64,000 nucleotides of DNA, from positions 1 through 64,000 of the forward strand of contig MPMZ01000009.1 in the NCBI GenBank assembly GCA_002238765.1, given 5' to 3'. Shown here one piece after another: positions 1 to 64,000 of this stretch. Under the pieces are notes generated by a model that was not told the origin of the DNA, did not search any database, and saw only the letters and a list, made by a program, of their open reading frames with translations. Position 1 is the stretch's first letter, and every line of letters begins with the position of its first letter. The position numbers and the translations under genes are program-made. Source of the stretch: Nitrospira sp. bin75 (GTDB lineage Bacteria > Nitrospirota > Nitrospiria > Nitrospirales > UBA8639).

Positions 1-201
1 ACCCAGATCGGGGAGCGCACGTGGGCGATCCATTATCGTTTTCATCGGCGGGGGGCCCTGGGTGACCGGACGTTGACGATCATCCCGGTCCGGCAGTGGC
101 ATCAACCGGAAACCCCACAGGCGATGTCAACCATGTGTCCGGTTTCGTTTGTAAACCATGTCCGGCTTGCACAGGGTGAGGGGGCGGTCGGGGTAGCATA
201 A
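1..201 (+). CDS. C-terminal fragment of an integrase-core transposase (partial, left edge)
   Basis: The frame is open from base 1 to a TAA at 199-201, giving 66 residues beginning TQIGERTWAIHYRFHRRGAL. The sequence is rich in Arg, Trp and Tyr and resembles the tail of IS481-type or similar DDE transposases, whose last part often runs into the end of the element. The start lies outside the window. An apparent IS end (TGTCAACC to GCACA, 125-173) sits inside the last codons. The family assignment is from pattern memory and is tentative; the edge position prevents checking the catalytic residues. Confidence 0.4.
   Translation, partial: TQIGERTWAIHYRFHRRGALGDRTLTIIPVRQWHQPETPQAMSTMCPVSFVNHVRLAQGEGAVGVA
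125..173. repeat. Possible IS terminal sequence
   Basis: The stretch starts TGTCAACCATGTGTCCGG and ends GCACA. Inside it, the motif CATGT(GT)CCGG occurs twice with AAACC between. TGT...ACA ends and repeated ATGTCCGG motifs are typical of IS481-like elements. Only one end of the element is in the window. Confidence 0.35.
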
Positions 202-271
202 CCAGACAAAATTGTTAAGAATTGTTGGATTACGCTATGCTAATCTAACCTACATTCCTGGACCCGCTCCC

Positions 272-763
272 ATGAATCAGTCAGAATTCCATGTCCGCTT
301 AGCCGAACCCCGGGATCGGGAGTCGTTAGTCACGTTCAACCTGGCGCTGGCCCGGGAAACAGAGGGCAGGCAATTGGACGGGGCCCTCATCCAGGCCGGT
401 GTGGAATCGCTACTGGCCGACTCCGCTAAGGGCTTTTACGTGGTCATGGAACACCGGCCCAACGGGCGGATGATCGGGCAATTGTTGATCACCTTTGAGT
501 GGAGCGATTGGCGGAATGCCGTCTTTTGGTGGCTGCAAAGCGTGTACGTTCAAAAGGAATGGAGGCGACGCTGCGTGTTCAAACAGTTGTACGACTATGT
601 CTTACGAGAAGCCAAACGCCAAGGAAACGTCGCCGGCATTCGTCTATACGTGGAACAGGACAACACCGTCGCCCAGGGGGTGTACGCGCACGTCGGCTTG
701 GCCGCGGCGCCGTACAAAGTGTTTGAAACCGATTTTATCCTGCCCACCAGACCGAGTGAATAA
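272..763 (+). CDS. GNAT-family N-acetyltransferase
   Basis: This 163-residue protein has the GNAT fold signature. A long first strand/helix is followed by IGQLLITFEWSDW, the beta4 strand FWWLQSVYVQKEWRRR (the acetyl-CoA loop is degenerate, with RRR-x-VFKQL in place of the usual Q/RxxGxG/A), and a C-terminal LYVEQDNTVAQGVYAHVGL typical of beta5-alpha4. It probably transfers an acetyl group to a small molecule or protein amine. The ATG at 272 was chosen over the upstream TTG at 212 because the GNAT fold begins right after it. No clear operon partner is visible; it stands between the IS fragment and a repeat field. The substrate cannot be predicted. Confidence 0.8.
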   Translation: MNQSEFHVRLAEPRDRESLVTFNLALARETEGRQLDGALIQAGVESLLADSAKGFYVVMEHRPNGRMIGQLLITFEWSDWRNAVFWWLQSVYVQKEWRRRCVFKQLYDYVLREAKRQGNVAGIRLYVEQDNTVAQGVYAHVGLAAAPYKVFETDFILPTRPSE

Positions 764-1487
764 CGCCAGACCGCCTGCCCTGACAACAGTCGTCTTTGAT
801 ACGAAAAGACCCTCCTTCTGCCCTTCCCGACTACCTATCCTGTCATCCTCGATCCTTGATTACTAACGTCAAGGACAGGCTATTTTTAATCGAGGATCCA
901 GCGACTTTGTCTTTGCATGCGGGGTTTCGCCCCCGGCGCGACGAGGTTCCTTCGACTCCACTCCGTTACGCTCAGGACAGGCTCTTTTGTTTCGGCAAAA
1001 GGACCCAAAACCATTGGCGCCCGGGCGTGGCTCAAGGGGTGCCTTTGCCCCGGTCCCGTTTGCTTGGGCTGCGGAACTCGCTTCGCTCAGACAGTCCTCG
1101 CCCCAAATTGAGTTTTCGGGACCGGGCCGCAGCCACGCCCGCAGGCGCCAGGCAACGGCATTTGCATTTCCTGTCATCCCCGACTCGATCGGGGATCCAG
1201 TGTCTTTGCAGTCAGGGTAGGTCGGGTTAGCCCTTCGACTACGCTCAGGACAGGCGTAGCGTAACCCGACAGCGGTGATTCCTGGTTGAAACATTACAAA
1301 ATGTAACAAAGTTTGAAAAATGTACAAAACTTTTCAAATTGTAAAAATTGTACAATTCATCACAAACTTTACAAAAATAAAATTTTGTTAGAAACGTAAA
1401 AAATAAACAATGATGCCAAACGCCAAAGATGGACAAATTCCACTTTCCATCGGCGAAGCATCAACGGAAGTTCTGTATGCCACCGTT
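764..1487. other. Gene-free repeat-rich spacer
   Basis: No credible gene is seen. The stretch holds TCATCCTCGATCC/GAGGATCCAG and TCATCCCCGACT/GGGGATCCAG inverted motifs (about 840-903 and 1170-1203), two copies of the CTTCGACT...CTCAGGACAGG motif (about 950-975 and 1232-1257) and one copy of the 240-bp interspersed repeat. From 1290 the sequence turns very AT-rich, with many TTTACAAAA/TGTACAA blocks up to the end of the next gene. Confidence 0.7.
913..1152 (-). repeat. Copy A of the ~240-bp interspersed repeat (inverted relative to copies B and C)
   Basis: Read on the minus strand it gives GCGCCTGCGGGCG, CCGGTCCCGAAAA, GGGGCGAGGACTGT, GAGCGAAGCGAGTTCCGCAG and TTTTGCCGAAACAAAAG, in the same order as in 56742-56990 and 57067-57320. 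All frames are open over much of it, which produces spurious ORFs. Confidence 0.85.
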
Positions 1488-2729
1488 TCATGATGACGAT
1501 CCCCGAACGTGCACGTCGATGATCGGTGCCGCCTTGTCGATGATCTCCACAAACTTTTTACCGATATACTCAACGGCCTCACCATTGTGCAGCTTGATAA
1601 GTGCCTCCTTCGTGTTCCAATCCGTGTAGTCATCCTCAAGGAAATGGTGCCACTCCCACCAATCGCTATGTCTCCCATTCCTGATATTATTTAGCTCCTG
1701 AAAAAGGGGATCAATTCTTCGCACACCAGTCCCAGTCTTCTCATCGTACTGCCTCCATATCCCGATTATGACATCGCCAGCGTTAGCGCTCTGTGGTTCA
1801 AGTGCCACTCCATATTTATCATTCCACGCGCTTTTCTTGAAGCCAAACCAACTGTACGTAGTCAAGGGTGAATCGACGAGGGATCTGTCGATTTTCCATT
1901 CAGACGCATCAGCAAGTCTGTCTAAAATAAACTCTTCAAGCTTGTCCAGAAAGCCGACGATTATTCGCTTGCGAAGCTCATTAAACGCAAAGCCAATATC
2001 CAGCGTTGTCTCCAGATTTTCCGAGTTACTCAGAACATGTTTGAGAATAATATCTCTCTCACTTGAATTCGACATCTCTCCCTCCATAGTAGGAATGTAA
2101 TTCATGAAGTCACGCAAAAACTCTCGGAATTTGTTGGATTCGCATAACTGACAACATTCCCGAAGCCATTCCATAATGTGGGAATGGTATGAGACGCAAA
2201 GTAACTTGCCTTGCTTCATAAGACGCTCTCTTTTGTCACGATCTATGCTCTCGGGCTTGTCCCCAGAAAGGGTGAGGTAGATAAGGCAAAATTGGTCGTT
2301 GTATTCCTTGCTGAGATAATCGCTGTATCTGAGTAGTTGTTTATTCCCTTCCTTAGCCCAAGGCTTGTTCTCGATGGCGATCGCGAAAGCTCCGAAGTCG
2401 ACAAGAACGTCAATATAACCTTCAGGATTTTCGATGTGGTATTCGGTAGCGACTTGACGTGGTTGTTTATCGCATAGGTCATCCTTCCCGATCCGGCGAA
2501 GAAAGGCGTCGAGAAATACGTGTTGTTGCCCGTGCGAGCAAGTAGGGTTGAGCAGATTTGCGATGACATTAGAGAGGCGCTTTTCGTCTGGCTTGATCCA
2601 CGTGAAGATGTTGAAGTCGGTCGACAGGGAACGGTCCAGATGTCGTTTCACTTCCCTGTAGCTTTTCAGTTTTTCCTTCAAGACCGAATAAAAGTTTCTC
2701 AGACTTTGTTCGTAGTCATCGTTTGGCAT
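1488..2729 (-). CDS. PD-(D/E)XK nuclease superfamily protein (PDDEXK_4-like)
   Basis: This is a 413-residue protein. The N-terminal part contains FNIFTWIKPDEKRLSNVIANLL, typical of the PF14281-type family. The nuclease core is visible as GYIDVLVDFGAFAIAIENK, with D107 on one strand and E120-x-K122 on the next, followed by a helix with QLLRYSDYL. These residues fit the metal-binding D...ExK motif. A good Shine-Dalgarno (GGAGG) precedes the ATG at 2729. Members of this family often occur alone in accessory regions near defence genes; the biological role is unknown. The gene is AT-richer than its surroundings, which suggests transfer. There is no methyltransferase next to it, so a classical restriction system is not supported. 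Confidence 0.75.
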   Translation of the reverse strand: MPNDDYEQSLRNFYSVLKEKLKSYREVKRHLDRSLSTDFNIFTWIKPDEKRLSNVIANLLNPTCSHGQQHVFLDAFLRRIGKDDLCDKQPRQVATEYHIENPEGYIDVLVDFGAFAIAIENKPWAKEGNKQLLRYSDYLSKEYNDQFCLIYLTLSGDKPESIDRDKRERLMKQGKLLCVSYHSHIMEWLRECCQLCESNKFREFLRDFMNYIPTMEGEMSNSSERDIILKHVLSNSENLETTLDIGFAFNELRKRIIVGFLDKLEEFILDRLADASEWKIDRSLVDSPLTTYSWFGFKKSAWNDKYGVALEPQSANAGDVIIGIWRQYDEKTGTGVRRIDPLFQELNNIRNGRHSDWWEWHHFLEDDYTDWNTKEALIKLHNGEAVEYIGKKFVEIIDKAAPIIDVHVRGSSS

Positions 2730-2772
2730 TGATCCTCCAAGTTCCTGAAAGTGTTCTCTTTCCCTTCACGGG

Positions 2773-3039
2773 TTACCTAACGCCTTCATCCAGCGGCGCC
2801 TTGCGCTCTTGTATCGTTGGCTCGCCGTACCATTTGCGCGGATTCCCGCACATCCAACAGGAACACACCGCGAGGTGGTCGGCGCTCTTCGCCTGCCCGT
2901 CGTGCGGATAAATTCGGCGCGCTTTGGCTTTGATCCTGGCTTTCTGAAGGCGCCTGAGCGCTCGTTTGCTGCTTCTCACGATCTTACCGATCTCCAATTT
3001 TTTCTGGATTTCCGGAGCGTGTTCGAGGGTAGGGAACAA
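2773..3039 (-). CDS. Small conserved hypothetical protein with CxCWxCGNPRK motif
   Basis: An 88-residue basic protein. The N-terminal helix is rich in Lys and Arg (RALRRLQKARIKAKARRIYP). The C-terminal HLAVCSCWMCGNPRKWYGEP is a cysteine cluster that I recognise from many short, widely distributed hypothetical proteins, where it occupies the same position. The three cysteines could bind metal. The start is unclear: the only in-frame start near the top is TTG at 3039, which lies inside a perfect palindrome (3033-3052), so the real start may be further in or the gene may be truncated. No function is known. Confidence 0.6.
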   Translation of the reverse strand: MFPTLEHAPEIQKKLEIGKIVRSSKRALRRLQKARIKAKARRIYPHDGQAKSADHLAVCSCWMCGNPRKWYGEPTIQERKAPLDEGVR

Positions 3040-3052
3040 CGATCGTTGTTCC
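3033..3052. repeat. 20-bp perfect palindrome, copy 1
   Basis: GGAACAACGATCGTTGTTCC is self-complementary over 20 bp and sits at the 5' end of the CxCWxCG gene. The same core recurs at 7678-7705. It could be an operator or a repeat-element core. Confidence 0.7.
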
Positions 3053-3206
3053 TTACCTTTTTCTAACAGGTGCTGGGGTACGGCGTCAAGTCCGGTTTGG
3101 AGAAACGCGACCGGATCTGACGCAGACGTGTGTTAGCGTGAATCCGCATTCAAAGGATGAAGGTCGAACCGCAAATGAAGCCCGAAAACACATGAAAGGA
3201 GCAATC

Positions 3207-3512
3207 ATGAAAACGTCTATCATCACTATCGCGTTCGTCTGCATTACGCTTGCCGGACAAGTGCATGCTGAACATGGTGCGCTTGCCATTACGCCCGAAG
3301 AATTGGAAAGGAGAGCAAATACAGAGGTAATGGACGATGAAATCCTCATACTAAAAGAGCTTCTGAAAGCTCCAATATTTGAAGGCCCATTACGTGCTAT
3401 GTGTACTCTCGTGATGCTGGCTGCGAAAAATGGAGTAAAGACGGAAATGAGCGATTATCATTTGTCGGAACTACAGATTAAGATTTTCAATAATATGATA
3501 AAGGATATCTGA
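3207..3512 (+). CDS. Small secreted protein of unknown function
   Basis: A 101-residue protein with a clear signal peptide (MKTSIITIAFVCITLAGQVHA, cleavage probably after VHA). The mature part is about 80 residues and includes ITPEELERRANTEVMDDEILILKELL and a hydrophobic central helix. The ATG at 3207 is preferred because AAAGGAG lies 6 bases upstream and the signal peptide starts there. No family is recognised. It is probably periplasmic and probably monocistronic. Confidence 0.65.
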   Translation: MKTSIITIAFVCITLAGQVHAEHGALAITPEELERRANTEVMDDEILILKELLKAPIFEGPLRAMCTLVMLAAKNGVKTEMSDYHLSELQIKIFNNMIKDI

Positions 3513-3767
3513 TGTGTATGACGACAGGGCTTTGGCGGGCAACAGAAAAGTTCGACAAGAAAGAAGATTTATAGGATGCCCTATCGAAACGGCAGATCTT
3601 TCGCCAGGTCCTTCGTGTTGCTCAGGACAAGACCCGGAAGACCATGTGGCAGGGTGTGGCGGATGATGGACTCCCATTCATCCCTGGCAAAGATTTCAAC
3701 GAATGAGTGAACGCATACAGGAATGGCAGATCGGAATGGCGTTGGCTATTTTCACATCAACAACGCC
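3513..3767. other. Spacer with decayed coding traces and a repeat end
   Basis: A reading frame on the plus strand ends FRQVLRVAQDKTRKTMWQG...FNE at about 3704, without a start or a recognised family, and is probably a gene remnant. At 3696-3731 lies a degenerate end of the TGTTCAGTCATTC element. Confidence 0.4.
3696..3731. repeat. Degenerate solo end of the MITE-like repeat
   Basis: TCAACGAATGAGTGAACGCA followed by TACAGGAATGGCAGAT matches the right end and outer flank of the copy at 56683-56717 (TCAACGAATGACTGAACACA, TACGGGAATGACAGAT) with few changes. Confidence 0.6.
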
Positions 3768-4139
3768 CTAGAGCAGTTTGACGAGCGCAACAATCAGCGT
3801 GCCTTGGGCAATCATCGCCGTCACCATCCATTTCAACAGGTCCACTTTGGAGGCTTGAATATCAGCCTGAAGCCTAAGCTTGACCGCCTCAAGTTTCGCT
3901 TCAAGCTCGGCCTTAACCGCGGCCTTAACCGCTTCAAGGTTCGCCTTAATCGACTCGGTCTCCAACTTGACCGTTTCGATATCCGCCTTGACCGCCAGAA
4001 TATCGACCTTGGTGGCCAGGTTGCTGTTGAGCAGTTGGACCTGCTCTTTCGCAAGGGCCTCGGCCTGTTGTTCCGTAAAGCCGCTTTCGGTCAGATTTTT
4101 GACAAATTGATGAGTATCAAAGGCGATCGCTTCATTCAT
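3768..4139 (-). CDS. DUF1640/CCDC90-like coiled-coil membrane protein
   Basis: A 123-residue protein. It starts with AFDTHQFVKNLTESGFTEQQAEALA, the characteristic opening of DUF1640 proteins. A heptad-rich coiled coil follows (about residues 35-100, KVDILAVKADIETVKLE and on) and then one C-terminal membrane helix (LKWMVTAMIAQGTLIVALVKLL). The layout matches bacterial relatives of mitochondrial MCUR1/CCDC90. These are small inner-membrane proteins of unknown function in bacteria. The many repeats of VKA/LEA reflect the coiled coil. A run of similar codons gives open frames in all registers, but only this one makes a recognisable protein. Confidence 0.75.
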   Translation of the reverse strand: MNEAIAFDTHQFVKNLTESGFTEQQAEALAKEQVQLLNSNLATKVDILAVKADIETVKLETESIKANLEAVKAAVKAELEAKLEAVKLRLQADIQASKVDLLKWMVTAMIAQGTLIVALVKLL

Positions 4140-4179
4140 GCCATGATTCTAGTCCGCGCCATGACCAAATGCAATGCCT

Positions 4180-4226
4180 CCCACCTCTTATGACCCTTGG
4201 AATGGGTAATAAGGGAGGTGTGGGAT
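4180..4226 (-). terminator. Imperfect hairpin downstream of the WYL gene
   Basis: TCCCACCTCTTATGACCC pairs imperfectly with GGGTAATAAGGGAGGTGTGGGA around a short loop. It lies 33 bp after the stop of the WYL gene and before the DUF1640 gene. Confidence 0.4.
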
Positions 4227-4258
4227 GTGTCTTGTCTTTCAGCCGCAAGCGGCCAACG

Positions 4259-5248
4259 TCAATCGCCATGATGCGCCGCGAGGGACGCGCACATGTCGGC
4301 CAGGTACCGGCGGAGCTTGGCCGGCTGCTCGATTGTGACGCCCTCTCCCCACGTGATCAGGTGCCAGCATATCTCGTTGATGCCCCCCGCCTTGAACCGC
4401 ACGGTCAGTGATTTGTCCTTGTTTTTGACGGTGGTCTGGTCCGGATGGAAGAGGAACGTCTTGGCGTCTGGTGCCGCCACGGCGTCGAAGCGCAGGACGA
4501 CGTCCATGGGCTCTTCCTGGAAGACGCCGAATGAACGCCTGGCATACGTTCGGAGATCGAAATCCTGGTCGCGCGTAAACGTCTCATCGGTCATCTCCGG
4601 CTTGCTCATGTTCGAGAGACGCCAGAGCCGCATATCGTTCCCGCGATCGGTTCGGCCCACCAGGAACGCGCGGTTCCCGTAGAGCAGGCCATAAGGCTGG
4701 ACATGCCGATGACTTCGTCGCCCGGTCGATTGCGCACGATAGCGGAACGTGACTATGCGGCAGGCCTTGAGGGCCTCGCGCAGGAGCGGCAACAGGCCCT
4801 CGGCAAGTCGGGGTTTTGGTCCGGGGCGCATGGCCAGGCCCTCGGCTTCCATCAGCGCTTCCCAATCGGTCTCAAGTTGGCGTAGCGATTTGTCGGGCAA
4901 GGTGGCCCGAATCTTGGCGGCCAGGTCTCGCAAGAGGGTTGCCCGCTCGCCCATGCCTGCGCGCTCCAACGTCTCGGCCGCGGACGAGAGTTCCGTCAAT
5001 TCCTCAGGCGACACGGAGACGAATTGCTGCAGGACGGGTGACTGCAACCGCCAATAGCGTTTCCTTTCCTCCCTGTCTTCCACCGGGATCAGTGGTCCGA
5101 ACGCCTCATCGACCGCGTCGCGCAGGCGCTCCGCCGTCCGCCGGCTGATGGCGAATTCGGTTCGGATATCATCGAGGGTCATGCCGCCCCTTGAGCCTTG
5201 GAGGCGCATGGCTAATCGCACGATGTCTTTTGCTCGTTCGTAGCGCAT
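4259..5248 (-). CDS. WYL-domain transcriptional regulator
   Basis: A 329-residue protein. Residues 1-60 form a winged HTH of the DeoR/YafY type (MTLDDIRTEFAISRRTAERL). Residues about 150-235 form a WYL domain (IVTFRYRAQSTGRR, HVQPYGLLYGNRAFLVGRTD), and the C-terminal 90 residues a WCX extension (MDVVLRFDAVAAPDA, IEQPAKLRRYLADMC). WYL proteins bind a ligand, possibly nucleic acid or a nucleotide, and in several defence islands act as repressors (BrxR/CapW type). The gene follows the double-AAA+ gene on the same strand, with a 256-bp gap filled by repeats. It probably regulates that gene, but this is inference. Confidence 0.85.
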   Translation of the reverse strand: MRYERAKDIVRLAMRLQGSRGGMTLDDIRTEFAISRRTAERLRDAVDEAFGPLIPVEDREERKRYWRLQSPVLQQFVSVSPEELTELSSAAETLERAGMGERATLLRDLAAKIRATLPDKSLRQLETDWEALMEAEGLAMRPGPKPRLAEGLLPLLREALKACRIVTFRYRAQSTGRRSHRHVQPYGLLYGNRAFLVGRTDRGNDMRLWRLSNMSKPEMTDETFTRDQDFDLRTYARRSFGVFQEEPMDVVLRFDAVAAPDAKTFLFHPDQTTVKNKDKSLTVRFKAGGINEICWHLITWGEGVTIEQPAKLRRYLADMCASLAAHHGD

Positions 5249-5504
5249 TCCGGCGTCTCCTCTTGCGGGTCCCCTTCGACTACGCTTCCTTCGGCTTCAC
5301 TCCGTTACGCTCAGGACAGGCAGGGCAGGCTTTAGCAGATGCGCCAGGGGGATGCAACGCTTGTATCGACTCATCATCACTACAACCAAAGGCAAAACGC
5401 TCTACCCCCCACCGGTTCGCCTGTGGGCTGCGCCCTTGGCTCACCGACTCCCCCTCAAGGGGGAAGTGATTGAGAAAAGGGTCGCCTCCGATCAGGTTGG
5501 TCGT
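5249..5504. other. Spacer with repeat unit and hairpin
   Basis: It holds a CTTCGACTACGCTTCCTTCG...TTACGCTCAGGACAGGCAGG repeat (about 5275-5327) and the hairpin ACTCCCCCTCAAGGGGGAAG (5448-5467), which may end transcription of the AAA+ gene. No gene is seen. Confidence 0.55.
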
Positions 5505-7592
5505 TCAGGGCAGAAAGCCGCTCTTCCTGGCTTGATCGGGTTTGGCCTCGCACTCGGTGCGCAACATGTCGGTGATGAAACGTGCATCGTGCAGGAGGTC
5601 CAGCGCCTCGACTGCCCTGCGGACGACGGCGAAGTCGCCGGGGGTCAGGACCGAGAGAGCCGCGAGTTCCTTTGAGGGCGTACGGTTGAAGTAGGCGCGG
5701 AACATGGCCCCTGCCTGCTCGGTCGAGAGGTAGCCGAGCTTGACCTTGAACGTAAAGCGGCGCAACGTGGCCGGGTCGAGTTTCTCGACGAAGTTGGTCG
5801 TGCAGGCAAAGGGCAAACGGTGGCTTTCCATCCAGGTCAACATCTCGTTGACTTGGCTGATCTCCCAGCCCCTCTGGGCCATGCGCCGGTCGGCGAGCAA
5901 CGAATCGGCTTCGTCAAAGACCAGAAAGGCCTCCTGGCTGCGTGCCTCGGCAAAGGCCCTGGTAATGTTCTTTTCCGTTCCCCCGACCCACATGGAAAGC
6001 AGGTCGGAGGCCCGTTTCTGCATGATCTCCAAGCCCAGGCGTTCGGCGAGGTAGCGGACGAACGCACTCTTGCCCGTACCCGGCGGTCCCTGCAAGCAGA
6101 GCGAGAATCGTCGCTCCGCCTTTTTCACGAGCCGGTCGGCGAGCCGGACCAGGTCTTGATCCGCTCGGATGAAGGTCGGGTCGAATTGTTCCGGCGGTCT
6201 TTGGGACGGCTTCTCGCACGACAGGACCCGGGACAGATTGCGCACGCCGTGTCGCACCGTGTCCAGACCTCCGTTGCCAAGCTTGGCGGCAGCCGTGGCT
6301 CCGGCCGCCACGCCCGGCGTCGCGTCGAACTCCGTGGCCAGGGCGAGCGCGTCGTTTGCGCCCGCCTCGATGCCGTGACGCGAGAGTTGCCTGGCCCAGA
6401 TACGCGCCCTGACTTTGGGCGGCGGCATGCGCAGTTCCATGGCGAACATCATGCGGCGCAGGATGCTCGGATCGATCTCGTCGGTGAGATTTGTGGTCCA
6501 CAGGGTGGGTGCGGCGTTCTCTTCGAGCAGCCGATTCATGAACACTTTTGATTCGCCGTGCCGGTGCCCGTTTGAGAACCCCAAGAAGAACCCCATCCCG
6601 CCTGCGCGTGTGCCGGAAAGCAAATCATCCATCTCGTCGAAGAGGAGAATCGACTTCCGATCACGGCCAACCAGGCATTGGGCCAGCTTCAACTCGTTCA
6701 GCCGCTCATTCCGGTTCGGTTCTTTTTTATCTTCGTCGGCTTCGCCGATGCTGTAGAGCGTTGCGCCAAGCCTGCCGGCCAGCACCTTGCAAAACTCGGT
6801 TTTGCCGGTCCCGGGCGGCCCGTACAAGAGAACGTTGACGCCCGCCGTGCCGGTCTGCAGGGCTCCATTCAGCAACCCTTCGACGTGATCCCGATCTTGC
6901 GCAAGATGGTCGAAGTCTGACCAATCGAGTTCGCTCGGAGTGGTGGTACCCAACAACAGGCTTGTCGGGTCAAGGTCGGCCTCGCCGGCGGTGACGGCCA
7001 GCCGGTGCAACCGGTCCATGAGGTTGACTTCTCCGTCACTATCGATGGAAAGCAGTCCTGACCGAAGGAGAGGTGCGTCGGGTTTGAAGCGGCTGTGGAT
7101 CGTATGGACCGATCTGTCGAGGAGGTAACGGAGAAAGATACCCTTGACGTTGAGCTTTGCCATCTTCCTCCGGCTCCTTGCGTCGAACACGTCGTCAACC
7201 ATCGACTCGATCATCGGCTGCGTCTCGCAACGGAGCATGAAATTGAGGATATCCATATCCGTTGGAGAGAGTCCCGTCGTCTTTCCAAGATTCCGGATTC
7301 GGCGTGCCGTCACATCTTCAGGTGCGTTTTTTGTCGTTGAGCGTTTGCCTTCGAGGATCTTGCGGAAAGCCTGCCATTCTTGTTTGGACGGACCCGCTTT
7401 GCTCTCGTCCCTGAACGACCGGCGGCGTGGCGGTTGGACCATGCCCTCGAGGTTCAGTTCGTCCGCGTTGTCGGCAACCCACTCGCTGAGCTTCTCCGCT
7501 TCCTTACTGTGGCAATGAAGACGTGAGGCGGCATTCGTGAGGTAGCAGAGCATGAGATGTTGTTCGTGGGGGGTCGATGAGGGTATCAGCAT
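5505..7592 (-). CDS. Double-AAA+ ATPase of unknown function
   Basis: A 695-residue cytoplasmic protein. The N-terminal 230 residues are helical and unrecognised. AAA+ domain 1 has Walker A GPPGTGKTE (258-266) and Walker B ILLFDEMDDL (315-324). AAA+ domain 2 has Walker A GPPGTGKSA (502-510) and Walker B FLVFDEADSL (556-565), with the pore-like segment MWVGGTEKNI between. Two consecutive AAA+ domains of the CDC48/FtsH type suggest a hexameric remodelling machine. The start at 7592 has AAAGGA 7 bases upstream. The WYL gene downstream and a 28-bp palindrome upstream suggest a regulated two-gene module. Domain 1 carries a long insert after Walker B (residues 325-350). Confidence 0.8.
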   Translation of the reverse strand: MLIPSSTPHEQHLMLCYLTNAASRLHCHSKEAEKLSEWVADNADELNLEGMVQPPRRRSFRDESKAGPSKQEWQAFRKILEGKRSTTKNAPEDVTARRIRNLGKTTGLSPTDMDILNFMLRCETQPMIESMVDDVFDARSRRKMAKLNVKGIFLRYLLDRSVHTIHSRFKPDAPLLRSGLLSIDSDGEVNLMDRLHRLAVTAGEADLDPTSLLLGTTTPSELDWSDFDHLAQDRDHVEGLLNGALQTGTAGVNVLLYGPPGTGKTEFCKVLAGRLGATLYSIGEADEDKKEPNRNERLNELKLAQCLVGRDRKSILLFDEMDDLLSGTRAGGMGFFLGFSNGHRHGESKVFMNRLLEENAAPTLWTTNLTDEIDPSILRRMMFAMELRMPPPKVRARIWARQLSRHGIEAGANDALALATEFDATPGVAAGATAAAKLGNGGLDTVRHGVRNLSRVLSCEKPSQRPPEQFDPTFIRADQDLVRLADRLVKKAERRFSLCLQGPPGTGKSAFVRYLAERLGLEIMQKRASDLLSMWVGGTEKNITRAFAEARSQEAFLVFDEADSLLADRRMAQRGWEISQVNEMLTWMESHRLPFACTTNFVEKLDPATLRRFTFKVKLGYLSTEQAGAMFRAYFNRTPSKELAALSVLTPGDFAVVRRAVEALDLLHDARFITDMLRTECEAKPDQARKSGFLP

Positions 7593-7918
7593 GTCACGTC
7601 CTTTCTTTCGAGTTTTTCGTGAGATGTCGTCACCCTACCACGTGTCTACGTCAGATTCGGACGTAGGTAATTCGGATGCAGGGAACAGCGATCGTTGTTC
7701 CCTGCGAGCCCGGCGTTTCCGGTGGACAATCGTGCGAACCCGCTGTTAGACTTCCGGGACCTCTGCTTTATTGCACTATCGGGTGCATGGCGGCGTTGTG
7801 TCCTCGCTCAACCTTCGCCTATCTCATTTGATAAGCCTCGGGTTTCGCTGCGGGACGCCTTGCCCTGCATCCCGCTATCACAAGAAATCAGAGGTTCCTT
7901 TTGATCCGAAGGTCTCCT
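7593..7918. other. Intergenic region between divergent AAA+ and FIST genes
   Basis: The 326 bp must contain promoters for both genes. The only strong feature is the near-perfect palindrome at 7678-7705. No small gene is supported. Confidence 0.5.
7678..7705. promoter_or_regulatory. 28-bp near-perfect palindrome, copy 2 (possible operator)
   Basis: GCAGGGAACAGCGATCG followed by TTGTTCCCTGC pairs over 28 bp with one mismatch. It shares the core GGAACAnCGATCGTTGTTCC with 3033-3052. It lies 86 bp upstream of the AAA+ start. Confidence 0.5.
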
Positions 7919-9133
7919 ATGCAATTCCATGTAGCCATAGCTCGTGATTCGGGCGCAGAGCAGGCGGCGCAGGCGTTGATCACATCCGTCCGGGAGGCGT
8001 TCGGCCCGACGTCCCCTGATTTGATCTGTCTGTTTTTCTCACCGCATTACGCGAGCGCCTCGGGTGAATTGGTCGAGACGCTCCAACGGGAATTAGCCCC
8101 TCGCGTGATGGCCGGGTGCATGGGCGAAGGCGTGATCGGGCCGTTTGAGGAATACGAAAACGCATCGGTGGTGACCCTGTGGGCGGCACAATTGCCCGGC
8201 GTACGGATCGTCCCGTTTCATTTGACGTTCCATGAAAAGGAAACGCAATCCGCTGAGCACGGGTCACGGCCCGGGACAGGCCTTGAGGGATGGCCCGAGG
8301 AATTGGAATCGCTGTCGGACAGGCCGACGTTCCTGGTCTTTGCCGATCCTTTTTCCACGCCCATCGAAGACGTGTTTGAGACAATGGAGGAACGCTGCCC
8401 CGGTGCCCCTGCGATCGGGGGCGTGGCGAGCGGGGGGACGGATCTTGGTGAAAACAGGTTGGTGCTCAACGGGACTATCGTCCAGGAAGGCCTCGTTGGC
8501 GTAGCCCTGTGGGGACCGGTATGGATTCGAACGCTGGTGTCTCAGGGTTGCCAACCCATCGGGGAGCGTTACGTGGTGACCAAGGCCGAAAGAAATATCA
8601 TATATGAGCTGGGCGGCGTGCCGACCCTGGAACGGCTCCAGGAGACGCTCGAACGCTTGGGACCGGAACGGGGGAAACAGGTCGCCTTGGCGGTGCAGGT
8701 CGGCGTGGCGTTTGATGAGCAGCGCGAGCGGTTTGACCGGGGCGATTTTCTCATTCGTGGGTTGCTGGGGGCGGACCAACGATCCGGGGGCGTGGCGATT
8801 TCCGATATCGTCAAGGAGGGGCAGACGATTCAATTTCACGTGAGGGACCCGAGTGCAGCCAGTGAAGATCTCAACTTATTGCTGGCCCAGGATCGCTTGG
8901 ACTACCCGCATTCGCCTCTCAAGGGTGCCCTGTTGTTCAGTTGCAACGGCCGGGGCCGGCGATTCTTCGCCGAACCGAACCATGATATTGCGGCCCTCCA
9001 AAGACTGGCCGAAGGGATTCCGGTTGCGGGGTTTTTCGCCGCCGGAGAAATCGGGCCGGTGGGCGGGAAAAACTTTATCCATGGGTATACCGCGAGCGTG
9101 GCGTTATTTGCCGAGCCGTTCCCGGATCAATAG
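7919..9133 (+). CDS. FIST-domain signal-transduction protein
   Basis: A 404-residue protein with both FIST parts. The N-terminal sensory half contains VMAGCMGEGVIGPFEEYEN. The C-terminal half carries LLFSCNGRGRRFF, PVAGFFAAGEIGPVGGKNF and HGYTASVALF, which are the hallmark FIST_C motifs. FIST domains are thought to bind small ligands such as amino acids, and are often coupled to kinases or cyclases; here the protein is stand-alone. The ATG at 7919 was chosen because GAAGG precedes it; an in-frame TTG lies at 7901. It is divergent from the AAA+ gene and there is no obvious partner downstream. Confidence 0.85.
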   Translation: MQFHVAIARDSGAEQAAQALITSVREAFGPTSPDLICLFFSPHYASASGELVETLQRELAPRVMAGCMGEGVIGPFEEYENASVVTLWAAQLPGVRIVPFHLTFHEKETQSAEHGSRPGTGLEGWPEELESLSDRPTFLVFADPFSTPIEDVFETMEERCPGAPAIGGVASGGTDLGENRLVLNGTIVQEGLVGVALWGPVWIRTLVSQGCQPIGERYVVTKAERNIIYELGGVPTLERLQETLERLGPERGKQVALAVQVGVAFDEQRERFDRGDFLIRGLLGADQRSGGVAISDIVKEGQTIQFHVRDPSAASEDLNLLLAQDRLDYPHSPLKGALLFSCNGRGRRFFAEPNHDIAALQRLAEGIPVAGFFAAGEIGPVGGKNFIHGYTASVALFAEPFPDQ

Positions 9134-9647
9134 AGTGGTATGAATACTCCCCTCTGTCATCCCTGTATGTGTTCAGTCATTCGTTGACAGACTGAGGAAC
9201 TGCCCACAAAGTGGGAACCAGAAAGAAGGGCTCTTTTTTCCCTCCCCTTTGTAAGGGGAGGCCAGGTGGGGTAGAGCCACGCGTCCATGGGGCATAGGGT
9301 TGCGCTGTTCCTGCCACATTTTCTACCTCCCCTTGCCCCTCCTTACAAAGGAGGGGGACTGAGGCACAGAAGAAGACCGCGGAACGTGTCAATGAATGAC
9401 TGAACATTTACAATTCCCGACTCCCCCTCCTGTCATTCTCGACATTATTAATCGAGAATCCAGTGTCTTTCTCCTTTCAACGAAGGGAAAAACAAAGACG
9501 CTGGATCCCTATAAATCGTCTGGATCCCCGATCAAGTCGGGGACAAGCGTCAAGGATGACAGATTAGAGAGAGGTTTCCATTTCATCCCTTGGGGTGCAG
9601 GCTTCAGCAAAGTGTATCCATCAGCGAAACGAAAGGAACGAAAGCAT
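9134..9647. other. Repeat-filled spacer
   Basis: It contains the MITE-like repeat (9168-9406) and, at 9430-9560, two head-to-head TCATTCTCGAC...GAGAATCCAGTGTC and CTGGATCCC...GATCAAGTCGGGGAC units of the kind found at 840-900, 1170-1210 and 56100-56430. No gene is supported before the FKBP start. Confidence 0.6.
9168..9406. mobile_element. MITE-like repeat, copy 1
   Basis: The ~240-bp unit is bounded by inverted repeats TGTTCAGTCATTCGTTGACA (from 9170) and TGTCAATGAATGACTGAACA (9387-9406). Its inside carries CCTCCCCTTTGTAAGGGGAGG and CTCCTTACAAAGGAGG hairpins. It matches 56448-56702 in inverted orientation almost throughout. No ORF encodes a transposase, so it would move only in trans. Confidence 0.75.
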
Positions 9648-10085
9648 ATGCCGTTCAAAAACATCAGGACATGGGTAGGGGTCATCGTGGTGAGTGGAGT
9701 GTTTTGTCTGCAAGGGCCGGGAACGGTTCTCGGAGCCGAACCCGAACCCGTCAAGACGTCGTCCGGGCTGCAATACGTGGACCTGGTGACGGGTGATGGC
9801 CGGGAGGCTCACGTGGGGGAAACCGCGATCGTCCATTATACGGGGTGGCTGGAAGATGGCACGAAGTTCGATAGTTCGGTGGACCGCGGGGACCCGTTTT
9901 CATTTCGATTGGGTGCCGGTCACGTCATCAAAGGCTGGGATGAAGGGGTCGTGGGCATGCGAATCGGCACGAAGCGCAAGTTGACCATTCCGCCTCATCT
10001 CGGATACGGCAGTCGGGGCGCGGGTCGCATCATTCCTCCGAACGCCACGCTGATTTTTGAAGTGGAACTTCTGGATCTCCGGTAA
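9648..10085 (+). CDS. FKBP-type peptidyl-prolyl cis-trans isomerase, periplasmic
   Basis: A 145-residue protein. A signal peptide ([22 protein letters not shown], split before EPEP) is followed by one FKBP domain of about 110 residues. Family motifs are [57 protein letters not shown] and [14 protein letters not shown]. Tyr, Phe, Asp, Trp and Tyr of the binding pocket are all present. It should speed proline isomerisation in exported proteins. The ATG at 9648 has GAAAGGA upstream. It is followed closely by gcvT, but a functional link is not expected. Confidence 0.92.
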
Positions 10086-10153
10086 GGAATCGTTTTGTTT
10101 GCCTCTTCGCGTGGCAGCCCTATGACCTGCCCGACATCCGATTGCTCTCGTTC

Positions 10154-11257
10154 ATGAAACAGACTGCACTGCATGAGGCCCACGTGGCCCGGAAAGCCAA
10201 AATCGTGGATTTTGCCGGCTGGGCCATGCCTCTCCAGTATTCAGGGGTCCTCGATGAGTATCATACGGTCCGCACCACGGCCGGGTTGTTTGACGTGAGT
10301 CACATGGGGCGACTTCACGTCGAAGGCCGCGGGGCCTTGCCGTTCCTTCAGCGGGTGACCACCAACGACGTGCAACGGGTCGAGCCGATGGGTTCTCAGT
10401 ACTCGATGATCTGCACCCCTGACGGGGGCGTCAAAGACGATATTTTCCTGTACCGGTTGGGTGCGGAGGAGTTTCTGCTGTGTGTGAATGCGTCGAATCT
10501 CGACAAGATCAGAAGCTGGCTGTTCCAACAGCAGGGTGAGGAACAGGAGAGTTTTCGCATCGAGGATCGATCGGAAGATCTGGCCCAACTGGCTCTGCAA
10601 GGGCCCGCTTCCAAGTCGGTGTTACAGGCGCATGTGAAATCAACACTCGATGAACTGAAGCCGAGACAATGTCTGCAAGAGACGGTCGATGGCGTCGAAT
10701 GTCTGATTTCGCGTACCGGCTATACCGGAGAGCTTGGATATGAATTGTACGTGCCGGCGACGCAGGTTCCCCACGTGTGGGATCGACTGATGCAGGACGA
10801 GGAAGCGTTCGGCCTGAAACCCGCCGGGTTGGGCGCGCGGGATTTGCTGCGGCTCGACATGGGGTATTTATTATACGGCAACGACCTGACCGAAGCAGTC
10901 ACCCCGATCGAGGCCAACGCCAAATGGGTCGTGAGCTTTGCCAAGGGCGCCTTCATCGGCGAGCCCGTCCTCAAACAACAACTGCAAGAGGGACCGTCAC
11001 AACGCCTGGTGGCATTCGAGTTATTGGAAAAAGCCGTGCCCCGTCATGACATGAAATTGTTTGCTCGGGACGAACCGATCGGGACGGTGACCAGCGGAAA
11101 CCTGTCGCCCATCCTGCAAAAAGGCATCGGCCTGGGGTACGTGGATCCTGACTATGCCCAGACCGGCACGGCGTTCGACGTCGAGATTCGAGGCAGGCGA
11201 GTCCCCGCCCGGGTGGTCGCCCTTCCGTTTTATAAAAAGCCCAAACCGCCGGCATGA
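10154..11257 (+). CDS. gcvT: Aminomethyltransferase (glycine cleavage T protein)
   Basis: A 367-residue protein with the full GcvT fold. It starts KQTALHEAHVARKAKIVDFAGW. It has YSGVLDEYHTVRTTAGLFDVSHMG, the folate-binding segment SRTGYTGELGYELYV and the LGARDLLRLDMGYLLYGNDL block. The C-terminal barrel carries IGTVTSGNLSPILQKGIGLGYV. It transfers the methylene group from the aminomethyl-lipoyl H protein to tetrahydrofolate. The ATG at 10154 is preferred over TTG 10142. GcvP is 7 kb away on the other strand and gcvH is not in the window. Confidence 0.95.
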   Translation: MKQTALHEAHVARKAKIVDFAGWAMPLQYSGVLDEYHTVRTTAGLFDVSHMGRLHVEGRGALPFLQRVTTNDVQRVEPMGSQYSMICTPDGGVKDDIFLYRLGAEEFLLCVNASNLDKIRSWLFQQQGEEQESFRIEDRSEDLAQLALQGPASKSVLQAHVKSTLDELKPRQCLQETVDGVECLISRTGYTGELGYELYVPATQVPHVWDRLMQDEEAFGLKPAGLGARDLLRLDMGYLLYGNDLTEAVTPIEANAKWVVSFAKGAFIGEPVLKQQLQEGPSQRLVAFELLEKAVPRHDMKLFARDEPIGTVTSGNLSPILQKGIGLGYVDPDYAQTGTAFDVEIRGRRVPARVVALPFYKKPKPPA

Positions 11258-11306
11258 TCAGGCGTGAGAATCCCGCTTATTCCATGAAAGCAGGGCATGG
11301 GTCACG

Positions 11307-11834
11307 ATGAAGAAACCGATTTATAAGGGGAAAATCATTGATCTGTCCGTGGAGACGGTGACCCTGCCGAACGGGGCCACGGCCGACCTCGAGGTCATCA
11401 CCCATCCGGGGGCCGCGGCCGTCGTGCCGATGAAAGACGACCGGACAGTCGTCATGGTCCGGCAATATCGTCATGCCGTCGGAAGCTTCATCTATGAGAT
11501 ACCCGCAGGCAAGCTCCATCCCGGCGAAGACCCTGGGGATTGCGCGGCGCGGGAAGTGGAAGAAGAGACCGGCTACAAGGTGGGCCGGTTGGAGCCGATC
11601 CTGAGCTTCTTGACCACGCCGGGCTTTACCAACGAAATCATTCACATTTTCGTGGGGATGGAACTCTCTCCGGGCACGCAAAACCTGGGAGTGGATGAAG
11701 TCCTGGAGATCGTTGAAATGCCGCTTGCCCAAGCCATGGCTCGTATCGAGGATGGCACCATCCAGGATGCCAAGACCATCATCGGTCTGCAGGCGGTTTG
11801 TCTCAAGATGAAGAACGAGACAGGTTTTTCATAA
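11307..11834 (+). CDS. Nudix hydrolase, ADP-ribose pyrophosphatase type
   Basis: A 175-residue protein with a complete Nudix box, GKLHPGEDPGDCAAREVEEE followed by TGY, at about residues 69-91 (pattern Gx5Ex7REUxEExGU). The N-terminal strands (VTLPNGATADLEVITHPGA, VVMVRQYRHAVGSFIYEIPA) match ADP-ribose pyrophosphatases of the NudF type. It likely hydrolyses ADP-ribose or a related nucleoside diphosphate sugar. It lies 49 bp after gcvT and may be cotranscribed with it. Confidence 0.88.
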   Translation: MKKPIYKGKIIDLSVETVTLPNGATADLEVITHPGAAAVVPMKDDRTVVMVRQYRHAVGSFIYEIPAGKLHPGEDPGDCAAREVEEETGYKVGRLEPILSFLTTPGFTNEIIHIFVGMELSPGTQNLGVDEVLEIVEMPLAQAMARIEDGTIQDAKTIIGLQAVCLKMKNETGFS

Positions 11835-11888
11835 GCGTCTCTTGCATCATTATTGACCACAAAGCATGACCCTTGTAAACTGACACCC

Positions 11889-12116
11889 ATGACTTATCGC
11901 GAACGCATCACGATGGAACCGGGAAAACGAGGGGGGAAACCTTGTATTCGAGGCTTCCGGATCACCGTCTATGACGTACTCGAATATCTTGCTGCCGGCA
12001 TGACCGAGCAAGAAATCCTCGCCGATTTTCCTGATCTGGAGCCTGAAGATATCAAAGCCTGCCTGGCCTTTGCTGCCGACCGAGAACGGAAATTCGTGTC
12101 GGTGCCTCCCGAGTGA
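11889..12116 (+). CDS. DUF433 antitoxin
   Basis: A 75-residue protein. It shows the DUF433 pattern: ITMEPGKRGGKPCIRGFRITVYDVLEYLAAGMTEQEI is split as a strand GKPCIRG followed by a wHTH (LAAGMTEQEILADFPDLEPEDIKACL). DUF433 proteins are the usual antitoxin partner of DUF5615 PIN-like toxins. The stop overlaps the start of the next gene by 4 nt (GTGA), which suggests translational coupling. ATG 11889 was chosen because homologues start with a short MxYxxRI segment. Confidence 0.9.
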   Translation: MTYRERITMEPGKRGGKPCIRGFRITVYDVLEYLAAGMTEQEILADFPDLEPEDIKACLAFAADRERKFVSVPPE

Positions 12117-12445
12117 AACTCCTCTTTGACGAAAATCTCTCACCGCGTCTTGTCGGTCTTCTTGCGACCACCTTTCCTGGCTCCACCCATGTCCGCGATG
12201 TAGGTCTAGCTCAAGCTGACGACGATGCTGTCTGGTCCTATGCCAAAAACAATGGACTTGTCATCGTCACCAAAGATGCGGATTTTCGCCAAATGAGTTT
12301 TGTGTCAGGTTTTCCTCCTAAAGTGATTTGGATCCAAAGCGGAAATTGCACCACTATGGATGTCATGACCCTCGTTCAAAGTCATCATTCTGATCTGCAT
12401 GATTTCGAGAGCAATACGGAGGCGGCTTTTCTTGAATTGGGATAA
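12113..12445 (+). CDS. DUF5615 PIN-like toxin
   Basis: A 110-residue protein starting at GTG. It has the Mut7-C/DUF5615 PIN-like signature: LLFDENLSPRL at the start (the acidic DEN), HVRDVGLAQADDDAVWSYAK in the middle, and LVIVTKDADFRQMSF (the KDxDF metal-site motif). PIN-like enzymes cut RNA. With the overlapping DUF433 gene it forms a type II toxin-antitoxin module. No obvious damage is visible, so the pair looks intact. Confidence 0.9.
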   Translation: MKLLFDENLSPRLVGLLATTFPGSTHVRDVGLAQADDDAVWSYAKNNGLVIVTKDADFRQMSFVSGFPPKVIWIQSGNCTTMDVMTLVQSHHSDLHDFESNTEAAFLELG

Positions 12446-12541
12446 AGTCTGCGTCCCAGGCTTTGCAAGCCCGACCTTCGAGCATTGAGAGAACGCCTTC
12501 CCCGTGCAGGCAGGTATATCGTATCCGACGCTCCGGAACCC

Positions 12542-13540
12542 CTACCCTAACAGAAACCCCTCTTTTAACGGGTCATCCGGATCGATCATGAATTCGTGAC
12601 GACCCGTGACCCAGGCGCAGCCCTCGACTTCCGGAATGATTGCCGGGCGGGACTCCAGTTGCGTCTCCTCCACGATTTTTCCTCCGAACGACGTACCCAG
12701 AATACTTTCAAACCGGAGGGATTGTCCTACCCCCAAGTCTCCTTTGGTGTGGAGGAGCGCCAGGTGGGCGCTGACTCCGGTTCCCGTCGGCGAGCGATCC
12801 AACGCGCCATCGGCAAAGATACACGTATGCCGGATGTCCCCCGAGGGCGTGTGCGGAGGGCCGACGAAGATCGTGCCGTAGAGGTAGCCGAGTTCCGGTT
12901 CCGTGGGGTGGGCTATGGTGCGTTCGGCCATGATGGCCTGTTTGATGGCGAGGCCCAGGGCCTGGAGTTGCGGCGCGTGTTTGGGTTCGAGCGTGAGACC
13001 CAGCGTTTCCGCCCGGCAAAAGGCATAGAATGCCCCGCCAAAGGCGACATCATACTGAACCGCGCCGATGCCCGGCACCCGGAGGATCTGCTCCACGTCG
13101 AGGACAAAGGACGGCACGTTGAGAAACGCGACGCTGCGGACCTTGCCTTCGTCGAGGGAAGCCCTTGCCGTCACCAAGCCGCTGGGAGTCTCGAACCGGA
13201 TCGTGGTGGTCGGGCCGGAAGCCGGAAACAACCCCTGTTCCAGCATGACCGTCGCGAGCCCGATGATCCCGTGCCCGCACATCGTGCTGTAGCCTTCATT
13301 ATGAAAAAACAGCACGCCGGCATCGGCCTGCGGGTCTGCGGGGGTGACCAACAGGCACCCGTACATGTCGTGGTGGCCTCGCGGTTCCCACATGAGCGCC
13401 GTGCGAAGATGGTCCAGGTGCGTCCGGCAATACCGGCGTTTTTCCAGGATGGTGGAACCGGCAGGTTCGGGGAATCCCCCCGTCACCACGCGAAGCACTT
13501 CGCCGGCAACGTGACAGTCAATGGTGGTGATGGCGTGCAT
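12542..13540 (-). CDS. Proline racemase-family protein, probable trans-3-hydroxy-L-proline dehydratase
   Basis: A 332-residue protein. It has the family opening TIDCHVAGEVLRVVTGG, the first catalytic cysteine in YSTMCGHGIIGL (C88) and the second active-site block LDRSPTGTGVSAHL (T252). In proline racemase and hydroxyproline epimerase the second position is Cys. A Thr there is the known mark of trans-3-hydroxy-L-proline dehydratase (EC 4.2.1.77), which gives delta1-pyrroline-2-carboxylate. The ATG at 13540 is preferred because the family begins HAITTIDCH; a longer frame begins at 13606. It follows a 2OG-Fe(II) oxygenase gene on the same strand by 72 bp, which may supply hydroxylated proline; that link is inference. 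Confidence 0.85.
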   Translation of the reverse strand: MHAITTIDCHVAGEVLRVVTGGFPEPAGSTILEKRRYCRTHLDHLRTALMWEPRGHHDMYGCLLVTPADPQADAGVLFFHNEGYSTMCGHGIIGLATVMLEQGLFPASGPTTTIRFETPSGLVTARASLDEGKVRSVAFLNVPSFVLDVEQILRVPGIGAVQYDVAFGGAFYAFCRAETLGLTLEPKHAPQLQALGLAIKQAIMAERTIAHPTEPELGYLYGTIFVGPPHTPSGDIRHTCIFADGALDRSPTGTGVSAHLALLHTKGDLGVGQSLRFESILGTSFGGKIVEETQLESRPAIIPEVEGCAWVTGRHEFMIDPDDPLKEGFLLG

Positions 13541-13612
13541 GGGTGGGGCTGGGAGAAACGTGAGTCCCGACCCTGCTATGACGATGAGCAGCCCGGGGAA
13601 AATCAACCCTCG

Positions 13613-14269
13613 TCAGGTGAAGTGTTCCGTCATGAACCAGCCGGCGATGGAAAGACGTTTGTGCTCGCCAGCCAGCGTATCCACCCGGCACACGCGATGG
13701 AACCGGGGTACGGCAAAGAGGGCGAGCGATCCCGGTTCCGGGGCGATGCATTGCGCGACTTCCAGTACACGGTTCCCGCGTGAGTCTTTCCTGTCATGAT
13801 AGAGGATGAGTTCCCCGCCCCAGTCGGTGTTCCATTCGGAGTGGAAGTAGGTCACCAGGGCCAGCCGCCGGAGAGGCGGTGGCCGGTCACGGTTGGCGGC
13901 GTAGGCTTCATCCGTATCGTCATGCGTCGGCAGACAGTCTCCGGCGCCGTAGGAATAGTAATTGAAATTCACGTGCCGTTGTCTGATGTTGGGAAAGGAT
14001 TCCATGTAAGCCGCAATGCACGGCAGTGACAATTTCTCGAGAAAGAGTTGCCGCTCGCGAGGACCGATGTCGGCCTTCAGCCAATTGCCTGACTGGGGGA
14101 AGGCCCGTGACACCGCGGGCATGTCGCGCAGGCCCGTCCACGTCGAATGCGTCATCCCCGCCCGAAAGGTTTCCATTTCCTGTTCGGTCCAAAAATTGTC
14201 CAGCACCAGCACCGGGTCTTTCCGAAACGAGAATTTCTTGGGATTGAATTGATGAAACGGCGCTTTCAT
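13613..14269 (-). CDS. 2OG-Fe(II) oxygenase (prolyl-hydroxylase-like)
   Basis: A 218-residue protein with the double-stranded beta-helix residues in order. The iron ligands are H116 and D118 in THDDTDEAY and H191 in RFHRVCRV, with R205 (KRLSIAGWF) to hold 2-oxoglutarate. The GGELILYHD strand is typical of the 2OG-FeII_Oxy family. The enzyme would couple decarboxylation of 2-oxoglutarate to hydroxylation of a substrate, perhaps a free amino acid or a peptide prolyl residue. It lies between a TPP decarboxylase gene (79 bp upstream) and the hydroxyproline dehydratase gene. Substrate is not provable from sequence. Confidence 0.8.
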   Translation of the reverse strand: MKAPFHQFNPKKFSFRKDPVLVLDNFWTEQEMETFRAGMTHSTWTGLRDMPAVSRAFPQSGNWLKADIGPRERQLFLEKLSLPCIAAYMESFPNIRQRHVNFNYYSYGAGDCLPTHDDTDEAYAANRDRPPPLRRLALVTYFHSEWNTDWGGELILYHDRKDSRGNRVLEVAQCIAPEPGSLALFAVPRFHRVCRVDTLAGEHKRLSIAGWFMTEHFT

Positions 14270-14347
14270 GAACGAACCTCACATGGGCGTGACGCCTGGG
14301 GCAACAACCGGTGTTCGTCGAAGGGTAAGGGAACGGGAGGGGAAGGG

Positions 14348-16012
14348 TCAAGAAGGCGGGGGGCTTTGCTCAGACAGGCGTTTGGCCAATCGACGCGCCA
14401 CACGGGTCATCGCGGTGGAGCGGTCCTTTGGGTCGAGGATCACGTTGAGGACGTGCAGGTGTTCGGAATCCGCCATGGCCGAATCCATGACCTTCACAAA
14501 ACTCCCGAACGTCTCGACCCGGTGCCCGATGCCCCCGCCGAGCAACGTGCAGATTTCGTCATAGCGCCATTCATACACGTCGTTAAACGGACCTTCCAGA
14601 ATTTCCCGTTCGGTGGAATAGCCGCGGTTATTGAGAATGATGACGATGGGTGCTTGCCGGTGCCGGAGACAGGTCGCGAGTTCGGTCCCGGTCATCTGAA
14701 ACGCGCCGTCGCCGACCAGGACCAGGGGTCTGAGGGACGGGTCGGCGAATCCTGCGCCGAGCGCGGCGGGGACGCTGAACCCCATGGACGTATAATAGGC
14801 CGGGGAAAGAAACTCGGCGCCTTTCCGCACGTGCAGGTCCGCGGAGGCGAAGAGCGATTCACCCACGTCGGCGATCACCACGGTCTGCTCGTTCAGCAGC
14901 CCGTCCAGGTAGCCGAACATGTTGTGCAGGGTGACGGGCGTCTCCGGCGACGGGGCTTCAAACGTGCCGCGGTTCCGGGTGGGCAGGGGACGGGGCAGAA
15001 ACGAGGGCAAGGGGGCCGTCGAAAGCGCCCGGATGAAGTCCTCGAATCGAACGCCCGTGTAGCAGTGGTGCTTGATGGCAATCGAATCGGCCGTGGCATG
15101 GATCGTCTGCCCGGCGGCCAGGAGCGTGGGATGGACCGTGACGTCTTCAACGTCGGTCAGGAGCGACCCCAACGTCAGCAGGCAATCGGCTTGATCCACG
15201 AATTCCAGGATTTCGTCGCGACCCACGAGACCGCCGTACACGCCGATGTACAAGGGATGATCCTCCCGAATGACCGATTTGCCGAGCAACGTGGTGGCCA
15301 CGGGGACGTTCATGCGTTCCACCAGCGCCGTGAGTTCGTTCTGGAGCCCGAACCGGTAGATTTCTGCGCCGGCCAGAATCACCGGCCGTTCCGAGCTTGA
15401 AAGAATGGCGCGCACTTCGGCGACGGCTTCCTTCAATGCGATGGGATCGCTTTCACCGGTCGTCGTCGGCGGCGTGGGGGAAGAAACCCGGACCGGGGCG
15501 AAGACCATGTCCCGGGGGATTTCCAGGTAGATCGGCCGTTTGTATTTCAGTAAGGCGGTCAGGGCGCGGTCGATCTCCCGTTCGGCCGTCAGGGGATCGT
15601 CCAGGATCACGGACGCCACGGTGACCTTGTCGAACACGTCGCGTTGAGTGAAAAAATCCCGGACCATGTGATGGAGAAAGGGCGTGGTCAGCCGTTCCTT
15701 CAGCCCCGGGGAACCCGACAGGAGCACGACCGGCGACCGCTCCGCGTACGCGCAGGCAATGGCGTTGACGATGTTCAGTCCGCCCACGCAATAGGTGACA
15801 CAGGCCCCGCCGATGCCGTGGAGCCGCGCATAGGCATCCGCGGCAAACCCGGCGCAATCCTCCCGGGTGGTCCCGACGTGCTCGATGGGCGATTCCTCGA
15901 TGAGCTGAAAGAGCGAGAGGACGTAGTCGCCCGGAATGCCAAAAATATGCTTCAGCCCGAGCTGGTGCAGGCGATCCAGAACCAGGGATCCGATGGTGTG
16001 AGTCGTGCTCAT
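14348..16012 (-). CDS. Thiamine pyrophosphate-dependent 2-oxo acid decarboxylase (pyruvate/indolepyruvate type)
   Basis: A 554-residue protein with three TPP-enzyme domains. Key residues visible are E51 in TTREDCAGFAADAYAR, the HH pair H114-H115 in PFLHHMVRDF (typical of pyruvate and indolepyruvate decarboxylases), and the C-terminal TPP/Mg motif GDGAFQMTGTELATCLRHRQ with IILNN at its end. It should decarboxylate pyruvate, phenylpyruvate or indolepyruvate to an aldehyde. The ATG at 16012 begins MSTTHTIGSLVLDRL, the normal start. The gene heads a possible three-gene unit with the oxygenase and the dehydratase; the common pathway, if any, is unknown. Confidence 0.88.
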   Translation of the reverse strand: MSTTHTIGSLVLDRLHQLGLKHIFGIPGDYVLSLFQLIEESPIEHVGTTREDCAGFAADAYARLHGIGGACVTYCVGGLNIVNAIACAYAERSPVVLLSGSPGLKERLTTPFLHHMVRDFFTQRDVFDKVTVASVILDDPLTAEREIDRALTALLKYKRPIYLEIPRDMVFAPVRVSSPTPPTTTGESDPIALKEAVAEVRAILSSSERPVILAGAEIYRFGLQNELTALVERMNVPVATTLLGKSVIREDHPLYIGVYGGLVGRDEILEFVDQADCLLTLGSLLTDVEDVTVHPTLLAAGQTIHATADSIAIKHHCYTGVRFEDFIRALSTAPLPSFLPRPLPTRNRGTFEAPSPETPVTLHNMFGYLDGLLNEQTVVIADVGESLFASADLHVRKGAEFLSPAYYTSMGFSVPAALGAGFADPSLRPLVLVGDGAFQMTGTELATCLRHRQAPIVIILNNRGYSTEREILEGPFNDVYEWRYDEICTLLGGGIGHRVETFGSFVKVMDSAMADSEHLHVLNVILDPKDRSTAMTRVARRLAKRLSEQSPPPS

Positions 16013-16118
16013 TCTCTATTGATTATAACATGGCAAATAAGTATGTTGAGCAAAACTTCGGCTCGCGTCATTGGTGGGGCATGCTTTCTATATTTTTTTC
16101 AGCGAGGAGGAAATAAAA

Positions 16119-17000
16119 ATGCGAACTGATACCTCATGGATGGTCGTTTTCCACGAGCCGGCGCTGCTGCTTGGCTTGCGGCGTTTCACGGGCGCGACGA
16201 AAGTCGTGCCGGCGGCACTCGCGTTGTTGCTCATGTCCTTCGGAACGAGTGTCTACGCCGCCGAGGGGCCTTACGTCGCGATCGGGGGAGGGGTCAACGT
16301 CCTGAACGATGCCGACGTCACGGCACAGTACGCCAATCCCCTGTTTACCCCGCTCGATGCCAAAGCCAGTACCGATACCGGGTATAAGGTGAAAGGCGCG
16401 GTCGGTTGGGCCTTTGCCAACGGCTTTCGCGTCGAAGGCGAGCTCAGTTACCGGAAGCACAATCTGGACGAAATGAATGTCAGAAGTCCGGGGGCCTTTG
16501 TCCTTAACGCGTATGACGCTTGGGCAAGAGCCAATGGTCGACCTGAGGGACGAGATGCCTACCTTGCGGCCGCTGGAGCAAGCCCGGCGCTGAAAAATCA
16601 ATTGGAACAGGCAACTATCCAAGCAAGCCCCCACCCCCTCACCGGCGATTTTCAGGCACTGACCTTCAAGGCCAATGCTTTTTATGACATCGATCTGGGT
16701 TTCGCGTGGAAACCTTACGTCGGTGGCGGCATTGGGGTGACGAAGATTTCTGTGGATGTGAACTCGACAACCACAGGCACAAGGCTTGTCGACGATAATG
16801 CTACCGTGTTCTCTTATCAGGTGGGTGGCGGCGTTGGTTACGAGTTCCCCTTGCCGGAAGACCGCTCGATCACCCTTAGCCTGGACTACCGATACTTCGA
16901 TGCCGGTAAGCCGACCTTCACGGGGTATACAAGCGGACTGGATTTTGACGCCAGCATATCCGGAAATTATGTGGGTGTCGGGCTTCGGTACGGGTTTTAA
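16119..17000 (+). CDS. Outer-membrane beta-barrel protein
   Basis: A 293-residue protein. A long N-terminal region (about 45 residues) ends in the signal peptide VVPAALALLLMSFGTSVYA, cut before AEGPYVAIGGG. The mature part has alternating strands with aromatic girdles (YVAIGGGVNVL, GYKVKGAVGWAFANGFRVEG, KPYVGGGIGVTKI, YQVGGGVGYEF, ITLSLDYRYF) and ends with YVGVGLRYGF, a C-terminal Phe as in Gram-negative porins. It resembles OmpA-like/OprF-like 8-strand barrels. An excellent GAGGAGG lies upstream of ATG 16119. A signal peptide preceded by about 27 residues is unusual, so a later start is possible. Confidence 0.85.
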   Translation: MRTDTSWMVVFHEPALLLGLRRFTGATKVVPAALALLLMSFGTSVYAAEGPYVAIGGGVNVLNDADVTAQYANPLFTPLDAKASTDTGYKVKGAVGWAFANGFRVEGELSYRKHNLDEMNVRSPGAFVLNAYDAWARANGRPEGRDAYLAAAGASPALKNQLEQATIQASPHPLTGDFQALTFKANAFYDIDLGFAWKPYVGGGIGVTKISVDVNSTTTGTRLVDDNATVFSYQVGGGVGYEFPLPEDRSITLSLDYRYFDAGKPTFTGYTSGLDFDASISGNYVGVGLRYGF

Positions 17001-17032
17001 AACTACACTACTTGAGGCACCGGGCGGCATGT

Positions 17033-18286
17033 TCAGCCACTGCCGCCCCGATTCTCCAACCGGTCAATCACCGCCGATCCTGCCGCGTCTCCCCAGACGT
17101 TCACCGTGGTGCGGCAGCGGTCCAGGAACCAGTCGATCACCAGGATGAGCGCAATGCCTTCAATGGGCAGGTTGACGGACTTGAGTACGATCACCATCGT
17201 GACGAGACCGGCTTCGGGAATGCCGGCCGCCCCGACCGCGGCCAGGGTCGCCGTCAGCACGATGATCACCGTCTGGGCGAACCCGAGCTCGATGCCATAG
17301 GACTGCGCAATGAACACGGCCGCCACCGCCTCGTAGAGGGCCGTGCCGTCCATGTTGATCGTGGCACCCAGGGGCAGCACGAAGCGCGCGGTTCGCGGCG
17401 AGACCTTGTTTTCCTCGATAACGGCTTCCATGGTGAGCGGCAGCGTGGCCGAACTCGAGCTGGTGGAAAACGCCGTGGTCAAAGCGGTCCCGATGTTTTT
17501 GGCATACGCGAAGACGTTGTGTTTCCCGACAAAGTGGAGGATCAGGGGAATCACGATCAAGCCATGGATCAACAAACCCAGGATGACGGTGCCGGCATAG
17601 GCCCCTAATTGCACCAATTGCGGCCAAAAGCCGCTGAATCCGCCCGCCTCGCCCAACCGGCCGGCGATCAACCCGCCGATGCCCACCGGCGCAAACCACA
17701 TCAGCAAATGCACCATGGCCATGATGGCCTCGTTCACACCTTCGACGACTTGAATGACCAGCCTGCCCCGTTCGCCCACCGTCGTCAGGATCCCGCCGAA
17801 CACCAGGGAAAAAATAATCAGCGGCAGGACGTCGGCATTGGCCATGGCCGAGAACAGATTTTTCGGGATGAGCCCGGTCAGGATGGTCCGGAGCAGCTCG
17901 GGCACGCTGTCGGGTTTGTCTACCAAACGTTCGGATACGGTGGTCATGTCGCCGGCAGCGGATTCACCCGCTCCCGGGGTGCCCGGCTGGATCAGCAGGA
18001 CCAGGACCAGCCCGATCACGACCGCGATGCCCGTGGTGGTCATGAAGTACAGGACCGCCCGGCCTCCCAAGGGGCCGAGTCGTCGCACGTCGCCTAGACT
18101 GGTGACGCCGACGATGATGGAGCTCATGACCAGGGGAACGACGAGGACGAACAGGGCTTTGAGAAACAATTCACCCAGGAACGCAACGGAATGTCCGGCT
18201 TCCGGCCACGTCCCCCCGAGGATCGCTCCGGACACAATGCCCGTCAAGATGGCCCACAGCAGCGTGTTGGTCGATTTGGTTTTCAT
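17033..18286 (-). CDS. Dicarboxylate/amino-acid:cation symporter (DAACS family)
   Basis: A 417-residue polytopic membrane protein. The family marks are the re-entrant loop [20 protein letters not shown], the unwound helix [20 protein letters not shown] and the [20 protein letters not shown] segment that binds substrate and sodium. It matches GltP/DctA-type secondary carriers of glutamate, aspartate or C4-dicarboxylates. It ends 33 bp from the outer-membrane barrel gene on the other strand, a convergent arrangement, and starts 41 bp after gcvP, so it may be cotranscribed with gcvP. Confidence 0.93.
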
Positions 18287-18326
18287 GGCGCCTTTGGTTC
18301 AACCCCGTCGTCAGGGCGTTCGGAGG

Positions 18327-21206
18327 TTATTGATATTGTTCGATCGGAGGGCACGTGCACACGACGTTACGGTCGCCATACGCGCTGTCGATACGTGAGA
18401 CGGCAGGCCAGAATTTCGAGTCCCGGAGCCAGGGAAGGGGGAATGCCGCCCGTTCGCGGCCGTAGGCATGATTCCAGTCCGGGTTCGTCACGTCTTCAAT
18501 CGTATGAGGGGCGTGTTTCAGGGGATTGTCGTCTTGCGGCAGTCGCCCGTCTTCAACGTCTCTGATCTCCTGACGAATCGCCAACAGCGCATCGCAATAC
18601 TGATCGAGTTCCGATTTGGACTCGCTTTCCGTGGGCTCGATCATCATCGTCCCGGCCACGGGCCATGAAATGGTCGGGGCGTGGAATCCAAAATCCATGA
18701 GGCGTTTGGCCACGTCTTCCACTTCAATCCCGGCGGACTTCTTGAATGGTCGTAAATCCAGAATAAATTCATGGGCGCACAGGCCGCCCTTCCCGGTGTA
18801 CAGAATGGAAAAGTCCTTCTCCAATCGCTTGGCCATGTAGTTGGCATTCAGAATCGCGACGCCGGTGGCCCTAGACAACCCCTTCGCGCCCATGAGCGCA
18901 ATAAACGCCCAGGAAATCGGCAGGATGCTCGGGCTCCCATGGGATGCCGCGGAGACCGGTCCGATGCCGTGTGCTCCGCCCGTGTCGCGGATCGGATGTC
19001 CGGGTAAAAACGGGGCCAGGTGCGCGGCTGCGGCAATGGGTCCCATCCCGGGTCCCCCCCCGCCGTGGGGAATGCAGAAGGTCTTGTGCAAATTGAGATG
19101 GCAGACGTCGGCGCCGATGTCGGCCGGCCGGCACAGCCCGACCATGGCGTTCATGTTGGCGCCGTCCATATAGACCTGGCCGCCGTGCTCGTGCACGATA
19201 CGGCAGATTTCCTGAATCGTTTCTTCGAAGACCCCATGCGTCGAGGGATACGTCACCATGAGGGCGGCCAGCGTCTCGTGGTGGAGGTCGACCTTGGCGC
19301 GCAAATCCACAAGATCGATATTCCCCTGTTCGTCACAGGCCACGGGAACGACTTGCAGGCCGGCAATCGCCGCGCTCGCGGGGTTGGTCCCGTGAGCCGA
19401 CGCCGGGATCAAACACGCGTTCCGGTGTCCCTGCCCGAGGCTTTCGTGATACGCCCGGATGACCAGCAGCCCGGCATATTCCCCTTGGGAGCCGGCGTTG
19501 GGTTGGAGCGAGATTGCCGGATACCCCGTGATTTCCGAGAGCCAGTGCTCCAGTTCCCGGAACAGTCGGGTGTACCCTTCCGTTTGTTTCGGAGGGGCAA
19601 ACGGATGGAGATGACTGAATTCCGGCCACGTCACGGGGAGCATTTCCACCGTCGCATTGAGTTTCATGGTGCAGGAGCCTAGGGGAATCATGGAATGGAC
19701 CAGCGACAGGTCGCGCGACTGGAGACGATGCATGTAGCGTAACAGCTCGTGTTCGGAATGATACCGGTGAAAGACTTCGTGAGTCAGAAAGGGGGTCGTG
19801 CGGGCAAACGGGGCCGGCAGCGAAATGAAGCGCGTTTCCGCGAGTTCTTTTGGTGAAAACCACACCTGACCGTCTTTCGAAAACGTCTTCCAGAGAGTCT
19901 CCACGTCATCCATGGTCGTCGTTTCATCCAGGGAGATGCCGAAGGCGCCGTCTGAAAATTCTCGCAGGCTGAGACGATGCTCTTCCGCTCGGTCGCGGAC
20001 CCGGTCCGCCGGGAGTACGCCGGTGGACACCCGCAACGTATCGAAAAAGAGTTCGTCCGGAACGCGACACCCGAGACGTGTCAAGCCCTCGGCGAGGATC
20101 AGGGTCAAGCCGTGTACGCGCTCGGCCATGTGTTTGAGCCCGTCGGGTCCGTGATACACGGCATACATGCCGGCAATATTGGCTAACAGCACTTGAGCCG
20201 TACAGATGTTACTCGTGGCCCGGTCGCGACGAATATGTTGCTCCCGGGTCTGTAACGTCAGCCGGTACGCCGTCCGCCCCTGGCTATCTTTGGACACGCC
20301 GACGATTCGTCCTGGTATTTGGCGCTTGTAGTCTTCGCGCGTCGACAGGAACGCGGCATGCGGGCCTCCGAATCCCATGGGAACCCCAAACCGCTGGCTG
20401 GATCCCACGGCGATATCCGCGCCGAATTCTCCCGGTGGTTTGAAGAGGGTGAGCGCGAGCAGGTCCGTGGCCACGACGACCCGTGTGCCTGCGTCATGGG
20501 CTCGGCGGACCAGATCGTGGTCGTTGCGAAACGTGCCGTCCGTGGTGGGATATTGCAGGAGAAGCCCGCCATACGTCGCCCGTTCCCAGTCGATCTCGTC
20601 GACCGCGCCGATATCCAAATCCAGACCGAGCGACGCGGCGCGCGTCCGGACCACGGCCAGCGTTTGCGGGTGACAGTCTTGCGACGCAAAAAACGCCTGC
20701 CGGCCGGTGATGGCTCTGCACATGGTCATGCCTTCCGCCGCGGCGGTGCCTTCATCCAGGAGGGACGCATTGGCCAACGGGAGGCCGGTGAGATCAGCCA
20801 CCATCGTTTGAAAATTCAGAAGGGCTTCCAGTCTTCCTTGAGCAATTTCCGCCTGGTAGGGCGTGTATTGGGTGTACCACGCCGGATTTTCCAACATGTT
20901 CCGGAGAATGACCGGGGGCGTGTGACAATCGTAATATCCCATCCCGATAAACGATCGGAACACGTCATTTTTTCGGGCCATGCGCCGGAGGTCGGATAAC
21001 ACTTCCTGTTCGCTCCGGGGAACCGGCAAGTTGAGCGACTCCTGCAGGCGAATGTCCTCAGGGACCGTGGCGTGGACCAACGTCTCTAGCGACGGGAACC
21101 CGAGGACGTTCAGCATTTCCCGGCTCTCGGCCTCCGTCGGCCCGATGTGGCGATCGGGAAACGCATTCGCGGGCGTCAACCAATTCTGTGCAGTGCGGTC
21201 AGTCAT
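18327..21206 (-). CDS. gcvP: Glycine dehydrogenase (decarboxylating), single-chain P protein
   Basis: A 959-residue protein with both GcvP halves fused, as in E. coli and mitochondria. The N-terminal half has [17 protein letters not shown], the start of the family, and [20 protein letters not shown]. The C-terminal half holds the PLP lysine in [20 protein letters not shown] and the final CPPIEQY. It decarboxylates glycine and hands the aminomethyl group to lipoyl-GcvH. Full length, so it appears intact. With gcvT elsewhere in the window and gcvH not seen, the system genes are scattered. No glycine riboswitch was seen upstream (21207-21432). Confidence 0.96.
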
Positions 21207-21432
21207 GTAGCGAGGAACGGGCGAGGCTCAGTGCGGATGAAAACGGCTCATCATGGTTTTTTCAGCGCGAAGTCGGGAACATGTCGAGACGGCGATGCGA
21301 TGGCGTTCAACGAAAGAAGTTGATGCGGCGGCGGCCGGCGTTTGTGGCCGATCGCACGCGTTTCCGACGTCAATCATCAGCCTATCATGGTCTCCCGGAC
21401 CCTGCCAAGTTCTCTGCCGTCGTCAGTGAGAC

Positions 21433-22233
21433 TTACCGTTGCACGCGGACGGTGACGGTCATGGATTCTTGGGCGTCTCCAATCCGAATGCCGGATACGG
21501 GCGCGGCGTCTCGGTAATCGAGACCCGTTGCCACGCGCACGTAGCGCTCGTCCGGCGAGACTCCGTTCGACACGTCGAACCCGGTCCATCCCAGGTTCTC
21601 GGCCCATGCTTCCGCCCAGGCATGGCTCGCGTCCTGTTCCACGCGGTCGTCCATCATGAGATACCCGCTGACGTATCGCCCCGGAAAACCCAGGAGCCGT
21701 GCCGCGCTGAGAAACACGTGCGTATGGTCCTGGCACACGCCGTACCCTGACCGTAGCGCGTCTTCCGCCGTGGTGTGGGCGTGGGTCCGGCCCTTCTCGT
21801 AGGAAAGAGCTTTCGCAACGAGACCGGAGAGCGCGTGCAGTCTCGTCAGGTCGTCGCGCGCATGATCGGCCAACGATTTGACGAGATCATGGATCTGCCC
21901 CCCCGGCCTGGTCAGCGAAGTCGATCGCTTGAAATACCACAACGGCGTGTCGCCGTACTGGTGGCCGGCCATCCCGCTCTGCCCGCTCGTTTCGACCTTC
22001 CCTTGGCAATGAATGCTGATGGCCGGCTGATCTTCATTCAGGCTGATCAGGGTCACGTGGTTATTGTGCTGATCCATAAACTCAAGCTGTTTGCGACCGC
22101 CCTCGACCGAAATGTCCCACGTCAACACGTTCTGCGATGCCTGCGATTTCGGCGTCAACCGGACCTGCTGTAACGCATAGTGGACGGGTTTGTCGTATTC
22201 GTACTTCGTGAGATGAGAAATGTTCAGTCGCAT
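21433..22233 (-). CDS. Transglutaminase-like cysteine protease-fold protein
   Basis: A 266-residue protein with an N-terminal bacterial transglutaminase beta-domain (RLNISHLTKYEYDKPVHYAL) and a transglutaminase core. The catalytic Cys is in SGYGVCQDHTHVFLSAARLLG, the His in DASHAWAEAWAEN, and the Asp in GWTGFDVSN. ATG 22233 was chosen because homologues start with M(R/K)L-x-I-x-H-x-T-x-Y. It is the last gene of a three-gene cluster with an alpha-E protein and a circularly permuted ATP-grasp, separated by 4 and 5 bp. This trio is common in bacteria and is thought to make or process a peptide; the exact product is unknown. Confidence 0.88.
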   Translation of the reverse strand: MRLNISHLTKYEYDKPVHYALQQVRLTPKSQASQNVLTWDISVEGGRKQLEFMDQHNNHVTLISLNEDQPAISIHCQGKVETSGQSGMAGHQYGDTPLWYFKRSTSLTRPGGQIHDLVKSLADHARDDLTRLHALSGLVAKALSYEKGRTHAHTTAEDALRSGYGVCQDHTHVFLSAARLLGFPGRYVSGYLMMDDRVEQDASHAWAEAWAENLGWTGFDVSNGVSPDERYVRVATGLDYRDAAPVSGIRIGDAQESMTVTVRVQR

Positions 22234-22237
22234 CCTG

Positions 22238-23179
22238 CTATCCGTAAAAGCGGTAATCCTTCTCGGTCTGTCGTCCCAGGGCATTGTTGGCCCGGATGAA
22301 ATCCTGGATGAATTCGTGCAACCCGGATTCGAAAATTTCGTCGATGGAACGATCCGTCAGCTTGGCGAACACCGTTTCCGCCTGATCGAAGGAGGGCTGG
22401 CGAACCTCGTAGTTCTTGGCGAGATGCGTGAGATTATCCACGATTCTTGAATAGCAGAAGGCGAGAGAACGCGGCATCCGGAGATCGAGCATCAGGAAGT
22501 TCGCGATCTCCCTTGGACGAACGTCTCCTTTATGGAGCCGGTGGTAGGAGCGTTGGGCCGACACCGACCGGAGAATGGTCTCCCACTGCACGTTATCCAG
22601 GGAACTGCCGACCAACGAGACGGATGGCAACAGCAAATAATACTTGACGTCGAGGATGCGTGCCGTGTTGTCCGCCCGTTCCAGGAACGTGCCGAGACGG
22701 GCGAAATTGAAAATCTCATTGCGCATCATGGTGCCGTGGAGCGTGCCGTTGAGCAGGGCGTTTTGCTGTTGAATCGTGCTGAGGACAAAGGGCAACTCCC
22801 GCTCCCGCACGGGTCGGGCCAGCAATTCCCTGAGGGTCAGCCAGCATTCATTGGTGGCCGACCACAGTTCACGAGTCAGCGCGGTGCGCAGGAGCCGGGC
22901 ATTGTCGCGCGCGGACTGAATCATCGACATGACACTGGAAGGATTGGAGGGGTCGCGTAACAGAAAATCGATGACGTGGGCCGTTTCCATCCGTTCGTAT
23001 TTTTCCCGGAAGGCCTGCTTGGCGCCGGCCGTCGTGAGCACGGACGCCCACTCGTTTTCCGCGGCCGCGGCGCGGGTCAGGGCAATGCGAAATCCGGCGT
23101 CAAGGAGACGCGCGGTATTTTCGTTTCGTTCAAGGTAACGAAACATCCAGAACAGGCCGTCCGCGGTTTTCCCGAGCAT
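22238..23179 (-). CDS. Alpha-E domain protein (DUF403)
   Basis: A 313-residue, mostly helical protein that starts with the family signature MLGKTADGLFWMFRYLERNEN (shown split: LFWMFRYLERNENTARLLDA). RTALTRELWSATNECWLTLRE and DNTARILDVKYYLLLPS are also typical. Proteins with this domain are always found with a CP ATP-grasp and a transglutaminase. The gene is in that order here. The biochemical role is not established. It is translated just upstream of the transglutaminase gene with a 4-bp gap. Confidence 0.9.
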   Translation of the reverse strand: MLGKTADGLFWMFRYLERNENTARLLDAGFRIALTRAAAAENEWASVLTTAGAKQAFREKYERMETAHVIDFLLRDPSNPSSVMSMIQSARDNARLLRTALTRELWSATNECWLTLRELLARPVRERELPFVLSTIQQQNALLNGTLHGTMMRNEIFNFARLGTFLERADNTARILDVKYYLLLPSVSLVGSSLDNVQWETILRSVSAQRSYHRLHKGDVRPREIANFLMLDLRMPRSLAFCYSRIVDNLTHLAKNYEVRQPSFDQAETVFAKLTDRSIDEIFESGLHEFIQDFIRANNALGRQTEKDYRFYG

Positions 23180-23184
23180 CGGGG

Positions 23185-24023
23185 TTATTCCTCTAGGACC
23201 CAGGTGTCCTTGGTGCCGCCGCCCTGGCTGGAATTGACGACCAGCGATCCCTTGTTCAACGCGACGCGGGTCAGCCCGCCGGGAATCATATGGATCTCTT
23301 CGGGCGAAACCAGAACAAAGACACGCAGGTCAACGTGGCGCGGGTCAAGGCCGTTCTTGGTCAGAATCGGTGTGGTCGACAGCGACAGGGTGGGCTGGGC
23401 AATATACTTGCCGGGACTGGCTTCCAATTTGTTCCGGAACGCGACGAGTTCCTCGTTGCTGGCGGTCGGCCCGACCAGCATGCCGTACCCGCCAGAACCA
23501 TGCACCTCCTTGACGACCAACTCGGACAGGTGGTCCAGCACGTAGCGGAGCGCATCAGGCTCGGAGCAACGCCAGGTCTGCACGTTGTTCAGCAGCGCCT
23601 TTTCGCCCGTATAGAACTCGATGAGGTCCGGCATATACGAATAGACGGCCTTATCATCGGCAATGCCCGTGCCGGGCGCGTTGGCGATGGTCACCCCGCC
23701 GGCCCTATAGACGTCGAAAATGCCCGGCACCCCCAGGAGTGACTGCGGATTGAAGTTGAGCGGGTCCAGGTAATCGTCGTCCACGCGTCTGTAAATGACG
23801 TCAATGGGGGCGTACCCTTGGGTGGTGCGCATGGCGACGCGGCCATCGACCACGCGCAGATCGTGACCTTCGACCAGTTCCGCGCCCATTTGGCCGGCCA
23901 GGAACGCGTGCTCGAAATACGCCGAATTGTAAATGCCTGGCGTCAGCACCGCGATAACCGGTTGCCCCTTGCACGAACGCGGTACGGAGTTGCCGAGCGA
24001 GCGTCGCAGGTTTTTGTGATCGC
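23185..24023 (-). pseudogene. Circularly permuted type-2 ATP-grasp protein, 5' part lost at the IS end
   Basis: The C-terminal 280 residues are normal: [56 protein letters not shown] and the final [15 protein letters not shown] fit CP ATP-grasp (DUF404/407) proteins. In the family about 200 residues come before [14 protein letters not shown]. Here only about 20 remain before the sequence meets the inverted repeat of the IS1595-type unit at 24024. The missing part is not on the other side (27786 onward). An ORF reads through into the element from 24198, but those residues are not native. The gene is therefore probably non-functional; whether the downstream alpha-E and transglutaminase genes remain expressed is unknown. 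Confidence 0.85.
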
Positions 24024-24043
24024 AATTTCCTAGTTTAAGGTAT
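24024..24043 (+). repeat. Left inverted repeat of the IS1595-type unit
   Basis: AATTTCCTAGTTTAAGGTAT, identical over 20 bp to the reverse complement of 27766-27785. Its outer edge coincides with the break in the ATP-grasp gene. Confidence 0.9.
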
Positions 24044-24298
24044 AATTTTATGCGTGTCAAGTATTGACCCGTCCCCATCCCTCTGCTATGGTTCCCATCA
24101 CTATCCGTTGGGGCTGCCCTTGTCGGGTCGCCCGTGAAATACAAGAGCCGTGTTCGCTGTTCCCTGGTGGCCACCAGGACGGCGAAAGGCCTTGCCAACC
24201 GGTAAATACATGGGATCTCCTGATTGCCTCAACGGATAGGCCGGCCAGGCCTATGTAACGGGCACTCATTCACCTTTTTTCATTTTAGGAGTCATATT

Positions 24299-25174
24299 AT
24301 GAAACACGCTTCTTTGGGCGCGGTGGCGCTCAGCATCACCATTTTACTTGCTGCTTGTGGAGGCGGGGGCGGGCGTAGCCCGTCTACTGCCTTGGGTGAC
24401 CCTCCGGCCGGTCTCACCCCAAGCCAAGTCCGGGAAGACATTGCCGCGATTGGCCGTAGCGCCAATTCTCTCATTCTGTCCGATCTGATTACGACGCCAC
24501 GGAGCGCCGTGGTTCCCAATGAACGTACATCCTGTTTCGGTAGTGACTGCGAGCCGTCGTGGGGGGAACCGTACTATGACCCGCAGACTTTAAGCCAGAT
24601 TGACCCAGACGCTACCCTGCGAAGCGGCGCACCGCAGTATGGGATCAATTACGCCGAGATCACTGGGCGTCAGTCCGTGCGAGAGCTTGACGAGGGCCTT
24701 GATGCTTCAGTGGATTACCGGGTCTATGGGGGATGGCTGAGCACGAACTTTTTTGGCGTCAAGGTGGATCGTTGGCGGGGTCAGGGTCGATACGGCAGCA
24801 TCGAAGGCTTAGAAACCCTCCTTGCGTATTCAGCCGGCACCGCCAGCGGGTCCAACCCCGTGACCGGCTCAGCCGAATGGACGGGCCTAGTCGTGGCGCT
24901 GGATCGCACGGCGCCGGATCAGGTCGTCAACGGTCAGGCCGCGCTAACCTATGACTTCGGCGACGCGACGTTGGACGTCCTGTTCAGTAATCTTCGGGGA
25001 GCCCGGGCGTATGGCGATCTGTCTTGGAACGAGCTGGCGGTGACCAATGGTCGATTCAGCTAGGGGAGCGGGGCGAACTTGATTGACGGGACGTTCTACG
25101 GGGACGGACACGAAGAAGCTGGCGGGGTATTTGAACGGAGCAACCTTGTTGGTGGATTTGGAGCTAAACGGTGA
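24299..25174 (+). pseudogene. TbpB-like (transferrin-binding-protein-like) lipoprotein with in-frame TAG
   Basis: The frame begins with a lipoprotein signal (LLAACGGGGG, lipid-bound Cys 20) after a TTTTAGGAG ribosome site. 254 residues run to a TAG at 25061-25063. The barrel segments NPVTGSAEWTGLVVALDR, LTYDFGDATLDVLF and DLSWNELAVTNGRFS match C-lobe repeats of TbpB-like proteins. After the TAG the same frame continues with IDGTFYGDGHEEAGGVFERS and NLVGGFGAKR, the highly typical family C-terminus, to TGA at 25172-25174. So the original gene is 291 codons with one internal amber codon. Loss of the last strands would break the barrel. Either it is a recent nonsense mutation, readthrough occurs, or there is a base error. 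Confidence 0.8.
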
Positions 25175-25208
25175 CTATGGTAAACTGACCTTACCAACTA
25201 TAAAACGC

Positions 25209-25244
25209 ACAAACGGCGTAGGGTTGGAGCCCTACGCCGTTTGT
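25209..25244 (+). terminator. Strong hairpin after the TbpB-like gene
   Basis: A 15-bp perfect stem ACAAACGGCGTAGGG / CCCTACGCCGTTTGT with loop TTGGAG (25224-25229). It lies 35 bp after the TGA. There is no long T run, so it may block rather than release, but the stem strength supports a terminator. Confidence 0.7.
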
Positions 25245-25276
25245 CATTCACCTAAACCTTTAGCCAGGAGGTGAAC

Positions 25277-25522
25277 ATGGATCGCCAGCGGTCCCTCTTA
25301 CCGTATCAAGATTCTCCCGATTCCACAACTCCCCAGCCCACGGTCCTGATTGTCGAGAATGTGGCCCAAGCCGTCCGCGAGCGACAGGCCCAAGAGGAAG
25401 CCGAGCGTCGAAGCGACTTGGTCCATCTGCACGGCCTCAGTGCGGCACTCGGCCGCTATGCGCTCATCACGACGGCGACCACGGCAGGAGACGACAACAT
25501 GTTCAAAGCGTTGGTGCGGTAA
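25277..25522 (+). CDS. Small hypothetical protein (IS passenger)
   Basis: An 81-residue protein. It has a very good ribosome site (AGGAGGTGA) directly before ATG 25277. The sequence is Gln/Glu/Ala-rich, with a predicted helix (VAQAVRERQAQEEAERRS) and a C-terminal MFKALVR. No family or motif was recognised. It lies inside the transposable unit, just after the terminator hairpin, and has codon use like its neighbours. Its function is unknown. Confidence 0.5.
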   Translation: MDRQRSLLPYQDSPDSTTPQPTVLIVENVAQAVRERQAQEEAERRSDLVHLHGLSAALGRYALITTATTAGDDNMFKALVR

Positions 25523-25615
25523 GCTGTGGGAGGTAGCCACCGAGGGGGGGACGAGGAGAGAGTAGCCTTCGCCCTCCCTCTCATTCTAGGCGATCAATTC
25601 CTTGAGAGGAGGAAA

Positions 25616-25909
25616 ATGAATATCGAAAACACAAGAGAATTTGGGGAACAGGGGAAAAACTCTGCCTCTGTAAGGATCAAAGGGGTAGCAATAGAAGAAG
25701 ATGCGACGGCTGAGGTTGCTATTGAATGTAAGGCAACCAACTGTTCGGCGCCCGTTTTTGCTTGCAGCGTGAACCTTAAGCAAGAGGATCTTGAAGAGCA
25801 AGAACTTTCGAAAATTTCGGCTGTCGGTATAGGGATATTACTCGAAAACCTCGAAGTTTGGAGACATGAGTTAGTGAAATTGCAAAAGCAGTTTGATGAA
25901 TCGCCCTGA
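25616..25909 (+). CDS. Small hypothetical protein (IS passenger)
   Basis: A 97-residue acidic protein, with GAGAGGAGG ribosome site before ATG 25616. The sequence has beta-like repeats (ASVRIKGVAIEEDATAEVAIE), then a C-terminal helix (GILLENLEVWRHELVKLQKQF). No family is recognised. It is AT-richer than the preceding gene and ends at a bidirectional terminator shared with the convergent P63C gene. Confidence 0.55.
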   Translation: MNIENTREFGEQGKNSASVRIKGVAIEEDATAEVAIECKATNCSAPVFACSVNLKQEDLEEQELSKISAVGIGILLENLEVWRHELVKLQKQFDESP

Positions 25910-25914
25910 GACAA

Positions 25915-25939
25915 GGGCGAGGTCACGACGACCTCGCCC
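25915..25939. terminator. Bidirectional terminator between convergent passenger genes
   Basis: GGGCGAGGTC-ACGAC-GACCTCGCCC forms a 10-bp perfect stem with a 5-base loop, directly between the stop at 25909 (plus) and the stop at 25940 (minus). Confidence 0.75.
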
Positions 25940-26839
25940 CTATTCTTCCTCAAGCGGGAGCGGAATTTGATCCTTATAGGCAGGAAGGGCGCGGTTGATA
26001 TTTCGTTCAAAGCTGCCCCAATTTGCCGACGCTTTCATGAGGGCAATCACGGCCGCTAAGTGTTCTTTAAGTTTGGGATGCCCCAAATCAGGAGTAAACC
26101 ATTGATGGAATTTTGCCCGGCGCTTTCCCGTTGGCGATCGAGGATTTAACCGCTTGAGTTCTTCGAAAACTCCAGGAGCCAAGCGGTTGTAGACAAAATC
26201 GTTGGTATATTGCGCAATGATGATGGGACGTTTCACGCCATCTGGCCCAGGCCAACCCTTGAGCCGAAAAATCTCCTGATAGAATTCATAGGGGAACGTC
26301 TTCGTCCAGGGCTGTAATTCCTTGGCAATGAATTTTTCCAAAATCGTGGCGAGGGCGGTTTTGGCTCGCTGATCCTGATAGCCCGTCGCTTCATCAATGA
26401 GTCCAATAATGCCAATTCGTGCAAACCCTCGATGGAGAATGCGACACGCGGTGGCGATATGAATTTGGTTGTCATGGAGAACCCCGGCGGCATGCGCATC
26501 CAGGAAGATTTCGCAAATTTGAGGCAAGAAATCCGCCCGATACCCAATCATTTGCTTGCCCTTGTACTCAAAAAGAATGGGACTTGAATTCTCACCTAAG
26601 TCATTGGGAATAAACGGTTCTAGGTTCCTCGCGGTCAAAAAAACAGGAAGTTTGAATTCCTGATCATATTTCCGTCCACCCTTGGCCTTCGAGGTCCGAC
26701 CAATCGCCCGCAAGACGCTCGTTCGATTTAAGACGCGCGTTTCGTCTTCTAGGACATAGCATTGAAGTTCAAGATTTCCGATCCGAAGCGGCTGTTCGGG
26801 CGTTCCAGCAATGACTTTCAATAGCGGTTGTTGGTTCAT
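25940..26839 (-). CDS. P63C-domain protein (IS1595 passenger)
   Basis: A 299-residue protein. Its C-terminal half has the P63C signature: RAKTALATILEKFIAKELQP, WTKTFPYEFYQEIFRLKGW, YTNDFVYNRLAPGVFEELK and HQWFTPDLGHPKLKEHL. The N-terminal part (LRIGNLELQCYVLEDETRVL) looks like a Bro-N/KilA-like beginning of phage antirepressor-like proteins. P63C proteins have no known function but often ride on mobile elements. The ATG overlaps the stop of the transposase gene (ATGA, 26836-26839), so the two are translationally coupled. Confidence 0.85.
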   Translation of the reverse strand: MNQQPLLKVIAGTPEQPLRIGNLELQCYVLEDETRVLNRTSVLRAIGRTSKAKGGRKYDQEFKLPVFLTARNLEPFIPNDLGENSSPILFEYKGKQMIGYRADFLPQICEIFLDAHAAGVLHDNQIHIATACRILHRGFARIGIIGLIDEATGYQDQRAKTALATILEKFIAKELQPWTKTFPYEFYQEIFRLKGWPGPDGVKRPIIIAQYTNDFVYNRLAPGVFEELKRLNPRSPTGKRRAKFHQWFTPDLGHPKLKEHLAAVIALMKASANWGSFERNINRALPAYKDQIPLPLEEE

Positions 26840-27705
26840 GCGACTAACCCCACCCCTCGCTTAATCGTGGATTCAAAGGCCGCCATTGCAGGCATCTTCC
26901 GGCGATTGTACCGGAAACAGAATTCGTCCACGTAGCGTTGCAGGTGCTTCCGACTCACGGAATGATATTGCCCGAACATCCCCCGCTTGAGCAGACTCCA
27001 AAAATTCTCAATCGTATTGGTGTGAATGTCGCCGTCCACATACCAGATTTCATGATTGATCACGTCATGGGGCAGAATCCGGTTCATCCGGTTGTACGCC
27101 TTATAGCCATCGGTCATCAGATGGGCGGCCCGCGTGTCTACCCGATCCCGGACAAACGCCCGCATGTCCTTCCCTTTCAGTTCATCTTTCTTGGTGGCCT
27201 TGGCCGTCACATGGCCTCCGCGTTCGACGGCTCCCACAACCGGCGCCTTCTTGGTGCCTCGGCCTGGCGGGTTATTCTTGGTGCCTTTTCGTGGCTTCCC
27301 ACCCACATACGTCTCGTCCATTTCGATAATGCCCGTTAAGAGTTTCCGGTGCTCCTGTTGTGACATGGCCTTCCGAATCTGCATCCCAATGCGCCAGGCC
27401 GTGTTTTTGTTCACTTGCAGATCGCGGGAGAGTTGCAGGGCCGACAAGCCCTTCTTGGCGTTCAAGACCAAGGACACAGCCAGCAACCATTTCTGTAAGG
27501 GTAGGTGGGTTTGGTGAAAGATCGTGCCGACCGTCACCGAAAAGGAAGTCTTGCAGGTGTAGCAGTAGTGCCGGTGCTGATTGCGAGTGGTTTTTGTAGA
27601 CTTGCAGTAGGGACAGATCGGGGTATCACCCCAACGCACTTGTTCCAAATACCGGATGCATTCGGATTGATTCTCGAACCGGCTGACAATTTCCATGATG
27701 TTCAT
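26836..27705 (-). CDS. IS1595-family transposase (ISXO2-like)
   Basis: A 289-residue protein. An N-terminal zinc ribbon (CPYCKSTK and CYTCKTSFSVTVGTIF) is followed by the helix-turn-helix (LSALQLSRDLQVNKNTAWRI) and an ISXO2-like DDE domain. The first Asp-Glu is in IIEMDETYVGGKPRKG, the second in HLMTDGYKAYN, and the third block in TNTIENFWSLLKRGMFGQYH. This is the mobilising enzyme of the 3.76-kb unit and appears intact. The ATG at 27705 has GGAGG 8 bases upstream; an in-frame TTG at 27720 is less likely. Confidence 0.95.
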   Translation of the reverse strand: MNIMEIVSRFENQSECIRYLEQVRWGDTPICPYCKSTKTTRNQHRHYCYTCKTSFSVTVGTIFHQTHLPLQKWLLAVSLVLNAKKGLSALQLSRDLQVNKNTAWRIGMQIRKAMSQQEHRKLLTGIIEMDETYVGGKPRKGTKNNPPGRGTKKAPVVGAVERGGHVTAKATKKDELKGKDMRAFVRDRVDTRAAHLMTDGYKAYNRMNRILPHDVINHEIWYVDGDIHTNTIENFWSLLKRGMFGQYHSVSRKHLQRYVDEFCFRYNRRKMPAMAAFESTIKRGVGLVA

Positions 27706-27765
27706 GTAGCATACCTCCAAGTAGGATCGTTGAAGGCATACTACATGACGTAGACAAACTTGTCA

Positions 27766-27785
27766 ATACCTTAAACTAGGAAATT
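27766..27785 (-). repeat. Right inverted repeat of the IS1595-type unit
   Basis: ATACCTTAAACTAGGAAATT, the exact reverse complement of 24024-24043. It lies 60 bp upstream of the transposase start. Confidence 0.9.
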
Positions 27786-27795
27786 TCGTTTTGGG

Positions 27796-27824
27796 TTGAC
27801 AGGGTATGACGCTTTCGGTAGACT
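27796..27824 (+). promoter_or_regulatory. Sigma-70-type promoter upstream of the HU gene
   Basis: TTGACA (27796-27801), 17-bp spacer, TAGACT (27819-27824). It lies just outside the IS right end and would give a leader of about 150 nt before the HU start. Confidence 0.55.
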
Positions 27825-27981
27825 CGCTCTCATCTTTTCCGGGCTGTCCTTTGTTCTATTTTCTATTCTGGGGTCTCATTAACCGGTTCAGTTATCTTCC
27901 AGTGAACAGTGAAGCTAGTTTGATTCTCCGCGTGTTTTATCCTACTCACACGTTTACTTTTTGACGAAGAGGAGATTCCTC

Positions 27982-28269
27982 ATGGCCAAAGCTATGACAA
28001 AATCCCAGATCGTTGATCAATTGGCGACTAAGTCTGGGGTGACAAAAAAGATCACGAGCGAAATTCTCGATAACTTGGCTGCCTTGGCTTACAAAGAAGC
28101 GAAAAATTCTTTTACAGTCCCGGGTCTTGGCAAGTTAGTGCTGTCTCATCGGAAAGCTCGAACCGGAAGAAATCCCCAAACCGGTGAACCGATCAAAATA
28201 CCGGCCAAAAAAGTGGTGAAGTTCCGGGTAGCCAAAGTCGCGAAGGATTCCATCCTGGGCAAAAAGTAG
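27982..28269 (+). CDS. HU-family DNA-binding protein
   Basis: A 95-residue protein, basic, with the HU fold: MTKSQIVDQLATKSGVTKK, a helical dimerisation part (EILDNLAALAYKEAK), the strand FTVPGLGKLVLSHRKAR and the DNA-binding arm TGRNPQTGEPIKIPAKKVVKF. The GRNPQTGE arm tip is the family signature. ATG 27982 is preferred because GAGGAGA precedes it and homologues begin MAKAMTK. It is a nucleoid protein that bends DNA. Confidence 0.95.
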   Translation: MAKAMTKSQIVDQLATKSGVTKKITSEILDNLAALAYKEAKNSFTVPGLGKLVLSHRKARTGRNPQTGEPIKIPAKKVVKFRVAKVAKDSILGKK

Positions 28270-28438
28270 ATTTTCAGGTGCTGAAGAGTTCTGGCGGTGA
28301 GAGGGGGAATCACCTCTTCTTCGAACAGAGAGTAGGATAACAGAATAATGGTTTCTTTTTTGAGCAAAAGGGAAGTCATCACTTCCACAGCCTTCTCGCC
28401 GGTTTGGTCTTTTCCCTCCAACGTGGGGGGCGACGAGT

Positions 28439-28457
28439 TTTCGTTTTAGTAAAACGA
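28439..28457 (-). terminator. Small hairpin at the end of the ThiS-like gene
   Basis: TTCGTTTT-AGT-AAAACGAA, an 8-bp perfect stem that overlaps the stop codon of the ThiS-like gene. Being AT-rich it is a weak terminator at best. Confidence 0.35.
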
Positions 28458-28721
28458 AGGTCCCAACCCTTTCGTACTCATTCCATCATGAGCCACGAGG
28501 CTGATTTCGTCTCCATCATGCACGGGTGTATCTTCGCTCGCCACCCGTCGATTGATCGTCACCATCACCTTATTTTCGCGTAAGAGTCTGGTCACCTGTC
28601 GAAGTTTGCGCCCCTGCTGTTTAATCAGTTGTTTCACCGAAAGGGGATCTTCCAGTTCACAGGACAAACTTCGTTCGCCGTCAGAAGTTTCCAAGTCTCC
28701 CATAAGGGTGATAGCGACCAT
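28446..28721 (-). CDS. ThiS/MoaD-like beta-grasp protein without the C-terminal Gly-Gly
   Basis: A 91-residue protein. The middle VMVTINRRVASEDTPVHDGDEISLVAHDG is a clear ThiS/MoaD pattern: conserved asparagine, buried beta strand and the H-D-G-D-E-(I/V) turn. Sulfur carriers normally end GG; here the chain ends GLGPSFY, so sulfur transfer is not expected unless the end is processed. It could instead be a stand-alone beta-grasp regulator. It ends at a TTCGTTTT-AGT-AAAACGAA hairpin (28439-28457). The start at 28721 has GAGAGAGG nearby. Confidence 0.6.
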   Translation of the reverse strand: MVAITLMGDLETSDGERSLSCELEDPLSVKQLIKQQGRKLRQVTRLLRENKVMVTINRRVASEDTPVHDGDEISLVAHDGMSTKGLGPSFY

Positions 28722-28943
28722 CAACAACCTCTCTCGTATTCAACAGGGTGATGCCGTGATCCGCATTCCGGCATTGTGGATTGGGGATCCGGAGTGCAGA
28801 ATGACGTCACATCCAATCGTATCAGGATGAACAGCCGGACGGCAATCGGGCGTGGCGGGCCGGGATGAGCCCGGCCCGGGCATTGGCCGGGAGAAAAGAA
28901 ATCAGTATACTGGTTTGAGGGCAACCCCAGGTAGACTCCGAAC

Positions 28944-29195
28944 ATGTGGCGCATCATTATCATTTTGATTCTTTTGATCGTTTTGTTTTTGATGATCCGA
29001 AAATCCATTCGCGATTTTCGAAGCCGCAAGTCCGACGATCCTTCCTTGCCGTCAAAAGAGATGATGGTGCAAGACCCCGTCTGCAAAATGTATATCACGG
29101 CGGGTGCGGCGGTGGTTGAAAAAATCGGGGGGCAGCCGTACCACTTTTGCAGTAACGAATGCGCCCATAAATTCAAAAGCTATATGTCCGGATAG
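28944..29195 (+). CDS. YHS-domain membrane-anchored protein
   Basis: An 83-residue protein. The N-terminal helix (RIIIILILLIVLFLMI) is a membrane anchor or uncleaved signal. The C-terminal part is a YHS/TRASH-like metal-binding domain: VQDPVCKMYITAGAAVVEK, then GQPYHFCSNECAHKFKSYM, with Cys residues of the type C...CxxxC. Such proteins bind soft metals such as copper or silver. The gene stands alone before the arsS gene on the other strand. No ribosome site stronger than GACTCCGAAC is seen. Confidence 0.85.
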   Translation: MWRIIIILILLIVLFLMIRKSIRDFRSRKSDDPSLPSKEMMVQDPVCKMYITAGAAVVEKIGGQPYHFCSNECAHKFKSYMSG

Positions 29196-29222
29196 GGTCG
29201 GGGGAGGCGCGGCAAGCAAGGA

Positions 29223-30203
29223 TCAGGCAAGTGCCCCGCCGCAGGATGATCCTGCGCCGGCCGTGCACCCGTAACAATGTTGGCCGATGATGATGGAGCG
29301 CCGGGCCAACGCCTCGAAATCAAACTCCGCGATGGTTTGTGGCAGGTCCCGGCCCACGGGCAAATCGAGCATCTGGTTGAAATCGCAATCGTAGAGTCGT
29401 CCGTCCCATCCCACACTGAGCAAGTTCCTGCACATCACGTCTTCGACCGAGTGCGGGTTGAAATTCTCGATCAGCAGGCTCATGTACGCGTTATAATTGC
29501 CTTGGGCGTACAGGTCGTTCAGAAAACGGTTAATGGGCATATTGGTGATGGTATACAGGTGATTGAACCTGATACCGAAACGCGAGAACAGTTGCTCTTT
29601 ATAGGCCTCCTCCAATTCCCGTTGATCAGGAGGCAGATGCGGCCCCAACGGGTTGTAGACGAGATTCAGTACCAGGCCCGGATCTTCGTTGCCATAGCCC
29701 AGGGCGTTCAATTCTCGTAAGGCGGCCAGGCTCCGTGTAAAGACTCCCTTCCCACGTTGCTGATCCACGTTCTCCTCGAGATAGCAGGGCAAGGAGGCGA
29801 TGATCTCCACCTGGTGGTCAGCCAGAAATCGGGGCAGGTGTGTCTTCCCTTTGACGGAAAAGACCGTCAAATTGCAGCGGTCGAGCACCGTTCTTCCGAG
29901 GTCACGAGCTTCTGAAACGAGATATTCGAAGTGCGGATTCATTTCCGGGGCTCCGCCGGTCACGTCCACGGTCGTGATCTCAGGATGGCGTCGAAGGACC
30001 GTGAGAATGGTCTCAATCGTCTCCCGGCTCATGATTTCCGTCCGGGAAGGGCCGGCGTCGACGTGACAATGATGACAGGTTTGGTTGCAGAGTTTTCCGA
30101 CGTTCACCTGCAACGTCTGAATGGTCCTGGCCCGGAGGGGGACCATCCCATGTTCAGACAGGGTTTGTGAAAAGTGATTGGGGAGCACAGGAAGCGGTGG
30201 CAT
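29223..30203 (-). CDS. arsS: Arsenosugar biosynthesis radical SAM protein ArsS
   Basis: A 326-residue radical SAM protein. The cluster motif CNQTCHHCHV binds the [4Fe-4S] used to cleave S-adenosylmethionine. The C-terminal motif HCYGCTAGAGSSCGG, in GQHCYGCTAGAGSSCGGALA, is the hallmark of ArsS (DUF3641). TVDVTGGAPEMNPHFEYLV and NHLYTITNMPINRFLNDL also fit. It acts on arsenical nucleosides in arsenosugar synthesis. ATG 30203 was chosen because homologues start near MPxLPxLPNxF; a longer frame starts at 30284. No arsM or arsR lies next to it, so its role in arsenic handling is inferred from the family. Confidence 0.9.
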   Translation of the reverse strand: MPPLPVLPNHFSQTLSEHGMVPLRARTIQTLQVNVGKLCNQTCHHCHVDAGPSRTEIMSRETIETILTVLRRHPEITTVDVTGGAPEMNPHFEYLVSEARDLGRTVLDRCNLTVFSVKGKTHLPRFLADHQVEIIASLPCYLEENVDQQRGKGVFTRSLAALRELNALGYGNEDPGLVLNLVYNPLGPHLPPDQRELEEAYKEQLFSRFGIRFNHLYTITNMPINRFLNDLYAQGNYNAYMSLLIENFNPHSVEDVMCRNLLSVGWDGRLYDCDFNQMLDLPVGRDLPQTIAEFDFEALARRSIIIGQHCYGCTAGAGSSCGGALA

Positions 30204-30391
30204 CGTGACCCGCGTATTCGTGAATGGTAAGAACGTTACATACGTAAAGCAACATTTGTAACAAGGCCGGAGTTCATTGATCAAGGGAGTTCACGCACCG
30301 GAGAAAATGGGCCTCAATCCATTGTACCACGGGGAAGGTCGTTCACATGCCACAGGGAGCCCTTTTCCTGCGATCTATCCGGTGACGCGGC

Positions 30392-31153
30392 CTATTGTTG
30401 CAGAAAGGTCAGTGCGCCGGAGGCCTCCAGGTCTACGAACCACGTCAGGGTCCCGTCCCGTGGTCCGATGATTTGGGCGGGGAGAACGTCAGGTTGAAAC
30501 GGCCCTTCAAGCACGGCGTGGAGCGTTTCGGCTTTGGCGTGGCCACAGATGAGAAACGTGACCTGCCGGGCGTGATTGAGAAGCACCGGGGTGAAGGTGA
30601 TCCGGGACGTCTGAAATTTCTCGACCCAGGGGGCGGCAACGAGCCGGCTCGTTGCCTGAACGGCCCGGGTGCCCGGAAACAGGGACGCGGTATGACCGTC
30701 CGGTCCCATGCCCAACAGGATAAAATCGAAACGAGGGATGTCCGGTTCGGCGACGTCGAATTGCTCGCGGAGCACGGCTTCATACCGGTCGGCAGCGGTT
30801 TGCGCATCAGGGAGTTCGCTCGGCACGCGATGGACGTGCGCCATGGAAACGGGCACCCGGCTGAGGAGCGCTTCATGCGCCATGCGATAGTTGCTGTCCG
30901 CATGATCCGGCGGGACGTGACGTTCATCCCCCCAAAAAAACCGGACTTTCGTCCAATCGAGTTGACTTCGGAACGGGAGGGCGGCCAGCATCGCGTAGAG
31001 GCCTTTCGGGGTCGAGCCTCCGGCCAGGGCAATGGTAAACGAGTTCCGTGCCGCGATGGCCAGTCGCGCATGATCAAGAAGATGTTGTGCGGTGGCTTCC
31101 AACAACGCTGGCGTCGTCGGGTAGACGTGTATGTCCCGTTGAGCATCCGGCAT
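30392..31153 (-). CDS. pgl: 6-phosphogluconolactonase
   Basis: A 253-residue protein. Family motifs are IALAGGSTPKGLYAML, FFWGDERHVPPDHADSNYRM (the DERxVPxxxxxSN block) and LGMGPDGHTASLFPG. It hydrolyses 6-phosphogluconolactone to 6-phosphogluconate in the oxidative pentose phosphate pathway. It lies 36 bp after the small lipoprotein gene's start region and near the transaldolase gene, which fits pentose phosphate metabolism. The start at 31153 is the first ATG and reads MPDAQRDIHVYP. Confidence 0.93.
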   Translation of the reverse strand: MPDAQRDIHVYPTTPALLEATAQHLLDHARLAIAARNSFTIALAGGSTPKGLYAMLAALPFRSQLDWTKVRFFWGDERHVPPDHADSNYRMAHEALLSRVPVSMAHVHRVPSELPDAQTAADRYEAVLREQFDVAEPDIPRFDFILLGMGPDGHTASLFPGTRAVQATSRLVAAPWVEKFQTSRITFTPVLLNHARQVTFLICGHAKAETLHAVLEGPFQPDVLPAQIIGPRDGTLTWFVDLEASGALTFLQQ

Positions 31154-31189
31154 GTGAGGCGTCAGGAAGGTGAAAACATGGTCATGTGT

Positions 31190-31510
31190 TCAGCAGCCGG
31201 CATAGCCTGAATCTTCGAGTTGGCCTTCGCGATCGAAGTCCAAACGAATGTGGCATTCCGTGGAAGCCCTATCGGCAAGCGGGAGGGAGGATTGGTCCCC
31301 GGCCAGGCGGAAATACACCCAGGTTTCGCCTCCGAAGAACCGCTTGGATTTGGCGCCCGGCGTGCCCCAATGTTCGTGAAACCACGCTTGCGATTTTCCG
31401 TTGAGCGCGGTGGAATCAGGTAGCGCTTCCCGATGAGGAGTTGTGCCGCAGCCACCGGCAGCCAACGTCCCGAGAAGCAGAAGGCAAAGGAGCGACGTTT
31501 GGGATATCAT
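31190..31510 (-). CDS. Small lipoprotein (SmpA/OmlA-like fold possible)
   Basis: A 106-residue protein with signal peptide MISQTSLLCLLLLGTLAAGG followed by the lipobox Cys (C21). The mature part contains WFHEHWGTPGAKSKRFFGGE, then TWVYFRL, a pattern reminiscent of the small beta-rich SmpA/OmlA (BamE-like) lipoproteins (GxP...W.Y). It ends in a Cys. ATG 31510 is chosen for the signal peptide. The true function is unknown. It precedes pgl on the same strand by 36 bp and may be cotranscribed. Confidence 0.7.
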   Translation of the reverse strand: MISQTSLLCLLLLGTLAAGGCGTTPHREALPDSTALNGKSQAWFHEHWGTPGAKSKRFFGGETWVYFRLAGDQSSLPLADRASTECHIRLDFDREGQLEDSGYAGC

Positions 31511-31945
31511 GGTGAGGGTCTCGAAGGTGTCTTGGCTGAACGCTTCATGATGAGAGAGGCGAGAGGAAAGGGCCGGAGAACCCGGACTCGTGGATTTCCC
31601 TGAAACGCCCAGCAAAATCGTAACCCTGGCGCGGCGTCCAGTCAAATGAAGGAACGACCGATGTGGGGTGTCGTGGGCGATTTTCAGACCAAAGGACCGG
31701 TGACAACCCCCTTTTCAGGGGGGTAGAGGCTCTCTGATCACGTCCCCCTGACAAGGGGGATTGAGCCTGTCCTGAGCGTAGCAGAGCGAAGTCGAAGGGG
31801 GGATTCCGATTGTCAACGTTCTACAGGCTCAATTACAATACACATGGGGAGCACGGTGAAGACGGTGTGGCATAGGGTCATGGTGCCGGGCGACCCCGGG
31901 GCAACCGCGAAAGAATCTCCAACAACGTGACAAGGGAGGAAGAGT
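31511..31945. other. Spacer with repeat unit
   Basis: It holds C-rich/G-rich hairpins (CCCCCTTTTCAGGGGGG at about 31708-31725 and TCCCCCTGACAAGGGGGA at 31744-31761) followed by TGTCCTGAGCGTAGCAGAGC...GAAGTCGAAGGGGGG (about 31768-31802). The transaldolase promoter must lie in 31803-31935; GGGAGGAAGAG is its ribosome site. No gene is seen. Confidence 0.55.
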
Positions 31946-32599
31946 ATGAAGATCTACCTGGACACCGGTAACGTCAAAGAAATTGCCGAAGCCGCCCGGA
32001 TGGGGATTCTGGACGGGGTCACGACCAATCCGTCATTGGTCTCAAAAGAGGGGCGGGACTTCAAGGATTTGATCCTGGAAATTTGTCAACTCGTCGACGG
32101 TCCGGTCAGTGCGGAGGTCGTGAGCGTTGAGGCTGAGGCCATGGTCAAGGAGGGGCGGGAATTGGCCCGCATTCACCCCAACGTCGTGGTCAAGTGTCCC
32201 TTGATTCCGGAAGGACTCGCCGCAACCAAACGCCTGGCCGATGAAGGCATTCGCGTGAACGTCACGTTGTGTTTCTCGGCGACTCAAGCCCTGTTGGCCG
32301 CCAAAGCCGGTGCGTGGTGCGTCTCGCCGTTTATCGGCCGCCTCGATGACATCAGCAGTGACGGCATGGAACTCATCCGGCAGATCGTGACGATTTTTCA
32401 CAATTACGATTTTCCCACCCTGGTGCTGGTGGCAAGCGTGAGACATCCACAGCACGTGGTGGACGCCGCGTTGTCAGGCGGTGACATTTGTACCATGCCC
32501 TATGGGGTCTTTCAACAATTGGCCAAGCATCCGCTCACGGACATCGGCCTCAAGAAATTCCTGGCCGATTGGGAAGCCCGGAACGCGCCGAAAGGGTAA
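31946..32599 (+). CDS. tal: Transaldolase (TAL-FSA family)
   Basis: A 217-residue protein, the length of the short TalC/FSA type. It starts [20 protein letters not shown]. It has [15 protein letters not shown], the Schiff-base Lys in [33 protein letters not shown] and [11 protein letters not shown]. It should convert sedoheptulose 7-phosphate and glyceraldehyde 3-phosphate to erythrose 4-phosphate and fructose 6-phosphate, or act as a fructose 6-phosphate aldolase. The nearby pgl supports the pentose phosphate role. The ribosome site GGGAGGAAGAGT is strong. Confidence 0.93.
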
Positions 32600-32604
32600 C
32601 CCCG

Positions 32605-33291
32605 TCAAGGCAGACCATCCACCAACTGCCGCGCGCGTTGAAACACGCGATGAAACATGGGGCGGGTGAGTCTTCCGGTAAAGGTATTTTGTTGGCTGGG
32701 GTGGTAGGACCCTAACAAGGTGATGCCCCACGTCGTGGCATAGCTGGTTCCGTGCCCGAACGTGGGTTTGCCGGCAACACGGCCAGGCGGTCCGGCGGCC
32801 GTCACATATTCATCGAAGGCGATCTTCCCCAGGGCCACGACCACGGCGATTCGTTTCAACAAACGGAGTTCTTCGAGGACGTACGGCCGGCATGTTTCGA
32901 ATTCTTCTCTCGACGGTTTATTGTCCGGTGGCGCGCAGCGCACGGCCGCGCCCACGTAACAATCCGTCAACCGCAGCCCGTCGTCCCGGCGGGTGGATTC
33001 GGCCTGATTGGCGAATCCGAATCGATATAAGGCCTCATAGAGCCAGTCTCCGCTTCGGTCCCCGGTGAACACGCGCCCGGTCCGATTCCCACCATGTGCT
33101 GCCGGAGCCAACCCGATGACGTAGAGTCTCGCACGGGGATCTCCAAATCCGGGAACGGGCCGCCCCCAATACTCCCACTCCTGAAACCGTTTCACCTTTG
33201 CGGCGGCGACTTCTCGACGGTAGGCGGTCAAGCGCGGACAACGCGTGCAATCGGCGATGGTCTGGTGTAAAACAGTGAGGCTGCGCATCAT
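32605..33291 (-). CDS. Uracil-DNA glycosylase, family 5 (UdgB-like)
   Basis: A 228-residue protein. The N-terminal TIADCTRCPRLTAYRREVA includes the first two of four iron-sulfur Cys. The motif GLAPAAHGGNRTGRVFTGDR, continued by SGDWLY, is the type-5 signature: it has A and no catalytic Asp/Asn where family 4 has GExPG. The C-terminal GSYHPSQQNTFTGRLT matches motif 2 (HPSxxN). It removes uracil and other deaminated bases from DNA. ATG 33291 or the adjacent ATG 33288 both fit. It is divergent from the glycerate kinase gene with only 35 bp between. Confidence 0.93.
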   Translation of the reverse strand: MMRSLTVLHQTIADCTRCPRLTAYRREVAAAKVKRFQEWEYWGRPVPGFGDPRARLYVIGLAPAAHGGNRTGRVFTGDRSGDWLYEALYRFGFANQAESTRRDDGLRLTDCYVGAAVRCAPPDNKPSREEFETCRPYVLEELRLLKRIAVVVALGKIAFDEYVTAAGPPGRVAGKPTFGHGTSYATTWGITLLGSYHPSQQNTFTGRLTRPMFHRVFQRARQLVDGLP

Positions 33292-33326
33292 GGGAATCGT
33301 ACCATAACGAACGATCGGGGACACAC

Positions 33327-34670
33327 ATGCCAATCCGTATCGATTGCCGCGACAAACACGCCCGGACGATTCTCAAACAACTGTTCCTCGCGGGGTTGGA
33401 TGCCGCCGATCCCGAGTCGGCGATGCGGCGTACCGTCCGGATCAGGAACCATCGCCTCAGGGTGGGCACGCGGGAGTACGACCTTGCCGGGTTTTCGCGC
33501 ATCATGTGCATCGGGGCGGGGAAAGCCTCGGGTGCCATGGCGGCGGCGCTGGAACGACAATTGGGCTCGCGGTTGGAAGGGGGCCTGGTTGTGGTCAACG
33601 ACGGCCTGACAGGGAATACGAAACGGATACGTCAGCTTCAAGCACGGCATCCGGTTCCCGATCGTCGCAGTGAACAGGCCGCGCGAAGGATGGTTCGCCT
33701 GCTTGAATCGTTGACGAACCGCGATCTGGTCTTGATGGTGCTGTCCGGCGGCGCATCGAGCCTGTTGGCGGCCCCGGCCGCGGGTCTGACCTTGAAGGAG
33801 AAACAACTCACCACCCGTTTACTGCTCCGAAGCGGAGCCACGATTCAAGAGATCAACACGGTGCGCAAGCACCTATCCGGGATCAAGGGCGGGCGCCTTG
33901 CCGGTGCCACAACGGCCACGGTCATTACGCTCATCCTGTCCGACGTCCCGGGCGATGATCCGGGGACGATCGGTTCGGGCCCCATGGCCCCGGATCCCTC
34001 GACGTTTGTGGATGCGAAGAGGGTGCTCGACACGTTCGGCATCCGGAACCGGATTCCCTTAGCCGTTCGACGGCACGTGGACCGCGGAGCACAAGGACGC
34101 ATACCCGAGACGCTCAAACCCGGTGAGGCGCTGTTTTCCCGGATCCAGCATCACGTGATCGGCAATAACCACGCTGTCATCCAACGCATGGCCAAACGAG
34201 CCAAGGTGTTGGGGCTCCGTCCCTTGATCCTGACCACGAGCCTGTCCGGGGAAGCGCGTGAGATCGGAAAACTCTTTGGAGATCTTGCAAGGGAAATGTG
34301 CGTGTCAGGAAATCCCATCAAGCCACCGGCGTGTCTGCTGGCCGGCGGAGAACTCACCGTGACCGTGACAGGGGAGGGGCTGGGGGGGCGTGCCCAGGAA
34401 TTTGCCTTGGCTGCCGCTCCCGCACTCGAAGGGTTGTCTCGGGTGTTCGTGGCCGGGTTCGGTACCGATGGCACCGATGGTCCGACCGAGGCCGCGGGGG
34501 CCATCGTAGATGGGAAGATCATCGGCCGGGCCATGGGCAAGGGGATGAATCATGACGCGGCCCTTCGGGACAATGACAGCTATCGTTTTTTTCACGTGGC
34601 GGGCGGACACGTTGTCACCGGACCGACCGGCACGAACGTGAACGACGTCTATATGATTCTGGCCTTGTAA
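33327..34670 (+). CDS. Glycerate 2-kinase (GK-II/MOFRL family)
   Basis: A 447-residue protein with both domains. The N-terminal DUF4147 has IMCIGAGKASGAMAAALER, LMVLSGGASSLLAAP, INTVRKHLSGIKGGRLA and LILSDVPGDDPGTIGSGPM. The C-terminal MOFRL domain has ACLLAGGELTVTVTGEGLGG, FVAGFGTDGTDGPTEAAGA and GGHVVTGPTGTNVNDV. It phosphorylates D-glycerate, usually to 2-phosphoglycerate. It fits glycolate/photorespiratory-type salvage, together with the glycine cleavage genes in the window; that link is inference. Confidence 0.94.
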   Translation: MPIRIDCRDKHARTILKQLFLAGLDAADPESAMRRTVRIRNHRLRVGTREYDLAGFSRIMCIGAGKASGAMAAALERQLGSRLEGGLVVVNDGLTGNTKRIRQLQARHPVPDRRSEQAARRMVRLLESLTNRDLVLMVLSGGASSLLAAPAAGLTLKEKQLTTRLLLRSGATIQEINTVRKHLSGIKGGRLAGATTATVITLILSDVPGDDPGTIGSGPMAPDPSTFVDAKRVLDTFGIRNRIPLAVRRHVDRGAQGRIPETLKPGEALFSRIQHHVIGNNHAVIQRMAKRAKVLGLRPLILTTSLSGEAREIGKLFGDLAREMCVSGNPIKPPACLLAGGELTVTVTGEGLGGRAQEFALAAAPALEGLSRVFVAGFGTDGTDGPTEAAGAIVDGKIIGRAMGKGMNHDAALRDNDSYRFFHVAGGHVVTGPTGTNVNDVYMILAL

Positions 34671-34696
34671 ACAGTGCTTGACCGAAAGGACGAGGA

Positions 34697-35095
34697 ATGT
34701 ACGAAGCGCAAAAAATGGTCCGGGAGTTTCACAAGGAGTTCGACATCCACGTCGCGGAGCGCCCCGGTGTGCCGGATGCGAAAACCACGGCTTTGCGCGA
34801 GCGGCTCATTCAGGAAGAGTTCGACGAATTGAAGGAAGCCATGAAAGCAGAGCAGCTTCCCGGCATTGCCAAAGAACTCGCCGACTTGCTCTACGTCGTG
34901 TACGGCACAGCGGTCTCCTATGGCATCGACATGGCGCCGGTATTCCGGGAAGTGCAGCGTTCAAACATGAGCAAGGTGGGCGGGTATAAACGGGACGACG
35001 GCAAGTGGATCAAACCGCCGACCTACTCACCGGCCAGGCTTGAGCCCATTCTCGAAAGGCAAGAAGGGCGGAGACGGACCTCTTCAAGCCGTTGA
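34697..35095 (+). CDS. MazG-like NTP pyrophosphohydrolase
   Basis: A 132-residue all-helical protein. The metal-binding pattern EExxE...ExxD is present as LIQEEFDELKEAMKAE followed by IAKELADLLYVVYGTAVSYG. C-terminal SNMSKVGGYKRDDGKWIKP is typical of short HisE/MazG-like proteins that degrade nucleoside triphosphates or related molecules. It lies 26 bp after the glycerate kinase gene and is likely cotranscribed. The natural substrate is unknown. Confidence 0.88.
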   Translation: MYEAQKMVREFHKEFDIHVAERPGVPDAKTTALRERLIQEEFDELKEAMKAEQLPGIAKELADLLYVVYGTAVSYGIDMAPVFREVQRSNMSKVGGYKRDDGKWIKPPTYSPARLEPILERQEGRRRTSSSR

Positions 35096-35113
35096 ACGGT
35101 CGTCCATCACCCG

Positions 35114-35689
35114 TCATGACGAACGCGGTCGATGCCCGGGCGCCGGTCCCCGGGGATGGTACGTGCTCTCGTGAACCAGTAAGGCATCTTTAATCGAAAG
35201 CCCGCCGCCGTAGCCGACGAGTTTTCCGTTGCTGCCGATGACTCGATGACAGGGAACGATGATCGAAACGGGGTTCTGTCCGTTAGCCGCGCCCACGGCG
35301 CGGGCGGCCGTGGGCTGGCCGATGGCTTTTGCAATTTGCCCGTATGACAGCGTTCGTCCATAGGGGATGGTCCGAAGAGCCTGCCAGACGCGTTGTTGGA
35401 ACGGGGTTCCCTGCGGGGCAAGTGCGATCGTGAACGTTTTCCGTTTCCCGGAAAAATATTCGTTGAGTTGCCGGATAGGGCGTTGAAACGGCTTTTCGGA
35501 ATAGGTCCATTGGGGATCCGGGTCGACCGGATGCCGGCCGTCCTGAAACGAGAGGTGCGTCAATGCGCGGGCATTTCCTGCCAGGAGGATCCTGCCGACG
35601 GGACTCTTCACGATACAATAGGATACGGCATCGCGTCGAACGTGGCTTGTTGCAGGGAGAGCTTTTTGACGGAGGATGGTCGAAGGCAT
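35114..35689 (-). CDS. ogt: Methylated-DNA--protein-cysteine methyltransferase
   Basis: A 191-residue protein. N-terminal domain with YCIVKSPVGRILLAGNARAL. DNA-binding wHTH and active site: FQQRVWQALRTIPYGRTLSY, then SIIVPCHRVIGSNGKLVGYG with the acceptor Cys in PCHRV. It repairs O6-alkylguanine in a suicidal reaction. ATG 35689 is preferred because the family starts there; the longer frame from ATG 35725 adds 12 residues. It ends 19 bp from the MazG-like gene, convergent with it. Confidence 0.93.
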   Translation of the reverse strand: MPSTILRQKALPATSHVRRDAVSYCIVKSPVGRILLAGNARALTHLSFQDGRHPVDPDPQWTYSEKPFQRPIRQLNEYFSGKRKTFTIALAPQGTPFQQRVWQALRTIPYGRTLSYGQIAKAIGQPTAARAVGAANGQNPVSIIVPCHRVIGSNGKLVGYGGGLSIKDALLVHESTYHPRGPAPGHRPRSS

Positions 35690-35732
35690 GTTCACCGGCC
35701 GCGTAGACGAATCATAGTGTAGCATAAGCGCG

Positions 35733-36410
35733 TCAACTCACCAAATTGCCGGCCGGGGAATAGTGAGACAGTGAAAATTCGATCTCATTTCCCACGTTGA
35801 AGAGATTGGGGATGAGGAGCAGAAATTGTTCCGTCAAGTCCGGGTCGAATCGCAGGCCGGAGCCCCCCTTGAGGACCTGGACGGCTTTTTCAAAGGGCTG
35901 CCCTTCTCCATGAGGACAGGGAGAAGTCAATTTATCAAACGCGTCGGCAATACTCAGGATTCGGGATCCAAGCGGGATGAGCGTGCCCCGAAGTCCGTAG
36001 GGATACCCGTAGCCGTCCCATCGTTCATGATGGTGAGCGATCAGGACGGAGGCGGTATTGAGGCTGGGCCATTGGTGAAGAATGGCGGCGCCGACCCGGG
36101 GGTGGCATTGATATTTCATCTCTTCTTCCGGCGATAAATTGGTGCCGATTCGAACGCGAGGAGGGAGCAGGAATTTTCCGAGATCGTGGAGCAGGGCGGC
36201 ATAGTGAAGCTGGAGCAGTTCCTGGTCCGATAAGTCCATGGCATGTCCGAGGGCCAGGGCAAATTGGGCCGTCCGTTCGCAATGGCCGACAATAAGCGGG
36301 TCCTGGCTTTCCATGAGTTGCAGAAATCCTCGGACAAGACAAAATGGATTTTCCTTATTGGGGATGGGAGCAGCAGGTTGTCGAAGCGTCAGGGTATAGG
36401 AACCTTTCAT
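35733..36410 (-). CDS. HD-GYP-domain phosphohydrolase
   Basis: A 225-residue protein. It has the HD-GYP motifs: HCERTAQFALALGHAM, AALLHDLGKFLLPPRV (the HD pair), HPRVGAAILHQWPSL and the HHERWDGYGYPYGLRGTLIP signature. HD-GYP domains usually degrade cyclic di-GMP. The GYP motif reads GYGYP, so the enzyme may be active. No sensor or receiver domain is fused. ATG 36410 is preferred because AAAGGAG precedes it; the longer frame to 36485 is not supported. Confidence 0.88.
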   Translation of the reverse strand: MKGSYTLTLRQPAAPIPNKENPFCLVRGFLQLMESQDPLIVGHCERTAQFALALGHAMDLSDQELLQLHYAALLHDLGKFLLPPRVRIGTNLSPEEEMKYQCHPRVGAAILHQWPSLNTASVLIAHHHERWDGYGYPYGLRGTLIPLGSRILSIADAFDKLTSPCPHGEGQPFEKAVQVLKGGSGLRFDPDLTEQFLLLIPNLFNVGNEIEFSLSHYSPAGNLVS

Positions 36411-36669
36411 CGATGAGTTCTCCTTTGTTCTCTTACGCGCCGGGTTTTCTCGAACGATGGGACTTCCTGGAGCTCCCTCGCTCATTAATAAAAATGATTA
36501 TGATAATCATTACTATAAAAAACATGATCTGTCAAGGGGTCTCGCAAGAAATTACGGAACCCTCTCCCCCGGCGGGAGAGGGCAGGGTGAGGGGGGAACG
36601 AGGACTTTTTCGCGGTTGCACAAACCGTGGGAAAATGAAATTGTCGAGCTTTTGCGGATACGGGCGTCA
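36411..36669. other. Spacer with promoter-like AT-rich region and G/C-rich repeat
   Basis: AT-rich region with AATGATTATGATAATCATTA (36493-36512), a Fur-box-like sequence (GATTATGATAATCATTA resembles GATAATGATAATCATTATC). CCTCTCCCCCGGCGGGAGAGG (36561-36581) is a short hairpin followed by GCAGGGTGAGGGGGG. The PhoX start lies downstream at 36670. Confidence 0.45.
36493..36512. promoter_or_regulatory. Possible Fur box upstream of the PhoX gene
   Basis: AATGATTATGATAATCATTA is a near-palindrome and close to the Fur consensus GATAATGATAATCATTATC. It would suggest iron-responsive control of the HD-GYP or PhoX genes. It is the only such site I noticed. Confidence 0.35.
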
Positions 36670-38433
36670 GTGGTGAGAAACGTGTTGCCGGTCAGTTCGC
36701 GCACATTGAATCAAGTGCTCAAGGTGACAGGCTTGGCCTGCCTTGGGGTGGCGTTGATGGGATTCGCGTCAAAGGATCCCTCCCCGGTTTCCATGATGAA
36801 GGGTGAGGGGACGTGGGAAGTACGTTCCCTGTTGACGATCGGAGACCATCTGCCCTCCCGCGACCCGCGTTTTGCCGATCAGGCGTATGAACCCGTGGGT
36901 GCGCTGGACGGCCTCGGAGCCTATCGGTTGGATGAAGGCACCATCCGGGTGCTGGTGAACCATGAGGTGGACGGCAAGGCCGGATACCCGTACCGGCTTG
37001 ACAACGGCACGACCTTGACAGGGGCTCGAATCAGCTTTCTGGATGTCGATCGCCGGACCTTGCAGATTCTCGACGGCGGCATTGCGTATGAAACCATTCG
37101 TGACCGGCAAGGCCGGATCATCGAAACGGGATTTCAGGTGAATGAGGCCGACCATACCGGGCAGGGCTTGTCACGCCTGTGTTCGAGCCAATTGATCGGC
37201 AAAGGCACGTTCAATGTTGTCGATACCATCTATATGACACAGGAAGAACTCTCGGATCCCCTGGGCCATCCGTATGGAGGAACGGTCTGGGCCTTGGACG
37301 TGGAACGCCGCACCCTTCACGCGGTGCCGGCGATGGGGCGGATGGCGGGAGAAAATACAACGCCGTTGCTCGGCCCGTCCGATTCCGTGGCCCTCTTGAT
37401 CGGGGACGACACAATCCCGCAAACCGACGAGGTCGAGTCCTTTGGACACATAGCCGATCCGCACACGTCTCCGGACCATCTTGTCACGGCGCCCCTCTGG
37501 TTGTACGTGGGCAAAAAAAATGCCTCGACCATTGAAAACGCGCTTCCTCCCGCCGTTGATCCGGCAGACGCGCCGTTCCTGAACCGGAACGGATTACTCG
37601 TGGGGCAATTGTATTACTTCGTCGCGGAGCATGGGGTGCGAACGGTGGCCCAATTCAACGGGACGGGCTCCACCCTCACCGGTGCCTGGAAAAAGATTGA
37701 GGTGCTGGACAAGGCGAAGGCCGGAGAAAATGGATATGACCCGTTTGGCTATAAAACGGGATTGACGCTCCGGCGGGAGGCGAAAGCCGGTGGCGCCTTC
37801 CAATTTTCCCGGCCGGAAGACGTGAGTACGCATCCGTCCATCGGCACCCGAACGGTCCTGGCCTCGACGGGACGGGATACGGTGTTTCCCGGTCATGACG
37901 CGTGGGGGACCGTGTATCAAATCGACGTCGACCTGATGGGGATGAAGGCCACGCTCACAATCCTGTATGACGGCGATGATGCCGGCGGCGCCCGGTTTGC
38001 TCACCCCGATGAGGGGATTCGCAACCCGGATAACCTGGTTTGGGCGGAGGACGACTTGATCTACATCCAGGAAGACAAGGCCAAACAGCGAGAGCCGCTG
38101 TTCGGAAGTCATTCCGGGCAGGAGGCTTCGGTTTGGCGTTTGGATTCTCTCACGGGCGAGGTGCAACGCATTGCCCGGATCGATCGATCCGTCGTCTTGC
38201 CCCAAGGCAGCACCGATGAAAGGCCCGGTGTGATCGGAGCCTGGGAGTCATCCGGAATTCTCGACGTCACGCATCTCTTCGAGTCCCGCGTTGGAGAGCG
38301 AGTGCTGCTGGCCACGGTCCAGGCGCACACGATACGCGACGGCATCATCGCCAAGCATAAGTTGGTCGAAGGAGGCCAACTCATCATGCTCAGAAGTCCA
38401 CCGGTGGAATTTCCCGAACGGTCCGGCAAATGA
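36670..38433 (+). CDS. PhoX-family phosphatase (DUF839)
   Basis: A 587-residue protein with GTG start at 36670 (the reading frame is open from 36457, so the start is uncertain). A hydrophobic stretch (VTGLACLGVALMGFASK) is a probable signal or anchor. The body has DUF839 blocks: IRVLVNHEVDGKAGYPYRLD, TGARISFLDVDRRTLQIL, RFAHPDEGIRNPDNLVWAED and GSTDERPGVIGAWESSGILD. PhoX enzymes are calcium- and iron-dependent alkaline phosphatases in the periplasm. The stop overlaps the start of the SUMF gene by 4 nt (ATGA), suggesting coupling. Confidence 0.8.
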   Translation: MVRNVLPVSSRTLNQVLKVTGLACLGVALMGFASKDPSPVSMMKGEGTWEVRSLLTIGDHLPSRDPRFADQAYEPVGALDGLGAYRLDEGTIRVLVNHEVDGKAGYPYRLDNGTTLTGARISFLDVDRRTLQILDGGIAYETIRDRQGRIIETGFQVNEADHTGQGLSRLCSSQLIGKGTFNVVDTIYMTQEELSDPLGHPYGGTVWALDVERRTLHAVPAMGRMAGENTTPLLGPSDSVALLIGDDTIPQTDEVESFGHIADPHTSPDHLVTAPLWLYVGKKNASTIENALPPAVDPADAPFLNRNGLLVGQLYYFVAEHGVRTVAQFNGTGSTLTGAWKKIEVLDKAKAGENGYDPFGYKTGLTLRREAKAGGAFQFSRPEDVSTHPSIGTRTVLASTGRDTVFPGHDAWGTVYQIDVDLMGMKATLTILYDGDDAGGARFAHPDEGIRNPDNLVWAEDDLIYIQEDKAKQREPLFGSHSGQEASVWRLDSLTGEVQRIARIDRSVVLPQGSTDERPGVIGAWESSGILDVTHLFESRVGERVLLATVQAHTIRDGIIAKHKLVEGGQLIMLRSPPVEFPERSGK

Positions 38434-39431
38434 GCGATCGGATCGCCCCATCGACCATTTCTTTCTCCCCGAATGCCTCGCAAGTTCTGGGTCTTGTGAC
38501 CGGCACGGTTTTCCTGATCTGCTGTGTCGTGAGCGCGGAGAGCGCGGCTAAAGAAACCCACGATCCGGCTCCGCCGCCGGAGTTGGAGCAGCATCTGGCG
38601 GCGATCGCCGGGCTGGCTCAGCCATCTCCGATGGTGAAGATTCCCGCAGGGTGGTTTCTCATGGGGACCATGCGTAAGGATGATGATCCGTTCGGGTTGG
38701 AAACGCAGTATGACGACACGGAGTTTCCGCAGCGGCGGATTTGGTTGGACGCCTATGCACTCGATCGTGATGAAGTGAGTCTGGCCGAGTACCTGGCGTT
38801 TCTGTACGGGCAAGGGCTGCCGGTTCCGCTCAAACTGCGCCATCTGATTTGGCATTTGATCGACGTTCATGTGCTCCTGGATTACGTGATGGCGCGGTGG
38901 CCGGCCCTGTACGTGACGTGGGAGGAAGCGGACCGATTTTGTCGCGAGCGCGGCAAACGCTTGCCCACCGAGGCCGAATGGGAAAAGGGCGCCCGGGGGA
39001 CCGACGGCCGGGTCTTTCCCTGGGGCGCAGACCCGCCCACCCCGGATTTGGCGGTGTCCGGGTTGTATCACGTTCACCAGATCCCCTTGGTCGTGGCCGT
39101 GGATAGTTTTGAAGAGGGCCGGAGCCCGTACGGGCTCCATCACATGGCCGGCAACGTGCGGGAATGGGTGCACGATTGGTTCGGTCCGGACTCCTATTCC
39201 CTGATGCCCGAACGCAATCCCCGGGGCTCCGAGGCCGGTCGGTATAAGAGCGTGCGCGGCGGGTCGTGGCGCAGCCGGCCGCAACTCCTGAGAACGGCCA
39301 CCCGCAATGGAGCCACACCGGCAACGCGTTCGCCGAACATCGGGTTCCGGTGTGCCCGGACCTTATCGTCGAATCCGGACGAGGAGATTGTCGATGAAGC
39401 GAACCCCGCCGATCCGGATCGCGCCGAGTAG
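38430..39431 (+). CDS. Formylglycine-generating enzyme (SUMF1) family protein
   Basis: A 333-residue protein. A signal or anchor (LGLVTGTVFLICCVVS) is followed by the FGE-sulfatase domain. Motifs are MVKIPAGWFLMGTMRKDDDP, RLPTEAEWEKGARGTDGRVF, GLHHMAGNVREWVHDWFGP, YKSVRGGSWRSRPQLLRTA and SPNIGFRCAR. Such proteins oxidise Cys or bind substrates; many bacterial members act on other targets. Here it is paired with a PhoX-type gene by ATGA overlap. The 3' end overlaps panC, on the opposite strand, by 69 bp (39363-39431), which is unusual. Confidence 0.88.
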   Translation: MSDRIAPSTISFSPNASQVLGLVTGTVFLICCVVSAESAAKETHDPAPPPELEQHLAAIAGLAQPSPMVKIPAGWFLMGTMRKDDDPFGLETQYDDTEFPQRRIWLDAYALDRDEVSLAEYLAFLYGQGLPVPLKLRHLIWHLIDVHVLLDYVMARWPALYVTWEEADRFCRERGKRLPTEAEWEKGARGTDGRVFPWGADPPTPDLAVSGLYHVHQIPLVVAVDSFEEGRSPYGLHHMAGNVREWVHDWFGPDSYSLMPERNPRGSEAGRYKSVRGGSWRSRPQLLRTATRNGATPATRSPNIGFRCARTLSSNPDEEIVDEANPADPDRAE

Positions 39432-40214
39432 GACGACGATTCCCCGAAGACGCACAAGCGGTTCAAGCGTGCGGGCATCGCAACACGCCAAATAGTCGAG
39501 CGTGAGCCCGGGCGCCGCATTGAGGACCTTCGCCATGTTCTGTTCGACCAGGGTTGCACGCCGCATCCCCCCGGCGATGGCTTTCTTCCCGGCTGTCAGG
39601 GCCTGATAGAGGGCCAGGGCCCGTTGGCGTTGTGATGTCGTCACATAGTCATTGCGTGAACTCAGGGCGAACCCGTCGGACTCACGAATGGTCGGGCGCA
39701 GGATGACTCGCGTGTCGAGGTCGAGGTCCTGCACCATTTGCCGGATCACGCAAAATTGCTGGTAGTCTTTTTGACCGAAGAACGCGCGAGCCGGACGGAC
39801 CAGGTTCAACAGTTTGGTCACGACCGTGGTCACCCCCTGAAAATGCGTGGGCCGCTGTGCTCCCTCCCATCGTTGAGCAAGCGCCTCGACGGCGACGGTC
39901 GTTTGAAAGTCTTGCGGGAACAGGGTGTCCAAATTCGGAATGAAGACAAGATCGACCTTCTCCTCACGACAGCGTGCGAGGTCCTGCGACAGGTCTCTCG
40001 GGTAGCGACGGTAATCCTCGTCCGGGCCGAACTGGAGCGGGTTCACGAAAATGCTGACCACCACCGTGTCGCACGTTCGACGAGCGCGTTGTATCAACGA
40101 CCGGTGGCCGGCGTGCAACGCTCCCATGGTCGGGACCAACCCGATCGAGGTCCGGAGCGGATCGTGCCGGCGTCGCCAGGTTCGCAGGGCCTGAGTCGTT
40201 CGGATGATGCGCAT
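39363..40214 (-). CDS. panC: Pantoate--beta-alanine ligase
   Basis: A 283-residue protein. Motifs are LVPTMGALHAGHRSLIQRA, VVSIFVNPLQFGPDEDYRRY, FFGQKDYQQFCVIRQMVQDL and ESDGFALSSRNDYVT. These are the ATP- and pantoate-binding segments of PanC. It makes pantothenate from pantoate and beta-alanine with ATP. It starts directly after folK ends (1 base apart), so the two form an operon for CoA and folate precursors. Confidence 0.96.
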   Translation of the reverse strand: MRIIRTTQALRTWRRRHDPLRTSIGLVPTMGALHAGHRSLIQRARRTCDTVVVSIFVNPLQFGPDEDYRRYPRDLSQDLARCREEKVDLVFIPNLDTLFPQDFQTTVAVEALAQRWEGAQRPTHFQGVTTVVTKLLNLVRPARAFFGQKDYQQFCVIRQMVQDLDLDTRVILRPTIRESDGFALSSRNDYVTTSQRQRALALYQALTAGKKAIAGGMRRATLVEQNMAKVLNAAPGLTLDYLACCDARTLEPLVRLRGIVVLLGAIRIGGVRFIDNLLVRIRR

Positions 40215-40772
40215 TTAATCAGCGGGGGGCGCCGCGCACGAGGGCCGGGTGGCGAAACGGGAACCGGGAACGGCGTCGAGCTTGCGCACGTGATGGGCGT
40301 CCGTCAGCCGGTCGAGCAAGGCCTGCATCGTATGATCGTATTGGGGATGGACCCAGTCCGGATCGAGTTCGGCCATCGGCGCCAGGACGAACCGCCGCTG
40401 ATGGAGACGGGGATGCGGAATGGTGAGCGTCGGGGTCTCGATGATCCGTTGTCCATAGAACAACAGATCCAAATCAATAGGGCGGGAGGCGTGGCGTGCC
40501 TCGGGGTCACGACCGAGTCCCCGTTCCGTTTCCCGGCAAATGGCCAACAGGTGTTCCGGTTGGAGTTGCGTCTCGAGGCGAATGACCCCGTTATAGAACC
40601 ACGTGTCGTCGTGCCCGGGCGCCATGTCGATGGGTTCGGTCTCGTAATACGACGAGACGCCCGTCAGCGTGGAATGAGGGAGTAGCCTCATCAAGGCCAC
40701 GGCCCGGTCACAAAAATCCTGCCGGTCTCCCTGGTTCGATCCAAAAGCGATAAAGACGGTTTCGACGCTCAC
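40215..40772 (-). CDS. folK: 2-amino-4-hydroxy-6-hydroxymethyldihydropteridine diphosphokinase
   Basis: A 185-residue protein. It starts MSVETVFIAFGSNQGDRQDF. It has the HPPK signature ARHASRPIDLDLLFYGQRII, with Arg and two Asp that bind Mg-ATP, and PHPRLHQRRFVLAPMAEL. It transfers pyrophosphate from ATP to the pterin in folate synthesis. The gene runs directly into panC. Confidence 0.95.
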   Translation of the reverse strand: MSVETVFIAFGSNQGDRQDFCDRAVALMRLLPHSTLTGVSSYYETEPIDMAPGHDDTWFYNGVIRLETQLQPEHLLAICRETERGLGRDPEARHASRPIDLDLLFYGQRIIETPTLTIPHPRLHQRRFVLAPMAELDPDWVHPQYDHTMQALLDRLTDAHHVRKLDAVPGSRFATRPSCAAPPAD

Positions 40773-40838
40773 CCCTTCACCGTATTCGCGTCCCCGCTGC
40801 CCCTCGTCGTGGCGTCAGGCGCGATGCTGGAGGAATGG

Positions 40839-42014
40839 TTACCACCCGATCTGTTTGAGCCGGTCCACGGCTTCGGCCAATCGCTCTGTGGTCGTGGTGA
40901 GGGCCATGCGAATGTAGCCTTCGCCCGGAGCCCCGAACCCGTTCCCCGGCGTGGTCACAATCCCGGCCTTTTCCAACAGATGGGCCGTAAAGGACGCGGA
41001 CGTATAGCCCTTGGGCACTTCGATCCAGACGTAGAACGTCGCCGAAGGCGTCTCAAACTGGAGACCGAGATTCTTCAAGCCCGCGACCAGCACGTCCCGG
41101 CGTTCCTGGTAAATAGCCCGGAGCCCGGCGGTGAGCCGGTCGTCGGACTCCAGGGCCGTGATCCCGGCTTCTTGCACGGCTTGAAATTGGCCCGAATCCA
41201 GATTGCTCTTGACCTGGCTCAACCCCGCAATCACGTCGGCGCGGCCCACGGCAAACCCGAGGCGCCAGCCCGTCATGTTGAACGTCTTGGACAACGAGTG
41301 AAATTCGACCCCCACGTCCATGGCGCCTTCCGCTTCCAGAAAGCTCGACGGGCGAAGGCCGTCGTAGAAAATTTCCGAATACGCCGCGTCGTGGCACACG
41401 ATGACCTGATGCTCTTTCGCAAACGCGATGACGCGGGAAAAGAACGCCGTGTCCGCAATGACCGACGTGGGATTGTTCGGCGAATTCAAAAACATCAGTT
41501 TCGCCTTTCGGGCCACGTCCCGGGGAATCGCATCCAGGTCGGGAAGGAACCCGTTCTGTTTCAACAGGGGCATCTCATGGGCAATGCCGCCGGCAAAGCT
41601 GGCAGCCACCGGATACACCGGATACCCGGGACTGGGGACCAGCACGACGTCGCCCGGATCGATAAAGGCCAAGGGGACGTGGCCGATGCCTTCCTTTGAC
41701 CCGATCAGGGTGACCACCTCGGACTTGGGGTCCACGGTCACCTTGAATCGTCGCTGGTACCAGCCGGCGACCGCGGTGCGAAACGACAACATCCCGCTCG
41801 AGGAAGGATACTGATGATGCTGCGGATCGGTCACCGCCTGTTGCATGCGTTCCAGAATAGGGTTCGGCGTGGGCAGGTCGGGATCGCCGATGCCCAGGTT
41901 GATGATATCCACCCCGCGAGCGACGGCCTCCTGCTTCATCTCGTCAATGGCCGCAAACAGATAAGGGGGTAACGTCCTGATACGTTCAGCATAGGTAATG
42001 GGAACACCGCTCAT
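40839..42014 (-). CDS. dapL: LL-diaminopimelate aminotransferase (DapL-type)
   Basis: A 391-residue fold-type I aminotransferase. Marks are INLGIGDPDLPTPNPILERM, LIGSKEGIGHVPLAFIDPGD, MFLNSPNNPTSVIADTAFF and the PLP Lys in HSLSKTFNMTGWRLGFAVG. The opening (RIRTLPPYLFAAIDEMKQEA) and DVGVEFHSLSKTFNMTGW match DapL2-type enzymes that make LL-diaminopimelate from tetrahydrodipicolinate for lysine and peptidoglycan. ATG 42014 has AAGGAG 8 bases upstream. Generic LL-DAP or other class I aminotransferases cannot be fully excluded. Confidence 0.82.
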   Translation of the reverse strand: MSGVPITYAERIRTLPPYLFAAIDEMKQEAVARGVDIINLGIGDPDLPTPNPILERMQQAVTDPQHHQYPSSSGMLSFRTAVAGWYQRRFKVTVDPKSEVVTLIGSKEGIGHVPLAFIDPGDVVLVPSPGYPVYPVAASFAGGIAHEMPLLKQNGFLPDLDAIPRDVARKAKLMFLNSPNNPTSVIADTAFFSRVIAFAKEHQVIVCHDAAYSEIFYDGLRPSSFLEAEGAMDVGVEFHSLSKTFNMTGWRLGFAVGRADVIAGLSQVKSNLDSGQFQAVQEAGITALESDDRLTAGLRAIYQERRDVLVAGLKNLGLQFETPSATFYVWIEVPKGYTSASFTAHLLEKAGIVTTPGNGFGAPGEGYIRMALTTTTERLAEAVDRLKQIGW

Positions 42015-42030
42015 TCCTGCCACTCCTTCT

Positions 42031-42663
42031 TCAATATGATTCAATCGGTTTTGAAGGATTCTCTTTACGAGAATACACAGTCTTTTCTTCTTTCAATTTC
42101 AAAGGACGATGGAACAACGTATACCGTTTTCGATTCTGCTTGCGACTGTCGAAAATGATTTCTTCCAAATGACGAGAGGTTTTGATCTCCGACCGAATTA
42201 GATCAACTAAGTTCTTAAACTCATCCATCGAAGGGTTCAATGTTTTCCAGGACAGCATAAAATCAAAGTATGCTCCGTGCCGAAAGAGACGGCCCGGCAA
42301 AGATTTTTGTTTCAGGTTGCCCAGTAGAATTCCATAGCGCAGATAGGGATGGACGGTTTTATGTGCAGATGCCTTTTGACTATACGTAATCGCATCGTGC
42401 GTGCTGATTCCGTTTATCTTCACCTCAATGATCAACCGCGGTTTCCATGCTCGATCCGTCAATTGTTCATAGATCAGCAAATCGGTTTCGTAGACAGTCT
42501 TCTTCACAGCTTTCGGCTCTTGGTCGGGGTATCTCACTATCTCATAAGCATAGGGGAGTCTTTGACCGTCCTTGACAACGAGCTTAGAATTATTTGACTC
42601 AAGCTGGTCAATGGCCTTCTGAATTTTGCTAACAAGTGAGTTGCTCCAACGTTTTTCGTTCAT
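42031..42663 (-). CDS. Putative restriction-endonuclease-like (PD-(D/E)XK) protein
   Basis: A 210-residue, Lys-rich protein of a more AT-rich composition than its neighbours. The segment TVYETDLLIYEQL (D61) followed by RLIIEVKINGIST (E80-x-K82) fits a D...ExK nuclease core. A helix with HDAITYSQKASAHKT follows, as in many type II restriction-like proteins. No methyltransferase is nearby. It ends 17 bp from the dapL start on the same strand. The function is unknown; it may be a remnant or a stand-alone nuclease. Confidence 0.55.
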   Translation of the reverse strand: MNEKRWSNSLVSKIQKAIDQLESNNSKLVVKDGQRLPYAYEIVRYPDQEPKAVKKTVYETDLLIYEQLTDRAWKPRLIIEVKINGISTHDAITYSQKASAHKTVHPYLRYGILLGNLKQKSLPGRLFRHGAYFDFMLSWKTLNPSMDEFKNLVDLIRSEIKTSRHLEEIIFDSRKQNRKRYTLFHRPLKLKEEKTVYSRKENPSKPIESY

Positions 42664-42774
42664 CCAGATACTTCCTTCAACCTCTTGAACATTTATCTAT
42701 ACATGGCGACATAAATAATGCCGCATACACGTAGCCGTGCATTTTCTCGTTCTCATGCAATGCGATGCAAGCGT

Positions 42775-42831
42775 TTACGGTTTGGGTAGGCCCAAATCCT
42801 TGAATATCCGCTTTGCAAGGTTTTCGTCAAT
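42775..42831 (-). pseudogene. hicA toxin remnant (C-terminal end only)
   Basis: The minus strand reads IDENLAKRIFKDLGLPKP and stops with TAA. This is the typical HicA tail (EI...LAxKIxKDLG). The rest of hicA is missing: its first codons overlap the stop of hicB. So the toxin is inactive. Confidence 0.65.
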
Positions 42832-43012
42832 TGCTTATCTCTTCTTCGGCCAGTTGCCGATTTGCCTGTAACACGAGTTGTGTGGCCTCTGCCAAGTTAG
42901 CTTTGGTCTCTTTCAATGTTGAGCCTTGTGTATTAGCACCAGGCAGTTCCTCAACGTACCCGATGTATCCTTGCGGAGATTTCTCAAATACTGCCGTCAA
43001 AGCCTCTTTCAT
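42827..43012 (-). CDS. HicB-type antitoxin (short)
   Basis: A 61-residue protein. It has the HicB fold: VFEKSPQGYIGYVEELPGAN, then TQGSTLKETKANLAEATQLVL. AAAGGAGA precedes the ATG at 43012. It lacks a C-terminal DNA-binding domain, as many short HicB do. The partner HicA has been reduced to a few codons, so the antitoxin stands alone. Orphan antitoxins can still protect against related toxins. Confidence 0.8.
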   Translation of the reverse strand: MKEALTAVFEKSPQGYIGYVEELPGANTQGSTLKETKANLAEATQLVLQANRQLAEEEISN

Positions 43013-43206
43013 GTTGAGTCTCCTTTATCAAACGATTGTAGAGATAACCAGTTGTATTGATTTCATATGCGGATAGCCTCTCTCAACTGCATCAGTCTAT
43101 GCCTTGGGACCCAAGGCATATTTTGCTTTGCTATTACTTGGAACAGTTTTGTTCAATACGCTGAACGTTTTTGTTTAATGTGTTGAACAAATTATACTTC
43201 CATATT

Positions 43207-43261
43207 CGTCTCTTCCAAGGTTTAGCCTTGCGTGTTCGCGCTTGGCAATTCCTCAACAATC
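43207..43261 (-). pseudogene. Second hicB fragment
   Basis: Minus strand: IVEELPSANTQG, a TAA, then TLEET. It aligns with YVEELPGANTQGSTLKET of the intact hicB 200 bp away, but is broken by a stop. It shows that two hicB copies once existed. Confidence 0.7.
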
Positions 43262-43482
43262 TTTGCGCGGGTTGCCGTTCTGGACGATGAGGTAGCAGGC
43301 GTAGCGGGTAAGCATAAAGTCATCGATGGTCTTTTCCGCTCCCTTGGGCATTTTATCGTTTTGCCGACGCCAGTAAAATGATTGGAAATATGATGTTCCG
43401 CAATCTCACAGGCAGTTCTTGCTTTATCAATAACGGTTTTGAAGTTCTTCCATTGCTTATAGCCGAGTAGGTGTTGACGGTG
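43262..43482 (-). pseudogene. dinD (DNA-damage-inducible protein D) remnant
   Basis: Minus strand, first frame: HRQHLLGYKQWKNFKTVIDK, ARTACEIAEHHISNHFTGVG. After a frameshift near 43353-43360: KMPKGAEKTIDDFMLTRYAC, YLIVQNGNPRK. Together this matches DinD proteins (LLGYxxWxNFxxVIxKA, DYMLTRYACYLIAQNGxPRK). Both ends are missing. Confidence 0.7.
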
Positions 43483-43560
43483 GCTTTTATGGAAGTGTTA
43501 TGGAAGTGCAGATATTACGACCAACGCTTGTTTGACTTTGGTTTTTTCCCGTTTTAGTAT

Positions 43561-43636
43561 AACGACAAAGGTGCCTCCCCAATGACAAGAGCCCAAGGGG
43601 CTCTCTCTGGCAACAGAGTAGTTGGGGAGGTCGTTT
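43561..43636 (-). terminator. Large nested hairpin after the DUF3800 gene
   Basis: AACGAC...CCTCCCCAA pairs with TTGGGGAGG...GTCGTT (stems of 6-9 bp) around an inner GAGCCC-AAGG-GGCTC hairpin. It lies 13 bp after the stop of the DUF3800 gene (minus strand) and is likely a terminator, possibly a small structured RNA. Confidence 0.5.
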
Positions 43637-43648
43637 TTATCCCTGCCA

Positions 43649-44332
43649 TCAGTAATATCTTCTTTTTCCAGTCAGGAAGATATCAAATTCACTCTGTATA
43701 GCCGATTCTATTAGGTTATAGTGTTCATTATCACTACGCTCCCATTTTCTGAAAATATTCCAGTTACAATAGTCGACAATCTGGAGCCCGTAGTGAGACT
43801 TGGCGGCATGATGCAGGATGGTATAGTTCGTACCTGTGGGCAACATTGTTGCCAGAATCGCTTTGGTTGATTTTTCCATTGCTTTGCGTTTGCTCGCTTC
43901 CGGCATGCTGTCTGTGATAATCACTATTTTGCTCAATGGATCGGATCTATAATCTCTCAAAACATAGGCCAAGAGGTAGCCCAGCATACGCGGATAGAAT
44001 GCTGTTGGTTCCTGAAGAGAAGGGGGAGTCTTACCCTTCTCAACAATCAAGCTGTCAATTCGAAGTTTTGACAAATACTTTTTGATAAGACCAAACATTC
44101 TGGATCGGATGTGCTTGTTGTCCTCGGCGCAGTGAAAAAATTCCAGAGGAAAACCATTTTCAATTAAATCGTATTTGTAGTTGTCAATTTCTTGGTAAAT
44201 CCTGAAAGGCCGCTCTGTTGCCACACAAGTCAAGGTGAAAAAAGTTGTTCCTTTTTCGGAAAAATCAAAATTCCCACTTTCATCCACAAACAAATACAGG
44301 TTGCGCGGATGTGAGGGTTGTGTCGTTTTCAC
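43649..44332 (-). CDS. DUF3800 protein
   Basis: A 227-residue protein. It has the DUF3800 start LYLFVDESGNFDFSEKGT (the acidic DES is a hallmark of this RNase-H-like family), LEFFHCAEDNKHIRSRMFGL and the final acid GLQIVDYCNWNIFRKWER. Members are often found in defence islands; the activity is not proven, but an RNase H-type nuclease is a fair guess. A GTG at 44332 is the start, with a weak ribosome site. It lies 31 bp after the split TIR gene on the same strand and likely belongs to the same transcription unit. Confidence 0.85.
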   Translation of the reverse strand: MKTTQPSHPRNLYLFVDESGNFDFSEKGTTFFTLTCVATERPFRIYQEIDNYKYDLIENGFPLEFFHCAEDNKHIRSRMFGLIKKYLSKLRIDSLIVEKGKTPPSLQEPTAFYPRMLGYLLAYVLRDYRSDPLSKIVIITDSMPEASKRKAMEKSTKAILATMLPTGTNYTILHHAAKSHYGLQIVDYCNWNIFRKWERSDNEHYNLIESAIQSEFDIFLTGKRRYY

Positions 44333-44363
44333 AGTTGGTTTTTCGAATTTGCGGCAGCGCTCT

Positions 44364-44953
44364 TTATCTGCCCACTTGTTTTGCTGCGTTATCTATCCAG
44401 TCGCCTAAATTTTTATATCCGTCATCTTCACCCCAATCATAAATCTTGTAATCGTCATTTGGTGCTAGAAGGGCAAGAGCAGCTCCAAAAATAGTGGCCG
44501 GAATGACAAGTTGAGGAAAAACAAATCTTGCAAGTCCCCACCCAGCTCCCCCTCCAAGCAGAGCTCTTTTAACTGTCTCGCCAAAGTCATCCTCATTGTA
44601 ATTGCCCAGGGGATTAGATCCCCTTTCATCTGTTTTGCCAGCAACATCTTTTAGGTTGTGAATAAGTACTCCCAAGAGGCCATTTTTTTCTCAATGCTCT
44701 TTTCGATCTCGTATTTCACCCATTTACATTCATCAGTTTTGCTGCCGATCAAGATACAAGTAACAGAGGTTCCTTTCATCTGCTCATCAATCCATTCTTG
44801 GATTGCTTTGTCCGTTCGGTTTTTGACTGTTTCTATCTCTGCCGCATCCACAAAGCCCGCTACTTTATAGTTGCCTTTTGTAACCCAACTGTTGCGAACT
44901 TGGTTGACTTGCCACACGTCGTCCCAATCAAAACTGAAAAATACTCTTCTCAT
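44364..44953 (-). CDS. MTH538/ThsB-like TIR-domain protein split by a -1 frameshift
   Basis: Read from ATG 44953 the first 90 codons give a TIR-like domain (PF08937): RRVFFSFDWDDVWQVNQVRN, GYxVAGFVD-type strand FVDAAEIETV, and the catalytic-type segment CKWVKYEIEKSIEKK with E82 in place of the TIR Glu. After a run of seven A (44693-44699) the first frame runs to a nearby stop. A -1 shift restores NGLLGVLIHNLKDVAGKTDE, exactly the family continuation, then a Gly-rich segment to a stop at 44364, 196 residues in all (590 nt plus one reread base). The 5' ATG overlaps the stop of the membrane-protein gene (ATGA). Mutation, sequencing error or programmed frameshift are all possible. Confidence 0.8.
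44693..44699 (-). other. Seven-A slippery run at the TIR-gene frameshift
   Basis: Minus strand: GAG AAA AAA ATG GCC. The -1 alternative reads GAG AAA AAA AAT GGC CTC TTG GGA. The run A AAA AAA is the classic bacterial slippery heptamer. Confidence 0.7.
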
Positions 44954-45372
44954 GATATTTCCCCTGGAGTTATGAAAAACACAAAAACAATCAATGCAAC
45001 CTCCGCCAGATAGAAAATAACAAGCGTGAAAGAAAACATGGCGGATACCGGATTGCATTTTGGCTTATTTTTATGCTTCATCACGTCCATTTTAAAATCG
45101 GTGTCGGATTGCCGTCTGATGTCATCGTATATTTCCCGAAACAGCCTTTCCTGCCGGAGAAAGTATCCATCCAGGATCCAAAATCCAAGGATGGGGATAA
45201 TAAGGGACAGGATAAGACATGGGTGTTGTACGTCATGTCTGGCCATTAAAACCACCGCACTGACAATGATGGTCATGCTCCAGCCTTTTAATAGGAAAGA
45301 GTTGCTCCCCAAACGGTTGATAACGGTTTGGGTCATTTCCAGATGCTTTGCGACTTTTTCTGTGCTATCCAT
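44950..45372 (-). CDS. Small membrane protein, TIR-associated (possible effector)
   Basis: A 140-residue protein. It starts with a short helix (KVAKHLEMTQTVINRLGSNS), then FLLKGWSMTIIVSAVVLMA (membrane segment about 28-45), CLILSLIIPILGFWILDGYF (about 52-71), RQERLFREIYDDIR, and a third hydrophobic segment (about 110-134). The pattern NSFLLKGWSxT...WxLDGYFLxQERLFR is one I associate with proteins encoded beside MTH538-type TIR genes. Two- to three-helix membrane proteins of this kind can serve as pore-forming effectors. The stop overlaps the TIR start (ATGA). Confidence 0.7.
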   Translation of the reverse strand: MDSTEKVAKHLEMTQTVINRLGSNSFLLKGWSMTIIVSAVVLMARHDVQHPCLILSLIIPILGFWILDGYFLRQERLFREIYDDIRRQSDTDFKMDVMKHKNKPKCNPVSAMFSFTLVIFYLAEVALIVFVFFITPGEIS

Positions 45373-45556
45373 GATTTGATCCTGGTTTTTATCTAAACTG
45401 CTTTATACTTTCCTCCTCCATTAGCCTTTCAGCAACTTTACAACAACCAGCGTTTTTGGATACGGCATTTTTCGGCAAAGGCTGAAATCGTAAGGAGAGT
45501 CATCGGGCATGGCGTTTCAGGATTTGAGCCATGGTTTTTTGCAACGCTGACTCTTG

Positions 45557-46234
45557 TCAGCTAGCCAGGTGGGCAATCAGGCTGTCGGCGAGTCGGTGGC
45601 ATTCGGGAAGCACGGTCTTGGCCGATGCCAACAAGGCTTCCGTGGTGGTATGGGCCCGTTGTACGTCGGTGACGCATTCGCGGCAGAGGGCTTCGACGCC
45701 GTCGAGTTCCAATTCCACGTGAAACAGGAGCCCGTAGGCGCGGTCTCCGTACCGGAAAGCTTGAACCGGATAGAACTCGGACGAGGCGAGGACGCAGGCG
45801 CCCGGCGGCAGGGTCAGCCCTTCGCCGTGCCATTGAAACACCGTGAATTCGCGGGGAAACGTGCCAAACACGGCATCCGCGTTTTCGTCGACGGTGCGCG
45901 TGACCGGGACAGGCCCGATTTCCAGACGAGGCCCGGGACGCACGTGTCCTCCCAAAGCCGTGGCCATGAATTGAGAGCCTAGGCACACGCCGACCACCGG
46001 AATGCCCGCCTCGATCGCGTGTCGAATGAACTGCCGTTCTTTCTCAATCCAGGGATCGGAGTCATTCACTGACATGGGTCCCCCCATGACCAACAGGAAA
46101 TCCGGAGGCGTGGCGGGAAGGTCCTCTTGAGGGACAAGCAGCGTCTCGATCCGGTACTGACGTGCCGCCAACGCCTGCCGGAACACGCCCGGGCCTTCAA
46201 AGGGAACGTGTTGGAGGCACAGGGCCTGCTTCAT
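45557..46234 (-). CDS. Class I glutamine amidotransferase-like protein
   Basis: A 225-residue stand-alone GATase-1 domain. The N-terminal strand is LCLQHVPFEGPG, the nucleophile Cys is in GIPVVGVCLGSQFMATALGG, and the His lies in YGLLFHVELELDGVEALC with a following Glu (VELE). GPMSVNDSDPWIEKE is like GMP-synthase-like amidotransferases. It probably hydrolyses glutamine or a gamma-glutamyl compound. No synthase partner lies next to it, so the acceptor is unknown. It is the first gene after the defence island and reads MKQALCLQH. Confidence 0.88.
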   Translation of the reverse strand: MKQALCLQHVPFEGPGVFRQALAARQYRIETLLVPQEDLPATPPDFLLVMGGPMSVNDSDPWIEKERQFIRHAIEAGIPVVGVCLGSQFMATALGGHVRPGPRLEIGPVPVTRTVDENADAVFGTFPREFTVFQWHGEGLTLPPGACVLASSEFYPVQAFRYGDRAYGLLFHVELELDGVEALCRECVTDVQRAHTTTEALLASAKTVLPECHRLADSLIAHLAS

Positions 46235-46258
46235 GAGGTCGATGGGTTGAGGAAGGGA

Positions 46259-46909
46259 TCAGGTTCGTGACGATGACGAACGGGAATAGCCGTTTTTGGC
46301 ATTCACGCATTCCACCAGATACCAATACTGGAAGGGATCCATCTTTTCCTTTTTCGTGACCTCGAGGGGCGTGCCATCGAGCACGTGATCCAAGGATAAA
46401 TCCGTACGGAACCCTATCCGCTGGCATATGGGGGAAATCAGTTTCTCCACGGCGGCGATGAATTTATTCCCGTTGCTGAAATGGTTCAGCATGACAATGC
46501 GGCCGCCGGGGCGGCACACGCGAATCATCTCCGACACGACCTGCCGGTAATCCGGGACGGCGGTCACGACGTAGGCGGCCATGACCACGTTGAAGGTATC
46601 GTCCGGGAAAGACATTTGACCCGCATCCATGCGCTGGAGCGTGACGTGCTCAAGGCCGTGGTTGGTAATGCGCTCCTCGGCTTTTTTCAGCATCCCTTCC
46701 GAGAGGTCGATTCCCACGATCCGACAATGGGTTGGATACAAAGGTAAGGCCATGCCCGTGCCGACGCCGACTTCCAGTACGTGATCATCGGGAGCGATGG
46801 GAAGGCCCTTCACCGCCGATTCACGCGATTGATCAAAGGCTTTCCCGAAGGTTTGGTCATAGACCGAAGAGTAATTCGTATAGACCCGCTCGAGGTTTTC
46901 GAGGTTCAT
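46259..46909 (-). CDS. SAM-dependent methyltransferase, PmtA-like
   Basis: A 216-residue class I methyltransferase. Motif I is HVLEVGVGTGMALPLYPTHC, followed by IVGIDLSEGMLKKAEER, VTLQRMDAGQMSFPDDTFNV and IRVCRPGGRIVMLNHFS. The opening (YDQTFGKAFDQSRESAVKGL) and LEVGVGTGxALPLYP resemble Rhodobacter-type phosphatidylethanolamine N-methyltransferase PmtA. ATG 46909 has AGGAA upstream; ATG 46942 is an alternative start. Substrate identity is inferred. Confidence 0.8.
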   Translation of the reverse strand: MNLENLERVYTNYSSVYDQTFGKAFDQSRESAVKGLPIAPDDHVLEVGVGTGMALPLYPTHCRIVGIDLSEGMLKKAEERITNHGLEHVTLQRMDAGQMSFPDDTFNVVMAAYVVTAVPDYRQVVSEMIRVCRPGGRIVMLNHFSNGNKFIAAVEKLISPICQRIGFRTDLSLDHVLDGTPLEVTKKEKMDPFQYWYLVECVNAKNGYSRSSSSRT

Positions 46910-47270
46910 GGGTTGTTCCTGTTGGTTTATCCCATTTCCCATGCCATACCCCTTGCTTGTTTGAGCGACCGGTTCACGTGCGGCTACAATAACGTTGGTT
47001 CGGGAGAGCGTGATACGGGAGTGATCCCGTACTGCCCAACGACCGTTGGAAGGCCCATCTGAAGCGGGCACAATAGGGAGGGAAATTTAACACTACGCCC
47101 CACGATGAGTCAACCATTTGCTTGCCCGCCGGTTTCCGGCCGAGAGGACAACCGGGGGCTATTAGGCGTTGAAAAGAGGTAGGGAGGTTTCTTACAATTC
47201 AGCCTGGCAGGCTGGTCTGAATTTGCGTGATCCATGCCGATTCCAATCTAACCGAAGAAGGAGAGACCGC

Positions 47271-47933
47271 ATGAGCTCAGATGGACGATTTCACCACCGA
47301 AAAAAAGGGTTCGGGCTCATGCTGCTGTTCGTGTTGGGAGGAATGACTTCACCGGCGTCGGCCATCGACGTGGAGTTGACGTTGGAGCAGGCCCAGCAGA
47401 TCATGGCCTCGGCCCGTGGCCCCATGGAGCAGGCGGCGTCCAATGAAGAAATGTTCGGCATCATCCAAGCCGCGGACAAAACCACCCGCATCGGGGACGA
47501 TCCGGCAACCAAACCGTGTGGAAGCAGTGCGATCCTGCGAACGAAGACCTATTGGTTCGAATATTTCGGACGCGAAGAAGGCCGCCGGTCCAAGGTCGCG
47601 CAACAGGAAGTCAGAATGCCGGAAGCCAAAATCCAGGAAATTCTGAACATGCCCAACCTTGAAATGGAGATCGGGTTGTGCGGGCAGGAGGAGTTTTTCG
47701 CCGAAGGGGCCGACGTGGCGCTGCAACAGGGATCGACGAACGTCATGGCCGTGGATAAGGGCAAGCCCAGCCGCGGCCGGAAAATCCCCGGATCCGAGAT
47801 GGACTACGTGTCCCGGTTCTCCGCCCGGTTCGCCTATCAGGATTTCGACCCGCAGGCCGCGACGAATGTCGTCGTGTTTTTCCCGGACGGGAAATTGGTC
47901 ACGATTGAGGCGGACTTCTCCAAGATCAAGTAG
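47271..47933 (+). CDS. Secreted protein of unknown function
   Basis: A 220-residue protein. A basic start (MSSDGRFHHRKKG) is followed by the hydrophobic core FGLMLLFVLGGMTSPASA and a cleavage site before IDVELTLEQ. The mature part is about 185 residues with two cysteines (C at PCGSSAIL and in GLCGQEEFF), and it ends VVVFFPDGKLVTIEADFSKI. No family was recognised. The ribosome site GAAGGAGAG precedes the ATG at 47271. Confidence 0.7.
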   Translation: MSSDGRFHHRKKGFGLMLLFVLGGMTSPASAIDVELTLEQAQQIMASARGPMEQAASNEEMFGIIQAADKTTRIGDDPATKPCGSSAILRTKTYWFEYFGREEGRRSKVAQQEVRMPEAKIQEILNMPNLEMEIGLCGQEEFFAEGADVALQQGSTNVMAVDKGKPSRGRKIPGSEMDYVSRFSARFAYQDFDPQAATNVVVFFPDGKLVTIEADFSKIK

Positions 47934-48197
47934 GTGATGGGGATGGTGGGAAAGACCGCGATGCGCGTTCTCGTCGCTGATCGTCGCTGAGTAAGCGAAG
48001 CGTTCCAGAGAGTCTTGCAACCGACCTTCGCACGAGAGGTGATGCTTTCGGCGAGGACGAGTCGGCATCCTATTCCTACGAGGCATTTCTGAAAGCCATC
48101 GATACCAACCACATAGCTCAAGTAGTTAGTGCTCAAGTTCTGGAGTTTGGCATGACTGTTACGGATCAAACCTGCCCCGTTGCAGGCCAGTGACAGC

Positions 48198-49073
48198 ATG
48201 GACATTTTCCCTGTCGAAAGCGACGATTCTGAAAATACTTGGGCAGGTCGAACCCGTTCAGGCGGTTCTTGGGCGATCTATTGCGGCTTGGCGCTTGAGG
48301 TATTGCAGAAAATGCCTTCGGAGAGCGTCGATTGCGTTGTGACGTCGCCGCCCTATTTCTGGCTTCGAGACTACGGTGTCGAAGGGCAGATTGGACAAGA
48401 GGAAAGCGTCAAGGAGTATGTCGACGCCTTAACTGGCATTATGGACGAGGTAAGGCGTGTTTTGAAATCCGAAGGCTTGGCTTTTCTGAATATCGGCGAT
48501 ACGTTCTACTCCGGTAAGGGCAAGTCTCATGGTCATGACGGCAAGAGCAAGAAAAGACGTTTTGGTCTTCGTGCCGTCGATAAGAGCGGCGGGCTTGGCA
48601 TTAACCTGCAACGGAAATCATTGATCGGTGTTCCGTGGCGCGTTGGTCTTGACTTAGCATCGTCAGGTTGGGCTATCCGCAGTTCTGTAATCTGGCACCG
48701 GAAGAACCGGCTGCCTGAGTCCGTTCACGACCGTCCGGGACGCAGCTATGAATACGTGTTCATCCTCGCGAAGAACAGACGATATTATTTCGACAAACAA
48801 GCGCTCATAGACAAAAGTATCGATGAAGATTTGTGGACAATCGCCGCGCAGCCAAGGCCGACCAATGGACTGGACACGGCCCCATTCCCCGATGAGTTGG
48901 TCGAGCGTTGCTTGGAAATTGGATGCCTTGAAGGGGGTATTGTCCTTGATCCTTTCGTGGGAAGTGGAACGACGGTCAGAGTCGCTATCTCAACTGGACG
49001 GTCGGGTATTGGAATTGATCTGAACCGGAAGTTCTGTCTTTACGCTGTTGAATCGCTGAGGGCTATTGCTTGA
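48198..49073 (+). CDS. DNA methyltransferase (beta-class, N4-C or N6-A)
   Basis: A 291-residue protein. The order is catalytic motif IV first (VDCVVTSPPYFWLRDYGVEG, TSPPY) and SAM-binding motif I last (GGIVLDPFVGSGTTVRVAI, then GIGIDLNRKF), which defines the beta class. The middle holds a target-recognition stretch (SGKGKSHGHDGKSKKRRFGL). TSPPYF fits N4-cytosine or N6-adenine enzymes. It is the first gene of a three-gene unit; its stop overlaps the TTG start of the ATPase gene. It could protect host DNA from the HNH nuclease or mark it for the ATPase. No separate restriction subunit is present. Confidence 0.9.
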   Translation: MDIFPVESDDSENTWAGRTRSGGSWAIYCGLALEVLQKMPSESVDCVVTSPPYFWLRDYGVEGQIGQEESVKEYVDALTGIMDEVRRVLKSEGLAFLNIGDTFYSGKGKSHGHDGKSKKRRFGLRAVDKSGGLGINLQRKSLIGVPWRVGLDLASSGWAIRSSVIWHRKNRLPESVHDRPGRSYEYVFILAKNRRYYFDKQALIDKSIDEDLWTIAAQPRPTNGLDTAPFPDELVERCLEIGCLEGGIVLDPFVGSGTTVRVAISTGRSGIGIDLNRKFCLYAVESLRAIA

Positions 49074-50941
49074 AGTATTTATCCGGCAAAGCTGTATCGT
49101 GGGCAATTGGTCAACTAAGGAAAGGCTCCCACCCTTTTCTTGGCATCACTTTTCTGGTTTGCAAGAAGGCTGGTTTGCTGGTCGAAAAAACCTCCCGCAT
49201 TAAACTAGACACATTAACAAAGAACCATCTCGAAACACATCATCGATTAGACCCGCAGAGCGAATTTTATTTCCAACCATTCAAGAGTCCCAAACCTTGG
49301 GTCGGGCATAAATACGCTTCGTCAGGTCTACAGGCTATTAACACGCAAACATTTGGCCAAGTCTTCATTCACCAAAAAGGAAGTCAAAGTTGGGGTTTCA
49401 AGGGAGACTATGTCGGGAAGATAAGTCAGGCTGTTAAGACTTCTTCTGGCTACAAATTCATTCCACTCACAGCAATTGCAATCTGGATCGGCAAGAATGA
49501 TTCATGGGAAGATAAAGATTCGCTGGACTCAGTCGTCAAGCAATTCTTGAAGAACTACCATATAACATCAGATGAAAGAGCCAACCTTTTTACACGGGTG
49601 AAGACTTCAGAATTGTCTGCCCCGACCCTTTTCGATGAGAAACCCGCAGACCTAAAAGCCATCGCTTATGCTGTTGGGCCGCCTCCCGATGCTCCGGGTG
49701 AGACGGGTGGAACACTTGCAGCGCTGCGTCTAAAGGGTATCGGGCCAGCAATGAGTTTTGATCTTCGGTTCGGCGAAAGGCTGACCCTTGTCGCTGGTGA
49801 CAACGGCTTGGGCAAATCGTTTCTACTGGATGTGGCCTGGTGGGCGATTACAGGAAAGTGGGTAAACAAACCAGCCTTTCCGTTTGTAAGGCTGAAGGAT
49901 GTAAAACCAACCATAAAATTTGAAATTCGTAGCGCTACAAACCAAATATTATCTGGTTCGAGTTCATTCGATTGGAGAACCCATTCTTGGATTCATCAAA
50001 AAGAAAGGCCTTCTGTAGAGGCGCTATGCATATATGCTAAAGTCGATAATTCTTTTGCAGTCTACGACGAGACACGAGAGAAGCTACAGGCGGGTGATCA
50101 ATCTCATGTTAGTTCTTTCACCAGCAATGAAGTATGGAACGGTAAGCCGGGGGAGATTGAAGGTCTCGTCCGAGACTGGGTCAAATGGCAACTTGCACGA
50201 GATCAGGAGATCTTTCCCACCTTTGCCCGAGTATTAGAACGCCTATCCCCGGAGGACCTTGGCATTCTCATACCAGGCGACCCCAGGCGTATACCCGGCG
50301 ATCCGCGACAAATTCCGACAATAAAACACTCTTACGGAGACGTACCCATCGTATTTTCGTCAGCGGGCGTTCAACACGTTCTGCTTTTAGCTTATTTGGT
50401 TATCTGGACTTGGCAGGAGCACACCGTTGCAGCCCGGCAGATTGACGAAGAACCGCTACGAAAGATGGTCATTGTGGTGGACGAGATAGAAGCTCATCTT
50501 CATCCACGTTGGCAAAGAACCATGCTGCCGGCTTTGATGAGCGTCGGAAAGCTGCTCAGTGAGGAACTTGAAATACAGATCATTGCGTCAACTCATTCGC
50601 CGATGGTTCTAGCATCTATTGAGGCCGACTTTTCAGAGGAAGCGGACGTTTTGTACCACCTCGCGCTTGAGGATATTAATGTGGTGCTGGAACCTCTTGA
50701 GTTTCAAAAGTACGGAGACATTTCGGCGTGGCTGACTTCTCCAGTTTTCGGATTGAAGCATGCTCGCTCCCGCGATGCGGAAAAAGCGATCGAAAGAGCT
50801 AAGACTATTCAACTCGCCCCGACCCCGGATGTTTCTGAGATACAAGAGGTCTCCGATAGGCTTCGTCAATTGCTGGCTTCAGACGATCCATTCTGGCCTC
50901 GCTGGACGTATTTTGCCGAACGGTTTGGCGTCGTTTTATGA
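49070..50941 (+). CDS. SMC/OLD-like AAA ATPase with an unrecognised N-terminal domain (PtuA-like)
   Basis: A 623-residue protein with TTG start overlapping the methyltransferase stop. Residues 1-190 form a separate, unrecognised domain (HPFLGITFLVCKKAGLLVEK). From 200 on there is an ABC/SMC-like ATPase: Walker A GDNGLGKS (243-250), signature-like FSSAGVQH (429-436), Walker B VIVVDEIEAHLHPRW (467-481) and H-loop STHSPMVLAS. This combination is typical of OLD/PtuA-type defence ATPases. A short tandem repeat IPGDPRRIPGDPRQIP lies at 401-416. The ATPase is likely the sensor and gate for the downstream HNH nuclease (ATGA overlap). Confidence 0.85.
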   Translation: MKYLSGKAVSWAIGQLRKGSHPFLGITFLVCKKAGLLVEKTSRIKLDTLTKNHLETHHRLDPQSEFYFQPFKSPKPWVGHKYASSGLQAINTQTFGQVFIHQKGSQSWGFKGDYVGKISQAVKTSSGYKFIPLTAIAIWIGKNDSWEDKDSLDSVVKQFLKNYHITSDERANLFTRVKTSELSAPTLFDEKPADLKAIAYAVGPPPDAPGETGGTLAALRLKGIGPAMSFDLRFGERLTLVAGDNGLGKSFLLDVAWWAITGKWVNKPAFPFVRLKDVKPTIKFEIRSATNQILSGSSSFDWRTHSWIHQKERPSVEALCIYAKVDNSFAVYDETREKLQAGDQSHVSSFTSNEVWNGKPGEIEGLVRDWVKWQLARDQEIFPTFARVLERLSPEDLGILIPGDPRRIPGDPRQIPTIKHSYGDVPIVFSSAGVQHVLLLAYLVIWTWQEHTVAARQIDEEPLRKMVIVVDEIEAHLHPRWQRTMLPALMSVGKLLSEELEIQIIASTHSPMVLASIEADFSEEADVLYHLALEDINVVLEPLEFQKYGDISAWLTSPVFGLKHARSRDAEKAIERAKTIQLAPTPDVSEIQEVSDRLRQLLASDDPFWPRWTYFAERFGVVL

Positions 50942-51552
50942 TTCGCGTAATCTCCCAGCCTGAGCCCCCGGACTTTGACGCGCGGGTGCGGCAACCTGGG
51001 GTGAAGTTTCTCAAGGCTAATCCCCATCCATCAGATAGAGACTTTAAGAAACATAACTACTGGTCAAAGGCTGCCAAGAATCTTCACAAGGCCTATTTAG
51101 GTTGCTGTGCATACACGACACTGCGTTTATTAGAAACGGGCTCCGTGGACCATTTTCTCCCGAAAACAAGATATCCGTATTTGGCTTATGAATGGGACAA
51201 CTACCGGCTTGCACGGCAGAAGATCAACGCGCGGAAAGGCAATACAGAGGAAATTGTGGATCCGTTCACAGTCCAAATCGGCTGGTTCGTCCTGGATTTG
51301 CCCAGTTGTCTCATTCTTCCAGGAAATGGACTTAAGCAAAACTTAAGGAAGAAGGTCAATTCAACTATCAACATTTTGCAATTAAACGACGACGATAGAT
51401 TGGTTCAGGAAAGATGCGATTTTCTTGTGGATCTCGCTGATGGCGACATCACCATGAATTTCTTGGATCAGCGCTACCCATTTCTCTCGACCGAAGTCAA
51501 GCGACAGGGCGTAGAGAACAGATTGAAGGTTATTTTTGCCAGGAAAACATGA
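50938..51552 (+). CDS. HNH nuclease, PtuB-like
   Basis: A 204-residue protein. The HNH core is GCCAYTTLRLLETGSVDHFL, with D71-H72 in VDHFLPKTRYPYLAYEWDNY and N88/N97 in LARQKINARKGNTEE. The order C..C, D/EHFxPK, YxWxNxxL, N..KG matches PtuB-type proteins of the Septu system. It would cut DNA or RNA once the ATPase is triggered. The ATG overlaps the ATPase stop (ATGA), so expression is tightly coupled. The C-terminal helical part (NILQLNDDDRLVQERCDFLV) is typical too. Confidence 0.85.
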   Translation: MIRVISQPEPPDFDARVRQPGVKFLKANPHPSDRDFKKHNYWSKAAKNLHKAYLGCCAYTTLRLLETGSVDHFLPKTRYPYLAYEWDNYRLARQKINARKGNTEEIVDPFTVQIGWFVLDLPSCLILPGNGLKQNLRKKVNSTINILQLNDDDRLVQERCDFLVDLADGDITMNFLDQRYPFLSTEVKRQGVENRLKVIFARKT

Positions 51553-51598
51553 AGATCAATCTCAGATTGTTTTAAAACCATTCTGGTCTTTGCACGTC

Positions 51599-53371
51599 CT
51601 AGATGAGCCGAGATTGTACACTTGACGTGTCAGCGGATGCCGGCGTTTCCAATTCCACCATCCGTAGCGTATACAGGTGGCGGTACAGGCCGTCCCGTTG
51701 CATCAGCGCCGTATGCGTGCCTTCTTCGACGATCCTGCCCTTGTTGAGCACGAAAATCCGGTCGGCTTCCTGAATGGTCGTAAGGCGGTGGGCGATCACC
51801 ACCGTCGTCCGTCCCGCCATGAGTCCGTGCAGGGCGCGTTGGACCAGCATCTCGGATTCGGAGTCCAGCGCCGAGGTCGCTTCGTCCAGGATCAGGAGCC
51901 GGGGATTCTTGAGGATGGCCCGGGCAATCGCAATGCGTTGTCGTTGACCGCCCGAGAGATTGACGCCTTTTTCTCCGACCATCGTGGCATACCCGTCCGG
52001 GAGCGCCGAAATGAAGTCATGGGCATGAGCCGCCCGGCTTGCAGCCCAAATGTCCTCATCCGAGGCATCGTCCCGTCCGTATCGAATGTTCTCCAGGATC
52101 GTGTCCCCGAACAAAACGGTTTCCTGGGGTACGATAGCCAGTTGTTGATACAAGCCGGCCAATTGGACGTCCCGCAGGTCCTGGTGGTCGATCGTGACGG
52201 CTCCTTCCGTGGGATCATAAAACCGGTGCAACAGGTTCGCGATCGTACTCTTCCCCGCACCGGTCGGACCCACCAACGCCACGATTTCGCCCGGACGCAC
52301 TTCGAAGGAAAGATCGGCAAGCACCGGGTGACGCGGGTCATACGCAAAACTCACGTGTGAAAATTTGACGTGGCCTTGCACCTCGCGCAAAGGCCGGGCT
52401 TGGGGAGCGTCCGTCACCTCCGGCGCGGTGTCGAGCAATTCGAAGACGCGTTCCAGGGCGCCCTGCCCTTCCTTCATTTGGGAAAAGATCCGGGCCGCGG
52501 CGCCGAACGGCCCGATTAAAATCCCCGCAAACAACACGAAGGCCAGGAGGTCCCCGGGTGTCATGGCCCCGTCGATGACTTGCTTGCCGCCGTACCACAG
52601 GACCACGCCCGCCATCATCAGCGTCAGGAGAGTGATGACGGGGATGAACACGGAAAGGATTTTGGCGCGGCGGAGCGTCCCGGCAACCAACGAGTCGACC
52701 GCGGCGCCGAATCGTCCCTGCTCCCGGTCCGTCCGGACAAAGGATTTCACGACCCGTATCCCCGAAATCACCTCTTCGATGAGCGTGGACAGCGCGGCGG
52801 TGTGATCCTGGATCTGCGTGGAGAGGGATTTCAACCGCTTGCCGAACAACCGCGCCACCAGGACCAGGAGGGGCAGCAACAGGACGATCAGCAGGCAGAG
52901 TTTCCAATTCATGAACAACAGGAACGCGATGCCGCCGACCAGCGTCACCAGTTGTTTGGCGGAATCAATGGGAGTTTCGGTCACCAGGTTCTGGATCACG
53001 CCCACGTCGTTCATGAGCCGCGAGAGAATTTCCCCCGTGCGCCGTTTGGCAAAAAAGCTGAGAGACAGGGTCTGCAGATGCCGAAACAGGTGGATGCGGA
53101 AATCCGCGATGATGAACTGAGACAGGCGGGTCGTCAGGTAGCTCTGGCCCATGCTCAAGACGCTTTGAACGATGGCGATCACCAGGAACAGCAGGATCGT
53201 CTGCGTCATGCGTTCCACGTTCCGTTGAACCGTGATGAGGTCCCACAGCGTGCCGCCGAGTTTCAGCAACGTCAGGTTGAGGGCCGCCACGCCCATGATC
53301 AGGACGCCGGCTAATGCCAGTTGAGAAAGATACGGACGGACAAACGGGAGCAGGCGGGAGAATTGACTCAT
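51599..53371 (-). CDS. ABC exporter with fused permease and ATPase (MsbA-like)
   Basis: A 590-residue half-transporter. The first 310 residues form six membrane helices (LALAGVLIMGVAALNLTLLK, TILLFLVIAIVQSVLSMG). The ATPase has Walker A GPTGAGKSTIAN, signature LSGGQRQRIAIARAIL, Walker B LLILDEATSALD and H-loop IAHRLTT. The TGEILSRLMNDVG segment is the coupling helix. It resembles MsbA (lipid A-core export) and related multidrug exporters. Function as MsbA is likely but not certain. It ends 47 bp from the convergent HNH gene. Confidence 0.93.
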   Translation of the reverse strand: MSQFSRLLPFVRPYLSQLALAGVLIMGVAALNLTLLKLGGTLWDLITVQRNVERMTQTILLFLVIAIVQSVLSMGQSYLTTRLSQFIIADFRIHLFRHLQTLSLSFFAKRRTGEILSRLMNDVGVIQNLVTETPIDSAKQLVTLVGGIAFLLFMNWKLCLLIVLLLPLLVLVARLFGKRLKSLSTQIQDHTAALSTLIEEVISGIRVVKSFVRTDREQGRFGAAVDSLVAGTLRRAKILSVFIPVITLLTLMMAGVVLWYGGKQVIDGAMTPGDLLAFVLFAGILIGPFGAAARIFSQMKEGQGALERVFELLDTAPEVTDAPQARPLREVQGHVKFSHVSFAYDPRHPVLADLSFEVRPGEIVALVGPTGAGKSTIANLLHRFYDPTEGAVTIDHQDLRDVQLAGLYQQLAIVPQETVLFGDTILENIRYGRDDASDEDIWAASRAAHAHDFISALPDGYATMVGEKGVNLSGGQRQRIAIARAILKNPRLLILDEATSALDSESEMLVQRALHGLMAGRTTVVIAHRLTTIQEADRIFVLNKGRIVEEGTHTALMQRDGLYRHLYTLRMVELETPASADTSSVQSRLI

Positions 53372-53578
53372 GGCAAGGGGTATTCGTCAGACGCGGCAGG
53401 AAACGCGTGCGGGGAAACAGGGGGTCATGGACCGTGGACGGCTCGAACGCGACCGGGATGACGAAGCCGGTGAAATCACCGGCTCACCCCTCGTGGCCGT
53501 GAGGCGCAAAGCTGGTGCGGTCGTTTCGTGGATGGGAGTGTCTTGACGCCGGCCCACCTGGTGCTGGAATGGTGAATC

Positions 53579-53674
53579 TCAGTTACGCCGACGGGCAAAC
53601 TTCATGCGTCGGCGAAGTTTCTTGTGCTTATGCTTCCGCATTTTTTTTCGTCGTTTCTTAACTACACTCGCCAT
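53579..53674 (-). CDS. bS22/COX24-like 31-residue basic ribosomal-type protein
   Basis: A 31-residue, very basic protein: MASVVKKRRKKMRKHKHKKL, RRRMKFARRRN. This is the AURKAIP1/COX24 C-terminal domain (PF08213), which in bacteria is the small ribosomal protein bS22-like; the pattern KKRRKKMRKHKHKKLRRR is diagnostic. AAGGAG precedes the ATG at 53674 by 5 bases. It is too short for most gene finders. Confidence 0.88.
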   Translation of the reverse strand: MASVVKKRRKKMRKHKHKKLRRRMKFARRRN

Positions 53675-53823
53675 TCACACTCCTTCATGACTTCCTCGGG
53701 CGGAAGCTGGAAACCGGTCGTCGATCCGGGTCGCACCGGCCAAGAGACAGGTGATCGGAACAGAAGTTGCAGAGGTAACACAGCGTCCTAAGAAGTGTCA
53801 AGAAAACACGCGGCTGACGCCTT

Positions 53824-53852
53824 TTGTGGTTTTCTCACGCGCTCGCTATAAT
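53824..53852 (+). promoter_or_regulatory. Sigma-70-type promoter with a start-proximal -10
   Basis: TTGTGG (53824-53829), 17-bp spacer, TATAAT (53847-53852). The -10 is only 7 nt from ATG 53859, so the transcript would start at or near the ATG (leaderless). Confidence 0.5.
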
Positions 53853-53858
53853 GGACCC

Positions 53859-54323
53859 ATGCTTCGATCCCGCATCCGTTGTTTCAGCATGCTCCTGCTC
53901 CTCGTCATGGCGATCACGGGGTGCCAGTTCTTCTCCAGTGAGAAAAAAGTTTCCGCAGACCATGCGCGATTCGAGCGAATCGTCCAGGCGGTGGAAACCC
54001 TGCGCTCGGCGTATGAACAACAAAAGCTCGACGTGATTCAAAAATTGATGTTGCCGTTACAGGGATTTCAGCAGCTCGAAGGCCAGATCCAACGGGACTT
54101 TGACACGTATGCGACAATTTTCTTGGACGTCGCGATTGAGCGCATCCACATTCAAGGAGAACAGATCAAGGTCAACGTGCGATGGGAGGGAATATGGCAA
54201 CGCTCGCCCGACGTCGCGCCGGTGACGGACCGTGGACACGGGGTGTGGGTGTGGAGCGGCACAAAGGATATTTTGTGGGCGGGCGTCGAAGGAGCCATGC
54301 CATTCGGCAGAGCCGGCCGCTGA
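53859..54323 (+). CDS. Lipoprotein of unknown function
   Basis: A 154-residue protein. Signal peptide FSMLLLLVMAITGC ends in the lipobox Cys (C22). A helical stretch follows (FERIVQAVETLRSAYEQQKL), then alpha/beta segments that resemble small NTF2-like or nuclear transport factor-like folds (IFLDVAIERIHIQGEQIKVN, VRWEGIW). It precedes nadB by about 100 bp and may be cotranscribed. The function is unknown. Confidence 0.7.
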   Translation: MLRSRIRCFSMLLLLVMAITGCQFFSSEKKVSADHARFERIVQAVETLRSAYEQQKLDVIQKLMLPLQGFQQLEGQIQRDFDTYATIFLDVAIERIHIQGEQIKVNVRWEGIWQRSPDVAPVTDRGHGVWVWSGTKDILWAGVEGAMPFGRAGR

Positions 54324-54426
54324 GCCCCGTCGCGTGTTTGGCAGAGAGCCACCATGAGTCCGCAGAGCACTCCCTGTTGATGATGCCCCCGATCGTGTCG
54401 ACCGGCTCCAACGCCAATCCATCCTC

Positions 54427-56055
54427 ATGTCCATGAAAAAAAGCACGACACCGTTTCGTCCGGGGCCGGAGGCCGACTTCCTGGTGATCGGCAGCGGGAT
54501 CGCAGGACTGCGTGCCGCGATCGAGTTGGCTCAATACGGACGGGTGCTGATCGTGACAAAAGGCAGCCGCCTGGAAAGCAATTCGATCTACGCCCAGGGC
54601 GGGGTCGCCGTCGCCCTCAATGCCGAAGACGACGTGAACCTGCATTTCTCCGATACGATCCGGGCCGGGCATCAGCTCGGGCGGGAAGACGCGGCTCGCG
54701 TCCTGGTGGAGGAAGGGCCGACCCGGATACAGGAACTCATCACCTGGGGCACCCAGTTCGACAAGGTCGGCGGGAAATTCGCGTTTACCAAGGAAGGGGC
54801 GCACAGCCGGAACCGCGTGCTGCGTGCCCGGGGCGATGCGACGGGCAATGAAATGATTCGCGTCTTGCTGGAACGGGCCCGGCAGCATCCGGACATTCAA
54901 TGGTTTGATCGTCATTTTACCAAGGATCTCCTGGTCGTGGATGGCCGGTGCCGCGGCGCGGTCGCGGTGAGTGAAGCCACGGGCGACGTCAAACTCCTCC
55001 CGGCCGCGGCCGTGATTCTGACGACCGGCGGCGCGGGCCAGATTTACGGGAGGACGACCAATACGGGCAATGCCACGGGCGACGGCATGGCCATGGCCTA
55101 TCGGGCCGGTGTCGTGTTGGAAGACATGGAATTTGTCCAATTTCATCCCACGGCGTTGTACCTGCCCTCCAGCCCGCCGTTTCTGTTGTCCGAAGCCATG
55201 CGAGGTGAAGGCGGGGTGCTCCGCAACCGCAAGGGAGCGATGTTCATGGCACGGTATCATCCGGCTGTGGAAATGGCTCCCCGGGACATCGTCGCCCGGG
55301 CGATTTGGTCGGAAATGGCCGCGTCCCGGTCGCGCCACGTGTATTTGGACGTCACCCATTTGGGGAAGGGCTTCATCACAAAACGGTTCCCGACGATTTA
55401 CCGGACCTGCCTGCGGTTCGACATCGACATCACGGAGGAATGGATTCCGGTTTCTCCGAGCGCCCATTATTTCATGGGCGGCCTGAAAGCGGGGATCAAT
55501 GGAGAGACCACGTTGCCCGGCCTGTTTGCCGCCGGAGAAGTGGCCTGCAACGGGGTCCACGGGGCGAATCGTTTGGCGAGCAATTCCTTGTTGGAAGGGC
55601 TGGTCTTCGGATACCGTGCCGCCCAAGCGGCGATGTCCCTTCCGCCGGTCCCCAAGCGGGCGCAACTGAAAAGTCTGGCGGCACGGGTTGCCGCGGAACC
55701 GGTCGGTGCATTGGAAGACAGCGAAAAACTGAGAAATTCCTTGCGCCGGCTGATGTGGACCAAGGTCGGGTTGGTCAGGACCGGCGATTCTTTGATCCAG
55801 GCGCTGACGCAGCTTTCCCGGTGGGATCCGCAAATCCAGGCTTCACTGCAGACGCGGTCCGATCTGGAAGTGAGGAACATGATCCAGGTGGCGCGGTGTG
55901 TGACTGAAGCCGCGTTGTGGCGGGAGAACAGCCTGGGGACGCATTACCGGGAGGACTTCCCGAGTGATCAAGGGGCGGCGTGGAAAACGCACAGCCAAAT
56001 CCGTCTGGACGCGGCTCTCCGTCCTTCTCCAAAAACCCGGCGGCGCGCCGGGTAG
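54427..56055 (+). CDS. nadB: L-aspartate oxidase
   Basis: A 542-residue flavoprotein. FAD-binding ADFLVIGSGIAGLRAAIELA, and SIYAQGGVAVALNAEDD with the family SIYAQGG motif. The active-site region EFVQFHPTALYLPSSPPFLL, then SEAMRGEGGVL and HYFMGGLKAGINGETTLPGL, GANRLASNSLLEG. It oxidises L-aspartate to iminoaspartate for NAD synthesis with quinolinate synthase (not in the window). Family length is normal. Confidence 0.96.
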   Translation: MSMKKSTTPFRPGPEADFLVIGSGIAGLRAAIELAQYGRVLIVTKGSRLESNSIYAQGGVAVALNAEDDVNLHFSDTIRAGHQLGREDAARVLVEEGPTRIQELITWGTQFDKVGGKFAFTKEGAHSRNRVLRARGDATGNEMIRVLLERARQHPDIQWFDRHFTKDLLVVDGRCRGAVAVSEATGDVKLLPAAAVILTTGGAGQIYGRTTNTGNATGDGMAMAYRAGVVLEDMEFVQFHPTALYLPSSPPFLLSEAMRGEGGVLRNRKGAMFMARYHPAVEMAPRDIVARAIWSEMAASRSRHVYLDVTHLGKGFITKRFPTIYRTCLRFDIDITEEWIPVSPSAHYFMGGLKAGINGETTLPGLFAAGEVACNGVHGANRLASNSLLEGLVFGYRAAQAAMSLPPVPKRAQLKSLAARVAAEPVGALEDSEKLRNSLRRLMWTKVGLVRTGDSLIQALTQLSRWDPQIQASLQTRSDLEVRNMIQVARCVTEAALWRENSLGTHYREDFPSDQGAAWKTHSQIRLDAALRPSPKTRRRAG

Positions 56056-56447
56056 CCAACGCAATACGCCCGATAGGCACTACCCCTGTCCCCGACGCCA
56101 GTCCTCGACATGTTTCATCGAGGATCCAGGGTCGCGATCTTTGGCACTTGTAGACGCGCCATCTGATGGCGCCACGTCCCGGCACCTGCGGGCGCGGCTG
56201 CGCCGTAGTCTCGCACTCCCTTTCCCTTTCTGTCATCCTTGCGCATCCTTCGACTCCACTCCGTTACGCCTGTCCTGAGCGTAAGGCTCAACGCGCCTGA
56301 AGTCGAAGGAAGCGCGGTCGAAGGGCTCAGGACAGGCGCGAGGATCCAGCGTCGTTGTTCTTGTGGACCAAGGAAAAACCAAAGACCCTGGATCCGTCCC
56401 CGACGTTTGTAATCGGGGATCCAGTTCATATTGTCGAGGATTGGAAA

Positions 56448-56702
56448 TGTTCAGTCATTCATTGACACGTTCCGCTGTCTCCTTCTGTGCCTCAGTGCCC
56501 CTCCTTTGTAAGGAGGGGCAAGGGGAGGTAGAAGATGTGGCAGGAACAGCGCAACCCTATGCCCCATGGACGCGTGGCTCTACCTCACCCGCATTCCCTC
56601 TCCGGAAATGCGCCCACTTACAAAGAGGAGGGAAAAAAGAGCCCTTCTTTCTGGTTCCCACTTTGTGGGCAGTTCCTCATTCTGTCAACGAATGACTGAA
56701 CA
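56448..56702. mobile_element. MITE-like repeat, copy 2
   Basis: Ends TGTTCAGTCATTCATTGACA (56448-56467) and TGTCAACGAATGACTGAACA (56683-56702) are inverted repeats. The body aligns with the reverse complement of 9168-9406. Flanking sequence also matches for about 15 bp on both sides, so the true repeat may be longer. Confidence 0.78.
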
Positions 56703-56741
56703 CATACGGGAATGACAGATGGGAGAAGGAAGCGCCATCTT

Positions 56742-56990
56742 ATGGCGCCACGTCGAGGGCGCCTGCGGGCAGCGGCTGCGCCCCGGTCCCGAAAATTCTA
56801 TTGAGGGGCGAGGACTGTTTGAGCGAAGCGAGTTCCGCAGCCCTCACTATTCGGGCCCGGGGCACAGGCACCCGAAGGGCCGCGCCCGGGCGCCCATGGT
56901 TTTGGGTTCTTTTGCCGAAACAAAAGAACCTCGTCGCGTGGGGGCGAAACCCCGCATCCTTCCCTCGTCGGCGGGGGCGAAACCCCGCAA
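56742..56990 (+). repeat. Copy B of the ~240-bp interspersed repeat
   Basis: It starts near TATGGCGCCACG. Core: GGGCGAGGACTGTTTGAGCG, GCACCCGAAGGGCCGCGC, TTTTGCCGAAACAAAAG and GGGGGCGAAACCCCGCA. It repeats after 75 bp as copy C. Confidence 0.88.
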
Positions 56991-57066
56991 GAAAGCAAAG
57001 ACGCTGGATTCTCGATTACTAATGTCGAGAATGACAGACGAAGACAAGAAGAAAGCGAGATCCTAT

Positions 57067-57320
57067 CGCGCCACAAAATGGCGCCTGCGGGCGCGGCTGC
57101 GCCCCGGTCCCGAAAATTCTATTGAGGGGCGAGGACTGTTTGAGCGAAGCGAGTTCCGCAGCCCTCACTATTCGGGACTGGGGCAAAGGCACCCGAAGGG
57201 CCGCGCACGGGCGCCAATGGTTTTGGGTCCTTTTGCCGAAACAAAAGGACCTCGGCGTGTGGGGCCGAAACCCCGCATCGCTCTTTCCCTCGTCGTACGG
57301 GGGGCGAAACCCCCGCATGA
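57067..57320 (+). repeat. Copy C of the ~240-bp interspersed repeat
   Basis: GCGCCACAAAATGGCGCCTG to AAACCCCCGCATG. Over most of the length it matches copy B with few changes, notably GGGGCACAGGC versus GGGGCAAAGGC. The ends carry GTGGGGGCGAAACCC-like blocks. Confidence 0.88.
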
Positions 57321-57363
57321 TAAAGCTCTAGATCTACGATTAGAGTGAAGATGGCTTTCCCGG

Positions 57364-58239
57364 TTACCGTCCGTGGGCGCTCAAGAGTTGTTCGTACCGC
57401 GTTTGCAGGACGGCTGTCCAGGAACGCGCGGTTTGTTTCGGGAGGGAATGTCCTTCGATTTCTCGAACCGGGAGTATCCCCACCCCGCTACTCGTCAGAA
57501 AACATTCATCCGCGTCGTGCAGGACTTCGGGACGGTAGCGGCCTTCCCGGGTTTGCAGGCCCAGGGTCGGGGCCACGTCCAGCACGACTCCCCGGGTGAT
57601 GCCGGGCAGGACGCCACAGGCCAATGACGGGGTGTACAGCGTCTTGTCCCTGATGAAGAACAGGTTACTCATCGAGCATTCGGCGAGGTGCCCGCCGGTG
57701 GTCAACATCAACGCTTCAAAGGCGCCCCGTTCCTCAGCCTCCTGTTTGGCCAACAGGTTGTTCAGATAGTTCAGGGTTTTGGCTTGCGAGAAACATGAAC
57801 GCGGTAATGGCCTGCGAACCGTGGCGAGGGTCAGTTTCACTCCTTTTCGGCGTTGGGAGGGCGTCAGAGCCGGGAGGGGTCGCGGAAACAGCACGATCGT
57901 GGGATTGGCTCCGGCATCCGGCGTTGCGCGTCCATCGCCTCCGGGGTTTCGTGTGCCACGGGAGAGCGTCAGGCGAATCAACGCGTCGTCCACACGGTTT
58001 TTGTCGATCACCTTCTGAAAAATCGCCGGCCACGGTTTTTCGGGTAGCGGCATCCGGATCTGCCGGCAGGAGCCGGCGAGCCGTGTGAGATGACGGTCCA
58101 GCCAGACCGGGCGTCCCTCATGGATCCGGACGGTTTCGAAGACGCCGTCGCCATACAGGAACCCGCGATCAAAGACGGAGATCCGCGCCCGTTCTGCCTG
58201 CACGATCCGGTTATTCAGATACACCCACATGGGAGGCAA
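57364..58239 (-). CDS. pabC: Aminodeoxychorismate lyase/class IV aminotransferase (PabC-like)
   Basis: A 291-residue PLP protein of fold type IV. MWVYLNNRIVQAERARISVF is followed by DRGFLYGDGVFETVRIHEGR, the PLP Lys in ARSCFSQAKTLNYLNNLLAK-type segment (K in KTLNYL) and CSMSNLFFIRDKTLYTPSLA. It lies 9 bp after pabB, so it most likely makes 4-aminobenzoate from aminodeoxychorismate. Branched-chain or D-amino-acid transaminases have similar sequences, and the pabB neighbour decides the call. Confidence 0.8.
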   Translation of the reverse strand: MPPMWVYLNNRIVQAERARISVFDRGFLYGDGVFETVRIHEGRPVWLDRHLTRLAGSCRQIRMPLPEKPWPAIFQKVIDKNRVDDALIRLTLSRGTRNPGGDGRATPDAGANPTIVLFPRPLPALTPSQRRKGVKLTLATVRRPLPRSCFSQAKTLNYLNNLLAKQEAEERGAFEALMLTTGGHLAECSMSNLFFIRDKTLYTPSLACGVLPGITRGVVLDVAPTLGLQTREGRYRPEVLHDADECFLTSSGVGILPVREIEGHSLPKQTARSWTAVLQTRYEQLLSAHGR

Positions 58240-58248
58240 CGCGGCGTC

Positions 58249-59736
58249 CTATTGCAACGCTTCGAACAGGGCCTGGGCTTTGTACAGGGTTTCCCGGTAT
58301 TCGCGACGGGGATCGGAGTCCGCGACGATGCCGGCACCCACTTGCAGGTAGGCCCGTTGCTGCGCCAACACCATGGTGCGAATCAGAATGTTGAAGTCCA
58401 CGTCGCCGGTCCAACTAACGTATCCCAGGGACCCGGTATAGGGTCCGCGCCGGACGGGTTCCAGTTCTTCGATGATTTCCATGCAGCGGATTTTGGGCGC
58501 TCCGGTGATCGTGCCGCCGGGAAACACGGATCGCATAAGGTCCAGGGTGGAACACGCGGGCCTCAGCGTGCCCTCGACTTCGGAGACCAGATGCGCCACG
58601 TGCGAATACTGCTCGATCGTCATGAATTCCTCGACGTGGACCGACCCGTAATCGCAGACCCGGCCCAAGTCATTGCGGGCCAGGTCCAGCAGCATGACGT
58701 GTTCCGCGCGTTCTTTGGCGTCGAGCCGGAGGTTGTCCATGAGTGCGTGATCTTCACCCGCGGTGCGGCCTCGCGGCCGCGTGCCGGCGATGGGACGGGC
58801 CGTCACCCGGTTGCCGCTGACCTGGACGAGCCGTTCGGGCGAGGACGAGACCAACGCGAGGTTCCCGGTGACGAACAATCCGGAAAACGGCGACGGATTC
58901 ACCGTGCGCAGACGGTGATACAGGTTTTGGCCGGCCGTGTGCAGCGCATGATCCTCGGCCGGATTGAAGGCGGCGGAAAAGCGTTGGGCGAGGTTGGCCT
59001 GATAGATGTCGCCGGCGCCGATGAACGCCTGGCACTGTTGCACGCGGTCGACGTACTCCCGTTCGGAATGAGTGGCCTCCATCGTGGAGACCATGATGGG
59101 CGACCCCCAGGGACCGGTCTCGATGAACGGGGAACTCAGGCGGCTGTCCAGTTCGGCCATCCGGGCGGCGCCCTCACGATGCAGGGTCTCGTGGGATTCG
59201 GACAGCAGCCGGTCGGGGGGCGGAGTGAAGACGATCTGGAGCGTCCGGGCAAGATGATCGATCACGACCACCAGATCGAAAAACAGGAACTCCAGATCGG
59301 GCAGAGCAAGGTCCGGGCGGGCCAGCGACGGGAGCGCTTCGTAGTGCCGGACGGCATCGTAACTCACGTATCCGACGGCGCCGCCGATAAACGGCGGCAG
59401 GGCGGCGGAACGAGACACGAGGCACGGGCCCAGGACGCTGAACAAGGCGGGAAGCGGGTCACCGCGATACCGCGTCGTGCCATGCGCCGTTTCCAGGGTG
59501 TAGTAATCCGGGCCGCCGGAAAAGACCATGTACGGGTCGGTCGCCACGAATGAATAGCGGGCTTGGCCGGAAGGTGGTTTCCCGCTTTCCAGGAGGACGG
59601 AGGGCCGGTGCGGAACGGCGACCCGGCGGTAGACCTCCCAGGGACTGTCTTCAAGAAAGGGCCTGGTCCGGACCAGCGGGAAACGCCCGGTGCCGGGATG
59701 CGTGGACGAACCTGAAGAAAGAACGGGCTGGCTCAT
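58249..59736 (-). CDS. pabB: Aminodeoxychorismate synthase component I
   Basis: A 495-residue chorismate-utilising enzyme. The N-terminal domain (PSVLLESGKPPSGQARYSFV) and PPFIGGAVGYVSYDAVRHYE are typical. The catalytic half has ARPIAGTRPRGRTAGEDHAL, VFPGGTITGAPKIRCMEIIE and YTGSLGYVSWTGDVDFNILI. The PIAGT motif and GGTITGAPK are shared with TrpE. The neighbour pabC makes the PabB assignment more likely than anthranilate synthase. ATG 59736 is chosen; a longer frame starts at 59775. Confidence 0.85.
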   Translation of the reverse strand: MSQPVLSSGSSTHPGTGRFPLVRTRPFLEDSPWEVYRRVAVPHRPSVLLESGKPPSGQARYSFVATDPYMVFSGGPDYYTLETAHGTTRYRGDPLPALFSVLGPCLVSRSAALPPFIGGAVGYVSYDAVRHYEALPSLARPDLALPDLEFLFFDLVVVIDHLARTLQIVFTPPPDRLLSESHETLHREGAARMAELDSRLSSPFIETGPWGSPIMVSTMEATHSEREYVDRVQQCQAFIGAGDIYQANLAQRFSAAFNPAEDHALHTAGQNLYHRLRTVNPSPFSGLFVTGNLALVSSSPERLVQVSGNRVTARPIAGTRPRGRTAGEDHALMDNLRLDAKERAEHVMLLDLARNDLGRVCDYGSVHVEEFMTIEQYSHVAHLVSEVEGTLRPACSTLDLMRSVFPGGTITGAPKIRCMEIIEELEPVRRGPYTGSLGYVSWTGDVDFNILIRTMVLAQQRAYLQVGAGIVADSDPRREYRETLYKAQALFEALQ

Positions 59737-59904
59737 GGTTGTCGGAACGAGATCAGACGATTGTGTGCGTATCATACGGGAGTGAGCAGGGGAGAGAAAG
59801 CCCCCCGTGAGAAACGTGGGGGAAGGCGGGTGGCTGCTGCCGGGGAATGGGTGCGGAGGGCGCGGGGCAGGCTCTCGCGGAGAGGAGCCCGAAGCGCGTC
59901 GGCT

Positions 59905-60291
59905 TCAGGCAACGGGTTGGTCGGGCGAAGCGTAAATTTTGGTCAGCCCTTTCAGGAACCGAAGCAACACTTGTCGTAACGCGTTGGGCAATTGGCGAAC
60001 ATAGTGTAGCAGCACTCTTTCTTCCCTGGTCATGGAAGGATAGTTCGGTGCCGGCGACTTCGCCACTGTCTGACGGGCCTGGGGATGCAGCTTGCCGGTG
60101 GCCAGCCACAGCGGGTCCTGTCCCAACAAATGCGCGAGCGCGAAAAAATGGTCCAATTTGATGTTCTTGCTGAAGCCCTGTTCCCATTGATTGACGGCAG
60201 ACGCCGAGATGCGCAATGCCCTGGCGACCTCCGTTTGGGACAAGCCCGCCTCTTCCCGGGCGGCTCGAATTCTATCAGTCAACGTGTTCAT
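59905..60291 (-). CDS. XRE-family HTH regulator
   Basis: A 128-residue protein. The N-terminal HTH is typical: NTLTDRIRAAREEAGLSQTE, VARALRISASAVNQWEQG. It continues with a dimerisation helix (HFFALAHLLGQDPLWLATGK) and a helical tail (LLHYVRQLPNALRQVLLRFL). It looks like a Cro/CI-type repressor without peptidase domain. AGGAGG lies 12 bases before ATG 60291; an alternative in-frame ATG is at 60327. Its targets are unknown. Confidence 0.8.
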   Translation of the reverse strand: MNTLTDRIRAAREEAGLSQTEVARALRISASAVNQWEQGFSKNIKLDHFFALAHLLGQDPLWLATGKLHPQARQTVAKSPAPNYPSMTREERVLLHYVRQLPNALRQVLLRFLKGLTKIYASPDQPVA

Positions 60292-60555
60292 GACATCATG
60301 TATCCTCCTATTTTCAGTATCCGCCATTTCCGCATAAGTATGCTGGAAGACGGCCTGGTGCTTGGTGGGCCGGTGGTAGCGCGCTGCCGTCTGTTTGATT
60401 GTGGAGGGGGCTTGGGAGGTCTGCATGCGGGGAGAGCGGCTCCAGAAGATGGGCCTCGACACAAGAGGGAGAACAGGGAGGGACAACAGGTTCGGGTTGA
60501 CAGTCGAATCGGGATTTTGATTGAATAGCCTGCCCGGAATCGAGAGGCCGGGCCT

Positions 60556-60771
60556 ATGCCTTCGTCACCAGATCCATTGTTTGCGGGGTTAGGGCAAGCC
60601 GTGCGTATCGGCACGAATTTGCTTGCGACGCTGATGGTGGGCGGAGGCTTGGGGTGGAGCATCGACTCCTACGTGTTGCCCACTGAACCGTGGGGTTTGG
60701 TGGCAGGTCTGGTCCTCGGGGTGATTGCCGGTATTCGAAACGCCTACCGTACTGCCCAACGCATGTCCTGA
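60556..60771 (+). CDS. AtpI/AtpZ-like ATP synthase assembly protein
   Basis: A 71-residue membrane protein. GLGQAVRIGTNLLATLMVGG and LGWSIDSYVL, then GLVAGLVLGVIAGIRNAYRT are two membrane helices with the charged loop typical of AtpI/AtpZ (Gly-rich first helix, D and R). Its place directly before atpB supports the role as a helper for F0 assembly or Mg transport. Confidence 0.85.
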   Translation: MPSSPDPLFAGLGQAVRIGTNLLATLMVGGGLGWSIDSYVLPTEPWGLVAGLVLGVIAGIRNAYRTAQRMS

Positions 60772-60954
60772 GCGTCCTTCGACTACGCTCTCGCTACGCT
60801 CAGGATGAACGGGGGAGAAGCCGTCGGTCCTGAGCGAAGTCGAAGGAAGCGAGTCGAAGGGCCTGTCCTGAGCGTAGCAAAGCGAAGTCGAAGGGCTGGG
60901 ATCACTCGTAGCGTTTCCCCAAAGCATTTTTTCTAACACGAAGACGAGATTCCA
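60772..60954. other. Repeat cluster before atpB
   Basis: CCTTCGACTACGCTCTCGCT...CTCAGGATGAA and GTCCTGAGCGAAGTCGAAGG...TGTCCTGAGCGTAGCAAAGC, GAAGTCGAAGGGC occur in opposite orientations (60777-60896), forming a large hairpin between atpI/Z and atpB. It may act as a terminator or RNA stabiliser. Confidence 0.6.
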
Positions 60955-61680
60955 TTGGAAAATCCACTGCATCCTTTTGAGCTTCATACGATTGTCCCGT
61001 TGTCCCTGTTCGGCCTCGACGTGTCCATCAACAAGGCCGTGATCATGATGTTTGTGGTCGTGGGCGTGGTCACCCTGTTGCTGACGAAGGCGCGGTCCTC
61101 GGGCTCCCTGATCCCCACGAAATTGCAGAGCGTGGCCGAACTGCTGCTGGAGTTTATTCGCGGGATGATTCACGAGACCATGGGCCCGGACGGGATGCGG
61201 TTTTTCCCCCTGATCGCCACCCTGTTTCTCTTTATTTTATTTAGTAACCTGCTGGGGCTCATACCCGGTGCCTATACGGTCACCAGTCAACTCGTGGTCA
61301 CGGGGGCGTTTGCCCTGGGAGTCTATACGCTCAGTCTCCTGGTGGGATTCAAAATCCACGGGGTGAAGTTTCTGGGGATCCTCGTCCCGTCGGGGACGCC
61401 GGCGTGGCTGTTGCCGCTCATGATTCCCATTGAAATCATCAGTCAACTGGCCCGCCCGGTTTCCTTGTCCGTGCGATTGTTTGCCAACATGACCGCCGGG
61501 CACGTCATTCTCGGAGTCCTGTTCGGCTTGTCGATCAGCGGCGGGTTGTTGATCGGCTGGCTGCCGTTTTCCTTTACGGTGGCGCTCTACGGATTGGAAG
61601 TCGGGATCGCCTTTATTCAGGCCTATATTTTTACGATTTTGACGTGTGTCTATATGGGAGACGCGTTTCATCTCCATTAA
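60955..61680 (+). CDS. atpB: ATP synthase F0 subunit a
   Basis: A 241-residue polytopic protein. TTG start (MENPLHPFELHTIVPLS). The conserved Arg of the proton channel lies in SQLARPVSLSVRLFANMTAG. Other marks are LFILFSNLLGLIPGAYTVTS and IAFIQAYIFTILTCVYMGDA. It forms the half-channels for protons against the c-ring. Downstream are atpE and atpF, but atpH and the F1 genes are absent here. Confidence 0.95.
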   Translation: MENPLHPFELHTIVPLSLFGLDVSINKAVIMMFVVVGVVTLLLTKARSSGSLIPTKLQSVAELLLEFIRGMIHETMGPDGMRFFPLIATLFLFILFSNLLGLIPGAYTVTSQLVVTGAFALGVYTLSLLVGFKIHGVKFLGILVPSGTPAWLLPLMIPIEIISQLARPVSLSVRLFANMTAGHVILGVLFGLSISGGLLIGWLPFSFTVALYGLEVGIAFIQAYIFTILTCVYMGDAFHLH

Positions 61681-61739
61681 GCCGAATCGTCTGTTCGATG
61701 TACTGTTATTAACGATTTTACGAGGGAGACCAACACATC

Positions 61740-61970
61740 ATGGATTCTGCAGCGTCAGCGTTATTGGGCATGGGGCTCGCGGCCGCGGGGTTTGCCGGCG
61801 CCGGGGTGGGTATCGGGTATATCTTCGGAAAGATGATCGAGGCCGTGGCCCGTCAACCGGAGGCGGAGGGACGGGTCGGCAAGTATATGTGGATCGGCTT
61901 CGCCTTGGTCGAAGCGATCGCCCTTTACGGGTTGGTGATCGCCTTCATCATTATGGGTTTGCGGAAATAG
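61740..61970 (+). CDS. atpE: ATP synthase F0 subunit c
   Basis: A 76-residue hairpin protein. First helix GLAAAGFAGAGVGIGYIFGK (Gly-rich), polar loop VARQPEAEGRVGKYM, second helix WIGFALVEAIALYGLVIAFI with the proton-binding Glu in VEAIALYG. The glutamate and the neighbouring residues fit a proton-driven enzyme. AGGGAG lies upstream of ATG 61740. Confidence 0.96.
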   Translation: MDSAASALLGMGLAAAGFAGAGVGIGYIFGKMIEAVARQPEAEGRVGKYMWIGFALVEAIALYGLVIAFIIMGLRK

Positions 61971-61982
61971 GACGCGCACGCC

Positions 61983-62492
61983 ATGCCTCAATTTGACGTC
62001 CATTTCTTTTCGTCCCTGATTTTTTGGGAAGTCGTGTCATTCGGTATCCTGTTCTGGGTCCTGTACAAATTTGCGTTCCCGCCGATTTTGGAAGCCCTGG
62101 AAACGCGTGAACGGAAGATCCGCGACAGCATCGAGCAGGCGGAGCAGAGCCGGCAGACGGCAGAACAACGCCTGGCGGACTACGAAGCCAAACTCAGCGG
62201 TGCGGCGCAGGAAGCCGAGGCAATCGTGGCTGACGCGAAAGCCAAGGCTCAACGGTTGCTGGAAGAAAACGAGCAGCGGCTGCGCACCGAGTCGGAGCGG
62301 ATCCAGGCCGAGACGGCGCAGGAAATCGAGCGGGAGCGACGCAAAGCCCTGCAAGACATTCGCAACGAAGCTGCGGATTTGGCGGTGACGGTGGCGGAAA
62401 AAGTTCTGGAGCGGAGCCTGTCGGATGACGACCATCGTCGTCTCGCCCGTGAAGCCGTGCAAGCCGTAGCCGCCGGCGAATCCCGGAAGTAA
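61983..62492 (+). CDS. atpF: ATP synthase F0 subunit b
   Basis: A 169-residue protein. N-terminal membrane helix LIFWEVVSFGILFWVLYKFA, then a long, highly charged coiled coil (ALETRERKIRDSIEQAEQSR to LRTESERIQAETAQEIERER) and a C-terminal helix. It is the peripheral stalk. It ends the F0 cluster; atpH should follow in most bacteria but the next gene is a toxin-antitoxin pair. Confidence 0.95.
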   Translation: MPQFDVHFFSSLIFWEVVSFGILFWVLYKFAFPPILEALETRERKIRDSIEQAEQSRQTAEQRLADYEAKLSGAAQEAEAIVADAKAKAQRLLEENEQRLRTESERIQAETAQEIERERRKALQDIRNEAADLAVTVAEKVLERSLSDDDHRRLAREAVQAVAAGESRK

Positions 62493-62616
62493 GCCTTCTC
62501 CCTCACGCTTCCTCGCGGGCGATATTACTCAATACTCAACGTACGTTCCACCGAGACGGAGCGGTAGATGCGTGTGCGTCTGATAATGCCGGACGGTTTC
62601 GCGCAAGCGATCGACT

Positions 62617-62645
62617 TTGCACGAACATACCAAATTTGCTATATT
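62617..62645 (+). promoter_or_regulatory. Sigma-70 promoter of the RelE/XRE module
   Basis: TTGCAC (62617-62622), 17-bp spacer, TATATT (62640-62645). The transcript would start near 62652, 11 nt before the toxin start. Confidence 0.75.
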
Positions 62646-62662
62646 CTTAATTTACATGCTGC

Positions 62663-62989
62663 ATGAACTGGATCGTTGAAACCCTGAATGCGACTGTGGA
62701 CAAGGAGCTTGACGCTCTACCCGGCGATATGCGGGCACGGTTCGTACGTATCAGCGAGTTGATCGCAGAGTTCGGACTTGAGCATGTCGGCGCATCGTAT
62801 GTGAAGCACCTGACCGGCCCGCTTTGGGAAATGCGGATGCGTGGCAGAGACGGGATATCGCGAGCACTGTATGTCGTTGTCCGAGACAGACGAGTCCTGG
62901 TCGTGCGGGTCTTTGTCAAGAAGACACGTAAGACGCCCCAGCAAGAGATTCATTTGGCGCTGCAACGTGCCAGAGAGGTGCTGAAATGA
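62663..62989 (+). CDS. RelE/HigB-type toxin
   Basis: A 108-residue protein. RelE superfamily pattern: ALPGDMRARFVRISELIAEF, then HLTGPLWEMRMRGRDGISRA, LYVVVRDRRVLVVRVFVKKT, RKTPQQEIHLALQRAREV. LWEMR and the VFVKKTxKTPxxEI(x)xAxxR tail are typical of phage-derived Gp49/HigB toxins. It would cut mRNA at the ribosome. The stop overlaps the antitoxin start by 4 nt (ATGA), toxin first as in higBA. Confidence 0.9.
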   Translation: MNWIVETLNATVDKELDALPGDMRARFVRISELIAEFGLEHVGASYVKHLTGPLWEMRMRGRDGISRALYVVVRDRRVLVVRVFVKKTRKTPQQEIHLALQRAREVLK

Positions 62990-63276
62990 GCAAAGTCGGC
63001 GACTTGCATAAGAAATGGAGCCGGGATTCAGACTATCGGAAGGCCTTTGATGAGCTGAAGCCCGAATTCGATCTGGCCCGCTCCCTGATTGAGGCCCGCC
63101 TTGGTGCCGGACTGACGCAGGCCCAACTGGCAAAGCGCATGAAGACTTCGCAATCGGTCGTGGCCCGGCTTGAGGGCGGGCGCATCCACCCTTCCACGAG
63201 AACATTGGGGAGGGTCGCACGGGCCACCGGCACCCGGCTCAGGATCAGCTTCGAGTCCGCCGGAGACACAGCCTGA
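62986..63276 (+). CDS. XRE-family antitoxin of the RelE/HigB module
   Basis: A 96-residue protein. N-terminal segment WSRDSDYRKAFDELKPEFDL, followed by an HTH_XRE: RLGAGLTQAQLAKRMKTSQS, VVARLEGGRIHPSTRTLGRV and ARATGTRLRISFE. It neutralises the toxin and represses the promoter at 62617-62645. The two genes overlap by ATGA. Confidence 0.92.
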   Translation: MSKVGDLHKKWSRDSDYRKAFDELKPEFDLARSLIEARLGAGLTQAQLAKRMKTSQSVVARLEGGRIHPSTRTLGRVARATGTRLRISFESAGDTA

Positions 63277-63333
63277 CTGGCATTTGCCATTGAAGCTTTC
63301 CACCAAGGCGTTCTGAATCAGCTTCCCCTGCGG
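63271..63333 (-). pseudogene. IS3-family transposase remnant
   Basis: Minus strand: PQGKLIQNALVESFNGKCQS G. It matches the end of IS3 orfB integrase cores (GKPTQNAFVESFNGxxRDEC). Only about 21 codons remain. The antitoxin gene runs into it. Confidence 0.65.
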
Positions 63334-63518
63334 GAGAATCGTAGCCAGACCCCCGTTCACTTCGCTGAATCCGTTTCCACTTCATGCTGAGTCCTCCTTG
63401 GTCTTTGTGCCAGAAAGCTCACGCTCGAAGTGGACCGTTTTATGGGAGGAAGGTTAATTCTTCTGAGAGACGGAATTCGAGACCGGCTGTTTCTTATTAT
63501 CCGTCTTCATCTCTCTTC

Positions 63519-64000
63519 TCATCGAGCCTGCCAGCCACCAGATGGAGGTGGGTTAGGGTTATCTTCTATCCCATTGTCTGCTCGATCTGCCACATCTTGG
63601 CTTTGTTTAACAGCGGCTTTTATATTATCCGCTCTCCACATAGCAATTTTTATTGATTCGAGGTAATTCCAACCAACATTTTTATTTTTCGGAACGATGA
63701 ATCCTTTTTCCTTTATTCTTAGCAACAAAGAGTCTCTGGAAGCCAAAGAAATATTTTCAGATTTATATCGGTCATATTGAAGAGCCAATGATATATGACG
63801 ACAGGTATCTTCCATCCACGACTCACCTTTCCACCATCGAGATATTTGACTAGGAAGACTGCGACCTCGTCTCTTTGCTTGATTAATTAATTCTGTCTTT
63901 TGCTCTCCACTGACCGTAGCCGAGCCCTGTGCATTCAATGGCACGCCTAGATTGGCAAGGTTCACTCCGGCTTGTAACTCATTCTCAAACTTCTCTACAA
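63519..64000 (-). CDS. Hypothetical protein, partial at the right edge
   Basis: The frame is open from the right edge (VEKFENELQAGVNLANLGVP) to the stop at 63519, giving 160 residues without a visible start. A GTG at 63965 is possible. It is charged and AT-rich, with LPSQISRWWKGESWMEDTCR and GFIVPKNKNVGWNYLESIKI. No family was recognised. It may be part of another accessory element on the right. Confidence 0.55.
   Translation of the reverse strand, partial: VEKFENELQAGVNLANLGVPLNAQGSATVSGEQKTELINQAKRRGRSLPSQISRWWKGESWMEDTCRHISLALQYDRYKSENISLASRDSLLLRIKEKGFIVPKNKNVGWNYLESIKIAMWRADNIKAAVKQSQDVADRADNGIEDNPNPPPSGGWQAR

Follow-up and report, generated by a model that had tools for sequence, protein, structure and literature searches.

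Insertion sequences of the IS1595 family produce an 8-bp target duplication (PMC12561309), and ISNha5, according to PMC11891212, which cites Siguier et al. 2009, is a member of this family acting as a transporter IS (tIS), with a transcription regulator as passenger. Here, we analyzed a locus from Nitrospira sp. bin75 (contig MPMZ01000009.1) lying in a stretch of 64,000 nt, hereafter the window. Like IS1595 tIS, it combines a DDE_Tnp_IS1595 transposase, terminal inverted repeats, 8-bp duplications, and passenger genes located between the ends. Unlike tIS such as ISNha5, however, it also carries a coupled P63C gene and a cassette made of a promoter, a predicted structured RNA, and a surface lipoprotein, its placement in the family relying here on Pfam domains, ends, and duplications.

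Two other kinds of systems offer points of comparison. IS1-type elements with P63C (G025, G397, G052, and others) likewise hold this gene beside their transposase, but that transposase is IS1-like and P63C is usually divergent from it rather than overlapping. As for the lipoprotein, it resembles the surface lipoprotein cargo of type 11 (Slam/SlipAM, DUF560) systems (PMC8406197, PMC12282271) by its lipoprotein signal and its putative C-terminal TbpB-type barrel motif, and differs from it in being truncated in the window and in having no adjoining SlipAM gene.

An IS1595-Family Transposon with Passenger Genes

The preliminary description had read this locus as an IS1595-type mobile unit whose 20-bp ends enclose a transposase, P63C, two small orphan genes, and a lipoprotein, and both this reading and this gene order are borne out by our analysis (table 1). 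Indeed, the perfect 20-bp inverted repeats (24024-24043 and 27766-27785) reach 23 nt with one mismatch (24021-24043 and 27766-27788), when the chance expectation for such pairs is about 1e-5 in 4.9 kb, and terminal inverted repeats are common to independent copies, namely on contigs C17 and C70 of the same assembly and in a sister element of another genome (L065). The transposase matches both DDE_Tnp_IS1595 (PF12762; 1.4e-34, 119.8 bits for a cutoff of 27) and Zn_ribbon_IS1595 (PF12760; 2.2e-8, 34.4 bits for a cutoff of 25.4). Since the lipoprotein and the orphan genes, located between the ends, are dispensable for transposition, and since the cargo varies among copies, we classify 24021-27788 as a transposon of the IS1595 family that carries passenger genes, that is, a tIS.

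Table 1. Features of the element and of its left flank (positions in the window)
Feature	Positions	Strand	Remarks
Interrupted host CP-ATP-grasp gene, C-terminal half	23185-24033	-	N-terminal half on C17; whole in relatives
Left terminal inverted repeat CGCAATTTCCTAGTTTAAGGTAT	24021-24043	+	Identical in the L065 sister; inverted at C17 and C70
Promoter-like TTGACC-17 nt-TATGGT, immediately 5' of the leader	24064-24092	+	Read from sequence
Structured 5'-UTR leader RNA, candidate new family	24098-24256	+	Models R1/R2, covariation, no Rfam match
TbpB-like surface lipoprotein, MKHASLG...LLAACGG lipobox	24299-25063	+	Ends at in-frame TAG
Lipoprotein frame remainder after TAG, GSGANLIDGTFYGDGHEEAGGVFERSNLVGGFGAKR then TGA	25064-25174	+	Weak TbpB_B_D match
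15-bp perfect hairpin 3' of the lipoprotein gene, possible terminator	25209-25244	+	Inverted-repeat search
Orphan ORF 1, 81 aa	25277-25522	+	Absent from other loci examined
Orphan ORF 2, 97 aa	25616-25909	+	Absent from other loci examined
P63C-domain protein, 299 aa	25940-26839	-	Start codon overlaps transposase stop by 4 nt
IS1595-family DDE transposase, N-terminal zinc ribbon, 289 aa	26836-27705	-	Pfam domains
Promoter-like TTGACA-17 nt-TAGTAT, for transposase and P63C; overlaps inner edge of right end	27738-27766	-	Read from sequence
Right terminal inverted repeat	27766-27788	-	22/23 match; 23/23 in the C17 and C70 copies

The insertion itself can be retraced from its flanks. At its left end, the element splits a CP-ATP-grasp gene whose remaining half is found on C17 beside the same right end; removing the element between the left flank of the window and C17 restores the ATP-grasp frame and leaves a target duplication matching at 7 of 8 positions, with one mismatch (ATCACAAA/ATCCCAAA). 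C17 and C70 both open with the element's final 127 bp, beyond which their flanks differ, showing that several copies exist. The right end is present in the window, on C17, and on C70; a second left end was not found. In three relatives (G006, G010, and G001), the ATP-grasp gene is intact and followed, in collinear order, by 2.9 kb and the HU gene. These 2.9 kb are lost in the assembly of the window, where the right end is fused to the HU promoter, and are present on C17, which extends to the HU promoter and is error-rich at its end. Either a deletion variant or a mis-join must therefore account for the junction on the right, at 27788; the ends of the element themselves are not in doubt.

The sister element of Nitrospira sp. 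CO36405bin_1 (L065) is complete, with identical ends and a perfect 8/8 target duplication (AAGGAGAT). Its lipoprotein, of 286 aa, is intact, the orphan ORFs are absent, and it is 90% identical to the window element over the left-end 233 bp and 73% over the transposase-P63C part. Among the genomes compared, which are draft MAGs with one representative per species, the different sites occupied in related genomes, together with the three right-end junctions of the source genome (G000), imply past transposition only.

Cargo comparison between copies, as the preliminary description had envisaged, revealed differences beyond this sister. The same transposase-P63C core is associated in G005 (L081) with genes for SocA_Panacea and for a membrane protein, and a related pair in a viral contig (L229) comes with methyltransferase and nuclease-like genes, between ends flanked by the duplication TTCATCTT. 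Among the cargo of further IS1595 elements of the source genome are DNA methyltransferases, a type-I-like fusion, a lipoprotein with a TbpB domain, and a glycosyltransferase of family GT2. Such variation matches the "transporter IS" style as presented in PMC3129680 and PMC11891212.

P63C as a Likely Accessory of Transposition

The gene overlapping the transposase gene matches the P63C domain in Pfam (3.9e-32). Its AlphaFold model is of low confidence (pLDDT 62), a fold comparison with the PDB gave no match, and among the papers found to name a "P63C domain" no title or abstract connects P63C with IS1595. P63C-IS1595 pairs, sought as proposed in the preliminary description, were recovered at seven genomic loci and at four additional loci in viral contigs, and the 4-nt overlap is also present in L219 and L220, which represent two further families of this phylum, hence in three families in all. 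In a tree of 26 full-length P63C relatives, 20 are adjacent to a transposase (IS1595 for 7, IS1-type for 13), and the IS1-type pairs lie inside inverted ends with flanking repeats in three loci.

The suggestion that P63C helps or controls transposition is thus sustained as far as the association goes, with a conserved overlap and a repeated pairing inside inverted ends, and is tempered by the existence of solitary P63C genes. Indeed, the latter are common in phages and plasmids, and P63C-free IS1595 elements exist in the same genome, as would be expected if P63C and the lipoprotein were neutral hitchhikers, P63C being general phage and plasmid baggage without any part in transposition. We nonetheless deem this unlikely, as the pairing recurs with two types of transposases, as the overlap is kept in the IS1595 pairs of three families, and as transposase partners are clustered on the P63C tree (8 changes, a value as low in only 4 of 200 shuffles). 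P63C is accordingly better viewed as a likely accessory or regulator of transposition, which may act as a DNA-binding or regulatory partner of the transposase.

A Truncated Surface Lipoprotein of a Family Native to the Genus

The lipoprotein has a signal peptide with a lipobox cysteine (MKHASLGAVALSITILLAACGG), but its frame is interrupted by a TAG (25061-25063) and carries on to 25171. The tail matches TbpB_B_D under the Pfam cutoff of 26 (1.1e-4, 23.2 bits), when the closest relative (L083) scores above it (30.2 bits). With an in-frame stop ahead of a putative TbpB-type barrel tail, the window copy is cut short and probably inactive; its AlphaFold model is uninformative (pLDDT 29). The preliminary description saw in this gene a cargo acquired from another lineage. 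It shares 39% identity with the intact lipoprotein carried by the L065 sister. However, its nearest relative found, at 70% identity, is encoded on the chromosome of a member of the same genus (G011), which argues against a foreign origin; the family being widespread in and native to the host genus, we rejected that origin. SlipAM proteins are encoded in 10 of the 14 genomes of the genus, with four matches in the source genome, and the lipoprotein is probably exported by such a type 11 system. Regarding the two orphan ORFs, a Pfam search gave no match for either.

A Structured Leader RNA Restricted to the Genus

The preliminary description had missed what is the less ordinary part of the element, a structured leader RNA. 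Within the left-end 233 bp, a stretch of about 155 nt recurs in the source genome. A first covariance model, built from ten copies, returned 44 matches, spread over 13 of the genus's 14 genomes, and 133 other genomes gave none. A second model recovered 43, again in these 13 genomes, and no match in 382 genomes from elsewhere in the phylum. Rfam 15 yielded nothing over the gathering threshold (best chance match on the leader, E 7.3) and only chance matches at permissive thresholds, and an exact search of the viral contigs for the leader core pattern gave no match.

Several observations point to a conserved secondary structure. In leader alignment A2, 94.9% of the pair cells are paired, against at most 45% in slid controls, and double-sided changes amount to 318 against 85.5 in shuffled data, these pair counts being inflated because A2 was fitted to a model derived from some of the very sequences that it aligns. 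In the first, unfitted MAFFT alignment, double-sided changes affect 16 of 34 pairs. Furthermore, pair cells hold far more G-U than A-C combinations (158 vs 19), which favors an RNA of the leader's strand. The structure comprises a long stem, P1, at the 5' end of the leader and a conserved, mostly unpaired core in which AAATACAAGA faces AAATAC across an internal loop. The leader also harbors a motif that might, speculatively, be CsrA-like.

Boxes similar to the -35 and -10 boxes of the window copy lie directly upstream of most leaders, and a Shine-Dalgarno sequence with a start codon follows downstream, usually 35-45 nt away. As we read the 42 frames located downstream, roughly 38 of the leaders head envelope genes: the frames encode some 24 lipoproteins and one degenerate lipoprotein, six glycosyltransferases (GT2, GT8, and GT25), five other exported or outer-membrane proteins, two small membrane proteins, and four products of unclear nature. 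A covarying structure is thus found between the promoter and the start codon of genes sharing a theme, which suggests that the leader is a genus-specific cis-regulatory RNA controlling cell-surface genes. In this regard, it recalls riboswitches and RNA thermometers, being promoter-proximal, covarying, multi-stem, upstream of a start codon, and common to unrelated genes of the same theme; unlike known 5'-UTR regulatory RNAs, it has no Rfam match, occurs in one genus only, and is transposon-borne.

A constitutive 5'-UTR stabilizer or an RNA thermometer, rather than a switch sensing a ligand or a protein, would agree with the long P1 stem at the 5' end, which resembles stabilizing leaders, and with the fact that an arrangement sequestering the start codon or forming a terminator is not demonstrated. 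Yet the core, strongly conserved while mostly unpaired, exceeds what a stabilizer needs, and we find such a role rather unlikely.

Leader Cassettes in Mobile Elements

The leader lies within the ends of at least five lineages of IS1595-type elements: the window element with its sister, C48 (24-bp perfect ends), C92 (near-perfect ends, at 1 and 3354), G003-C89 (duplication GAAACTTT), and a non-autonomous element of 945 bp. The latter, devoid of transposase, has six copies or more; those readable at both ends are flanked by perfect 8-bp duplications (TTCAATTT, TATTTTTG). By its lack of transposase and by its ends, resembling those of a transposase-bearing element (C57) of the same genome, it is reminiscent of MITEs and mobile insertion cassettes (PMC3129680), from which it is set apart by its content, the leader RNA plus an ORF for a small membrane protein. 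A further candidate for an element with leader and lipoprotein, C86, was excluded, its inverted repeats enclosing a transposase and a methyltransferase only, with the leader outside.

Within several element types, the leader sits 55-300 bp inside one end, and its conservation between the window and G001 elements reaches 97%, as against 73% for the transposase gene. Both traits would suit a DNA-level feature of the transposons, for instance a subterminal element that binds transposase or folds back, instead of an RNA that regulates the passenger. This is nonetheless very improbable in our view: most of the about 42 copies are at sites without a recognizable element, nearly all precede an envelope gene and have a promoter before them and a start codon a short way after, the excess of G-U over A-C favors RNA, and the G005 element has the same transposase without any leader. 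The predominance of leaders outside recognizable elements rather indicates that the RNA is a host-wide feature captured by transposons and not a transposon part.

Proposed Model and Implications

Taken together, these observations make it rather probable that the locus is a tIS with a coupled P63C and a leader-headed surface-gene cassette, and that IS1595-type elements spread such cassettes. Under this model, the transposase, expressed from the right-end promoter, would act on the 23-nt ends and generate the 8-bp target duplications, with the translationally coupled P63C most likely modulating transposition or its expression. The passenger would form a self-contained cassette with its own promoter, a structured leader RNA of about 155 nt, and a TbpB-like surface lipoprotein. 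Transcription from the TTGACC-17-TATGGT promoter (24064-24092) may begin at the leader, whose RNA would fold and control the surface gene at the level of translation or stability; export of the lipoprotein could then proceed via the SlipAM systems of the genus. The regulatory part of this scheme is suggested by covariation, position, and gene company. IS1595-type elements may repeatedly capture and spread leader cassettes, so that the moved gene could already be wired into the surface-gene regulation of the host.

On this basis, we would give even chances to a more general proposal, in which a new genus-specific class of structured RNAs leads a surface-gene regulon of lipoproteins, porins, autotransporters, and LOS glycosyltransferases, and in which IS1595-type transposons, with a P63C accessory shared with IS1-type elements, spread the cassettes, each insertion extending the regulon. 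For P63C, a widespread uncharacterized domain, it would provide a concrete hypothesis, namely that of a transposition accessory of IS1/IS1595 elements. The leader would constitute a new structured RNA to solve, with about 40 natural variants and a clear gene theme guiding the search for its signal. Lastly, if the proposal holds, transposons would move genes pre-fitted with a host-compatible regulatory RNA, which would represent a direct route of regulon growth.

Insertion Site and Cargo

The element interrupts a host CP-ATP-grasp gene, as seen at 24024 and 27788 in the window and on contig C17 of the same assembly (L024). The 2.9 kb that lies between this gene and HU in relatives is absent from the window contig and present on C17, a contig with many errors at its HU end; this absence possibly reflects either a strain variant or a mis-join. 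Regarding the two orphan ORFs of the element, neither has a Pfam match, no relatives of them were found among the loci examined, and the sister element of Nitrospira sp. CO36405bin_1 lacks both.

Other genes are also carried by such elements. At L081, the same IS1595–P63C core carries as cargo a SocA_Panacea gene and, after it, one for a small membrane protein; the two possibly form a toxin–antitoxin pair. Within the genome of the window, other IS1595 elements carry DNA methyltransferases. One of these enzymes is a fusion with an Mrr-like domain, and another has a type I R-like N-terminus; at L078, the end of the transposase gene and the beginning of the methyltransferase gene share 4 nt, the same overlap as that of P63C with its transposase.

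Leader RNA and Surface Genes

In the Nitrospira-group genus (genomes G000–G013), the genes downstream of the leader RNA form a surface set like that of Neisseria-type bacteria, with TbpB-like lipoproteins, an Opa-like porin, GT2/GT8/GT25 glycosyltransferases, and an S8 autotransporter. For four leader copies (loci L120, L119, and L136), no clear downstream gene was found; L136 contains a back-to-back pair of copies, one on each strand.

P63C and IS1-Type Transposases

Coordinates of cargo genes, orphan ORFs, and P63C-associated elements
Locus	Position	Feature
Window	25277-25522	Orphan ORF
Window	25616-25909	Orphan ORF
L081	3615-4509	SocA_Panacea and small membrane-protein genes
L155	1-2393	IS1595 element, methyltransferase cargo
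L156	1-3356	IS1595 element, methyltransferase cargo
L078	1207-3693	IS1595 element, methyltransferase cargo
L221	2399-5758	IS1-type transposase and divergent P63C gene, inside inverted ends with flanking repeats
L222	2139-5033	As L221
L223	3305-5496	As L221

The divergent arrangement of P63C with an IS1-type transposase is apparently recurrent in Nitrospirota.
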